Translations under genes and position numbers: made by a program | Notes under the pieces: model-generated | What the model was told of the DNA's origin: nothing | The model's database searches: none | What the model saw: the letters and a program-made list of their open reading frames with translations, nothing else | In this document: positions 1-64,000 of the stretch, piece after piece | Layout: each line of letters begins with the position of its first letter | How positions within the stretch are numbered: the stretch's first letter is position 1 | Assembly: GCF_014645895.1 (NCBI RefSeq) | Contig: NZ_BMMP01000001.1 | Location: 527,357-591,356 of the forward strand | Reading direction: 5' to 3' | DNA length: 64,000 nucleotides | Source: Streptomyces daqingensis | Lineage (GTDB): Bacteria; Actinomycetota; Actinomycetes; Streptomycetales; Streptomycetaceae

Positions 1-3000
1 GGCGACCCCTCACACTGGGCGGACCTGACGGAGCGCCACGGCGTCACGCTGTGGAACTCCGTCCCGGCCCAGCTGCAGATGCTCCTCCACTACCTGGACA
101 CCGAGCCCCGCTCGCTGCCCCGGTTGCGGCTCGCTCTGCTGTCGGGAGACTGGATTCCGCTGGCGCTGCCCGGCCACGCGCAGCGGCAGCTGCCAGGGGC
201 CGAACTGGTCAGCCTGGGCGGGGCGACCGAGGCGGCGATCTGGTCGATCCACCACCCCATCCGTGGCGTCGAGCCGCAGTGGCACAGCATTCCCTACGGC
301 GTTCCCCTCGCGAACCAGCGCTTTCACGTGCTGGACGGCGCCATGCGGGACCGCCCGGAGCTGGTCGCCGGCGAGCTCTACATCGCGGGCACCGGACTGG
401 CGGACGGATATCTCGGCGATCCAGAGCGCACCGCTGAACGATTTCCGCACCACCCCGCCACCGGAGAACGCCTCTACCGCACCGGTGATCTCGGACGTTA
501 TCTGCCGGACGGCGAGATCGAGTTCCTCGGCCGCACCGACCAGCAGGTCAAGATCCGTGGGCACCGCGTCGAGCTCGGCGAGATCGACGCAGTCCTCGGC
601 GAGCACCCGGCGGTCGGCTCCAGCGCGGTGCTCGTGGAGGGCACCGACGCGATCGAGCGCTCCCTCGTCGCCTTCGTGGAACCGGCGGTACGTACGGAGC
701 CGGCGCAGCCCGCAGTGGCCGAGGCCGTGCGGGAGTGCGTCCCGCCGCCCCCGGCCCACGCCCCCGACGCCGAGTCCGTCACCGCCTACGTCCGCCACCT
801 GGACCGCGCGTTCCTGCTGTCGATGGCCGGGACCGTCGCCGCTTCCGGAATCTTCGCGGGGGAGGGCGCGGGCTGTTCCGAGGAGGAGCTGGCCGGCCGG
901 CTCGGCGTGCACGGACGGCACCGAGGGCTGCTGCACCGCTGGCTCGTCGCCCTGGAGAAGGCCGGATACGTCAGGCACGAGGCCGCGGCAGGCACCTGGC
1001 ACGGAACCGAGCGGCCCGGGAAGCCGGCGACCGACCGGGCATGGGACGAGCTCGCCGCGCACACGCATGACGAGGTCTGCCCGCCCGCGCTGCGCGCGTA
1101 CTTCCGGGCCCACGCCGACGCGCTGCCCGCCCTGCTGCGCGGGGAGCGGGAAGAGGTGGAGCTGTTCTTCCCCGGCGGCAGCCAGGAGATCGCCCGTTCC
1201 TGGTACGTCGACAACCTGCCCGCCCAGCACCTGCTCAGCACTCTCGCGGCCGCCGTACGGAGCGCGGCCGGCGGAGTGCGGGGGAGGCCGTTGCGGGTTC
1301 TCGAGGTGGGAGCCGGCATCGGGGCGGCCACCGGGCCGGTCCTCGACGCGCTGGCGGACCAGCCGGTGCAGTACCTGTTCACTGACGTGTCGGAGTACTT
1401 CCTCACCGATGCGAGGCAGAGTTTCGGAGCGCGGCCCGGTATGCGCTTCGGCCTGTTCGACATGAACCGGGATCCGCGCGACCAGGGCATGCTGCCGAAC
1501 TCCTTCGACATCGTGCTGAGCGCGGGAGCACTCAACAACGCCCGCGACACCCCGCTCGTACTCGACCGGCTGCGCAGCCTGCTCGCTCCCCGGGGGTGGC
1601 TCTGCCTGCTGGAGATGACACGGGAACACCCGGAGATCACCGCGACCCAGGCGTTCATGATGGAGGAGCCGGAAGACCTCCGAAGCGAGTCGGGAAGCCT
1701 CTTCGTCGACGAGGACGGGTGGCGCGAACTGCTCACCCGGGCGGGAGCCGGTCACGTGCTGACACTCCCGGGTCCGGACGACCCGTTCGCGGTGCTCGGG
1801 CAGCGAGTGATCGCCGCCTCCTTCAAGCAGGACCGTGCCGTGGTCGATGCCGAGGAGGTCGTCGGATGGGCCGCCCAGCGGCTGCCGGCCCACATGGTCC
1901 CCGCACACGTCCAGGTCGTCGACGAGATGCCGTTGACCTCCAACGGCAAGGTCGACCGCAAGCAGCTCCTCGACTGGGCGCCACGGCGCGGTGAGCGTGC
2001 AGCCGCGGAGGAGGCCGAGCCGCCGCGGCCCGGCCTGGAGCAGCAAGTGGCCCGGCTCTGGGCGGGACTGCTCGGCGGCGGCCTTCCCTCCCGCGAACAG
2101 GGGTTCTTCGACGCCGGCGGTGATTCGCTGCTGGCGGCGCGTCTGGTGGGGCAGCTGCGCGAACACCTGCCCGAGGCGGCGGACGTCACGTTCGACGTCC
2201 TGCTCCGCGCGCTTCTGCACACCCCGACCGTCGCCGGGCTCGCGGCGCTGCTGGCAGCCCCGCACGGGCCCGTTACCCCCGGAGAGGGGCGTCGCAGCGC
2301 GTCGGCCCGCGGGCGGGGCGCGCTGGTCGATCTCGGCGGTACGGGGACGGGGCCGGTACGGCTGCTGGTGCACGAAGGTCTGGGCACCCTGGCGCCGTAC
2401 CGTCCGCTGATCGGGGAGCTGACGGCCGCCGGTCCCGTGGTGGGACTCGCCGTGGAGGACAGCGACCGCTACCTCGAACTCCCCGCGCCTCGGCTCGTGG
2501 AGGATCTGGCCGCGGACTATGCCCGAGAGGTTCTCGCTGCCGGGCACCGCGAGGTGGAGGTGGTGGGCTACTGCTCCGGCGGTCTGGTCGCGGCCGAACT
2601 GGCCCGCGCACTCGACGAGGGCGGAGCCGAGGTCCAAGGGCTGACCGTGGTCTCCAGCTACCGCATCCCCTACCTGCTGCACGACGAGCTCTTGGTCGAC
2701 TACGCCTTCGCCCGTGTCATGGGCGCGGAACTGCGGTCCCTGGGCTGGCCCGCCGACGAAGAAGACATGGGCTACGCCCTGGCTGCGGCCCTCGAACGGT
2801 CCCCCAAGGGGCTGGAGCCCGGTGCCTTCGCCGTGCTGGACGGAGACGACCGGCTGCGAGCCGTCGCCGAGAGCTTCCGCCTGCTGGGGGAGCAACCCTC
2901 CGAGAAGCGCCGGGACGCACTGCGGCAGGCGCTGGCGCAGACCGCGTCGGGACTGGACAGCGCCGGGCAAGTGACCGCGCTGCACCGCGTGTTCGAACAT

Positions 3001-3246
3001 ACGGTCCAGGCGGTCACGCACTACGACCCCATGCCTTACGCGGGTGACATCACCTTCCTGCGACCCCTGGAGCCCACACACTTCATCCCCGGCTTCCAGG
3101 ACGACATGACGCGCTTCTGGCGCGAACTGTGCCTCGGCGAACTCACAGTCCGCGACGTCCCCGGCGACCACTTCACCTGCATCCAGGCCCCGCACGTACG
3201 GCGGACCGCCGCGATGATCACGGCGAACACGGGAGCAGGCCGGTGA
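1..3246 (+). CDS. PchF-like NRPS, C-terminal part (A-MT-PCP-TE), cut by window start
   Basis: The reading frame is open from base 1, so the 5' part (expected cyclisation domain and front of the A domain) is missing. What remains is the back of an adenylation domain to about residue 215 (TGDLGRY, QQVKIRGHRVELGEID), an inserted SAM methyltransferase (about 230-600; glycine-rich LEVGAGIGAATG), the A10 motif (TSNGKVDRKQLL, about 640), a carrier protein (FFDAGGDSLLAARL, about 705) and a thioesterase (about 780-1080). The visible specificity residues (N, L, S, L, I, W) fit the cysteine code DLYNLSLIW. A methyltransferase inside a Cys A domain is the PchF/yersiniabactin design: it loads and heterocyclises cysteine, N-methylates the thiazolidine, then releases the siderophore. 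The TE nucleophile motif reads GYCSGG, so Cys replaces Ser; the His lies in GDHFTC. The stop overlaps the next start (GTGA). An ent-pyochelin, thiazostatin or watasemycin-type product is equally possible. Confidence 0.93.
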   Translation, partial: GDPSHWADLTERHGVTLWNSVPAQLQMLLHYLDTEPRSLPRLRLALLSGDWIPLALPGHAQRQLPGAELVSLGGATEAAIWSIHHPIRGVEPQWHSIPYGVPLANQRFHVLDGAMRDRPELVAGELYIAGTGLADGYLGDPERTAERFPHHPATGERLYRTGDLGRYLPDGEIEFLGRTDQQVKIRGHRVELGEIDAVLGEHPAVGSSAVLVEGTDAIERSLVAFVEPAVRTEPAQPAVAEAVRECVPPPPAHAPDAESVTAYVRHLDRAFLLSMAGTVAASGIFAGEGAGCSEEELAGRLGVHGRHRGLLHRWLVALEKAGYVRHEAAAGTWHGTERPGKPATDRAWDELAAHTHDEVCPPALRAYFRAHADALPALLRGEREEVELFFPGGSQEIARSWYVDNLPAQHLLSTLAAAVRSAAGGVRGRPLRVLEVGAGIGAATGPVLDALADQPVQYLFTDVSEYFLTDARQSFGARPGMRFGLFDMNRDPRDQGMLPNSFDIVLSAGALNNARDTPLVLDRLRSLLAPRGWLCLLEMTREHPEITATQAFMMEEPEDLRSESGSLFVDEDGWRELLTRAGAGHVLTLPGPDDPFAVLGQRVIAASFKQDRAVVDAEEVVGWAAQRLPAHMVPAHVQVVDEMPLTSNGKVDRKQLLDWAPRRGERAAAEEAEPPRPGLEQQVARLWAGLLGGGLPSREQGFFDAGGDSLLAARLVGQLREHLPEAADVTFDVLLRALLHTPTVAGLAALLAAPHGPVTPGEGRRSASARGRGALVDLGGTGTGPVRLLVHEGLGTLAPYRPLIGELTAAGPVVGLAVEDSDRYLELPAPRLVEDLAADYAREVLAAGHREVEVVGYCSGGLVAAELARALDEGGAEVQGLTVVSSYRIPYLLHDELLVDYAFARVMGAELRSLGWPADEEDMGYALAAALERSPKGLEPGAFAVLDGDDRLRAVAESFRLLGEQPSEKRRDALRQALAQTASGLDSAGQVTALHRVFEHTVQAVTHYDPMPYAGDITFLRPLEPTHFIPGFQDDMTRFWRELCLGELTVRDVPGDHFTCIQAPHVRRTAAMITANTGAGR

Positions 3247-4313
3247 GCGGTGGTCAACGCGCCCCGGTGAACGTGGTGGTCTGCGGCACCCGCTTCGGGC
3301 AGGTCTACCTCTCGGCACTGGCCGGCTGCCCACAGCGGTACCGCCTCGCGGGCATCGTCGCCCGTGGCAGCGCCCGGTCCGTCGCCCTCGCCGCGGAGTA
3401 CGGCGTCCCGCTGTACCACTCCGCCGGCCAGTTGCCGGACGACGTCGACGCCGCTGTCGTGGCGGTCTCCAGCTCCGTCGGCGGCGGCCAGGGAGCCGAA
3501 CTGGCACGGTCGCTCATGGAACGCGGAGTGCACGTGCTGCAGGAACACCCGGTCCACCAGAAGGAACTGGCGGACTGCCTGCGCACCGCCCGCAGTACCG
3601 GGACGCAGTATCTGCTCGACACCTTCTACCCGCACCTGGCACCCGTGCGGCGCTTCATCGACGCCGCACGGCGGCTGACAGCGCTGCGAACCCCCGTGTT
3701 CGTCGACGCGATGTGCGCCGTCCAGGTCTCCTTCGACCTCCTGGACATCCTCGCGGAGATCTTCGGCGGACTGCGTCCCTGGTCGCTGGCCGAGCCAGCC
3801 GCAGCGACGGGCCGCCCCCTCGCCAGTGTCGACGCGACCGTAGCGGGCGTTCCGCTCACCCTTCGGGTGGAGAACCGGATGGAACCCGGCGACGACAGCT
3901 CCAGCCTCTTCCTCCACCGCATCACCGTCGGAACCGATGCGGGGAACCTGACTCTGGTCAACACCCACGGCCCGGTGGTCTGGAGCCCGGTGCTGCGCGT
4001 GGAGCAGGACGCAGACGGACGTCTCGTCACCGGCTCCGGCGACGGCGGCCCCGAGGTGCTCGGACCAGCGGAGGGGCCGTCATGGACGGAGGTGCTCGCC
4101 TCCGTGTGGCCACAGGGCGTTCTGCGCGCTCTGGACGAGCTGTGCGCTCGCATCGAGGCGGGCGGTGACCCGCTGCGCGGAGCCCAGCGGCATCTGGCGG
4201 TGGCGCGCATCTGGCAGCAACTCACGGAGACGCTCGGCTACCCCCAGGCGGCCGGCCCTCGGCCCGGCCCTCCGATCACGGCCGCCGATCTCCTTCCGGA
4301 CACCCGGCGGTGA
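3243..4313 (+). CDS. Thiazolinyl imide reductase (PchG/Irp3/YbtU family)
   Basis: About 356 aa. It reduces a thiazoline ring to thiazolidine on the NRPS-bound siderophore intermediate, using NADPH, in the cytoplasm. The N-terminus is a Rossmann fold of the Gfo/Idh/MocA type (NVVVCGTRFGQVYLSAL), and the LQEHPVHQKELADCL segment and downstream DTFYPHLAPVRRFI region are typical of this reductase family. I start it at the GTG inside the GTGA that ends the NRPS, because this gives translational coupling with its partner enzyme; a longer frame exists upstream but only overlaps the NRPS. Being directly behind the PchF-like gene supports the role. The ring it reduces in this organism cannot be read from sequence. 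Confidence 0.92.
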   Translation: MSGGQRAPVNVVVCGTRFGQVYLSALAGCPQRYRLAGIVARGSARSVALAAEYGVPLYHSAGQLPDDVDAAVVAVSSSVGGGQGAELARSLMERGVHVLQEHPVHQKELADCLRTARSTGTQYLLDTFYPHLAPVRRFIDAARRLTALRTPVFVDAMCAVQVSFDLLDILAEIFGGLRPWSLAEPAAATGRPLASVDATVAGVPLTLRVENRMEPGDDSSSLFLHRITVGTDAGNLTLVNTHGPVVWSPVLRVEQDADGRLVTGSGDGGPEVLGPAEGPSWTEVLASVWPQGVLRALDELCARIEAGGDPLRGAQRHLAVARIWQQLTETLGYPQAAGPRPGPPITAADLLPDTRR

Positions 4314-4392
4314 GCCGCGCCGCCACGTAACCATGGCCCCCGCCCGCACGGGCCCCCGTAACCGGGTGACATGGGTGCCTACTTTCTGTAAA

Positions 4393-4414
4393 GTTACTGT
4401 ACGCGTACAGTAAC
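4393..4414. promoter_or_regulatory. Perfect 22-bp inverted repeat, candidate TetR operator
   Basis: The half-site GTTACTGTACG is followed directly by its exact reverse complement CGTACAGTAAC. It lies 22 bp before the GTG start at 4437 and is the only long palindrome in the 360-bp gap between the reductase and the transporter genes. Size, symmetry and place fit an operator for the TetR regulator at 9126-9791. Whether it represses the transporter operon or acts as a roadblock for transcription coming from the NRPS genes is not shown. Confidence 0.6.
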
Positions 4415-4436
4415 GCCCCTGACGGTTGGAGGAGCG

Positions 4437-4676
4437 GTGAATCAGGCGCGACCGAACAGAGAGCGAGGGCTCCTCGCGCGGCCCCCGGCGCTCACGGTCC
4501 CATCGGTCGTGCCGCGTGTGACCGGGACGTCGTCCGGACTCCGCTCCGGCAGGGGCGCCGCACCCCGCCGCTCTTCACCGGCCGGGGCCGGTCGCCCGCC
4601 GGCAGCGGGCACTTCGCCGGCCGGCTGCCCGTCAGCCGACGGCCAGGGAGCCCCGGCGAAGGAGGGGCGGCAGTGA
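4437..4676 (+). CDS. Possible 79-aa leader ORF coupled to the ABC transporter
   Basis: The GTG start has a strong GGAGG six bases upstream, and the stop overlaps the GTG of the next gene in a GTGA, so ribosomes ending here could restart on the transporter. The translation is rich in Pro, Arg, Gly and Ala with no recognisable domain, signal peptide or membrane segment. It may be a real small protein or only a translated leader that delivers ribosomes to the weaker downstream start. It is the first open frame after the palindrome at 4393. Confidence 0.4.
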   Translation: MNQARPNRERGLLARPPALTVPSVVPRVTGTSSGLRSGRGAAPRRSSPAGAGRPPAAGTSPAGCPSADGQGAPAKEGRQ

Positions 4677-6502
4677 CCACCGAAGAGGACTTCATATACC
4701 GGGGCGGCGCCCGCGCCGCGTTCGCCGGAACCGCCAGAGGGAACCCCCTCACCGAGGTGCTGTGGCCCTACCGGATCCGCCTGAGCGCCGTCCTTCTGCT
4801 GAAGACCATCAGCGCCCTCGGCGGTCTCGCTCCCCTCATCGCCGTCGTGGAGCTGGGCCGGGCCCTGCTCTCGCCCGAACCGGTGGAGGAAAGCCATGTT
4901 TGGACCGTCGTCGCCGTCGGCGCCGGGGGCCTGCTCGTCCGTGTGCTCTTCGAGAGCCTCTCCTCGGGCCTCGGGCATCTCTTCGACGGCGAACTCCAGC
5001 TCTCACTACGGCGCTTGCTAGGCGAGCGCCTGGGCCGAGTTCCCCTCGGCTGGTACGCGAGACGGGACTCCGGCGAACTCGGCCAGGTCGTGCAGAAGGA
5101 CGTGGCCGCACTGCACCCGCTGACCGCGCGCACCCCGGGGGAGATCACCTCAGCGGTCGTCGTACCGCTGATGTCCCTGGTCTACCTCTTCGCCGTCAAC
5201 GTGTGGCTCACCCTGATCGCACTGATTCCGGTCCTGCTGGGTCTCGCGCTGAACCTCAAACTCATGTCGGACACCCGGCGAAGTGACCGACTGGCCCTCG
5301 ACGAGGCCATGGGCCGGATCGCCCGGTCCGCCGTCGAGTTCGTCCAGGGCATCTCCGTGATGAAGACCTTCGGCGCGTCGGGCCGTGCGCACCGCGCCTT
5401 CACCAAGGCCGCGGACGACTTCGCCGACTACTTCACCGGCTGGGTGCTGGGTGTGGCGGGCCTGGGCGCCCTGGCCTCCCTGGTGCTCTCCCCGCTCTTC
5501 GTGCTGGTCCTCCTCCTCACCGGCGGCACCGCCCTGATCACCTCCGGCACCGCGCCGGCATCGGACCTGCTGCCCTTCCTGCTGCTGGCTCTCGCGCTGA
5601 CCGCCCCGGTCGCCGCCCTGTGCCACGGCTTCGACGACGTGCGGGCGGCCCGGACGGCTGCCGGCCGCATCCGCGCTCTCCTCGAAGCGCCCCCGCTGCC
5701 GGAACCGGCCCGGCCCCTGCCCCCGCGCGGCAGCCAAGTCGAGCTGCGCGACGTCCACTTCTCCTACGAGCCCGGACACGAGGTCCTGCGCGGCATCAGC
5801 CTCAAACTCCCACCAGGCACGGTCACGGCGCTGGTGGGCCCGTCGGGAAGCGGCAAATCCACCCTCGCCCAGCTGGTGCCGCGGTTCTGCGACCCGACAC
5901 ACGGAAGCGTCCTGCTCGGAGGGGTCGACCTGCGGGACATCGCCACCCGGGACCTCTACCGCCGGGTCTCCTTCGTCTTCCAGGACGTCAGACTCCTGCG
6001 CGCCAGCGTCGCTGAGAACATCGCTCTGGCGGTCCCCCACGCCGGCCGGGACGACATCGTCCGCGCCGCGCGTCGCGCCCGGATCCATGACCGGATCCTC
6101 CAACTGCCCCGTGGCTACGACTCCGTCATAGGTGAGGACGTCACCTTCTCCGAAGGCGAGGCCCAGCGCGTCTCCATCGCCCGGGCCCTGCTGATCGAGG
6201 CCCCGGTGGTGGTGCTCGACGAAGCCACCGCCTTCGCCGACCCCCGCAGGGAACACGAGGTACGACGGGCTCTGGACACACTCCGGGAGAACCGGACCCA
6301 ACTGGTCATCGCCCACCGCCTGGAGACCATCGCGGAGGCAGACACCGTTGTCGTCCTGGACGACGGAGCCGTGTCGGAGATCGGCACGCCCGCTGAACTC
6401 CTGGCGGCGGACGGGCAGTTCGCCGCGATATGGCAGTCCCAGCTGGGCATGCCCGACGCCGCCTCGCACGATCGCGACACGATCGCACGAGGAGGCGAGT
6501 GA
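4673..6502 (+). CDS. ABC transporter, fused membrane and ATPase domains (YbtP-like half)
   Basis: 609 aa. An N-terminal six-helix exporter-type membrane domain (about 25-320) is followed by an ATPase domain (about 345-580) with Walker A GPSGSGKSTLAQL, Walker B VVVLDEATAF and the H-loop IAHRL. The ABC signature is degenerate: FSEGEAQR instead of LSGGQ. It is the first of two half-transporters that should pair. In yersiniabactin and pyochelin-type loci such pairs move the ferric siderophore despite their exporter fold, so import is the likely role, with export possible. The GTG start overlaps the upstream small ORF by GTGA and the stop overlaps the second half-transporter by GTGA. Confidence 0.9.
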   Translation: MTTEEDFIYRGGARAAFAGTARGNPLTEVLWPYRIRLSAVLLLKTISALGGLAPLIAVVELGRALLSPEPVEESHVWTVVAVGAGGLLVRVLFESLSSGLGHLFDGELQLSLRRLLGERLGRVPLGWYARRDSGELGQVVQKDVAALHPLTARTPGEITSAVVVPLMSLVYLFAVNVWLTLIALIPVLLGLALNLKLMSDTRRSDRLALDEAMGRIARSAVEFVQGISVMKTFGASGRAHRAFTKAADDFADYFTGWVLGVAGLGALASLVLSPLFVLVLLLTGGTALITSGTAPASDLLPFLLLALALTAPVAALCHGFDDVRAARTAAGRIRALLEAPPLPEPARPLPPRGSQVELRDVHFSYEPGHEVLRGISLKLPPGTVTALVGPSGSGKSTLAQLVPRFCDPTHGSVLLGGVDLRDIATRDLYRRVSFVFQDVRLLRASVAENIALAVPHAGRDDIVRAARRARIHDRILQLPRGYDSVIGEDVTFSEGEAQRVSIARALLIEAPVVVLDEATAFADPRREHEVRRALDTLRENRTQLVIAHRLETIAEADTVVVLDDGAVSEIGTPAELLAADGQFAAIWQSQLGMPDAASHDRDTIARGGE

Positions 6503-8220
6503 CGTTGATCCGCCTGCTCCTGCGCGTCCTCGGCGGCGAGCACGCCGCCCGGCTGCGCCGCACGCTCGCTCTGATGACCGCGGCCGCGGTGGCGGAAGGC
6601 CTCTCCTACGCGCTGCTGGTCCCCGTGCTCACCACCGTCTTCGGGGGCGAACCCGCCGACGCCTGGCCCTGGCTGGGTGCCTTCGTGGCAGCCGCGGCCG
6701 TCACAGCCGTCCTGCGCTACCGCTCGGACGTCTCCGGCTTCCGGGCCGCATCCGTGCTCTCCCGCGGCCTCCACCACAGGCTCGGCGACCATCTGGCCCG
6801 GCTGCCGCTGGGCTGGTACACCCCCCGCCGTATCGGGGAGGTCTCCGTACTCGCCGGCCGCACTGTGCTGCAGGCCATGGCAGTCCCGGCCCACCGCCTC
6901 CAGCCGCTCATCGGGGCCTGCGTCACCCCGCTCACCGTGGCCGCCGTGCTCTTCTTCCACGACTGGCGGATGGGCCTCGCGGCCTTTGCGGCCGTACCGG
7001 TCGTCGCGGCCGCTCTGGCCTGGACCGGCCGGGCCACCGCGGCACAGGACGCCGAGCGCGCACGGCGCGACGAGGAGGCGGCCGGACGGGTCCTCGAGTA
7101 CTTGCGGGCCCAGCCCGCGCTGCGGGTGGGGGGCCGGACGGCGGACGGATTGAGACAGATGGAGGACGCGCTGGAGGGGCAGCGGCTCGGCCTGCGGCGT
7201 TCCAGCCTGTCGGCACTGCCCGGAGTCCTGGGCCTGTCGTTCAGCGTGCAGGCCGTCTTCACCGCCCTGCTGGTGCTCGGAGCCGCCTCGGCGCTGGGCG
7301 GACGGACCGGGCCGGCCGAGGTGCTGGCTCTGCTGGTCCTCGCCGCGCGCTGCGTGGACCCGCTGCTGTCGCTGTCCGACCTCACTGGCCGACTGCGGTC
7401 CACCCGGGGCGAGTTGCAGCGCCTTGAGGACGTTCTGCGGGAGAACCCTCTGCCTGAAGCCGACGAGCCGGTGGAGCCCCGCGGCAACGATCTCGCCCTG
7501 AACGCGGTCACCTTCCGCAGAGACGGCCGTACCGTCCTCGACCAGCTCTCTCTGACCGTCCCCGATGCCACACGCCTCGCGGTCGTAGGGCCCCCGGGCT
7601 CGGGCAAGACCACCCTGCTCCAGCTCATGGCGAGGTTCCACGACGTGGATGCCGGCGCTGTGCGCGTCGGCGGCGTGGACGTGCGGGACATCGAGACCGA
7701 GAAGCTGATGAGCCGCATCTCCGCCGTCTTCCAGGACGCCTACCTCTTCGACGGCACCATCGAGGAGAACGTACGTCTCGGCAGGCCCGACGCCGACGAC
7801 GCCGACGTCCGGGCCGCCGCGGCAGCCGCACAACTCGAGGAGACCGTCGCCCGCCTCCCTGACGGCTGGTCGGCCAGGGTGGGGGAGGGCGGCGCGGTGC
7901 TCTCCGGCGGGGAGCGCCAGCGCGTCTCCATCGCACGGGCACTGCTGAAGGACGCTCCCATCGTGCTTCTGGAGGAGGCGACGTCCGCCCTGGACGCGGA
8001 GAACGAACGCGCCGTCCAGAACGCCCTCGACCGCCTGCTGCGGGGACGGACCGTGGTCGTGGTCGCCCACCGGCTGCGCACCGCCCAGCAGGCGGACTCC
8101 ATCGCCTTCCTGGACGGCGGCCACGTCGTCGAACAGGGAACGCACGAGGAACTGCTGCACCGGAAGGGGCGTTACGCCCAGTTCCGGCAGCTGTCCCTGG
8201 CATCCGTACCGAGTGAGTGA
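6499..8220 (+). CDS. ABC transporter, second half (YbtQ-like)
   Basis: About 573 aa from the GTG at 6499, which overlaps the previous stop and has GGAGG just before it. The membrane domain is about 20-300 and the ATPase domain about 330-560, with Walker A GPPGSGKTTLLQL, an intact LSGGERQR signature and a variant Walker B (VLLEEATSAL, Glu where Asp is usual). Combined with the degenerate signature of its partner, one composite ATP site looks degenerate and the other canonical, as in many heterodimeric ABC transporters. The two genes are therefore best read as one heterodimer serving the siderophore. Confidence 0.9.
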   Translation: MTLIRLLLRVLGGEHAARLRRTLALMTAAAVAEGLSYALLVPVLTTVFGGEPADAWPWLGAFVAAAAVTAVLRYRSDVSGFRAASVLSRGLHHRLGDHLARLPLGWYTPRRIGEVSVLAGRTVLQAMAVPAHRLQPLIGACVTPLTVAAVLFFHDWRMGLAAFAAVPVVAAALAWTGRATAAQDAERARRDEEAAGRVLEYLRAQPALRVGGRTADGLRQMEDALEGQRLGLRRSSLSALPGVLGLSFSVQAVFTALLVLGAASALGGRTGPAEVLALLVLAARCVDPLLSLSDLTGRLRSTRGELQRLEDVLRENPLPEADEPVEPRGNDLALNAVTFRRDGRTVLDQLSLTVPDATRLAVVGPPGSGKTTLLQLMARFHDVDAGAVRVGGVDVRDIETEKLMSRISAVFQDAYLFDGTIEENVRLGRPDADDADVRAAAAAAQLEETVARLPDGWSARVGEGGAVLSGGERQRVSIARALLKDAPIVLLEEATSALDAENERAVQNALDRLLRGRTVVVVAHRLRTAQQADSIAFLDGGHVVEQGTHEELLHRKGRYAQFRQLSLASVPSE

Positions 8221-9037
8221 GGCAGAGATGTCCCCTGAACCTCTGATACGGCCGCAGACGGGGAGCGCGATCCGCCGTCCGGCGCCCCGCGCGTACGCAC
8301 GCGCCCGCGTCCTGTGCTTCCCGCACGCCGGCGGCACCGCGGGCTACTACCGCAGGTGGGCCGTGGAAGCGCCCTGGAACGTGGAGTTCGCGGTGGTCCA
8401 GTATCCGGGCCGCGAGGACCGGTACCACGAGCCGGCCCACACGGACATGGCCGAACTGTCCGGCCGGATCACCGACGACATCCTGGCCGGCCGGCAGGAC
8501 GCAGCACCGCTGCCGACCGTGCTTTTCGGCCACAGCATGGGCGCGGCCGTGGCCTGGGAAGTCGCCCGCGGCCTGACTGCCGCCGGCCGGGAGCCCGCTG
8601 CCCTGGTCGTCTCCGGCCGCCCCGCGCCCGCACTGTCACGCCCGGGCACAGTGCACCTCGGAAGCGACGACGAACTCGTGGCCGACATGCGCCGTCTCGG
8701 CGGCACGAGCAGCGGCATCCTGGACGACGAGTCGCTGATGGCTGCCGTACTGCCCACCGTCCGCCGTGACTATCAGCTCATCGAGACCTACCGGCCGCTC
8801 CCCGGTGTGCCGTTGCGCTGCCCGGTCACCGTCCTGTACGGGGACCAGGACCCGGAGATCGACGAGCCGGAGGCCGAGGCTTGGGACGAGGCCACGGAGG
8901 GTCCCTGCCGGTTGCATGTCCTCCCGGGAGACCACTTCTATCTCGAGGAGCACCGCAAAGAGGTCCTCGGACTCGTCGTGGCCGAGGGGCGCCGTGCCGC
9001 GGCCGCCACGGCAGAGGCACGGACGTCCATGCCGTGA
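8213..9037 (+). CDS. Type II thioesterase
   Basis: 274 aa, alpha/beta hydrolase of the RifR/GrsT/YbtT kind. It removes wrong or stalled groups from carrier proteins. Visible are CFPHAGGTAGYY near the N-terminus, the nucleophile elbow FGHSMGAAVAW, and the catalytic His in LPGDHFYLEEH. The GTG at 8213 overlaps the end of the transporter gene; an ATG at 8228 is an alternative start. It is the last gene of the transporter operon and corresponds to YbtT of yersiniabactin loci. A GC-rich hairpin follows. Confidence 0.9.
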   Translation: MSEAEMSPEPLIRPQTGSAIRRPAPRAYARARVLCFPHAGGTAGYYRRWAVEAPWNVEFAVVQYPGREDRYHEPAHTDMAELSGRITDDILAGRQDAAPLPTVLFGHSMGAAVAWEVARGLTAAGREPAALVVSGRPAPALSRPGTVHLGSDDELVADMRRLGGTSSGILDDESLMAAVLPTVRRDYQLIETYRPLPGVPLRCPVTVLYGDQDPEIDEPEAEAWDEATEGPCRLHVLPGDHFYLEEHRKEVLGLVVAEGRRAAAATAEARTSMP

Positions 9038-9073
9038 GTCCGCATGGACGCGCCCCAGGGGGTGGAGCGTCGC

Positions 9074-9101
9074 GGCCGGCCGCTCCGGGGCGCGGCCGGC
9101 C
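9074..9101. terminator. Hairpin between convergent genes
   Basis: GGCCGGCCGC pairs perfectly with GCGGCCGGCC across an 8-nt loop, between the convergent thioesterase and TetR genes. It could end transcription from both sides. There is no T-run, as is usual in Streptomyces. Confidence 0.5.
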
Positions 9102-9125
9102 CGTGGCCTCCGGGCCCACACCCCG

Positions 9126-9791
9126 TCAGACGCGGGCCAGCAACCCGTCGACAAGCGCTTCGAGGCTCTGACGGTGTGTATCGCGACGGGTCAGTTCCGG
9201 CCACTGGCCGGCCAGGGACGACAGCCGGGGGTAGGCGTCCGGCGACAGGGTGGCGAAAGTCTGGTCGCGGTGCGAGGGCCGCGAGGCTTCGGCAGTCCGG
9301 CGTTCCCGGCTCACTCGTATCAGCAACTCGCCCGCGGTGTAGTACCAGATGGCGCGGTAGGCGTCGACGGCCCCTTCGGGGCTGAGGCCGCATTCGACGG
9401 CGGAGTCGACGATGGCCTCGACGATCCACAGCGCGGACTTGGCCATGAGGTCGTCCGAGGCGAGGACCTCGACGATCCAGGGGCAGCCGGCGAGTACGTC
9501 GTGCAGCAACTGGCCCGCGGTGATCATCCGGTCACGCGGGTCCTCGGGCAACGCCGGGCGGGGGATCGTCCTGGCGTGCTCCTCCAGCAGGAGCAGCAGT
9601 AAGTCGTCCTTGTCGCGCACGTGGTGGTAGAGCGCCATAGGCGTGCTGTCGAGCTCTCGGGCCAGACGTCTCATCGACAGACCACGTGTACCTTCGGCCG
9701 CCAGCAGATCCTGGGCAGCGAAGATGATCGTCTCCTGCGAGAGCCGGGGCGGGCGGCCGGTTCGCCCGGTGTGCTTCGGTCCAGAGTGCAT
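9126..9791 (-). CDS. TetR-family regulator
   Basis: About 221 aa. The N-terminal helix-turn-helix is at about residues 25-70 (RGLSMRRLARELDSTPMALY, then HHVRDKDDL). The C-terminal part is a TetR_C ligand-binding domain with several conserved Trp/Tyr residues. I start it at the ATG at 9791, because the GGAGG lying 11 nt upstream of it would fall inside the longer frame that begins at 9809. It faces away from the transporter operon and towards a 1.2-kb control region. In the S. scabies pyochelin locus a TetR and an AfsR-family protein regulate the main operon; this gene is the likely counterpart. The inverted repeat at 4393 is its best candidate binding site. Confidence 0.88.
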   Translation of the reverse strand: MHSGPKHTGRTGRPPRLSQETIIFAAQDLLAAEGTRGLSMRRLARELDSTPMALYHHVRDKDDLLLLLLEEHARTIPRPALPEDPRDRMITAGQLLHDVLAGCPWIVEVLASDDLMAKSALWIVEAIVDSAVECGLSPEGAVDAYRAIWYYTAGELLIRVSRERRTAEASRPSHRDQTFATLSPDAYPRLSSLAGQWPELTRRDTHRQSLEALVDGLLARV

Positions 9792-10968
9792 CGGTCGATC
9801 TTCCTCCACGGATCGCGACCGCTACCGCGGCCCAGCACGGTGCGGGGAACGTGGCCCTGTGAACGTCCCCTGCCCTGGGAGTGCTTCGGAAGCCGCCCGT
9901 CTGCCGCCGGCGGGGCCGAGACCAGAATGACGGTGGGGGTGACAACCAACTCAAACACCGCTACTTTATCGTACGTGTATAACGCGTGTGTACGAAAACC
10001 TCGGGCCAGATGGCCGGAAGGTGTTGTCGTAAGCGGGTTCCGGCCTTCATTCCGCCGTTCCGCTCAGGCCTCCTTCCGCCCTATCGGTGACCCCCGTAGC
10101 GGCAGCCGGGAGGGGCGTCGGTGTCATTTTACCGGTGCGCCGACCGGTTTTCGCTCTGTCCCGGCAGTTCCGGTGCGTAGCCGTACGCCCCGGCGGCGGC
10201 TGTATCCCCGTCAGCTGCTGCGGCCGCCTTCCCGTCACGCGGATCTGCCTGGCCTCCGCGGCAATCCGCGTGCGCTGGGCGGATGACTTGCGCGGCGCGC
10301 GCGCAAAGTGGTTCTCCGGTTCGTGAACGGGGATAAGAGCGGTACTCCGAAGCCGTCCGACTCTTAGAAGCACGCCCGAGGTGGGACGTCGCGATGTGTT
10401 CGGCATGCCCGAATTGCTGCCGAAAACATTCGCTTCGGCCGACCCTGAGCAAGGGGTGCTGATAAGTAAAAGAACCCATTCAACGGCCGGTTGATCTGCG
10501 GGAGTCGGGTCAGTACAGTCGCTGGCCAGTTCGATCGATGTGCCGTCTGTATTCCGTGGCTTTTGGGGTGCCGAAGTGGCGAGATTGCATTTTCATCCGC
10601 TGGCGCGTGCGCGTGGCGCGCAAGGCAAGATTAGAGAGCGATCCGTCCAGGATACGGTTCTTCCCGGGGTGATCGACCTTAATTGCTTCCCCGGGGAAGC
10701 ACAGGGGAAACCTGTCGACTCGGTCAACGTTCATTGAGTGTGCCTTCCCGCTGATGTGGCGTGAATCACACTCATTCCGTATGTGTACATGATCCATTTT
10801 TCCTTGGAAGCCCCCTGTCTCAACGGTTGCGTGACCGGGGTTTACCTGGTTGATGTGTCATGTCCCTGGCGAGCAATCTCGTAAAGCAATAGGAGGCAAA
10901 AGGTGCCGACGGCGGGTTTGGTGCAACTCCCCTAAGCGCGGGCGCGCCCTTCACTCGGAGGAAGTGAA
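9792..10968. promoter_or_regulatory. 1.2-kb control region between divergent tetR and salicylate synthase genes
   Basis: No convincing gene is present. GC is lower than in the flanks and the translated frames have no homology I recognise. It must hold the divergent promoters. Near the TetR gene an interrupted repeat, TCGTACG (9969-9975) and GTGTACGA (9988-9995), shares the GTAC core of the palindrome at 4393. A further TGTGTACAT lies near 10785, about 180 bp before the salicylate synthase. These shared GTAC-centred words may mark one regulon, but they are too degenerate to call sites. I see no actinobacterial iron box here. Confidence 0.5.
10903..10935 (+). CDS. Ten-codon leader ORF before the salicylate synthase
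   Basis: GTG start with AGGAGG six bases upstream, encoding MPTAGLVQLP and a TAA stop, ending 33 bp before the synthase ATG. The ribosome site is as good as that of the real gene. It may be a short leader that tunes translation, or chance. Confidence 0.25.
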   Translation: MPTAGLVQLP

Positions 10969-12363
10969 ATGAAGGCTCACTATCGCACTGCCGTGGTAGA
11001 AACCGCATGTGAACCGCTGGATATCGCCGTTGGACTCGCAGAATCGGAGCTCTCCGACACTTACGTGATCTACGAATCGCGGGACGGTTGGTCCATAGCC
11101 GACGGCGTGGCCGCCGAGGTGATCGTGGACGCCGGGACCGTGCGAACCAGGGCGCTCGACGAGTGCCACGAGGAACCGTGGTCCGGGGACCCCCTGGCCG
11201 CAGTGCGGAAGTTCCTGTCCCAGTTGCCGATAGCCGACTGGGCCGCGTACGGCTGGAGCGCCTTCGAACTCTCCCACGCCATCGCCGGTCTGGAGGTCGG
11301 CGCGCAAACCCTGCTGCACCTGGTGATCCCGGAGACCGAGATCCGGCTGTCCGGCAGCCAGGCCACCCTGCGCAGCCTCGATGCCGCCGCGCTGCCCGGC
11401 ATGGAGAGAGCCCTGAGCCGCATTGGGGCGAAGACCACGGCCGGTGACGCGGAAGCCCGGCGGACCGGGCTGACGCCCCTTCACGTAGACCTGGAAACCG
11501 GTGCCGAGGACTACCGGCGCAGCGTGGCGTCTTTGGTCGCGGAGATCCGTGCTGGCGGGCTGCAGAAGGCCATCCTCTCCCGTGAAGTACCCGTCGAGGC
11601 CGAGATCGACTTTCCGGCGGGGTACCGGCTGGGACGCCGGCACAACACCCCCGCCCGGTCCTTCCTCCTGGACATGGGCGGGTTGCGCTGCTTCGGGTTC
11701 AGCCCCGAAACGGTCCTCGAAGTCTCCGACGACCGCCGCGTGTCCAGCCAGCCGCTCGCCGGCACCCGCGCCCTCACGGGCGATACCGATCTCGACCGCA
11801 AGCTCCAGGACGAACTCCTCTCGGACCCCAAGGAGGTGCACGAGCACGCCATCTCCGTAAAGCTCGCGGTCGACGAGCTGGCCGGGCTGTGCGAACCGGA
11901 GACGGTCGTCGTCGAGGAGTTCATGTCCGTCAAGGAGCGGGGTTCCGTCCAGCATCTGGCCTCGAGAGTGAGCGGCCGCATCCCCGAAGGCAGGTGCGCC
12001 TGGGACGCGTTCGCCGCGGTCTTCCCGGCCATCACGGCCTCCGGAGTGCCCAAACTCGCGGCTTACCAGGCCATTCGCAGACACGAGCGCGGCGACCGCG
12101 GGCCGTACGCGGGGTCCGTCCTCAAAGTCACTCAGGGCGGCACCCTTGACGCCGCCCTGGTTCTGCGCAGCGTCTACGCGCATGGAGGCCGGACCTGGCT
12201 GCGGGCCGGGGCGGGCATCGTCGGGCACTCGCAGCCTGACCGTGAACTCGAAGAGACCAGAGAGAAGCTCAGATCCGTGGCCACGTCTGTGCTGGTGCGG
12301 ACCGAGGGCGCGGGAACCACATCGTCCACTGCGCGGCCCGTTCGCGCTGAGTCGCACAGCTGA
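10969..12363 (+). CDS. Salicylate synthase (Irp9/MbtI/YbtS type)
   Basis: 464 aa. It converts chorismate to salicylate in one Mg-dependent protein via isochorismate, giving the starter of the siderophore. The chorismate-binding core fills the C-terminal two thirds: LQKAILSREV (active-site Lys region), CFGFSPETVLEV, SSQPLAGTRAL, LLSDPKEVHEHAISVK, VQHLASRVSG and LRAGAGIVGHS. The size and the absence of a separate pyruvate lyase gene in the window favour the bifunctional Irp9/MbtI type over PchA plus PchB. The start is supported by GGAGGAAGTGAA before the ATG. A SARP regulator follows in the same direction 55 bp on. Confidence 0.93.
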   Translation: MKAHYRTAVVETACEPLDIAVGLAESELSDTYVIYESRDGWSIADGVAAEVIVDAGTVRTRALDECHEEPWSGDPLAAVRKFLSQLPIADWAAYGWSAFELSHAIAGLEVGAQTLLHLVIPETEIRLSGSQATLRSLDAAALPGMERALSRIGAKTTAGDAEARRTGLTPLHVDLETGAEDYRRSVASLVAEIRAGGLQKAILSREVPVEAEIDFPAGYRLGRRHNTPARSFLLDMGGLRCFGFSPETVLEVSDDRRVSSQPLAGTRALTGDTDLDRKLQDELLSDPKEVHEHAISVKLAVDELAGLCEPETVVVEEFMSVKERGSVQHLASRVSGRIPEGRCAWDAFAAVFPAITASGVPKLAAYQAIRRHERGDRGPYAGSVLKVTQGGTLDAALVLRSVYAHGGRTWLRAGAGIVGHSQPDRELEETREKLRSVATSVLVRTEGAGTTSSTARPVRAESHS

Positions 12364-12418
12364 CCGGGACACCGGCAGCGATGGCCACTACGCACCCCAT
12401 TTCTGGAGGCGACAAGGC

Positions 12419-14431
12419 ATGCTGACCACGGGGGAAGGCATATCAATTCAGTTGCTGGGTCCCATCCGCGCTTGGCGGAACGGCAAAGAGATCGCCTTGG
12501 GCCCTCCGAAGCAGCGGGCTGTCCTCGCGCTGCTGGCGAGCCGTCCCGGTGACGTCGTGGGGATCGACCGCATCATCGACGCCGTGTGGGGGAGTGAGAT
12601 CCCGCGTACTGCCACCAACGGCGTCCACACCTACGTGGCCGGGCTGCGCTGCGCGCTGGACCCGGGCCGCAGTCGGCGGGGCAGCAGCTCGGCGATCGGC
12701 TCGTCGGCCGGCGGTTACTGCCTGCGGGTGAGCCCCGAAGCCGTGGACGTCATCCGCTTCCAGCAGCGCCACGCAGAGGCGCGTCAATCGCGTGCCGACT
12801 CCGGCAGCGCCCTCGCGATGTACGAGGACGCCCTGTCGCTGTGGCACGGCGAGGCGTTCGCGGGCATTCCGGGTCCGTTCGCCGCGATGGAGCGGACCCG
12901 GCTGCAGGACCTGCGGATGACGGCCGTCGAGGAATGGGCGTCGGACATGCTGCAGGCGGAGCGGCACGCCGAGGTGGTGGCCGACCTGTCGGCAGCGGCG
13001 GCACAGGAGCCGCTGCGCGAGAAGCTGCGGTGGCTGCTGATGCTCGCGCTCTACCGCTGCGACAGGCAGGCTCACGCGCTTGCCGTCTACACCGAGACCC
13101 GGCATCTGCTCAACCAGGAACTGGGCATCGAGCCGGGCACGGAGCTGCGCAACCTGCACCAGGAGATACTCGCGGGGCGCGAGGTCACCGCCTGCCGTGA
13201 CCGGTCGGCCGCAACGCAGTCGGCCACGCCGCAGCAGGCCGCAAGCCAGCCCGCCACGCCGCAGCCGGCTGGCGAACCCGGCAGGGAGATGCTCCCGCTC
13301 CACACACCGCTGCCCGTCCAGCTTCCGCCCCTGGCCAGGGGTTTCGTCGGCCGCACGGCGGAACTCTCCCGTCTGGAGCAGGTCCTCACCGACGAGGGGG
13401 TAAGACCCGGCGAGAACACACCGGTGGCCGTGCTGGACGGTCTGGCCGGCGTGGGCAAGACGGCGGTCGTACTGGAGGCCGCACGCAGGCTCAAGGACCG
13501 CTTCCCGGACGGACAGCTGTTCGTCGACCTCGGCGGCACCGGCCTGCAGGGCAGCTACCTCTCGGCGACGGAAGCCCTCGCCCAACTGCTGCGCAGCCTC
13601 GGTGTGGACGCCTCACGGATGCCCCTCGACCTGGCCGGCCGTGTCAGTCTCTACCGCAGCCTCCTGTACGGACGGCGCATGCTGGTCGTACTCGACGACG
13701 CCCTCAGCGCCGACCAGTTGAGACCGCTGATCCCTCGGGGCGCCTCGTGCGTGCTGGCCACCAGCCGACGGCGGCTCAGCGGACTCGCGGTCCGTGACGG
13801 GGCACACCTCATCGGGGTCGGCCCGCTGTCCGAGCTGGAGTCGGCGCAACTGCTCACCTATCTGGGGGGAGACCGGCTCCGAGGTGAGAAGGCGGCCATC
13901 ATGCGCCTCACGCGCATCTGCGGAGGGCTGCCGCTGGCACTGCGCTGCGCCGTCGAAGGACTGAGCCAGATTCAGCACGTGCCGCTGTGCAACGCGGTCG
14001 AGAACTACACCGATCCGCGCGGCTTGTTAGACAACCTGACGGTGGAGGGCGATGCGGCCGCCAATCTCCGTACCGTCTTCGGAGCGTCGTACCAGGCACT
14101 GCCGGCAGAGGCCGCACGGATGTTCCGGTACCTGGGCTTGCACGCCGGCAGTCCGGTCACGGTGAACCTGGCCGCCACCCTGGCGGACACGAGCCTCGAG
14201 GCGGCCCGGCGGCTGCTCGTCATGCTGGCCGACAACCACCTCCTGGAGCGGTTGTCCGACGGCCGGTACCAGTTCCACGGCCTGGTAGGGCTCTACGCGG
14301 CAGAGTGCGCACAGCAGGAGTCCAAGACGGACCGGGACCTGGCGCTGATCCGGCTGCTCGGGGAACAGGAGGACTTCGTCACCGGCCACACCGCACCGGC
14401 CAAGGAGGACCGGCTCTCGCACGTCACGTGA
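12419..14431 (+). CDS. AfsR-like SARP regulator with NB-ARC ATPase domain
   Basis: 670 aa from the ATG at 12419, which has GGAGG nine bases upstream. Order: OmpR-like winged helix (about 10-100), bacterial transcriptional activation domain BTAD (about 105-250), a Gln/Ala/Pro linker, then a STAND/NB-ARC ATPase with P-loop LDGLAGVGKTAVV (about 340) and Walker B MLVVLDDAL (about 420). SARPs of this size activate antibiotic or siderophore operons. It carries a TTA leucine codon at 14027-14029, so its translation should depend on the bldA tRNA and be delayed to development. It pairs with the TetR gene as the two-regulator set known from the S. scabies pyochelin locus. It could also affect the neighbouring PKS/NRPS cluster, which begins 65 bp away. 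Confidence 0.9.
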   Translation: MLTTGEGISIQLLGPIRAWRNGKEIALGPPKQRAVLALLASRPGDVVGIDRIIDAVWGSEIPRTATNGVHTYVAGLRCALDPGRSRRGSSSAIGSSAGGYCLRVSPEAVDVIRFQQRHAEARQSRADSGSALAMYEDALSLWHGEAFAGIPGPFAAMERTRLQDLRMTAVEEWASDMLQAERHAEVVADLSAAAAQEPLREKLRWLLMLALYRCDRQAHALAVYTETRHLLNQELGIEPGTELRNLHQEILAGREVTACRDRSAATQSATPQQAASQPATPQPAGEPGREMLPLHTPLPVQLPPLARGFVGRTAELSRLEQVLTDEGVRPGENTPVAVLDGLAGVGKTAVVLEAARRLKDRFPDGQLFVDLGGTGLQGSYLSATEALAQLLRSLGVDASRMPLDLAGRVSLYRSLLYGRRMLVVLDDALSADQLRPLIPRGASCVLATSRRRLSGLAVRDGAHLIGVGPLSELESAQLLTYLGGDRLRGEKAAIMRLTRICGGLPLALRCAVEGLSQIQHVPLCNAVENYTDPRGLLDNLTVEGDAAANLRTVFGASYQALPAEAARMFRYLGLHAGSPVTVNLAATLADTSLEAARRLLVMLADNHLLERLSDGRYQFHGLVGLYAAECAQQESKTDRDLALIRLLGEQEDFVTGHTAPAKEDRLSHVT

Positions 14432-14448
14432 CCGGCACGGCACGGCCG

Positions 14449-14475
14449 GAGGCGGGGACCACCGGTCCCCGCCTC
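14449..14475. terminator. Strong bidirectional terminator between the two clusters
   Basis: GAGGCGGGGACC pairs perfectly with GGTCCCCGCCTC over a 3-nt ACC loop. It lies between the convergent SARP gene and the end of the PKS operon and marks the border of the two gene clusters. Confidence 0.8.
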
Positions 14476-14495
14476 GTGTCGTGCTCGCGGAGGTG

Positions 14496-15470
14496 CTACG
14501 GACAGCGGATTGTCTGCGCCGCGTACGACAGCCCCGCACCGAACCCGAAGAGCAGCACGGGGTCGCCGCTGGAGATCTCGCCGCTCTCGATGAGCTTCGA
14601 GAGGGCGAGGGGGATGCTGGCGGCGGACGTGTTGCCGGAGTCGACGACATCACGCGCGACGACGGCGCGGGTGGCACCGAGCTTCTCCGTCACGGCGTCG
14701 ATGATCCGCACGTTGGCCTGGTGGGTCACGACAGCGGCCAGGTCGGAGACATCGACCCCGGCCCGTTCGCATGCCTTGCGTGCCAGCGGGGCGAGAGTGG
14801 TCAGCGCCCACCGGTAGACGACGTGCCCGTCCTGCCGGAAGAGGGCCCGCGGCCCGTCCGGGCCGGAGGTCCCCAGAGTGATGGCCGACCCGCGCTCCGG
14901 CTGCGATCCCCACACCACGGGCCCGATGTGGTCCGCTCCCGGATCGCCCCCCGCGCCGACGATCGCGGCACCGGCCGCGTCCCCGAAGATCACGCACGTG
15001 GAGCGGTCCTGCCAGTCAAGGAAATCGCTCATCTTGTCCGCACCGACGACGAGCGCGGTTCGGCTGTCGCCGACGCGTACGGCCATGCTCGCGGTGGCCA
15101 GAGCGTAAGTGAAGCCGGCACAGGCGGCGTTGACGTCGAAGACGCCTGCTGTCGGGATCTCCAGGCGACGGGCCACACGGGCGGCGACGCTCGGCATGCG
15201 GTCCACCGCCGTGGCGGTCGCCACGACCACCAGGTCGATGTCGGCGGCGTCCACACCTGCCAGGGCGATGGCCTTGGCGGCGGCGTCCGCCGCCATGTCG
15301 ACGACGCTTTCGTCCTCCGCGGCGATATGGCGGGTGGAGATGCCGATACGGGATCTGATCCATTCGTCTGACGTGTCGACGATCGTGGACAGATCGTCGT
15401 TCGTCATCACGCGCGTCGGCTGGTGATGGGCGACCGAGAGTATCCGGGAGCCGGTGAGGGGGGCGGGCAC
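14496..15470 (-). CDS. FabH-like 3-oxoacyl-ACP synthase III
   Basis: About 324 aa. The complete Cys-His-Asn triad of ketosynthase III is present: NAACAGFTYAL, VVTHQANVRII and DSGNTSAASIP. It should condense an acyl-CoA with malonyl-ACP, or transfer an acyl group. I choose the GTG at 15470, which follows GGAGGA, rather than the TTG at 15497. It is the last gene of the minus-strand operon. With the crotonyl-CoA carboxylase/reductase of the same operon it could build a long-chain alkylmalonyl extender; FabH plus CCR pairs do this in ansalactam and divergolide biosynthesis. Alternatively it makes or branches the fatty acid loaded by the FAAL, or acts as an acyltransferase like CerJ. Confidence 0.9.
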   Translation of the reverse strand: MPAPLTGSRILSVAHHQPTRVMTNDDLSTIVDTSDEWIRSRIGISTRHIAAEDESVVDMAADAAAKAIALAGVDAADIDLVVVATATAVDRMPSVAARVARRLEIPTAGVFDVNAACAGFTYALATASMAVRVGDSRTALVVGADKMSDFLDWQDRSTCVIFGDAAGAAIVGAGGDPGADHIGPVVWGSQPERGSAITLGTSGPDGPRALFRQDGHVVYRWALTTLAPLARKACERAGVDVSDLAAVVTHQANVRIIDAVTEKLGATRAVVARDVVDSGNTSAASIPLALSKLIESGEISSGDPVLLFGFGAGLSYAAQTIRCP

Positions 15471-15579
15471 GAGTCCTCCGAGGATGTTGTTCGGCAAACG
15501 GGAAGTGAGCGTCAGATGTCACAGTTCCGGGGAAAGCGAACGAGGAGCCGCGCGAGCCAGGACCGGCAGGCCGGGCAGG

Positions 15580-16359
15580 TCACGCCATGCTTCCCCGCGG
15601 GCTTGCAAGGGCCTCCGGCACCACCTGGCGCAGGACGTCGGTGATCGCTCTCATCACCTCCGCGGTCGCCGAGTGCAGGAAGAAGTGGTCGCCGGGGACG
15701 ACGATCAGCTGTGAACGGGCGCGGGTGTGCCGCTGCCACCGCTGCAGCCTCCTGCTCTCCACCACCGGGTCCGCGTCGCCGCCGAAGACGGTCATGGGGA
15801 CGCTCAGCGGTGGCCGGGCCCGGTACTGGTACGTCTCCAGTACGGAGAAGTCGGCGCGCAGGACAGGCAGCAGCAGCTCCACGAGCTCGGGATCGTCGAG
15901 GATCTCGGGCGGCGTACCGCCGATGAACCGCAACTCCTCGAGGACGTCGGTGTCCGGCGCGGCATGTACCGGCAGCCGCGGACGCGGCAACTCCGGCGGG
16001 GCCGCTCCGGAGACGAACAGATGCGCCGGCCGCGGCAGGCCACGGTCGTCGAGAGCCCGGCACAGTTCGAACGCGAGCAGCCCGCCCATGCTGTGGCCGA
16101 ACAGCGCGTAAGGGCGGTCCAGATGTCCGGCCAGGGCGTCCGCGGCCATGTCGACCAGCAGCGGCAGCCTGCTGACCGGAGGCTCCCCCGACCGCCCGCC
16201 CCGGCCGGGAAGCTCCAGTGGGCACACCTGTCCGAAGCCGGAAGCACGTCGGTTCCACTCCCGGTAGGCCGCGGCACTGCCGCCGGCGTACGGGAGGCAG
16301 AAGAGACGGACACCGGGGAGGTCCTGTGGCTCTCCCTGAGCAAACCATGGGTTGCGCAC
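15580..16359 (-). CDS. Type II thioesterase of the PKS/NRPS cluster
   Basis: About 259 aa, alpha/beta hydrolase: LFCLPYAGGSAAAY, nucleophile elbow FGHSMGGLLAFEL and the catalytic His in VPGDHFFLHS. The frame is open for another 34 codons upstream, but the GTG at 16359 has GGAG about ten bases before it and starts just where homology to type II thioesterases begins. It edits mis-primed carrier proteins. No integrated TE was found on the megasynthases of this cluster, so it might also take part in release, though editing is the usual role. It is distinct from the siderophore thioesterase at 8213. Confidence 0.9.
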   Translation of the reverse strand: MRNPWFAQGEPQDLPGVRLFCLPYAGGSAAAYREWNRRASGFGQVCPLELPGRGGRSGEPPVSRLPLLVDMAADALAGHLDRPYALFGHSMGGLLAFELCRALDDRGLPRPAHLFVSGAAPPELPRPRLPVHAAPDTDVLEELRFIGGTPPEILDDPELVELLLPVLRADFSVLETYQYRARPPLSVPMTVFGGDADPVVESRRLQRWQRHTRARSQLIVVPGDHFFLHSATAEVMRAITDVLRQVVPEALASPRGSMA

Positions 16360-16474
16360 GGGTCGGAATCTCCTTCGTCCAAGGGTGGTTCGCCGTTCCC
16401 CGGCGGTGCCGTCCGACAGCACCGGCAGCAGTGCGGACGGCACGTATGCAGCCGTCCGCACCCGAGCGGCGCGG

Positions 16475-16672
16475 TCAGTCGGCCAGTCTCAGCGCGCCCG
16501 AGGGGCAGCGCTCCACCGCTTCCCGTACGTCGTTCTCGGCGCCCTCATAGGGAAGGTCGTCCCGGAGCAGCACGACGGTCCCGTCCTCCTCGGACTGGTC
16601 GAACATGTCCGGTGCGGTCAGGGCGCACATGCCCGCGCCGACGCAGATTTCCGGGTCAGTCTGGATCTGCAA
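16475..16672 (-). CDS. Small 3Fe-4S-type ferredoxin
   Basis: 65 aa, acidic. Three cluster Cys are visible: ICVGAGMC (Cys10 and Cys16) and RCPSGAL near the C-terminus, the pattern of actinomycete P450 ferredoxins. It lies 65 bp behind the P450 and is its likely electron donor. A reductase partner is not in the window and is probably a housekeeping one. Confidence 0.92.
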   Translation of the reverse strand: MQIQTDPEICVGAGMCALTAPDMFDQSEEDGTVVLLRDDLPYEGAENDVREAVERCPSGALRLAD

Positions 16673-16737
16673 GGTGTTTCGCCTCCGTGTCCTCGTGGTT
16701 CTCTCCGCGCCGACTCAGGCTCGGCGGAGCCCGGCCC

Positions 16738-17946
16738 TCACCAGGCGACCGGCAGTTCGTGCACGCCGTAGACCGTCATGTTCTCGCGCATCGGGACCTC
16801 CTCCGCCGGCACCGCGAGGCGCAGGTCGGGGAACTCGCGCAGCAGCGTGGCGTAGCCGACCCGCAGCTCCAGACGGGCGAGCTGCTGGCCCAGGCACTGG
16901 TGGATGCCGTGACTGAAGGTCAGGTGGCCGACCGCGCGCCGGGTGACGTCGAGCCGGTCGGGGTCGGGGAAGCGCTCGGGGTCGCGGTTGGTGCTGGGCA
17001 GATGGATCAGCACGGTCTGGCCGGCCTTGACCGGGACCCCGCGGATCTCCATGTCCTCCGTCGGACTGCGCTGCACCCCGATGTGCACGATCGTCAGGAG
17101 GCGCAGCAGCTCCTCCACCGCGCCCTCGAGGAGGCTCTCGTCGGCGCGCAGCCTGGCGAGCTGGTCCGGCTCGCGCAGCAGCGTGTAGATGCCGAGGGAG
17201 AGCATGTTCGCCGTGGTCTCGTGCCCGGCGACGAGCAACAGCAGCGACATGCCGATCAGTTCGGCCTCGTCGACCTCCCCGCTGGTGACCAGCTTCGTGA
17301 GCAGGTCGTCGCCGGGGTCGGACGACTTCTGCGCGGCGACCTTGCCGAGCAGTCCGGTGATGTTGTGCAGAGCGCCGAGGACTTCCTCGGGCGCCGTGTC
17401 GAGGTTGAGCAGCTTGGACGAGTCCGCTTCGAAGCTTTCCCGGCTCTCCACCGGGATGCCCAGCAGCTCGCAGATGACCTCTGACGACATGGGGAAGGCG
17501 AAGTCGTGCACCAGATCCGCCGGCGGGCCCTTCCGGCGCATCGCGGCCACCCGGTCCGCCGCGATCTCCTCGATGCGGGGAACGAGCCTCCGCATGCGGC
17601 GCAGCGTGAAGTCCGAGGTGAGCAGCTTGCGGTAACGGGTGTGCTCCGGCGGATCCATGTGCTCGAACTGGCCGGGCGGGAGGTCCTTCTCGAAGTCGAA
17701 GTCCATCGCCCGGTCCGAAGGGAACGCCAGGTGCTTCAAGGAGCCCTTCGAGCTGAGCCGCGAATCGACCAGCAGCTCCCGGGCCAAGGCGTAGTCGGTG
17801 ACCACCCAGCCCTCGTGGCCGTCGGGGAAGACCATCGGCGCTATGGGCTGCTCGGAGCGCAGCCTGCCGAGGATCTCCGGCGGGTCGAGGGGGTTCTCCC
17901 GGTGGGTGGGCAGACCGTTGGACAAGGGGCAGCCTGTGTGGGTCAT
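16738..17946 (-). CDS. Cytochrome P450
   Basis: About 402 aa from the ATG at 17946 (GAAGG upstream); the longer frame adds an Arg-rich N-terminus unlike P450s. Motifs: I-helix LLLVAGHETTANML, K-helix Glu and Arg in EELLRLLTIVHIG with the expected spacing, and the haem loop FSHGIHQCLGQQLARLE with the Cys ligand. Soluble bacterial class I enzyme. In this operon it should hydroxylate the lipid chain or an amino acid of the product, or help form the diene from the Ser-derived unit. The substrate cannot be told from sequence. Confidence 0.93.
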   Translation of the reverse strand: MTHTGCPLSNGLPTHRENPLDPPEILGRLRSEQPIAPMVFPDGHEGWVVTDYALARELLVDSRLSSKGSLKHLAFPSDRAMDFDFEKDLPPGQFEHMDPPEHTRYRKLLTSDFTLRRMRRLVPRIEEIAADRVAAMRRKGPPADLVHDFAFPMSSEVICELLGIPVESRESFEADSSKLLNLDTAPEEVLGALHNITGLLGKVAAQKSSDPGDDLLTKLVTSGEVDEAELIGMSLLLLVAGHETTANMLSLGIYTLLREPDQLARLRADESLLEGAVEELLRLLTIVHIGVQRSPTEDMEIRGVPVKAGQTVLIHLPSTNRDPERFPDPDRLDVTRRAVGHLTFSHGIHQCLGQQLARLELRVGYATLLREFPDLRLAVPAEEVPMRENMTVYGVHELPVAW

Positions 17947-18017
17947 CGTGAGCCTTCGGCGTCGGATACGGGTTCGGGCGTGGGGGCGGGACGGCGCCTG
18001 CGCCTGTCCGCGCGGAG

Positions 18018-18757
18018 TCATACGGCCATGCCGCCGTCTATCTGGAAGGTGGAACCGGTGACGTACGCCGCTCGCTCCGAGAGCAGGAAGGAGACGAGTT
18101 CGGCGACTTCCTGCGGTGTCCCGAACCGGCCCAGCGGGACACGTTCCTCGAACCGCTTGCGCATGTCGGCGGGCAGGTCCATCACCGGGTCGGTGGCCAC
18201 GAATCCGGGCACGACCACGTTCGCGCGAATGCCGTACCTGCCGACCTCACGGGCCAGGGACTTGGTGAAACCGATGATCCCGGCTTTGGAGGCGGCGTAG
18301 TTGGTCTGTCCGGAGTTGCCGTGCAGGCCGGCGATGGAGGACATCGTCACGATGGCCCCCCGCCGCCGCTCGATCATGGTGTTGATGACGGTCCGGCAGA
18401 CGTAGTACACCCCGTCGAGGTTGACGCGCAGGACGTCGGCCCAGTCCTCGTCCTCCATCGCCGACAGCGGACCGTCCCGGAGCACTGCCGCCGAGGTGAC
18501 CACCGCCTCGACGGGCCCGAGCGCGTCCTCGATCCCGTCGACCAGGTCCTCCACCGCGCCACTGTCGCCGACGTCGGTCCGGCGGATGCAGGAACGCCGT
18601 CCCAGCGCGGTGATCTCCTTCTCCAGGCTCTGCGCGGCCGACGTGTCGGAGGCGTAGCACACCGCCACATCGAAGCCGTCGCGGGCGAGTTGCAGCGACA
18701 CGGCACGGCCGATCCCGCGCGAGCCGCCCGCGACGAGAGCCACGGGATTCTCCTGGG

Positions 18758-18761
<4 letters not shown>
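18018..18761 (-). CDS. SDR ketoreductase (FabG-like)
   Basis: 247 aa. Classical short-chain dehydrogenase: GGSRGIGRAV cofactor motif, NAG-equivalent TSAAVL, catalytic Ser in MSSIAGLHG, and Tyr/Lys in TNYAASKAG; C-terminal IDGGMAV. It starts in the ATGA that ends the KS-AT-KR-DH-ACP synthase, so it is made with the assembly line. The KS-AT-ACP synthase of this cluster has no ketoreductase, so this free enzyme may reduce that beta-keto group in trans and create the hydroxyl needed for ring closure. Alternatively it supplies the 3-hydroxyacyl precursor for the CCR extender route. Confidence 0.92.
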
Positions 18762-27848
<9,087 letters not shown>

Positions 27849-27852
<4 letters not shown>

Positions 27853-30800
27853 GAGCGTGTCTCCGGGCGGGACTCGGGGGCGGCCTGGCCGGTGACCTCG
27901 TCCAGAAGCGCCGCGGCGGCGTCAGCTGCGCGGGGGACCCGCTGGATCGCAGTGGGTCCCCCGGAGCTGCCGTGCCCGCTGCCCGTCGAGGAGGCGCCGC
28001 CGGTCGCGGACAGCTCCTTGACGATGCGCCCCGCGACGCTGCTGATAGTCGCGTCGCCGAGGAAATCGGTGATCTTCAGGGTGAGGCTGAGCCTGCTCTG
28101 GATCTCGTTCCGCAGCTCGACGGCCATGAGGGAGTCCAGGCCGAAGCTGGTCAGGGTCTGGTTCACGCCGACGTCGGTGGTGCTGGAGCCGAGGATGTCC
28201 TTGACGCTGAGGACGAACTGGGCCGAGAGCGTCTCCAGCCGTTCGGAATCGGGCAGTTCCATCAGCTCGGCCGCGGTCGGGATCCGGCTGGCGCGGCGCC
28301 GTGTGCGGGAGGAGCGGCGGCGGCTGCGGGATCCCTCCCGGGCGGTGCTGCGGGCACGCGGGCTCTCCCCGTCCCCGTTCCCGTCGTCGCCGGCGGCGGC
28401 GGAAGCGCCGCCCTCCCAGGAGCGCGGCGGCTGCCAGCAGTCGACCGGGTCGAAGGCATAGGTGGGAAGCGGCGCCTTGGCCCGTGTGTAGTCGCGGTCG
28501 AAACCGGCCCAGTCGACGGACGCCCCCGACGCGTACAGCTCGGCGACGGTGGGCAGCAGGATCTCCCACTCGTCCTGCTGGGGCCGCAGGCTGGGCAGCA
28601 GCAGGACGTCGTGCTCGGGCGGCAGGGAGTCGCTGATGACGCCCAGCAGGGTCGGAGCGGGGCCGACCTCGACGAAGGTGCGGTAGCCCATCTCCTGAAG
28701 GGTCCGGACGCCGTCGGAGAACCGCACGGTGCTGCGCACGTGCCGGCACCAGTAGTCGGGGCCCGGCGCCTCGTCCCACGGCCACAGCTCTCCGGTGACG
28801 TTGGAGACCAGGGGGATACGCGGCGCGGTGAAGGCGATCTTCTCCGCGGCGATGCGCAGCGGCTCCAGGACGGGATCCATCATCGGGGAGTGTCCGGCCG
28901 AGGCGATGTGCAGGCGCTTGGTCTTCACCCCCCGGGACTCGAAGGCGGTGCACACCGCGTCGACCAGGTCCCGGTCGCCGGAGACCGCGATGTTCGAGGG
29001 GCCGTTGACCGCGGCGACACCGATCCGGCCGGGATGCGCGGCGAGTTCGGCGGTCACCTCCTCCTCGGAGGCGAACACCGCGGCCATGGTGCCGGGCAGC
29101 GAGAACTCCTCGATGACGCGGGCGCGTTCCACAGCGAAGGCCAGGCCGTCCTCGAGGGACATCGCCCCCGCCACGCACGCGGCCACGCACTCGCCGAAGC
29201 TGTGCCCCAGGACGGCCGCGGGGGTGATGCCCCACGACTGCCACAGCTGCGCCATGGCGTACTCGACGACGAAGGTGACGGGCTGGGCGTAGGCGGTGTC
29301 GTTGATCTGCTGGTCGTCCGGGTCGTCGGGGAAGAGGACGGACAGCAGCGGCCGGTCCAGCAGCGGTCGGAGGATCTCGGCACATTCGTCGACGGCCGCA
29401 CGGAAGCCGGGCTGGGTGTCGTACAGGCCGCGGGCCATGCCGGGGCGCTGGGCGCCCTGCCCGGTGAAGAGGAAGACCACCTCATCGGGGCCGTCCGCCT
29501 CGCCCTGCACCAGGCCGGGGGCGATCTCGCCGTTGCTGAACGCAGCGAGCTGGCCTGCGATCTCCTCACGGGTCGACCCGACGGCGGCGAGACGGTGCCG
29601 GAAGTGCGAGCGCCCCGTGCCCGCCGAATAGCACAGGTCGGCCAGCGGCGTCCCGTCGCCGTCGGCCAGGCGTTCGGCGTAGCGGCCGGCCAGGGCGGTC
29701 AGCGCCGTCTCGCTGCGGGCGGACAGCGGCAGGACGGAAGCCGGTCGGCGGTCGTCGGGGGCCGGCGGCGCAGGCGTTGGGGCCTGCTCGAGGATCAGGT
29801 GCGCGTTGGTGCCGCTGAGGCCGAAGCTGCTCACCGCCGCGGCCCGGCGCTCGTCGGTCCGCGGCCACGGGGCGAGGCCGGTGGGCACCTGGAAGGTGGT
29901 GCCGTCGAAGGAGATGTTGGAGTTCAGACGCGTGAAGTGCAGATTCGGGGGGATCTCGCCGTGGTCGAGGCACAGCGCGGCCTTGATGAGCCCGGCGATG
30001 CCGGCCGCCGCCTCCAGGTGCCCGATGTTGGTCTTGACGGCACCGAGGTAGACCGGCGCGCCGCTCTCGCGGCCGTACACGTCGGCGAGGGCTTCGGCTT
30101 CGATGGGATCGCCGAGACGGGTCCCGGTTCCGTGGGTCTCGATGTAGCCGATCTGCTCGGGGGAGACCCCGGCGGCGTCCAGGGCACGGCGGAAGACGTC
30201 CCGCTGCGCGGCCCCGTTGGGGGCGGTGATCCCGGCACTGCGGCCGTCCTGGTTGACCGCGCCGCCCCGCACGACGGCGAGGACGCGGTCGGAGTCGCGC
30301 AGCGCGTCGGACAGGCGCTTGAGGACGACGACACCGCAGCCTTCGCCGCGTACGTAGCCGTCGGCGCTGTCGGAGAAGGACATGGCCCGGCCCTGCCGGG
30401 AGACCGAGCCGAACTGGGACTGGGAGATCATCAGCAGCGGCGACAGCACCACGTTGACGCCGCCGGCCATGGCCATGTCGCACTCTCCGAGCCGCAGGCT
30501 CTGGCACGCCTGGTGTACGGCCACCAGCGAGGACGAACAGGCGGTGTCCACGGTGATGTTGGGGCCGCGCAGGTCCAGCAGATAGGCGATGCGGGCCGGC
30601 ACGAAGGACAGGGCCGCGCCCGAACTCGTGTAGGCGCTGACGTCGTCGGGGTCCTGGATCTGCGAGGTGATGTAGTCCCAGGACGCGGCGCCCATGAACA
30701 CGCCGGTGCGGCTGCCGGCGAGACCTGCCGGGTCCTGACCCGCGTTCTCCAGGGCCTCCCAGCACACCTGGAGGCTCAGGCGCTGGTGCGGGTCCATCGC

Positions 30801-31160
30801 CATGGCCTCGCGCTTGGAGATCCCGAAGAAGTCGTGGTCGAACAGCTCTACGCCGTCGGTGAACGCGCCCGAGCGGGTGTAGACCTTTCCGGGCTTGCCG
30901 GCCTCTTCGTCGTAGAACGCCTCGTGGTCCCACCGCTTGGCGGGGATCTCGCTCACGGCGTCGGTGCCCTCGGTCAGCAGCCGCCAGTAGCCGTCGGCGT
31001 CCGAGACGCCGCCGGGGAAGCGGCAGCCGGTGCCCACGATGGCGATGGGTTCGTTCCGCGCCCGCTCGTGCTCGTCGACCTGCCGCTGGAGACGTTCCAT
31101 CGTCAGGTAGACACGCTTGAGCGTGTCGGCCGATACCAGGTCCGGTCCCTGCGGCGTCAT
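27849..31160 (-). CDS. Type I PKS, KS-AT-ACP with non-standard AT motif
   Basis: 1103 aa. A short coiled docking segment ([18 protein letters not shown]) precedes KS about 38-460 ([39 protein letters not shown]). AT about 560-870 has [11 protein letters not shown], and its specificity loop reads [15 protein letters not shown] is neither HAFH (malonyl) nor YASH (methylmalonyl); xAGH motifs are known from ethylmalonyl and larger alkylmalonyl ATs. ACP about 970-1040 ([12 protein letters not shown]). There is no reductive domain, so the beta-keto group stays unless the free ketoreductase at 18018 acts. The carboxylase/reductase upstream of the operon is the probable extender supplier. It is coupled by 4-nt overlaps to both neighbours. 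Confidence 0.93.
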
Positions 31161-34100
31161 CGCTGACCCCCTTCGTCGATCTGCTTGGTCTTGGCCATCA
31201 GGAGTGCTTCGAGTTCGGTGGCGGACATCGAGTCCAGATCCGGCCTCGCCTCCGAGGCGGGCGCCCCCTCGGTCTCCGGTCGCGGCGCAGGCGGTGGGGG
31301 TGCGGACGGCTGGTCCGCCCCCTGGCCTTGGCCCGGCTCCAGCTCGATCTCCATCCGCTCGGCCAGGTACGGCACCAGGGCGTCGATGGTCGGGAAGCGC
31401 CAGGTGACCGTCGAGGGCAACTTGACGTGCAGGGAGTTCTCCAGGGACTTGCGCAGCTCGAGCGAGAGCAGCGAGTCGAAGCCCATGCTGGTGATGGGTG
31501 CGCTGGTGTCGATCCTGGCGGTGTCCGCTCCGAGGAGGCGGGCGGCGGTGTCCCGGCAGTGGTCCGTCAGGACGGCCTTGCGCCGGCGGCCGGGTTCGAC
31601 GGCGAGCATCCGGCGGCGGATCTCACCCACCGGTCCTCCCGCCGCGGCGGAGCCCTCACCCGACTCGGCGAGAAGCGTGCGCAGCAGGCCGCCGCCGGGT
31701 GCTTCGCGGAGCTTGTCGCGGTCCAGCGGCAGAACGCAGACCTGGGTGGGGGAGCTGCTCAGCAGCCGGTCCAGGGCGGCGATGCCCTGCTCGGGACTGA
31801 TGCTCTCGATACCCCGGGTGGCCAGGGCTCCGCCGCGGTCGGGGCGGGCGGCGAGGCCGATCTGCGACCAGGGGCCCCAGTCGATGCTCAGCGCCGGCAG
31901 GCCGCGGGAGCGCCGGTGATGGGCCAGGGTGTCGAGGAACGCGCTGGCGGCGGCGTAGTTGCCCTGGCTGGCCGAGCCGAGCACGGCGGCGGCCGACGAG
32001 TACAGGACGAAGAAGTCCAGTTCGCGGTCGAGGGTGGCCTGGTGCAGGTGCCAGGCCGCGTACGACTTCGGGCCCGCAACGGACCGGAACCGTTCCTGGT
32101 TCAGGCCGGTGAGCAGTCCGTCGTCGAGAACGCCGGCCGCGTGGACGATCCCCGCCAGCGGTGGCATGGAGGCGTCGATGCGGGCCAGGAGGCCGTCCAC
32201 GGGGCCGCGCTCGGAGACGTCGGCGCTGGCGACGGTGACCTCCGCGCGGGCACGCAGCTCCTCGAGGACCTGTTCGGCGTCGGCGCCGGGAGCGCTGCGG
32301 CCGACCAGGACCAGATGACGGGCGCCCTGCTCGACGAGATAGCGGGCTGTCGTCAGGCCGAGTGCGCCGAGGCCGCCGGTGATGAGGTACGTGCCCGAGG
32401 GGCGCACCGGTGCGCCACCGGGGGCGGTGGTGATCTGCTCATCGGCGGCGGGGCGCAGCACGAGCTTGCCGGTGTGTTGGGCCTTCGCCATGGCGGTGAA
32501 GGCGGCAGGGGCGTCCGCGAACGGGTGGACGGTCACGGGGAGGGCGGTGAGATCACCCTGGTCGAAGCCCTCCGCGATCCCGGTGAACAGCTCCGCGATC
32601 TCCCCGGGTTGGTTCCGGATGGTGCCTTCCAGGTCGACGGTGAGGAAGGCCCGGTTGTCCTTGAAGAGCTCAAGGCCGATGTGGCTGTTGTCGTAGATGT
32701 CCCGCTTGCCGATCTCCACGAACCGTCCGCCGGGCGCGAGCAGTCGGAGCGACCGCACGAAGGCCTCGCCGGAGGCGGAGTTCAGCACGACGTCGACGCC
32801 GCGGCCGTCCGTGAGCTTCGCGATCTCGTCGGCGAAGTCGAGGGTGCGGGAGTCCATGACGTGGGCGACGCCGAGACCGCGCAGAAGCTCACGCTTCTCG
32901 GGGGTGCCGGCGGTGGCGTAGACGTGGGCGCCGCGTCCCTGCGCGATCTGCAGCGCCGCGAGGCCGACGCCGCCGGTGGCGGAGTGGATGAGGACGCTCT
33001 CGCCCGCACGGAGCCGGGCCAGGCGGTCGAGGCTGTGGACGGCGGTGAGGAACGCGATGGGCACGGCGGCGGCCTCATCGTCGCTCAGCGACGCCGGAGC
33101 GGCACTCACCAGGTGCTCGTCGAGGGTGGTGAACGCGGCCATGCTGCTGGGGCCGACCGCGATGACCCGGTCGCCGACCTGATGGCGGGTGACGCCCTCG
33201 CCCACGGCGGTGATCCGTCCGCAGCACTCAGCACCGAGAGGCACCACGCCTTCGGTACCGGCGTAGGTCTCCAGGGCCTTCAGGACATCGCTGAAGTTCA
33301 GGCCCGCCGCGGTCACTTCGATCTCGACCTGTCCCGGCCCCGGCGGGGTGCGGTGCCACGCGGTGGAGCGGAGGCTGGCAAGGCTGCCGGGACGGGTCGC
33401 GAGCAGGCGGTGGTTGCCGTCGCGGGAGGAGTCGAAGGACCAGGAAGGACGCTCGTCCAGCGCGATCCGGCCCTCCGGCGTCCAGGGAGCGAGCGCCGGA
33501 GTGAGGCGCTGCCCCGCGCGCAGGGCGACCTGGTCGTCGTCTCCGTCCCGCAGTATCTCGGCGACCAGTTCGGCCGGCTCGCTCTGCGAACGGCCCGGGT
33601 CCAGGTCGACGACGGTGGTCCGCAGCTCACTGTGCTCAAGGCCGACGACCCGGGCCAGACCCCACAACGGGGCCTGCCCGACGGCCAGTTCGTCGCCGTC
33701 GGCGGCGGACTGGGCCCCGCGGGTGAGCAGAACGAGACGGGGAGCCGGGTCCTGGCCGCCGGCGGCGAGCTCCTGCACCAGATGGAGCGCGGGCAGGCAG
33801 GCGGCGTTCTGGGCTGCGGTGATCTGCTCGGGGCTGCTGTCGTCCGCGAGTTCCACGTCGAGGGCCCACGCGTGGACGAGCCCGTCCGCCCGGACACCCT
33901 CGGAGGACAGGTCGGCCAGGAGCGCGGCGACGTCCTCGCGGCGGCCGGGGTCGAGTTCGTAGCTGCCCGTGCCGGTCTTGCGGTAGGCGCTTCCGGCGGT
34001 GACGGTCAGGCAGGTGGCGCCGCGGGAGCGCAACGCCGTGTCGAGTGCCGCCGCAGTGCCGCCGCCGTCGGCGAACAGCAGCCAGGTGCCCGGCTGTTGG

Positions 34101-37100
34101 TTGGTGGTGTCGTCACCGGCGGGGGAGTGGCGCCAGTCGATGCCCAGCAGGGACTCGCCGAGCGGATCGGCGGCTTCGGTGCCTTCCAGCCGTCGCAGGG
34201 TGATGCCGGTGACCTCGCCGACGGGAGTGCCCTCGTCGTCGTAGAGGACGACGGCGGCACCGGCGATCTCGTCGGCCCCGGCCTCCGGTGGCGGGACGGC
34301 GGCGTGCGCCCAGCGAGGTTCGGCGCGGTCGGTGTGGAGGGTGAACCCGCCGACGCTCACCGGCACGTACGAGGCGTCGAGGGGCTTCTCCTGCGCTTCG
34401 AGAGCGGCGCTGACGACCTGCAGCGCGCTGTCGAGCACGGCCGGGTGCACGGGGTGCTCGCCGCCGTCGCCGGTCAGGGCGGTCCGCTCCCGCAGCCGGG
34501 CCACGGCTTCGGCCCGGCCCCGCCACAGCTGCTCCACGCCCTGGAACGCGGGCCCGTACGCGAGCCCGGCACGCCTCAGCGCGGCGTAATGGCCGTCGGC
34601 GTCGGCGGCGCCGGTGCAGCGCGCCCGCACCTCGGCGAGCGGTGCGGCGGTCGCGCCGGGGGCCGCGCGGCGGAAGGAGGCGCGCGCGGCCTCGGCCCAG
34701 CCGTCGTCGGCGCCGGTACGGGTGAACAGCCGCAGCGAGCCGGTGTCGGAGGTGCCGGGGAGGAGGACGAGCTGCAGCGTGGTGTCGTCGGCCTGCTCGG
34801 GCACCACGGTCAGCCGGGTCAGCTCGACGTCCGTCAGGACGGCGCTGTCGCCGAGGTGCGCACGGGCCGCGGCGAGGCCGGCGTCCAGTACGAGCGCTGC
34901 GGGCAGGACGGGGGTGCCGCCGACCTCGTGGTCCTTCAGGTAGGGGAACTCCGCGAAGTCGACGGGCGCCGACCAGTGGACGGCGTGCGGGGGCAGCGCG
35001 GAGGCGACGCGGTCCCGCAGCACCGGGTGGCCGCGGTGCGCAGCCCGGCGGCGGTCGCGCGGCTCGTACCAGCTTCTGGTGCGCTGCCACGGGTACGTGG
35101 GCAGGTCGGCCATGGGCCCGGTGGGCCCGTAGACGCGGGCCCAGTCGACCTGGTGTCCGGCGGTGTAGAGGCTGCCGAGTTCGCCCAGTACCGTCGCGCG
35201 GCCCGGCTGGTCGCGCCGCAGCGAGGAGACGGCGCAGCCGCCCTCGTAGGACGAGAGGCGTTCGGTGACGGCGTCGGTGAGCATCGGATGCGGCGACATC
35301 TCGACGAACACGTTGTGTCCCGTCTCGGCGAGCGCCGTGACGGCCGTGTCGAACAGGACGGGCTGGGTCAGGTTGGACGCCCAGTACTCCGCGTCGAGCC
35401 GGTCGCCGGCGATGGCCTCACCGGTGACCGAGGAGATCATCGGGATGGCCGTGGCGCGGGGGCTCAGGGAGGACTGGAGCCGCCACAGTTCGGCTGCGAC
35501 GGGTTCCATCAGGGGGCAGTGGGAGGCGAATTCGACGGACTCCAGCACCTTGCAGTACAGGCCGTCGGCCTCCAGGGACTTGGCGAAGGCCTCCAGAGAG
35601 CTGCCCTCGCCGGAGAAGACCGTGGAGTTCGGGCTGTTGGCCGAGGCGATCCACACCTGTTCCGGGGAGCGTTCCGCGAGCAGCTCGCGTGCCCGTTCCA
35701 GGGTGACGCCGGCGACGGCCATCCGGCCCTTGCCGGTCGCTGCGTGCAGAACCGTGCCGCGGTGCACGGCGATCAGCAGGGCGTCCTCAAGAGAGATCGC
35801 GCCCGCGACGTGGGCGGCGGCGATCTCACCGACGCTGTGTCCGACGACGGCGGCGGGCTCCACTCCCCAGGAGCGCCACAGGGAGGCCAGCGCGACCTGC
35901 ACGGCGACCAGCGCGGGCTGGCCGACGGCGGTGTCCATCAGCCGGGAGCTGGACGGGTCGGCGGCGACCTGATCGAGCAGCGACCAGTCGGTGTGACGGC
36001 GCAGCAGGGCGTCGGCACGTTCGAGGACCGCGCGGAAGGCCTTCTCGCCGGCGAGTTCGCCGGTGAACAGGTCGGCGGCCAGCGGCCACCACCGGGGGCC
36101 CTGCCCGGAGAAGACGAACACGGGCTTGGGCTGCCAGCCGATCCTGCGTATGCCGGAGCTGAGCCCGGTGACGTCCTCACCGCGGCCGAACGCGGCCAGC
36201 GCGGCGCGCAGTTCGCCCCCGGAGCTGCCCACGCAGGCCAGCCGGTGCTCGTGGTGGGTTCGGCGTCCGGCGGCAGCGGCGGCGAGGGCACCCACTGGTG
36301 CTGTGTCGCCGAGCCGGCTCTCCCAGCGGGCGGCGAGGTCGCGCAGGGCCTGCTCGTCGCGGGCGGAGACGGGCAGCACCACGGCGCCGCCGGCCGGCGG
36401 GGCGGTGGGGGAGGGGGCGGGCGGCGCTTCCTCGACCACCACGTGGGCGTTGGTGCCGCCGAAGCCGAAGGAGCTGACGCCCGCGAGTGCCGGGGTACCG
36501 CCGACGGGCCAGGGCTGGAGGGCGTCGGCCACGCGGACGGGCAGGTCGTCGAAGGAGATGTGCGGATTGGCCTCGCGGTAGTGCACGGTCGGCGGCACCA
36601 TGCGGCGCTCGACCATGAGGACGGTCTTGATGAGGCCGCCGATGCCCGCAGCGGCCTCCATGTGGCCGACGTTGGACTTCACCGAGCCGATCAGGCAGGG
36701 CCGGTCCGGGGCGCGGCCGTCACCGAGGACGGCACCCAGGGCCTTCGCCTCGATGGGGTCGCCGAGGATCGTGCCGGTGCCGTGCGCCTCCACGTACGCG
36801 ATGTCCGCGGCCCGCACCCCCGCCTTGGCGTGGGCGGAACGGATGACCGCCTCCTGGGACTTGGGGTTGGGCGCCATGAGGCCGTTGCTCGCGCCGTCCT
36901 GGTTGACCGCCCCGCCGCGGATCACGGCGTGGACGGGGTCGCCGTCGGCGAGGGCCCGGCTGAGCGGCTTGAGCACCACCATTCCGGCGCCCTCCGCGCG
37001 GACGTAGCCGTTGGCGCCGGAGTCGAACGGCTTGCAGCGGCCGTCGGCGGACATCACGCCGGCCTTGCTGAAGTTGATCGCGAGTGCGGGGGACAGCACG

Positions 37101-39832
37101 AGGTTGACGCCGCCGGCGAGGGCCACGTCGCACTCGCCGCGGGCCAGGCTCGAGCACGCCTGGATGACCGAGACGAGCGAGGAGGAGCAGGCGGTGTCCA
37201 CCGCCAGGCTCGGCCCGCGCAGATCCAGCAGGTACGAGAGGCGGTTCGCGGCGATGCTCAGGGCGCTGCCTGTGCCGGTGTAGGCGTCGATGTCCGCCAG
37301 TTCACGCAGCTGGCCGGTGGCGTAGTCGAACGACGATATGCCCACGAACACGCCGGTGGGCGAGCCGGACAGCTCGTCGGTGGGCACGCCCGCGTTCTCC
37401 AGGGCCTCGATGGTGACCTCGGCGAGGAGCCGCTGCTGCGGGTCCATCCGGTTCGCCTCTTGCTGCGAGATGCCGAAGAAGCCCGCGTCGAACTGGTCGA
37501 CGTCGTCGACGAATCCGCCCCAGCGGCTGTTGGTGCGGCCGGAGGCCGCCGGGTCCTCGGAGGTGTACTCCTCGATGTCCCAGCGCTCGGCGGGCACTTC
37601 GGTGATCGCGTCGCGGCCTTCCTCGAGCAGCCGCCAGAAGCTCTCGGGGCTGTTCACCCCGCCGGGGAAGCGACATCCCATGCCGATGACGGCGATCGCC
37701 TCGTCCCCGGCGAGGGGTTCGGCCGCTGCCCCGGGGGATTCGGCCGGGACGGCGGAGGTGCCGGAGACCCCCTCGGCGGTCGCGGCTTCCTGCGCGGGAG
37801 CGGCCTCTCCCGACAGGTGCCGGGCGAGCTTGGCGGCGGTGGGGAACTCCCAGACGATGCCGGGTTCCAGCGGTACGCCGAGGCGGCGCTCCAGGTCGCC
37901 GACCATCGCGACCATGTGTACGGACTGCAGTCCGTACATGGCGAACGGCAGTTCCGGGTCGATGCGTTCGACCTTCTCGCCGGCCGCGGCGGCCAGCGCT
38001 TCGCGCAGCCACAGCTCGATCTCAGCTGAGCTCGGCGCGGAGTCCTGTCCGCCGGTCCCCGCCTCCTCCGGCTGTTCCCGGTCCGCGTGTGCGTCGGCTG
38101 CGTCGTCCGCCCGCCACAGGGCCAGCGAGTCCATCTCACCCCGCAGCAGCGCGTCGAGGCAGGCCGAACGCTGCAGCTTGCCGCTCGAGGTCTTCGGCAC
38201 CGTTCCGGCGCGGGCGAGGGCGACGATGTGGGCCTGCAGCCCGTGCTCGCGGGCGACTTCGGCGCGGACCGCTGCGATGACCCGGGCGTGCTCCTCGGGG
38301 TCACGGCCGCGGTACTCCTGGACGATGATGAGGCGTTCCTCGCCGTCGATGTCGCGGCTGCCCGCGACACCGCAGCCCTGCCGCATGCCCGGCGCGACGG
38401 CCTCGACGGTGCGTTCGATGTCCTGGGGGTAGTGGTTGCGGCCGGCGATGATGATGACGTCCTTCATACGGCCGGTGACGTAGATCTGGCCGTCCTCGGT
38501 GAAGCCGAGGTCGCCGGTGCGCAGGAACTCCTCCGCGCCGTCGTTCAGCCGGGCGTGGAAGGTCTCTTCGGTGGCCTCGGGGCGGCGCCAGTAACCGTGC
38601 GCGATGCTCGGTCCCGCCACCCACAGTTCGCCGACGCGGCCGTCCTCCAGCGCGGTGCCGGTCTCCGGGTCCACCGCGACGACCTTCTGGTCGTGCGGAG
38701 AGAAGCCGCAGCTGAGCAGCGTGCGTACCGCCTCGCCGGGGGCGGCGTCCTCGGCGGTTCCCGCCAGGAGCCCTTCGGCCCGCAGATCGCGGAGAGTCGG
38801 CCGGGTCGCCGGGTCCGCGGTGGAGACCATCAGGGTCCCCTCGGCCAGCCCGTAGGCCGGCGTGTGGGCGCTGGGCCTGAAGCCGCACTCGGCGAAGGTG
38901 CTGGAGAAGCGCTCCAGCGTCTCCTTCCGCACCGGTTCCGCGCCGTTGACGGCGGCGTGCCAGGTGCTCAGGTCCAGAGTCGCCCGGTCTCGCTCGGTGG
39001 TCTTCGCCACGGCGAGGTCGTAGGCGAAGTTGGGGGCGGGACTCGCGGTGCCGCCCACTTCCGAGATCGTGCGCAGCCAGCGCAGCGGTCTCTTGAGGAA
39101 GGAGAACGGCGACATGAAGGTGACGGGGAACCCGACGTAGGCGGGGGTGAGCAGACCGAGGATCAGCCCCATGTCGTGGAAGGGCGGCAGCCAGCTCACC
39201 ATGTGCTGGTCGGGGCCGGTGAGGTGGAACTGCCGGGCCATGGCCGTGATGTTGTGCATGAGGTTGCCGTGGCTGACCATGACGCCCTTGGGCCGGCTCG
39301 TCGAGCCGGACGTGTACTGCAGGAACGCGACGTCGTCACGGCCCGTTCCGGGATCCCGCCAGTCGTCCGCGGCGGTGGTGTCGAGTTCGTCGACGGCGAC
39401 CCAGGCGAGGTCCCGCAGCAGCGGGGCCTGTTCGGCGAAGCTGTCGGCGAGAGCGACCGTCGAGGCGGGCGCGAGGACCGCTACGGGCTCGGCGTCGTCG
39501 ACGATGCTGGTCAGCCGCGGCAGGGTGCGCATCAGGAACGCCGGGTCGGGCGGATAGACCGGGACCGCGATGATGCCCGCGTACAGGCAGGCGAAGTAGG
39601 AGGTGACGTAGTCCAGCCCGGCCGGGCACATGATCAGTGCCCGCTCACCGGAGGGGAAGCGCTCCTGAAGGGTCGCGGCGATCGTCCGGGCCCTCAGGTC
39701 CAACTCGGAGTCGGTGATGGCCTGCGGGCTGCCCTCGCCGTCCACGAGGTACCGGAAGGTCTGCTCCTGCGGGTGTTCGCCGAAGACCGTGCGGAAATGC
39801 TCGACAAGCGACTGTGCCTCCCGGCCCGACAT
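31157..39832 (-). CDS. FAAL-primed fully reducing PKS: FAAL-ACP-KS-AT-DH-ER-KR-ACP
   Basis: About 2891 aa from the ATG at 39832, which has GGAGAGG eight bases upstream; the frame stays open to 39898 without a good ribosome site. Order: fatty acyl-AMP ligase about 1-590 (YTSGSTSRPKGVM, RTGDLGF, SSGKLQRSA); ACP (YGLQSVHMVA, about 632); KS ([15 protein letters not shown], about 879); AT (GHSVGEIAAAH, about 1327; specificity FASH, close to the methylmalonyl YASH); DH (HEVGGTPVLP about 1634; HPAVLDSALQ); ER (VLIHSATGGVGLAA, about 2290); KR (ITGGLGALGL; YSSAAAVLGS; NYAAASAFLD); ACP (MGFDSLLSLEL, about 2784) and a docking tail. It activates a free fatty acid as acyl-AMP, loads it, and adds one saturated, probably alpha-methyl-branched, ketide. 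It sets the lipid tail of the product. Confidence 0.93.
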   Translation of the reverse strand: MSGREAQSLVEHFRTVFGEHPQEQTFRYLVDGEGSPQAITDSELDLRARTIAATLQERFPSGERALIMCPAGLDYVTSYFACLYAGIIAVPVYPPDPAFLMRTLPRLTSIVDDAEPVAVLAPASTVALADSFAEQAPLLRDLAWVAVDELDTTAADDWRDPGTGRDDVAFLQYTSGSTSRPKGVMVSHGNLMHNITAMARQFHLTGPDQHMVSWLPPFHDMGLILGLLTPAYVGFPVTFMSPFSFLKRPLRWLRTISEVGGTASPAPNFAYDLAVAKTTERDRATLDLSTWHAAVNGAEPVRKETLERFSSTFAECGFRPSAHTPAYGLAEGTLMVSTADPATRPTLRDLRAEGLLAGTAEDAAPGEAVRTLLSCGFSPHDQKVVAVDPETGTALEDGRVGELWVAGPSIAHGYWRRPEATEETFHARLNDGAEEFLRTGDLGFTEDGQIYVTGRMKDVIIIAGRNHYPQDIERTVEAVAPGMRQGCGVAGSRDIDGEERLIIVQEYRGRDPEEHARVIAAVRAEVAREHGLQAHIVALARAGTVPKTSSGKLQRSACLDALLRGEMDSLALWRADDAADAHADREQPEEAGTGGQDSAPSSAEIELWLREALAAAAGEKVERIDPELPFAMYGLQSVHMVAMVGDLERRLGVPLEPGIVWEFPTAAKLARHLSGEAAPAQEAATAEGVSGTSAVPAESPGAAAEPLAGDEAIAVIGMGCRFPGGVNSPESFWRLLEEGRDAITEVPAERWDIEEYTSEDPAASGRTNSRWGGFVDDVDQFDAGFFGISQQEANRMDPQQRLLAEVTIEALENAGVPTDELSGSPTGVFVGISSFDYATGQLRELADIDAYTGTGSALSIAANRLSYLLDLRGPSLAVDTACSSSLVSVIQACSSLARGECDVALAGGVNLVLSPALAINFSKAGVMSADGRCKPFDSGANGYVRAEGAGMVVLKPLSRALADGDPVHAVIRGGAVNQDGASNGLMAPNPKSQEAVIRSAHAKAGVRAADIAYVEAHGTGTILGDPIEAKALGAVLGDGRAPDRPCLIGSVKSNVGHMEAAAGIGGLIKTVLMVERRMVPPTVHYREANPHISFDDLPVRVADALQPWPVGGTPALAGVSSFGFGGTNAHVVVEEAPPAPSPTAPPAGGAVVLPVSARDEQALRDLAARWESRLGDTAPVGALAAAAAGRRTHHEHRLACVGSSGGELRAALAAFGRGEDVTGLSSGIRRIGWQPKPVFVFSGQGPRWWPLAADLFTGELAGEKAFRAVLERADALLRRHTDWSLLDQVAADPSSSRLMDTAVGQPALVAVQVALASLWRSWGVEPAAVVGHSVGEIAAAHVAGAISLEDALLIAVHRGTVLHAATGKGRMAVAGVTLERARELLAERSPEQVWIASANSPNSTVFSGEGSSLEAFAKSLEADGLYCKVLESVEFASHCPLMEPVAAELWRLQSSLSPRATAIPMISSVTGEAIAGDRLDAEYWASNLTQPVLFDTAVTALAETGHNVFVEMSPHPMLTDAVTERLSSYEGGCAVSSLRRDQPGRATVLGELGSLYTAGHQVDWARVYGPTGPMADLPTYPWQRTRSWYEPRDRRRAAHRGHPVLRDRVASALPPHAVHWSAPVDFAEFPYLKDHEVGGTPVLPAALVLDAGLAAARAHLGDSAVLTDVELTRLTVVPEQADDTTLQLVLLPGTSDTGSLRLFTRTGADDGWAEAARASFRRAAPGATAAPLAEVRARCTGAADADGHYAALRRAGLAYGPAFQGVEQLWRGRAEAVARLRERTALTGDGGEHPVHPAVLDSALQVVSAALEAQEKPLDASYVPVSVGGFTLHTDRAEPRWAHAAVPPPEAGADEIAGAAVVLYDDEGTPVGEVTGITLRRLEGTEAADPLGESLLGIDWRHSPAGDDTTNQQPGTWLLFADGGGTAAALDTALRSRGATCLTVTAGSAYRKTGTGSYELDPGRREDVAALLADLSSEGVRADGLVHAWALDVELADDSSPEQITAAQNAACLPALHLVQELAAGGQDPAPRLVLLTRGAQSAADGDELAVGQAPLWGLARVVGLEHSELRTTVVDLDPGRSQSEPAELVAEILRDGDDDQVALRAGQRLTPALAPWTPEGRIALDERPSWSFDSSRDGNHRLLATRPGSLASLRSTAWHRTPPGPGQVEIEVTAAGLNFSDVLKALETYAGTEGVVPLGAECCGRITAVGEGVTRHQVGDRVIAVGPSSMAAFTTLDEHLVSAAPASLSDDEAAAVPIAFLTAVHSLDRLARLRAGESVLIHSATGGVGLAALQIAQGRGAHVYATAGTPEKRELLRGLGVAHVMDSRTLDFADEIAKLTDGRGVDVVLNSASGEAFVRSLRLLAPGGRFVEIGKRDIYDNSHIGLELFKDNRAFLTVDLEGTIRNQPGEIAELFTGIAEGFDQGDLTALPVTVHPFADAPAAFTAMAKAQHTGKLVLRPAADEQITTAPGGAPVRPSGTYLITGGLGALGLTTARYLVEQGARHLVLVGRSAPGADAEQVLEELRARAEVTVASADVSERGPVDGLLARIDASMPPLAGIVHAAGVLDDGLLTGLNQERFRSVAGPKSYAAWHLHQATLDRELDFFVLYSSAAAVLGSASQGNYAAASAFLDTLAHHRRSRGLPALSIDWGPWSQIGLAARPDRGGALATRGIESISPEQGIAALDRLLSSSPTQVCVLPLDRDKLREAPGGGLLRTLLAESGEGSAAAGGPVGEIRRRMLAVEPGRRRKAVLTDHCRDTAARLLGADTARIDTSAPITSMGFDSLLSLELRKSLENSLHVKLPSTVTWRFPTIDALVPYLAERMEIELEPGQGQGADQPSAPPPPAPRPETEGAPASEARPDLDSMSATELEALLMAKTKQIDEGGQR

Positions 39833-40346
39833 CCGATCGTCCTCTCCGTGATCGACACGTTGCACGAATGCGCGGAAGTATGGCGGATCGCTCTGCATAA
39901 TCCCGCTGAAAATTAGCTGAGTACTCGTCCGTCAAGCGCGGATGAGTGCACGAAAGTTGCCACTGCTGCTCGGATGATTCCACCCGGTAATCTACTGGAA
40001 TTTCGCGCCGGGGGAATCTCGGAGTGTGGACCGGATGGATCGCGAGAAGACTGTGAAAGCGGGCCGAATGGATGCCCCGGTGAATTCCCGCCATTCGCAG
40101 GTCAGCATGCAGTAAGCGCGTGGACCCGTCAAGAAATGTCTGAGGTGCAGAAGTCGCAGACCTTTGGCGCGGCCCGTTCCGGTGCATCTGCGGCATGCCG
40201 CCCCGGTGGAGCCGGCAAGCCGCGTATCCGGTGTGCCGGTCACGGCTTCCGGCGCTGCCCCGTGACCCGCTACACCCCGGCCGCCCCGGCGCTGGCGACG
40301 TGGCCGTCGCCGGCGGGGGAGCCGACTCGCACTCCGGGCCCTGCCG
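39833..40346. promoter_or_regulatory. Intergenic control region upstream of the PKS operon
   Basis: About 510 bp between the carboxylase/reductase stop and the FAAL-PKS start, both on the minus strand. No gene is supported. It is AT-richer near the PKS start (39890-40030) and long enough to hold a separate promoter for the PKS/NRPS genes. I found no clear operator palindrome or SARP repeat. Confidence 0.4.
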
Positions 40347-41690
40347 TCAGACGGGCTCAGGCTCGGTGCGGAACCGGTTGATCGCGGCGTCGTGCCGGGC
40401 CCGCAGCTCCGGATCGCTGACCCCGAGCCCCTCCTCGGGCGCCAGGCACAGCACGCCCACCTTTCCCTGGTGCAGGTTGTGGTGCACGTCGTGAACGGCC
40501 TGCGCCGTCCGCTCCAGCGGAACCACTTGCGACAGCGTGGGATGGATCTGGCCCTTGGCGATGAGCCGGTTCGCCTCCCATGCCTCCCGGTAGTTCGCGA
40601 AGTGGGTACCGACGATCCGTTTGAGGTGCATCCACAGGTACCGGTTGTCGAAGCTGTGCTGGAATCCCGAGGTGGACGCGCAGGTCACGATGGTGCCGCC
40701 GCGCCGGGCCACGTACACACTCGCGCCGAAGGTCTCCCTGCCCGGGTGCTCGAAGACGATGTCCGGGTCGTCACCCCCGGTCAGCTCTCTGATCCGGGCG
40801 CCGAACCGCTTCCATTCGCGCGGGTCCTGGGTCTGCTCGTCCTTCCAGAACCGGAAGCCCTCCGCCTTCCTGTCGATCACCAGCTCCGCGCCCATCTGCC
40901 TGCACGCCTCGGCCTTCTGCGGGCTGGAGACCACGCACACCGGGGTCGCTCCGCCGTTGAGCGCGAGCTGCGTCGCGTACGAGCCGAGGCCGCCGGAGGC
41001 ACCCCATATCAGTACGGTGTCGCCCTGCTTGAGGTGCGCGCCGTTGTCGGAGACCAGCTGCCGGTAGGCGGTGGAGTTCACCAGCCCCGAGGCGGCGGAC
41101 TCCTCCCACGTGAGGTGGCCCGGCTTGGGCATCAGCTGGTTGGCCTTGACCAGCGCCAGTTCGGCCAGCCCGCCGAAGTTCGTCTCGAAGCCCCAGATCC
41201 GCTGCTCGGGATCGAGCATGGTGTCGGCGTGCCCGTCAGGCTGGTCCAGCTCCACCGACAGGCAGTGCGCGACCACTTCGTCTCCGGGCTTCCAGCCCGT
41301 CACCCCGTCCCCGCAGCGCAGGACCACCCCGGCCATGTCCGAGCCGAGCACGTGGTACGGCTGGTCGTGCCGGGAAGCCTGCTGCGAGGTCCGGCCGTAG
41401 CGCGACAGGAAGCCGAACGTCGGCATCGGCTCGAAGATCGACGACCACACGGTGTTGTGGTTGATCCCGCTCGCCATCACTGCCACCAGCACTTCGCCGA
41501 CCGCGGGGTGCGGGGTGGGCACATCCTCCAGGTGCAGCGACCGGCGGGGGTCCTTGTCGCGGGACGGCAGCCCGTCGAACAACTCGGTCTCGTCGGCGTG
41601 CAGAGTCACACCGCGGTAGAACTCGGGCACCGGCAGGTCGCCCACCTCTTCGAGTTCGCCCGCGAGGATCGCGTCGAGGATCTTCCGCAT
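40347..41690 (-). CDS. ccr: Crotonyl-CoA carboxylase/reductase
   Basis: 447 aa, the usual family length. Medium-chain reductase fold with NADPH site ASGGLGSYATQLAL, and family segments such as EDVPTPHPAVGEVLVAVMAS, CGDGVTGWKPGDEVVAHC and FEHPGRETFGASVYV. It reductively carboxylates 2-enoyl-CoA esters to alkylmalonyl-CoA. A start with GGAGAAT before the ATG is well supported. Clustered copies usually feed one AT of the neighbouring PKS with ethylmalonyl or longer alkylmalonyl units; here the SAGH-type AT at 27849-31160 is the obvious user. A housekeeping ethylmalonyl-CoA pathway copy is less likely because of its place at the head of the operon. Confidence 0.93.
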   Translation of the reverse strand: MRKILDAILAGELEEVGDLPVPEFYRGVTLHADETELFDGLPSRDKDPRRSLHLEDVPTPHPAVGEVLVAVMASGINHNTVWSSIFEPMPTFGFLSRYGRTSQQASRHDQPYHVLGSDMAGVVLRCGDGVTGWKPGDEVVAHCLSVELDQPDGHADTMLDPEQRIWGFETNFGGLAELALVKANQLMPKPGHLTWEESAASGLVNSTAYRQLVSDNGAHLKQGDTVLIWGASGGLGSYATQLALNGGATPVCVVSSPQKAEACRQMGAELVIDRKAEGFRFWKDEQTQDPREWKRFGARIRELTGGDDPDIVFEHPGRETFGASVYVARRGGTIVTCASTSGFQHSFDNRYLWMHLKRIVGTHFANYREAWEANRLIAKGQIHPTLSQVVPLERTAQAVHDVHHNLHQGKVGVLCLAPEEGLGVSDPELRARHDAAINRFRTEPEPV

Positions 41691-42255
41691 ATTCTCCGGC
41701 CCTCATTCCGGCTCGGTCCATGACAAGACGCGAGCAGCTCGGTTTCGCTCCTACGAGAAAGGTGGTGAGAAATCCCGGGATATTTGCTTTGCCCTGTTCT
41801 TTCCGAATTGCGAGGGCAAGAGCGTGATGCATGCTGGCATCAGGCCGTCAGCAGAGTCCAGCGGTCGCGGGTTGAGACCCGTCGGCCCGGGAGGGTGCCC
41901 AGGGGTGGACCGGGGGACGTTCAACTGTCCCGCGCGATCACTTGAACACCGCTCGCCGACCTGTTCGCCGACTGTGCTCCTGCCGCCGCAGCACCCGCGC
42001 CGACCAGCGGATCTTCCGCGCAGCATGCCGGGCGGGATGTCGAAATGCGACCCGCTCCGGCCTCCCTGTCAGGGGCGATCGGGCCTGTGCGTCAGGGCAC
42101 CCCCGAGGCGTCTTGGGGGATTCCCCTGATGTCGGAGAGTTTCCCCGTGGCTACTGTGAGCGAAATCGACGGAAGCGGGCATCTCGTCCCGCACCCGCCG
42201 TCTGAGCACACCGCATCCGGAGCCGACCCCCGGGTGGCAAGCCGAGGAGGAATTC
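41691..42255. promoter_or_regulatory. Divergent promoter region
   Basis: 565 bp between the divergent carboxylase/reductase and membrane-protein genes. An AT-richer patch at 41765-41800 holds an imperfect inverted repeat around CCCGGG (41770-41785). No gene is supported. It separates the two arms of the lipopeptide cluster. Confidence 0.4.
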
Positions 42256-42978
42256 GTGACCGACATGGACGCCGGCCTTTCGACGAGGGCAGCCGACACA
42301 GACACCACGTCCGGCGGATGGACGGCCGGGCGCATCTCTGCCGTCGTGATCGGCGGAGTCCTGTCGCTGGTGGCCCTGACGCTCGCAGGGCTGGGGGCAA
42401 CTGCTCTGGCCATGGGCGCACAGAACGACGGGTACATCGACCTGGGCACGGACCGGTACGCACACCAGACCGACACCTACGCCATGACCAGCGACGCGTG
42501 GCGTGCCGACAAGGACATGGGAGGTCTCTTCGAGGACCTCCGGATCACCTTCACGCCGAAGGACGAGTCCACTCCGGTGTTCGTCGGCATCGCCGAGAAG
42601 GCCGACGCGAGCCGGTACCTGAAGAGCGTCGAGCACGTCACCATCCACGACTCCAAGCCCCAGGGCGACACCGCCAGCAAGCACTCCGGCGGCAAGCCTT
42701 CGACGATGCCGGAGCAGTCCGACGCGTGGGTCGCCAAAGCCGCCGGGAAGGGCGCCCAGACCGTGGACTGGAACGTGAAGTCCGGCGAGGTCCAGGCGGT
42801 CGCCATGCGGAGCGACGGCGCCTCCGGCCTGTCCGGCCATGTGAACGTGGCGGCGAAGGTCGCGGGGCTGACCTGGATGGGCACCGTGCTCCTGGCCGCC
42901 GGCCTGGTGCTCCTCGCCGGATCGGTGATCTGGCTGATCAGGAAGCCGGTCCGCCGCGCCCGGGGACGCACCGCCTGA
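42256..42978 (+). CDS. Membrane protein of unknown function, two TM segments
   Basis: 240 aa. GTG start with AGGAGG six bases upstream. One TM helix near the N-terminus (about 27-55) and one near the C-terminus (about 203-230), with an extracytoplasmic domain of about 150 aa between them and a basic tail after the second helix. I do not recognise a catalytic motif. The layout is that of small Streptomyces hypothetical membrane proteins. It sits alone between the two arms of the cluster, with its own terminator behind it, so it may be a bystander or a self-protection or cell-surface protein of the cluster. Confidence 0.8.
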   Translation: MTDMDAGLSTRAADTDTTSGGWTAGRISAVVIGGVLSLVALTLAGLGATALAMGAQNDGYIDLGTDRYAHQTDTYAMTSDAWRADKDMGGLFEDLRITFTPKDESTPVFVGIAEKADASRYLKSVEHVTIHDSKPQGDTASKHSGGKPSTMPEQSDAWVAKAAGKGAQTVDWNVKSGEVQAVAMRSDGASGLSGHVNVAAKVAGLTWMGTVLLAAGLVLLAGSVIWLIRKPVRRARGRTA

Positions 42979-43002
42979 CCCTCTGCCGCAACCCACGCAG
43001 CG

Positions 43003-43036
43003 ACAAGACGCAGCCGGTACGACGGCTGCGTCTTGT
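43003..43036. terminator. Terminator after the membrane protein gene
   Basis: ACAAGACGCAGCC pairs perfectly with GGCTGCGTCTTGT over an 8-nt loop, 25 bp after the stop. Confidence 0.8.
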
Positions 43037-43791
43037 GCTGTCTCCGGCAGGTGTGGACACTCTGAGGCGCGCGGCACACCGCCGCGCCGTGAGTTCGCGC
43101 GCTCCGCCTGCAGCGTCGCCTCCCGTGCGCCGCGTCCGGAAGGACGCCTGCGTGCGCTCGGCCGTCGGCAAACGGTCAGTCCCAGGGCATGGACGACAGT
43201 GCAGCGCCTTCGCCTGGACATCGTCCTGTTGCGCGGGAAAACCTGAGGCTCTCGCAGCACCGGAGTATTGCCCACCGTGTATTCCGGGGAGACTCCGAGT
43301 TCGCCGGGGTCATCGAATGCGCACGTGCACCACGCCGCCTCGGCGGCTTTCCTTTCCGCATTCTTTCGGCGTCTGCCGGGTCACCCTCCGCGCGCCGGTG
43401 CGAGGCCGGACGAAAACTTGCGCCTGTGGCGGCAGCGGACCCGTTGTCCTATGGTTCTGCACTGCTGGAAGTGAAAAAGTCTTCGCCGACGCTCCGCAGA
43501 CCGCCGCACCCCCGACCGGAGAAAGCTGTCCCGCTCTGGGTGACGAATCCTGCGTTACTCGAGGACTTCACTTCCCTCAAGAGATACCGCTGCCCAGCCG
43601 GCCTGCTCCCGGGTCGCAGCGAGCGGTTCGCGACAACAGCCGGTCCGCCGTCTGAGAGTGAGACGGGGCCGAACCGAGCAGGGCAGTCGCAGCCACTGGG
43701 CCGGGGACCGAAGACGTTGTCCGACGCGCATGGCTGAAGCACAGGCGCGGATGCTCCTCGTCGGCGAGATCAACGAGCAGGAGAAGGGCGA
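43037..43791 (+). promoter_or_regulatory. Leader/promoter region of the second NRPS operon
   Basis: About 755 bp without a supported long gene. It should contain the promoter of the NRPS-mbtH-MFS operon. Just before the NRPS, a 21-codon frame from the ATG at 43730 ends in the ATGA that starts the NRPS, so it may be a translated leader; it has no clear ribosome site. Other open frames here have no recognisable similarity. Confidence 0.35.
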
Positions 43792-53118
<9,327 letters not shown>

Positions 53119-53275
53119 GCGTCACGGCCGGGAACGGGCACGCACGTGCCCGTTCCCGGCCGCCCTGGCCACGCGGGCCGGACCCGGAACCCCGAGAGCC
53201 GTCCGCCGCTCGTCGCCGCCGCGCTCACCAGGCCGAGACCGAGCAGCTCTGAGCTGCAGGAACAAGGAGAACACG

Positions 53276-53479
53276 ATGGCAAACCCGTTCGACGACCCCG
53301 ACGGCGTATACAAGGTCCTCGTCAACGAGAACCACCAGCACAGTCTGTGGCCGGGCGACATACCCGTGCCCGCCGGCTGGTCATCCGTGTTCGGCCCCGA
53401 CACCCAGCACGCCTGCCTCGAGTACGTCGAGAGCCACTGGACGGACATGCGTCCGAACCCGGTCCGGGCGGCTCAGTGA
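53276..53479 (+). CDS. MbtH-like protein
   Basis: 67 aa with the family signature: NPFDDPDGVYKVLVNENHQHSLWP (in two parts: NPFDDPDGVYK and NENHQHSLWP) plus the conserved Trp residues and HACLEYVESHWTDMRP. It binds A domains and supports their folding and activity. AAGGAGAA precedes the ATG. It follows the NRPS by 157 bp and its stop overlaps the exporter start by GTGA. Confidence 0.96.
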   Translation: MANPFDDPDGVYKVLVNENHQHSLWPGDIPVPAGWSSVFGPDTQHACLEYVESHWTDMRPNPVRAAQ

Positions 53480-54693
53480 AGACCGCGGAAGCACAGCGTT
53501 CCCCCCTGCGGAGCTGGCAGTTCCGCAGAGTCGTCGGTTCGGAGTTCATCTCGTCGGTCGGCAACCAGATGACGGTGCTGGCGCTGCCGTGGTTCGTCCT
53601 GATGACCACGGACTCACCGAGCCGGACAGGTCTGGTGTTCCTCATCCAGATCCTGCCGGTGCCGTTGCTGGGCATGCCCGCCGGCCTGCTCGTGGCCCGC
53701 TGGGGCCCCCGCCGCGTCACGATCGTCGCGGACATCGGCGCGGCGGTGCTGATAGCAGCCGTGCCCATGCTGCACCAAGCAGGCTTGCTGTCCTTCGGGT
53801 TACTGCTGACGCTCGTGGCCCTTCTCGGCAGCTGCTCCGCGTGCTACCTCTCCGCACAGCGTGTCCTGGTCGTCGACGTCGTCGGCTCGCACGAGGGCAC
53901 GGTGACCGAGGCCAACGCACTGTTCGAGACGGCCACATCCACCGCGCGCCTGATCGGCCCCGCCGTCGCCGGCGTCCTGATCTCCCAGGTCGGCGCACTC
54001 AACGTGCTGTGGATCGACGCCGCCACCTTCGCGGTCTCTGCCGTACTGCTGACCGGACTGCCGCGCCGGGAAGCACCCCCGAAACCGGTCTCCGCGAACA
54101 ACATGATCGAGGGTGTGCGCTTCCTCTTCCGCGACCGGGTGCTGCGCACGATATCCCTAGCGGCCCTCGGCTACGGCACCCTCATGCCCGTCGTGATGCT
54201 GTCGCTTCCGGTCATGGCCAAGAGCCGCTACGACGCCGACCCGCATGTCGCCGGCTGGCTCCTGGCCGCATGGGGCGGCGGCACGGCGCTGGGCACCCTG
54301 GTGGTCGCCCGGCTGGCCCGCCGGATAGCACCGACCCGCATGGCGGCGGGAGGCGCTGCGGGTGCTGCCGCGGTGCTGTGGCTCCTGCCCCTCGACCAGC
54401 CGGCTCTCACCGCGGCGTTGACGGTGGGCGCCAGCTGCATGTTCCTCCCCGCCGTGACCGCACCTGCGACAACCCTGATCACCCTCCGGCCGCCGGAGGA
54501 ACTGCGCGCCAACGTCGTGCCGGTGTTCGGGGTCGCGGTGTTCATCGCCAGCCCGCTCGCCTACGGGGCAGCAGGTCTGCTGTTCGAACACATCGCGGTG
54601 GGCAAGGTACTTGCGGGGGTCGCTGCCGGAGCGAGCCTGTGCGCACTGGTGTTGGTGAACCTGGCACGCCGCTCGCCCGACTCGTCCTCGTAA
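53476..54693 (+). CDS. MFS efflux transporter
   Basis: About 405 aa from the GTG at 53476, which overlaps the MbtH stop. Ten to twelve hydrophobic helices; N-terminal FISSVGNQMTVLALPWFV and the loop VARWGPRRVTIVADIG are typical of the EntS/macrolide-efflux group of the major facilitator superfamily. It is the last gene of the NRPS operon and the likely exporter of the lipopeptide. It contains an in-frame TTA codon (53800-53802), so export or resistance may be bldA-dependent, as the SARP is. A perfect terminator follows. Confidence 0.9.
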   Translation: MKTAEAQRSPLRSWQFRRVVGSEFISSVGNQMTVLALPWFVLMTTDSPSRTGLVFLIQILPVPLLGMPAGLLVARWGPRRVTIVADIGAAVLIAAVPMLHQAGLLSFGLLLTLVALLGSCSACYLSAQRVLVVDVVGSHEGTVTEANALFETATSTARLIGPAVAGVLISQVGALNVLWIDAATFAVSAVLLTGLPRREAPPKPVSANNMIEGVRFLFRDRVLRTISLAALGYGTLMPVVMLSLPVMAKSRYDADPHVAGWLLAAWGGGTALGTLVVARLARRIAPTRMAAGGAAGAAAVLWLLPLDQPALTAALTVGASCMFLPAVTAPATTLITLRPPEELRANVVPVFGVAVFIASPLAYGAAGLLFEHIAVGKVLAGVAAGASLCALVLVNLARRSPDSSS

Positions 54694-54725
54694 ACGCCTG
54701 CCGGTGCATCCAGATCCCGCGCGAT

Positions 54726-54772
54726 AAGGCTCCGCCCGTCCCCTTGTGTGCACGAGGGACGGGCGGAGCCTT
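54726..54772. terminator. Strong terminator at the end of the lipopeptide cluster
   Basis: AAGGCTCCGCCCGTCCC pairs perfectly with GGGACGGGCGGAGCCTT (17 bp) over a 13-nt loop, 33 bp after the MFS stop. It marks the right border of the NRPS operon. Confidence 0.9.
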
Positions 54773-55301
54773 CTTCACCAGCAGACCATCAGATCGACAC
54801 GGGCCCGGCACCCGGTTCGTGCGAAGCCCTCAGCGTCAACTCAAGGGCAGCCGTCCCGTGTTGCGCCTCCCGTCACATCAGGCCGCTCCCAGAATGCGTT
54901 CAGATTCTCGCCAGTCGCACCTGTGAGGCTGAGTCGGTGTTCGGCCACGCCCGGTCGTGATCTGACGGAAGCGTGTCGCACCGCTCGCACTGGACGAGAA
55001 AGCGGAGTTGACGGGATGTCACGACAGATGGTTCTGCACCACGCCATGGCGGTGACGGCGTCAGCTCTCCCGTGGAATCCACGCGCCGTACCTGTCTCCT
55101 GCAGTCACCGACGCAGCGATAGCCGCAACAGCACCGGGCTGCACGGAGAGACCGCACTCCGACTTCTGGACAGTGCCTGGACCCGGTGCCACAAGCCCCA
55201 GCGGCTGAGGGGCGGTACGGACGGGTCGATGGCTGCGCGTGCAGCAGACGTACAGGCGCCTGAAGTACCTACTTCGAGATGACGATACCTGCATTGGGGT
55301 G
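54773..55301. other. Intergenic region without a supported gene
   Basis: About 530 bp. The open frames present have no recognisable homology and no good ribosome site. It presumably holds the promoter of the following regulator. Confidence 0.4.
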
Positions 55302-56348
55302 ATGCATGTGCGCAGTGACCGACTTGCTCCGGCAACAAAAACAAGTGGTTCGGACTACTTGATCGCTATGCGAGACGGCGGGCTGAATGACTCGCCAGTC
55401 GAACTCGTCTCGACGGAGGAACTCACCGCATCATACTCCCCCAGAACGGAGAAGAAGGACACCGAATACGCCCGGAAACTGGCTGATTTGGCAGTCCCTC
55501 TGCCCCCCATCGTCGTACACCGGCAGACGATGAAGGTGATCGACGGCTTCCACCGCTTGCTGGCCGCGCGCCTCATAGGAGTCGAGCGCATCGCTGTGCG
55601 CTTCTTCGACGGCTCCGACGAGAACGCCTCCCTGCTGGCTGTGGCGCTGAACACCACGCACGGCCGGCCGCTCACTCTCGCGGAGCGCACAGCGGCCGCG
55701 GAGCGGATCCTCGCGCGCCACCCGCAGTGGTCGGACCGGGCCGTCGCGACAGTCGCCGGACTGTCGCCGGGCAAGGTCTCCCAAGTGCGCCGGAGCGAAC
55801 AGCAAGAGACGGACCGGCCTGAGAGCCGCGTCGGACGGGACGGCCGCGTCCGGCCGCTCAGCACCTCACAGGGCCGCAAGCGAGCCAGCGAACTTCTCAG
55901 AGCGAACCCGCAGGCAACCCTCCGTCAGGTCGCCAGCATGACCGGGATCTCCGCGGCGACCGTAGCGGATGTCCGCAACCGAATGCGCCGTGGGCTTCCC
56001 CCTGTGCCGCCCAGGCAGCAGGAGAAGGGCACCAAGAAGCTGACCATGTCACCCGCCCCGGCAGCGCACAGCGCGGTCGCTGAGCGCACTCCGTCCCCCG
56101 CGTTGGCGTCCCTCTCGCAGGTGCTGCGCAAGGACCCGTCTCTGCGGTTCAACGACGCAGGCAGGACCGTGCTGCGCATGCTTGAGGCCTGCACCGTGGT
56201 CGAGCGGGAACGTAAGCAGATCATGGCCTGCATGCCCGCACACTGCAGAGAGCTGATCTCTGAACTGATGTACGGCTACGCGGAGATCTGCCGTTCCATC
56301 GCTCAGGAACTGCAGGAAGGCGCCGACCCGTCCCGCCAGACCGGCTGA
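55302..56348 (+). CDS. StrR/NovG-type regulator (ParB N-domain plus HTH)
   Basis: About 348 aa from the ATG at 55302; a GTG at 55239 in the same frame is also open, and neither start has a strong ribosome site. The ParB/sulfiredoxin-like N-domain (about 45-140) shows LPPIVVHRQTMKVIDGFHRL and the TTHGRPLTLAERTAAAERIL segment. An HTH follows (SDRAVATVAGLSPGKVSQVR) and a second one (TLRQVASMTGISAATVADVR). The C-terminal third is typical of pathway activators such as StrR, NovG and the glycopeptide Bbr group, and not of chromosome-partition ParB. It lies just beyond the MFS gene and is a candidate activator of the lipopeptide cluster, although a strong terminator separates them. Confidence 0.8.
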   Translation: MHVRSDRLAPATKTSGSDYLIAMRDGGLNDSPVELVSTEELTASYSPRTEKKDTEYARKLADLAVPLPPIVVHRQTMKVIDGFHRLLAARLIGVERIAVRFFDGSDENASLLAVALNTTHGRPLTLAERTAAAERILARHPQWSDRAVATVAGLSPGKVSQVRRSEQQETDRPESRVGRDGRVRPLSTSQGRKRASELLRANPQATLRQVASMTGISAATVADVRNRMRRGLPPVPPRQQEKGTKKLTMSPAPAAHSAVAERTPSPALASLSQVLRKDPSLRFNDAGRTVLRMLEACTVVERERKQIMACMPAHCRELISELMYGYAEICRSIAQELQEGADPSRQTG

Positions 56349-57628
56349 CGTCGAGGCCCGCGAGGGAGCGTCAACGCTAGTTGCGCGCACGGTCGTTGAA
56401 GCTGGCTGCCGGCGGCTGGCTGTGCGAAGCAACCTGTATCCGATGGCGAGCTTCACGGCGCCTTGCCGGATGTCTTGCGTCGTGTGGCGTGGCGCGTCGG
56501 CGTTCCGGTCGGCCGAGCTGCCGAAGTCGGCGCCAGGTGGGGGCACATGAGCGGCCTGCTCGTCCGGGAGAGGCGGTACCGGCTCACTGCCGCCACTCCC
56601 GGCGACCGTCGGGCGCCTGTGCGCATGCCCACCCCCCTACGCTGCACGTCTCGTCTGGTGCTCAGCGAACAGGAGACGTAGGACGGCGAGTTGGGCAAGT
56701 GGGTTCCATGGACGGCGCGACGGCTGCGCGCAGCCGGAGCTCGTCCAGCATGCCGAGGAACGTGCGGACTCTCGCGATCTCGCCGGGCCGAGCCGCACGT
56801 TCAACGCGTTCAATGTGGTCTCGCGTTGCTTCGCGGAGGGGACACGCACGCACCGAGGACGGTGCCGTCCGTGCCCAACAGGCCGGGGCCCATGGGCCCC
56901 GCTCTGAGGGCCCGCGGTGAGAGCCGAGCCGGTTCGACGGGCCTCGGCCTCGACATCACGGGCCGGACAGCGGAGGAGCCCGGCGGAAGCTTCGAGCTGA
57001 GGACCGGGAGAGACGGCCGGGGCACCGGGGGACCGACTGCCGCGTCGGCCGGTACAAGTGGAGACCCGGCACGCCGCATCGTCGATACGCGGGCCCCGCA
57101 CGCTCGCGGGGGTTCGGGCAGCGCCGGGGCCACTTCGCCGTGACCTGTGCACTCAGTCAGGTGAGGACGCGCGCCATCACGTCCTGCCACCGATAGACAT
57201 CGGAGATTCCCAGAACCTTGTGATGCGAGGGGCGAACCGCCGGGCACCTTGCTGAGCGAGGTCGATGCTCTGCACCACCGGTCCGGCGCGCCCGCGCCGA
57301 GGATGGAGAGGTCTGTGGCCCTGTTGAGCCGGGGCCCTCTGCAAGAAGGTAGCCACCTGTGGGCGAGCGGGACTCGAAAGCCTGCCGTGCGCGTCCGGCC
57401 GCGCCGAGCGCCCTTGCTGCCCTTGAGGGTGCCGGCACCTCGGCCTGGTCGAGCGCTGGGCCTGGCGGAGTGGGGCCGTGGCACCCGGCCGTTCGGCGGT
57501 GGGCCAGGTGAGACCGCGGTCGTCCGGGGCTACGGATGAAGCGTCATCTCAGCACCCCGGCTGACCAGCGAGGCTGCTGGTGATGCCGTGAGTGCGGTTT
57601 CACTTCCAGCGTCGAGGGAGTCGTAGCG
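56349..57628. other. Long decayed non-coding stretch
   Basis: About 1.3 kb with no frame I can support on either strand: the open frames are short, overlap each other and have no recognisable motifs. The base composition stays high-GC. It looks like decayed subtelomeric DNA. Confidence 0.45.
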
Positions 57629-58678
57629 ATGAAGATCATCTTGCGGTCCGGTGCCGTGAGCGCCGCGGTCGGTGTGGGGCTGTCCTTTGCGGTCCTGCCG
57701 GTCGTGCCGGCAACCGCAGCCGGGGGGAGTCACGTCCGGTGCAACGACATCACCGCCCTGACGAACGCGATCAACCAGGCCAACGCCAGTGGCGGCCGCA
57801 TCACCCTTGCATCCCGCTGCACCTACACCCTGACCACGCCCGACAACGCCGACGACGGACTCCCTGAGATCACCGGGAACGTGACCATCACCGGCCGGGA
57901 CACCACCATCCGGCGCGCTTCGGACGCGACGCAGGACTTCCGCATCTTCCACGTGATGGACGGCGGCACCCTCACCCTGAAGTCGCTCACGGTCCGCGGC
58001 GGGAGCCTGGCGAACGCGAACGGGGGAGGTGCGCTCAACGAGGAGGGCACGCTCAACCTGAGCCGTACGGTGATCAAGGACAACGACGCCCTTGAAGGCG
58101 GCGGCCTTGCCAACACCGCCGGGGAGCTCAACCTCGACCGCAGCACTGTCGAGCGGAACACGGCGGCTGAATTCGGTGGCGGCGTCCTCAACGACGGCAC
58201 GTTGACGATGAAGGGCGGGTCGTTGCTGAGGAACCGCGCAGTCACGAGCCTGGGTGGCGGTCTGGAGAACAGAACAGGTTCTGCGTCGTTGGAGTCCGTA
58301 TCGGTCCGGGGCAATACCGCCATCGAGGGTGGCGGCCTCCGCAACGCGAACGGTTCCACTCTCCGCCTGAAGTCGACCACTGTCAGGGACAACGTCGCCG
58401 TCTCAGGTGCTGGCCTGTCAAACAACGCCAGTACGGCCACGTTGGTCCGAAGCCTTGTGACGCGTAACACGGCGATCACCGCCGGCGGCGGCATCGCCAA
58501 CGTGGCAAACGGCCAGGTCACCCTTACTGCCAGCAGGGTCGTCCGAAACACCCCTGACAACTGCAGCCCCGCGGGCAGCGTCACCGGATGCACCAACCCC
58601 ACCAGCGCCAGCAACACCGTCACTCCGTCGACCTCGCAACTCACACCGGCTGCCGACGACATCAAAGCCCGGGACTGA
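57629..58678 (+). CDS. Secreted right-handed beta-helix repeat protein
   Basis: 349 aa. A Sec signal peptide (MKIILRSG, hydrophobic core about 9-28, cleavage near VPATAAGG). The mature part begins with two Cys-containing segments (CNDITALTNAINQAN; SRCTYTL), then repeats of about 22-25 residues built on GGG-L-N, such as GGGALNEEGTLNLSRTVI and GGGLANTAGELNLDRSTV, the pattern of polymorphic outer-membrane/pectate-lyase-like parallel beta-helices. Two Cys near the C-terminus (DNCSPAGSVTGC) may form a disulfide. No catalytic motif is seen; cell-surface binding or polysaccharide contact is a guess. GAGGGAG precedes the ATG. Confidence 0.85.
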   Translation: MKIILRSGAVSAAVGVGLSFAVLPVVPATAAGGSHVRCNDITALTNAINQANASGGRITLASRCTYTLTTPDNADDGLPEITGNVTITGRDTTIRRASDATQDFRIFHVMDGGTLTLKSLTVRGGSLANANGGGALNEEGTLNLSRTVIKDNDALEGGGLANTAGELNLDRSTVERNTAAEFGGGVLNDGTLTMKGGSLLRNRAVTSLGGGLENRTGSASLESVSVRGNTAIEGGGLRNANGSTLRLKSTTVRDNVAVSGAGLSNNASTATLVRSLVTRNTAITAGGGIANVANGQVTLTASRVVRNTPDNCSPAGSVTGCTNPTSASNTVTPSTSQLTPAADDIKARD

Positions 58679-58923
58679 GCTGCTGCCAACCTGTCAGGGG
58701 AATACACGAGGCCCTGGTCGACGACGAGTCCGTACGAACTCTCACCCGTGACCGTCCTGCGGTCTCATGCGGCCCCGACCCGGGGACAGCGCGACACGGC
58801 GGGTTGCTGTCGTGTCGCCCCCGGGGGGCGGGCTCCGCTCCCGCGTTCCAGTCGCATGGGGTGAAGGGGATCCGGCCGCCAGGTCACGGGCGCCGACTAG
58901 GCGGTGTCGTCAAGTGGTCGCGT

Positions 58924-59335
58924 CTACATCAGGTGTGATGCGAGGGTGACGGCTGCTTGGTAGGACTCGGCGGTCTTGTCGTAGCGGGTTGCGATGCCGT
59001 GCCATTGCTTGAGGCGGTTGAAGCATCGTTCTACGACGTTGCGTTGCGTGTAGAGGTGCTTGTCGAAGGCGGGCGGGCGCCCGCCTTGGCTGCCGCGCCG
59101 GGGCCGGGTTGCGGACCTGGTCGGCCCGCTCGGGGATGGTGTGGCTGATGCCGCGGCGTCGCAGCCAGGTCCGTATCGCGCGGGAGCTGTAGCCCTTGTC
59201 GCCCAGCACGTGGGCGGGCCGTACCCGGGGTCGTCCCCGTCCGGTGCGGGGCACCCGTATCGCCTCCATCACGGCGGTGAACAGGGTGCAGTCGTTGGTG
59301 TTCCCGCCGGTGACGGTGAATGCCAGCGGGCGGCC
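58924..59335 (-). pseudogene. IS5-family transposase remnant, truncated and frameshifted
   Basis: Reading the minus strand, DDE-transposase segments appear in two frames: PAHVLGDKGYSSRAIRTWLR and RRGISHTIPERADQ in one, then PPAFDKHLYTQRNVVERC and FNRLKQWHGIATRYDKTAES in another, ending with a TAG at 58924. A frameshift therefore lies near 59080-59110. The N-terminal half is missing. The GGCGGTGTCGTCAAG stretch at about 58903 could be one terminal repeat. It is a dead insertion-sequence fragment. Confidence 0.8.
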
Positions 59336-59701
59336 GACGGCGTCAGCTCTTCCTCGCTCAGGCGTGATGCACCATCCAGATGTTCCTTCAGACGGGCGAG
59401 CAGCTGAAGACCCACCGCGTGTAAGGCCGTTTCACAGCGGGGCAGGCAGAGCCCTCGATGGGGAGGGAACTGCGCCAGCAGCCGCACGCCCGTTGCGACC
59501 GACTCCCCGGGGCCCTGACCCTCCGCCGTGCGGTGCGCCGAACGGGCCGCAGGCTGCGTGGCCGCCCCTACGGTTGGTGACCTTCGCGCCCCGATCCGAG
59601 TTCACACTCGCCGCTCCGCCCTCTCGACCGGCTGGGATGGGGCGAGGCGTTCTCTCGGATAATCGGATGTGCGTGCGGCGCGGGATTGTTAGGTTCGCCG
59701 T
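59336..59701. other. Gap between the IS remnant and the conserved unknown gene
   Basis: About 365 bp with no supported gene. The last 60 bp before 59702 must hold the promoter of the following gene. TAGGTT lies seven bases before its GTG and no ribosome site is present, so the mRNA may be leaderless. Confidence 0.4.
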
Positions 59702-60433
59702 GTGCCGAAGCTGAATCAGATCATCGCCGTCGAAAAGGGCGTCAAGTCCAAGGCCCTCCAAGAGCTCACCCAAGTCCACCAGGACGTGCAGAAGCCCGCC
59801 CTGCTGGCTGGCATCTCCAGGACTTACCAGCCCAAGGACGAGGAGGGCGAGCAGCTGCCGCCCGAGTCCACGCGGGTGCAGATCAAGGCCGAGGATGCTC
59901 TGCGGGCGACCGCCGAGACGCTGACGCGGCTCTTCGATGTGACTGCGACGAAGGACTGGGCGAACCGGTCCGCGGTCGCGGATGTGGTGATCGACGGTAC
60001 GGTGCTGTTGTCCCAGGTGCCCGTCCCGTACCTGTTGTTCCTTGAGAAGCAACTCACCGACCTGCACACCTTCGTGCGCAAGCTGCCGGTGCTCGACGCC
60101 TCCGAGTCGTGGAACTTGGACCCCTCGACGGACTCGTGGAAGACGGACCCGGTGCGGACTATCCGCACGAAGAAGGTTCCGCGCAACCACGTGAAGGCCG
60201 AGGCCACGGAGAAGCACCCGGCACAGGTCGAGGTGTACTACGAGGACGTCCCGGTCGGTTACTGGACCACGGTGAAGTTCTCCGGTGCGTTGCCCGCCCG
60301 GCGGGTCAACGAACTCCTCGATCGCGTCGAGAAGCTCCAGCAGTCCGTCAAGTTCGCCCGCGAGGAGGCGAACAACACGGAGGTGACCGACCAGCGGGTT
60401 GGCGACGCGGTATTCGGCTACCTCTTCCGGTAG
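59702..60433 (+). CDS. Conserved actinobacterial protein of unknown function
   Basis: 243 aa, GTG start, soluble, no signal peptide or TM helix. I recognise the sequence type (MPKLNQIIAVEKGVKSKALQ; ISRTYQPKDEEGEQLPPEST; KLPVLDASESWNLDP; DQRVGDAVFGYLFR) as a conserved Streptomyces family, which I believe is annotated as a DUF (DUF7873, from memory), but know no function. The body is helical and rich in charged residues, with an acidic and a basic half. It ends 13 bp before a hairpin, and the two permuted tRNAs follow within 80 bp. No other gene lies before the terminator at 60787, so protein and RNAs may form one unit. A role in binding or maturing these RNAs is speculation. Confidence 0.75.
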   Translation: MPKLNQIIAVEKGVKSKALQELTQVHQDVQKPALLAGISRTYQPKDEEGEQLPPESTRVQIKAEDALRATAETLTRLFDVTATKDWANRSAVADVVIDGTVLLSQVPVPYLLFLEKQLTDLHTFVRKLPVLDASESWNLDPSTDSWKTDPVRTIRTKKVPRNHVKAEATEKHPAQVEVYYEDVPVGYWTTVKFSGALPARRVNELLDRVEKLQQSVKFAREEANNTEVTDQRVGDAVFGYLFR

Positions 60434-60445
60434 CCCCCACATACG

Positions 60446-60466
60446 CCCTCCGCCGCGAGCGGAGGG
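60446..60466 (+). terminator. Hairpin between the unknown gene and the permuted tRNAs
   Basis: CCCTCCGC pairs perfectly with GCGGAGGG over a CGCGA loop. It could attenuate or end the mRNA, or protect the 5' end of the downstream RNA. Confidence 0.55.
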
Positions 60467-60493
60467 TGCGCGATGAGCGCAAGCTGAAACTGA

Positions 60494-60625
60494 TGTCGAA
60501 GCTGATGAAGGGGTGTCAGTTGGGGGTTCGAATCCCTCCCCCCGCGCCACGTGCGGGGGTGGCCCAATCCTGGCAGAGGCGGCCCCGTGAAACTCAGATT
60601 CTCGCTCCAGTCTCAGTATTCGCCG
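60494..60625 (+). ncRNA. Type I hammerhead-ribozyme-like core enclosing the permuted tRNA-Phe
   Basis: CTGATGA (60502-60508) stands directly before the 3' half and GTGAAAC (60587-60593) ends the 5' half, so the tRNA anticodon stem takes the place of stem II. After GAA comes a hairpin, ACTCAGATT (592-600) with AGTCTCAGT (609-617), pairing 8 of 9 and ending in GTA (cleavage expected after A618). All conserved core positions are present: CUGANGA, GAA, the A15.1-U16.1 pair and H17. Stem I is weak: G501-U619, A500-U620, bulged A499, G498-C621, C497-G622. The tRNA anticodon and A37 coincide with the GAAA core, so the two folds compete or alternate. The match may be partly chance; the second tRNA has no such core. 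Confidence 0.45.
60510..60593 (+). tRNA. Circularly permuted tRNA-Phe (GAA) candidate: 3' half precedes 5' half
   Basis: 3' half 60510-60549: anticodon 3' strand GGGGT (510-514), 7-nt variable loop, T arm GGGGG-TTCGAAT-CCCTC (522-538), acceptor 3' strand CCCCCGC (539-545), G and an encoded CCA (547-549). After three bases (CGT) the 5' half 60553-60593 follows: acceptor 5' strand GCGGGGG, TG, D stem GCC/GGC with GG in the loop, G26, anticodon 5' strand GCCCC (582-586), and loop GTGAAAC with U33, anticodon GAA and A37. Across the permutation the acceptor pairs 7 of 7 and the anticodon stem 5 of 5 (one G-U). No such pairing exists in normal order with neighbouring halves. The variable loop is two bases longer than usual. 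Standard tRNA finders would miss it. Function in translation is not shown. Confidence 0.7.
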
Positions 60626-60659
60626 CCGAACACCGGATCGACCGAGCGTGGGCGAACAT

Positions 60660-60734
60660 CGACGGATGGGGGTTCAAGTCCCTCCGGCGCCTCTCGTGGC
60701 GCTGTAGTTCAAAGGCAGAACACGTCGATCTCAA
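60660..60734 (+). tRNA. Circularly permuted tRNA-Glu (CTC) candidate: 3' half precedes 5' half
   Basis: 3' half 60660-60692: anticodon 3' strand CGACG (660-664), 3-nt variable loop, T arm GGGGG-TTCAAGT-CCCTC (668-684), acceptor 3' strand CGGCGCC (685-691), discriminator T; CCA is not encoded. After CTCGT the 5' half 60698-60734 follows: acceptor 5' strand GGCGCTG, TA, a perfect D stem GTTC/GAAC with AAAGGCA loop, A26, anticodon 5' strand CGTCG (723-727), loop ATCTCAA with U33 and anticodon CTC. Across the permutation the acceptor pairs 7 of 7 (one G-U) and the anticodon stem 5 of 5, extendable to 7 (CGTCGAT with ATCGACG). A distal helix CCCGCG/CGTGGG (740-745 with 647-652) could close a precursor around the junction. 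The short variable loop is odd. Confidence 0.65.
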
Positions 60735-60786
60735 CATGACCCGCGGTTCTTAAACGCCGCCGGTGTGCGCAATTGGGTGGCAAGCT

Positions 60787-60819
60787 GGAGCCCGGGAGCT
60801 GGACATGCTCCCGGGCTCC
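60787..60819. terminator. Strong terminator behind the permuted tRNAs
   Basis: GGAGCCCGGGAGC pairs perfectly with GCTCCCGGGCTCC (13 bp) over a 7-nt loop. It ends the unknown-gene/tRNA unit and can also serve the convergent helicase gene. Confidence 0.85.
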
Positions 60820-60882
60820 GTCACGTTCCGGGCGGGGCCGCCTACGAGTGGATTCGCCATGCCCGCTCCTCAGGTCGATCGG

Positions 60883-63573
60883 TTAGTTGAAGAGTCCGAG
60901 TTGGGCGAGTTGTTGTTGGAGTTCGGTGGGGAGTGTGGCGCGTCTGTTGCGGGTGTTGCTGCGCCATACTCCCAGGCGTACTTGGTGTTCGATGTAGCCG
61001 TTGGTGCTGTTGTCGATGAGGAGGGTTTCGCGGTGGGCGCGGGGGACGCGTACGTGTCCTTCGCGTTGGTGGTACTGGTGTAGTGCGGCGAGGTTCTTCT
61101 CCTGAGCCGAGGCCTGCGCCGATATCACCACGCTCCCGGCTGCAGCCGCCGTACACCGCTCGGCGTCGGCCGGCGGGCGTAGGCCGAGTTGGGTGAGTTT
61201 CTCCTGCTGCCTGGTACTCAACTGGTGCCAGGTGGTGGTTTGTTCGGTCAGCCAGGTGCCGATGTCTTCGCCGCCGACCCGTACGCCGGGCTGGAGTTCT
61301 TCGAGGGTGGCGCCGTCTTCGAGGCACTGTCGCACTTTGGCCCAGTGGCGTTGCCAGGGGATGGGCCAGGTGGGGTTCCAGTCCGGGTCGATTGCCTCCA
61401 GCTGGGCGCGTCGTTGAGCGGCCCGTTCCGGGTTTTTGCCGAGGCCGCCGGGTTTGCGGAAGTTGGCCAGGGCCTGACCGATCGCGACGTCGTCGATGAC
61501 CGCACCCTTCGGGGCGGCGAGGGTTCCGTGGCGGGCGTGGTAATCGCGGGCCGCGGTCAACTTCCGCCAGAACGCGATGTCGTGTACGGACCAGACCATG
61601 CCGAGTTCGTCCAGCAGCTCGCCCCGCCAGGGCCGCAGCACGCCTTCCCGCTGCTGCCTGCGCTGCTCACTGACCCAGCTTCCCAGCGCGAACGTCGACT
61701 CGCCCTCTCCTTCACCGTCATGCTCGCCCTCGCCCTCGCCCTCGCCCTCGCTTTCGTGTTCGGTGAGGTTGATGGTGGCGTGCAGCGGGACTTGGGCGTG
61801 GCCGTGTTCGGTGACCCAGCGGCGCAGGGCGTTGTATCCGGTCAGCCAGACCTCGGATTCCGGTCGCAGGACGCGGGTGCGGAGGAAGGAGGCGATGACG
61901 TCCGGATCACGGGGGCTGGAGAATCGCAGCAGCGGGACCCCGGCCTCCGCCGCACCCTCGCTGCTCGCGGATTTCGACCCTGTTGCGCCTCTCTCTTGCC
62001 CGTCTGGCTCGTTCCCGCCTGGTTCGGTGTCGTCGCGGCTGGCGGGCTGGTGGGGGTCGAGGGCGCGTACGTCGTCCGGGGTTCCGCTGCGGGTGGGGCG
62101 CGAGTGCAGGACGAGGCGCTCGATGATGGCTTCTTCGTGGCTGCGCAGGCCTTGGAGGACGGCGACGAGGGGCCGGTAGCTGGCGGAGGCGGTCATGTTC
62201 TGCGGGTTCTCGCCGGGGGCGAGGAAGATGGGCACGATGATCCGCGCGACCTTCCCCTCACCTGGATCTTGCCGCAGCGCACGCCCGATGTTCTGCACGA
62301 TGTCCACGGCCGAGCTGCGGGTGTCGGCGAAAACGACACCACCTACGCCGCGTTCGCCGCGGATGTCGACGCCTTCACCGAGCACGCGGCAGCTGGCGAG
62401 GAAGGACACCTCCGTCTTCCATCCCTCCGCATCCCACCCGTTCGCGAAACGGTCCAGCACTGCGCGCCGCTCGCCGGCGGTGTGCTGGCCGCTCAGCCAG
62501 TCCGAGCCGACCCGCTCGGGATAGGTGAGCGGGTCGGAATCATGGAGCTCGGCCGCGGTCTCCGGCAGGGTCCGCGCGAAGGCCATGGCCTCCAGGGTGC
62601 GGTGGTGGAAGGTCATCAGCGACCGCACACCCGTGGTGTCCATGTGCTTCAGCAGCGCAGCCTGCAAAGCAGCCAGACGCCGCCCCCGCACCTCCTCCAA
62701 CCCTGCCGCTCCCGCTCCCGGCGCTTCGGGGTCGCGGATCTCCAGCACGTCCACCACGAACGGCGCCAGCGTGCCCCGCTCCTGCGCCTCCATCAGCCCG
62801 TAGGTGAACACCTGAGGCCCGTACATCGCCTCATCGTCCATGGAAGCGACCACACGCCCCTGAAACCCGCCAGAAGCCCCCTCACGGACCTCTGCGACCT
62901 CCACACCGTCCTGACGACCGGAGGACGCGGGCACTTCCCACACCCGCGCCGTGGCGGTCATGTAGAGCCTGCGAGCCGCCGGAACCCGAGCGTTGTCGTG
63001 GATCGCCGCCCACGCCTTCGCCGCGTCCCCACTCGTACGGTGCGCCTCGTCCACGACGGCCAGGTCGAAGCCCTCCAGCTTCTGCCCGTAGACGCCCTGC
63101 AGGGCCCGCTCCAGCACGCCCGGGACCGGCTCACCCTCCTCAAGCGTCCGCCCGTCTTCGACCTCTTGAGGAGCCAGTGAGGCGTAGGTCGCGAACACTG
63201 TCACCGGGCCGCTCCCAGCCCACAGGGCCAGCTGTGGGGCGCTGGTGGTGGCTCGGACGCCGAGCGCCCCGAGCATGCTGTCTCCGCTCAGGGAGCACAC
63301 GGCGATCATTTTTCCGCGGTGGCCGGCGGCTTGCCAGGCTTCGACGGTCTGTGTGAGGAGGTCCAGTGTCGGTACGAGGACCAGGACGCGCCCTCCTGGC
63401 ACGAGCCTGCGGGCCGCCTCGGCAGCGATGAGGGTCTTGCCCGACCCCGGTGCGGCAATCACCGTCGCCCGCAAGCCGTCTGAGGGAACGTCACCGTGCG
63501 ACGGCAATTCCAGAGCGGAGATGATCGCGTCCAGCGCTTCCCGCTGATGCTTTCGAAGCTGAAACCTGGCCAT
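60883..63573 (-). CDS. Telomere-proximal superfamily 2 helicase with helicase-associated repeats
   Basis: About 896 aa from the ATG at 63573 (MARFQLRKHQREAL), preceded by GGAG; an ATG three codons earlier is also possible, while the frame further upstream does not look coding. Motor part about 1-480: Walker A IAAPGSGKTLIAAE, DEAH-type box VVDEAHRTSGD, motif III YMTATARVWE and motif VI VQNIGRALRQD. A low-complexity acidic linker (Ser/Gly/Glu repeats) at about 640-660. At least three helicase-associated (HA) repeats follow, with W/F-x-Y-H-x-x-H/R-G-H patterns, for example ALHQYHQREGHVRVP. HA-repeat helicases are common close to Streptomyces chromosome and plasmid ends (TtrA-like), and this gene starts about 240 bp from telomere-like palindromes. 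A role at the end of the replicon or in conjugal transfer is inferred. Confidence 0.88.
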   Translation of the reverse strand: MARFQLRKHQREALDAIISALELPSHGDVPSDGLRATVIAAPGSGKTLIAAEAARRLVPGGRVLVLVPTLDLLTQTVEAWQAAGHRGKMIAVCSLSGDSMLGALGVRATTSAPQLALWAGSGPVTVFATYASLAPQEVEDGRTLEEGEPVPGVLERALQGVYGQKLEGFDLAVVDEAHRTSGDAAKAWAAIHDNARVPAARRLYMTATARVWEVPASSGRQDGVEVAEVREGASGGFQGRVVASMDDEAMYGPQVFTYGLMEAQERGTLAPFVVDVLEIRDPEAPGAGAAGLEEVRGRRLAALQAALLKHMDTTGVRSLMTFHHRTLEAMAFARTLPETAAELHDSDPLTYPERVGSDWLSGQHTAGERRAVLDRFANGWDAEGWKTEVSFLASCRVLGEGVDIRGERGVGGVVFADTRSSAVDIVQNIGRALRQDPGEGKVARIIVPIFLAPGENPQNMTASASYRPLVAVLQGLRSHEEAIIERLVLHSRPTRSGTPDDVRALDPHQPASRDDTEPGGNEPDGQERGATGSKSASSEGAAEAGVPLLRFSSPRDPDVIASFLRTRVLRPESEVWLTGYNALRRWVTEHGHAQVPLHATINLTEHESEGEGEGEGEHDGEGEGESTFALGSWVSEQRRQQREGVLRPWRGELLDELGMVWSVHDIAFWRKLTAARDYHARHGTLAAPKGAVIDDVAIGQALANFRKPGGLGKNPERAAQRRAQLEAIDPDWNPTWPIPWQRHWAKVRQCLEDGATLEELQPGVRVGGEDIGTWLTEQTTTWHQLSTRQQEKLTQLGLRPPADAERCTAAAAGSVVISAQASAQEKNLAALHQYHQREGHVRVPRAHRETLLIDNSTNGYIEHQVRLGVWRSNTRNRRATLPTELQQQLAQLGLFN

Positions 63574-63812
63574 CTTCTCCATCGCTTTCAGTAGAATATT
63601 CCCGTGATCTGCGGCGCTGAAATTCCAGCAAGGATCGTGAGACGAAGCGTGAAAATTCTGCCGCCCGAATCTCGATGAAGTTGCGCCCAGAGCGGCCCCA
63701 TGAGAGGTGTCCCCATTTCCCAATCCGTACCCCTGATGCATCACCTCTCCGCTCGGACTCAGAGCAGAGAGCAAGTCTACCAGTCCGGCCACCATCACCG
63801 CAGCCAGCTTCA
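63574..63812. other. Spacer between terminal helicase gene and telomere palindromes
   Basis: About 240 bp; holds the helicase promoter. No gene is supported. Confidence 0.4.
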
Positions 63813-64000
63813 CCCCTTCGAGCGAAGCGAAGAAGGGGCCAGCCCCGCCGAAGGCGGAGCTGCAAGCCTGTCAGCGCGGAGCGTTGACAGGCAGTCACCC
63901 CGCTAGGGGTGACCCAAGGAATTCCGGAGGAATTCCCACACTCAAACCGCGAAGCGGTTTGAGTAACCGTCACGTAGTGACGGCGCGTCGTGTCTGCGGA
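63813..64000. repeat. Telomere-type palindrome series of a linear replicon
   Basis: Seven hairpins follow each other almost without gap: 63813-63838 (CCCCTTC/GAAGGGG); 63842-63860 (loop GAA); 63866-63892 (12-bp stem, loop GGA); 63894-63913 (GTCACCCC/GGGGTGAC, loop GCTA); 63918-63936 (GGAATTCC twice, loop GGA); 63941-63963 (CTCAAACCGC/GCGGTTTGAG, loop GAA); 63967-63983 (CCGTCAC/GTGACGG, loop GTA). Five of them have G-N-A three-base loops, which form very stable sheared G-A folds and are typical of the 3' overhang of Streptomyces telomeres. The sequence does not match the common archetypal telomere that begins CCCGCGGAGC, so it would be a non-canonical type. The real end may be at or just beyond base 64000. 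Confidence 0.78.

Follow-up and report, generated by a model that had tools for sequence, protein, structure and literature searches.

The tRNA-like domain of the Y RNA YrlA has been described as superposing on tRNA as a circular permutation (PMC11472068), and YrlA is reported to be modified by DusA and TruB and, together with Rsr, to tether PNPase (PMC8394870). A permuted order is also found in two-piece tmRNA, for whose precursors processing by RNase P and tRNase Z has been proposed. GOLLD and ROOL, in turn, are large structured phage RNAs that lie near tRNA islands and whose function is described as unknown (PMC12286853). Here we analyse a locus in Streptomyces daqingensis that an earlier note on this DNA had read as two adjacent, circularly permuted genes for tRNA-Phe(GAA) and tRNA-Glu(CTC). 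Our comparison points to a single predicted structured RNA of about 350 nt that bears both tRNA-like domains and lies immediately 3' of a gene for a DUF7873 protein.

We searched both strands of the window, that is, the whole analysed stretch of 64,000 nucleotides, using a parser of our own that looks for a T arm, an acceptor stem, a D arm and a basal stem in permuted order. Two domains stood out, which we call heads (positions are those of the window, on the plus strand unless stated otherwise). Head 1 (D1; 60510..60586) and head 2 (D2; 60660..60727) were each identified by the parser and by covariation, and they score 73.9 and 63.3 bits, respectively, with CM R1, the training set of which includes both window heads, so that these two scores are not independent. 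Head 1 runs from one strand of its basal stem through the T arm, the acceptor 3' strand, the junction GCCACGT, the acceptor 5' strand and the D arm to the other basal strand, with 5/5 pairs in the T stem, 7/7 in the acceptor, three in the D stem and 5/5 in the basal stem; the junction between the acceptor strands (60546..60552, placed by the parser) consists of N73, CCA and CGT. Head 2 has 5/5 T, 7/7 acceptor, four D and 5/5 basal pairs and the junction TCTCGT. Among the parser matches listed, the two heads have the top two scores and are the only ones in which T, acceptor and basal stems are all fully paired. ARAGORN reported neither an ordinary tRNA nor a tmRNA anywhere in the window.

These results bear out most of what had been noticed in the letters alone. 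Two sets of tRNA halves in swapped order, with acceptor and anticodon stems (the latter being our basal stems) fully paired at 7/7 and 5/5 in each, correspond to the two heads; CGT precedes both 5' halves, and the variable loops measure 7 and 3 nt, as had been stated. The halves were said to lie 3-5 bases apart, which is correct only when N73 and CCA are assigned to the 3' half, whereas the distance from the acceptor strand itself is 7 and 6 nt. That the halves do not pair in normal order also agrees with the relatives, in which an acceptor formed from the first 5' half and the second 3' half was fully paired at 2 of 126 loci.

The gene upstream of the heads (59702..60433) encodes a protein of 243 aa that matches DUF7873 (PF25283) at 402.8 bits (Pfam, E 8e-121) and is the sole DUF7873 match in the genome. 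Directly 3' of its stop codon the sequence forms a GC-rich hairpin (CCCTCCG/CGGAGGG; 60446..60466), and GC-rich hairpins were seen by eye at the same place in several of 18 relatives printed. Homologous protein clusters numbered 7645 at E ≤0.001 (7998 scored). The protein had no match in PHROGs or PADLOC, and profile comparison with the PDB gave a best E of 0.02 (entry sc-CC-5-24), with nothing convincing and no recognised RNA-binding relative. Searches of the open-licence literature by terms returned no paper on DUF7873 and no description of the RNA linked to it. On the minus strand, a helicase with helicase-associated (HA) domains and matches to ResIII and DEAD (60883-63813) is convergent with the RNA. 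A mechanically called minus-strand ORF (59432-60550) has as its start the antisense of the head 1 T arm, which reads as a GFEPP-type peptide, and is likely to be a false gene call.

The association between DUF7873 and the heads recurs far beyond this genome. We fetched 186 DUF7873 loci (some contigs were fetched twice, so the loci are not all independent) and parsed the 900 nt 3' of the gene; at least one head was present in 175 of the 186, compared with 13 of 558 dinucleotide-shuffled controls, and on this contrast we conclude that the heads are not a product of chance. Two or more heads were found at 126 of the 186. All 80 genomic loci had at least one head and 74 had at least two; the single plasmid locus had a head; and viral or phage loci had at least one head in 94 of 105 cases, at least two in 51 and none in 11. 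Counts given below for the viral group take in one plasmid locus (L115).

Within the window's genus, 41 of the 81 genomes examined carry DUF7873, and every one of the 41 has a same-strand head that lies no more than 400 nt downstream of the gene. Of the viral and phage loci, 85 were given to the CM (a subset of the 105 from which near-duplicates were partly left out), and 80 have a same-strand head downstream at E ≤1e-5. At that threshold the CM found no same-strand head downstream at L113, L131, L178 and L188, and at L192 it placed the heads on the strand opposite DUF7873. The first head found begins 434 nt downstream in L104 and 807 nt downstream in L123. In L123, from about position 3270, the head 1 junction seems to hold a coding insert: the T arm and the acceptor strand are followed by an apparent open frame. 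The matches include head pairs in cyanophage Pam2 (51.2 and 34.1 bits) and Klebsiella phage KpLz-2_45 (48.7 and 37.7 bits), and a lone weak match in Vibrio phage D505 (21 bits). In an even sample of the phylum, 6 of 296 genomes had DUF7873, each of them from the window's genus, and the family occurs in 73 phage records and 4 plasmid records. When ORFs were filtered by third-position GC, no other neighbour family was present at more than 16 of the 80 genomic loci. A loose DNA-pattern search for the RNA without DUF7873 returned one permuted head in 80 listed loci; it lies beside DUF7873, on a contig already in the set.

The earlier note had named uncompensated change at helix positions in homologous loci as evidence that would count against its reading. 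What we observed is pairing maintained through compensatory change. Across 56 head sequences of both kinds, the T helix is 99.6% paired and the acceptor 99.5%, and 11 of the 12 pairs in T and acceptor together, including 7/7 in the acceptor, change on both sides; columns of the D helix, which are less well aligned, are 68.5% paired. The covariation score was 0.661, compared with 0.180 after shuffling (0 of 500 shuffles reached 0.661) and at most 0.210 when partners were slid. Acceptor halves were also exchanged between loci in the viral group: own halves are 98.7% paired and swapped halves 62.4% for head 1 (34 distinct forms), and 98.1% and 53.2% for head 2 (37 distinct forms). Sequences for the covariation and swap tests were chosen by their pairing and the percentages therefore lean upward, so we place the weight on the slide and swap controls.

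The CM also drew attention to a class of look-alikes. It has matches in at least 80 of the 81 genomes of the window's genus, and we opened 12 of those that lie away from DUF7873: one (L219) is upstream of a TROVE gene, and the other 11 (L216-L218 and L353-L360) are pairs of tRNA-Asn genes a few bases apart that score 58.3 to 63.7 bits. Head 2 of the window, scored with the same model, thus falls just below the best tandem pair (63.3 versus 63.7 bits), and heads and tandem tRNA genes cannot be told apart by CM score alone. For permuted-tRNA scans, such tRNA-Asn pairs are a trap. We accordingly rejected the idea that every CM match in the genus is this RNA, and our argument is founded on covariation, together with the conserved core and the association with DUF7873.

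The tandem genes nevertheless bear on ancestry. Because all 11 such loci examined give 58-64 bits, a tandem tRNA array is a plausible ancestor, and permuted mimics may plausibly have arisen from tandem identical tRNA genes. That the heads themselves are nothing but junction remnants of duplicated tRNA genes in a decayed array is a different matter, and one we regard as hardly credible: the helices stay paired despite changes at nearly every position and across distant phages, and the core between and around the heads is conserved. We rejected decay on the covariation. Relatives with an ordinary array, from which the arrangement was clearly a deletion product, had been proposed as a refutation; these loci show no such derivation, although the same signature does arise from tandem tRNA-Asn genes elsewhere.

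The two heads are set in a larger predicted fold. We read its layout from the 420 nt that follow DUF7873 in 18 of the 80 relatives fetched from genomes (with record names Streptomyces, Kitasatospora, Actinacidiphila or Actinobacteria bacterium) and in viral contigs. Common to these relatives are a 5' arm of the GAGCGC-AAGCTGA type, head 1, a core that mostly spans 69-84 nt, head 2, the motif TTAAACG and, last, a terminal hairpin whose loop is of the GGATA, GGCTA or GGACA type. In the window, the 5' strand of P1 (GAGCG; 60475..60479) pairs with 60603-60607 in RNAalifold folds of 32 and of 50 aligned relatives, and that of P2 (60482-60487) pairs with 60594-60600 in the fold of 50; together the two helices surround head 1. 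The conserved core between the heads (60587..60659; comparison and RNAalifold) holds the 3' strands of P2 and P1 (60594-60607), followed by the 5' strands of P6 (60622-60627), P4 (60631-60636) and P5 (60644-60652). Beyond head 2 come the 3' strand of P5 (60740-60749), the conserved TTAAACG (60750-60756, by comparison) and the 3' strands of P4 (60760-60765) and P6 (60776-60781), the three strands being supported by RNAalifold and comparison. The terminal hairpin, with GGACA in its loop (60787..60819; sequence and comparison), forms the predicted 3' end of the RNA. Window coordinates of P1, P2 and the core strands were assigned by hand from the RNAalifold fold.

Folding of the core alone (50 sequences) placed P1 and P2 around head 1 and P6, P4 and P5 around head 2, with P6 paired in just 59-80%. 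For 32 whole RNAs, RNAalifold predicted 47 pairs, 40 of them with compensatory changes. Margins were smaller in a looser test anchored on motifs (P4, 0.85 for own strands versus 0.74 for swapped ones; P5, best-of-seven, 6.35 versus 5.62). As a separate observation, the loop of the terminal hairpin at 60787-60819 (GGACA in the window; many relatives have GGATA or GGCTA) is conserved across phages to a degree that looks above the needs of a terminator.

Are the heads, then, genes for decoding tRNAs? True circularly permuted tRNA genes would have their halves excised and rejoined in the anticodon loop, to yield tRNAs that read Phe and Glu codons. The full pairing of both heads would suit such genes, as would the CCA in place in head 1 and the presence of an RtcB ligase in the genome of the window. 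However, the would-be anticodons are not conserved: among distinct genomic forms, 20 of 56 first heads have GAA and 13 of 47 second heads have CTC, and in the viral group the commonest triplet accounts for at most 4 of 42 first heads and at most 4 of 43 second heads. The supposed anticodon stems, our basal stems, run on into the covarying helices P2 and P5. Head 1 is missing, with head 2 alone, from 6 of the 80 genomic loci (L033, L040, L042, L080, L087 and L088); in these the sequence has no T loop at the place of head 1, and three (L042, L080 and L088) have a plain hairpin there. The parser found only head 2 in a further 31 viral or phage rows, some of which, such as L159 with a hairpin in its place, are truly without head 1, whereas in others, L095 and L127 among them, head 1 is visible but was missed by the parser cut-off. 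In addition, the genome of the window has no match to the tRNA splicing endonuclease (PF01974), and head 2 has no encoded CCA in any of 55 distinct genomic forms, although CCA can be added. We consider decoding genes very improbable and rejected them on the variable anticodons, the continuing helices and the loci that do without head 1. What survives of the permuted-tRNA reading is thus the permuted tRNA-like fold, kept by compensatory change, and not the pair of tRNA-Phe(GAA) and tRNA-Glu(CTC) genes; the hedge made at the time, that these might be non-translational tRNA-like RNAs, is supported.

We also compared the junctions between acceptor strands, leaving junctions of more than 80 nt out of the counts; those counted are 4 to 74 nt long. 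CCA directly follows N73 in 26 of 55 distinct genomic and 24 of 45 distinct viral-group junctions of head 1, and in 0 of 55 and 19 of 45, respectively, of head 2. In the viral group U is the commonest base at -1 (28/45 and 34/45 for the two heads), and in the genomic loci C stands at -3 in 55/55 first and 55/55 second heads. One explanation is a cut at each acceptor junction by RNase P together with RNase Z or exonucleases, which would leave an RNA in three pieces with two CCA 3' ends, the pieces being held by the acceptor helices as in a two-piece tmRNA without the tag frame. The frequency of CCA in viral-group heads speaks for cutting, given that CCA is encoded by 7 of the 40 ordinary tRNAs in six of these loci, as do the range of junction lengths, the U at -1 and the processing proposed for permuted tmRNA precursors. 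Yet all of the genomic second heads and about half of the others have no CCA, the invariant C at -3 could mean a structured loop, and ACCA is also found at the junction of the first head of the Ro60-linked RNA in L219. On balance we regard both the cutting and the resulting three-piece RNA as unlikely, if still worth serious attention.

Some phage copies carry tRNA-related additions. Linkers between TTAAACG and the terminal hairpin were counted only at loci in which both flanking motifs were found. Of 52 distinct viral linkers, 7 hold a whole tRNA (L129, L133, L150, L159, L166, L176 and L195), and a strict anticodon-type hairpin, resembling an anticodon stem-loop with U33 and a purine at 37, is present in 7 of the other 45 (L102, L119, L138, L141, L144, L148 and L155) compared with 6 of 900 shuffles. 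Neither a tRNA nor an anticodon hairpin was found in any of the 56 genomic linkers, so these additions are not a general feature of the RNA. Several of the phage loci also sit within tRNA clusters. A match to TA(A/G/T)NNT occurs in 19 of 44 viral-group loci compared with 158 of 880 shuffles, whereas the genomic loci have it in 1 of 66; a candidate independent promoter is no more than weakly indicated.

The permuted module invites comparison with Ro60 and its Y RNAs. At E ≤1, Rfam has only two matches in positions 59000-62500, both to YrlA (RF02553), at 26.4 and 25.5 bits, which fall below the gathering score of 69 bits. The RNA upstream of TROVE in L219 has two heads by the CM (972-1043 and 1224-1293; 58.6 and 42.9 bits), with the TROVE match in a 535-aa frame 3' of them, and its first head keeps ACCA at the junction. 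It scores 32.6 bits with the YrlA model, which does not list the second head. A Ro60-linked RNA of this group thus also stays below 69 bits, and falling short of the cut-off does not by itself speak for or against kinship here; the Rfam YrlA model may miss actinobacterial Y RNAs. In at least 16 genomes a CM match precedes a TROVE match on the same strand by about 0.9-1.4 kb.

Could the RNA be a diverged member of the Ro60/Rsr system, with Ro60 supplied from elsewhere? The shared permuted module, the sub-threshold YrlA matches and the cross-detection of RNAs upstream of TROVE genes would all be expected of one. We nonetheless judge this improbable. The genome of the window has no TROVE/Ro60 match, and TROVE is likewise absent from 12 others of the 41 DUF7873-bearing genomes of the genus (13/41 in all); the linkage is to DUF7873, and two heads occupy one longer RNA. 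TROVE is found in 50 of the 81 genomes of the genus, 28 of 41 with DUF7873 and 22 of 40 without, which indicates that neither depends on the other. Deinobacterium chartae, a control genome, has both DUF7873 and TROVE above the cut-offs.

Comparison across relatives demonstrates, at the level of sequence, a shared layout, compensatory change in the helices, a tight association with DUF7873, a distribution across Streptomyces and many phages, and loci in which head 1 is missing and a plain hairpin takes its place. The explanation that we favour, and think probable, is that the two domains are heads of one predicted RNA that likely resides in a particle with DUF7873 and would hold tRNA-handling enzymes, and are not decoding tRNAs. 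The DUF7873 product is the predicted protein partner. By analogy with what YrlA does, we propose a Y-RNA-like mechanism: one non-coding RNA would be transcribed from the region downstream of DUF7873, DUF7873 would bind its core, and the heads would bind proteins that recognise the tRNA elbow and acceptor (TruB, DusA, RNase P or PNPase, for example). In phages the RNA would then likely steer or shield the tRNA pool, either by recruiting tRNA-handling enzymes or by acting as a decoy for host nucleases directed at tRNA; the tRNAs and hairpins in phage linkers and the loci in tRNA clusters favour such an involvement in the tRNA economy during infection. If this is correct, a structured RNA class is added that is firmly tied to a protein of unknown function, and its function is directly testable.

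Among known systems, permuted tRNA genes of algae and archaea likewise encode the 3' half before the 5' half, but here there is no conserved anticodon, the stems enter a larger RNA and the splicing endonuclease has no match. Two-piece tmRNA also has the acceptor 3' half encoded ahead of the 5' half; it differs from the present locus, which has two heads with varied acceptor stems and no tmRNA detected by ARAGORN in the window. GOLLD and ROOL share the proximity to tRNA islands, and GOLLD sometimes carries tRNAs in a linker (PMC12286853). The DUF7873-linked RNA is shorter, is built on two permuted heads and has a linked protein gene, and the GOLLD and ROOL models of Rfam gave no match to it (at E ≤1, and at gathering scores in 17 of a set of 18 loci on viral contigs). 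In these scans it is a structured RNA class without an Rfam 15 family of its own. Were the proposed role to hold, phage tRNA clusters would be linked with a dedicated tRNA-mimic particle, which bears on the role of ornate phage RNAs near tRNA islands.

The closest likeness is to YrlA. In both, a basal stem carries a permuted tRNA-like head made up of a T arm, an acceptor and a D arm, and the CM built from DUF7873-linked heads also detects the RNAs upstream of TROVE. YrlA, as described, has one head on one basal stem in about 90-150 nt (PMC8394870) and is encoded with Ro60/Rsr, whereas the RNA described here has two heads, a longer core and extra covarying arms, and is linked to DUF7873 in a genome without TROVE. 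The permuted tRNA-mimic module of Y RNAs would, on this account, not be bound to Ro60. More tentatively, and with slightly less than even confidence, we suggest that DUF7873 and its two-headed RNA may form a new mobile, phage-borne class of ribonucleoprotein, in which the permuted mimics, joined in some phages by the anticodon hairpin or whole tRNA, would capture the cell's tRNA machinery or decoy tRNA-cutting defences, and which would have spread from jumbo phages to Streptomyces chromosomes, a Ro60-independent parallel to Ro60 and Y RNA.
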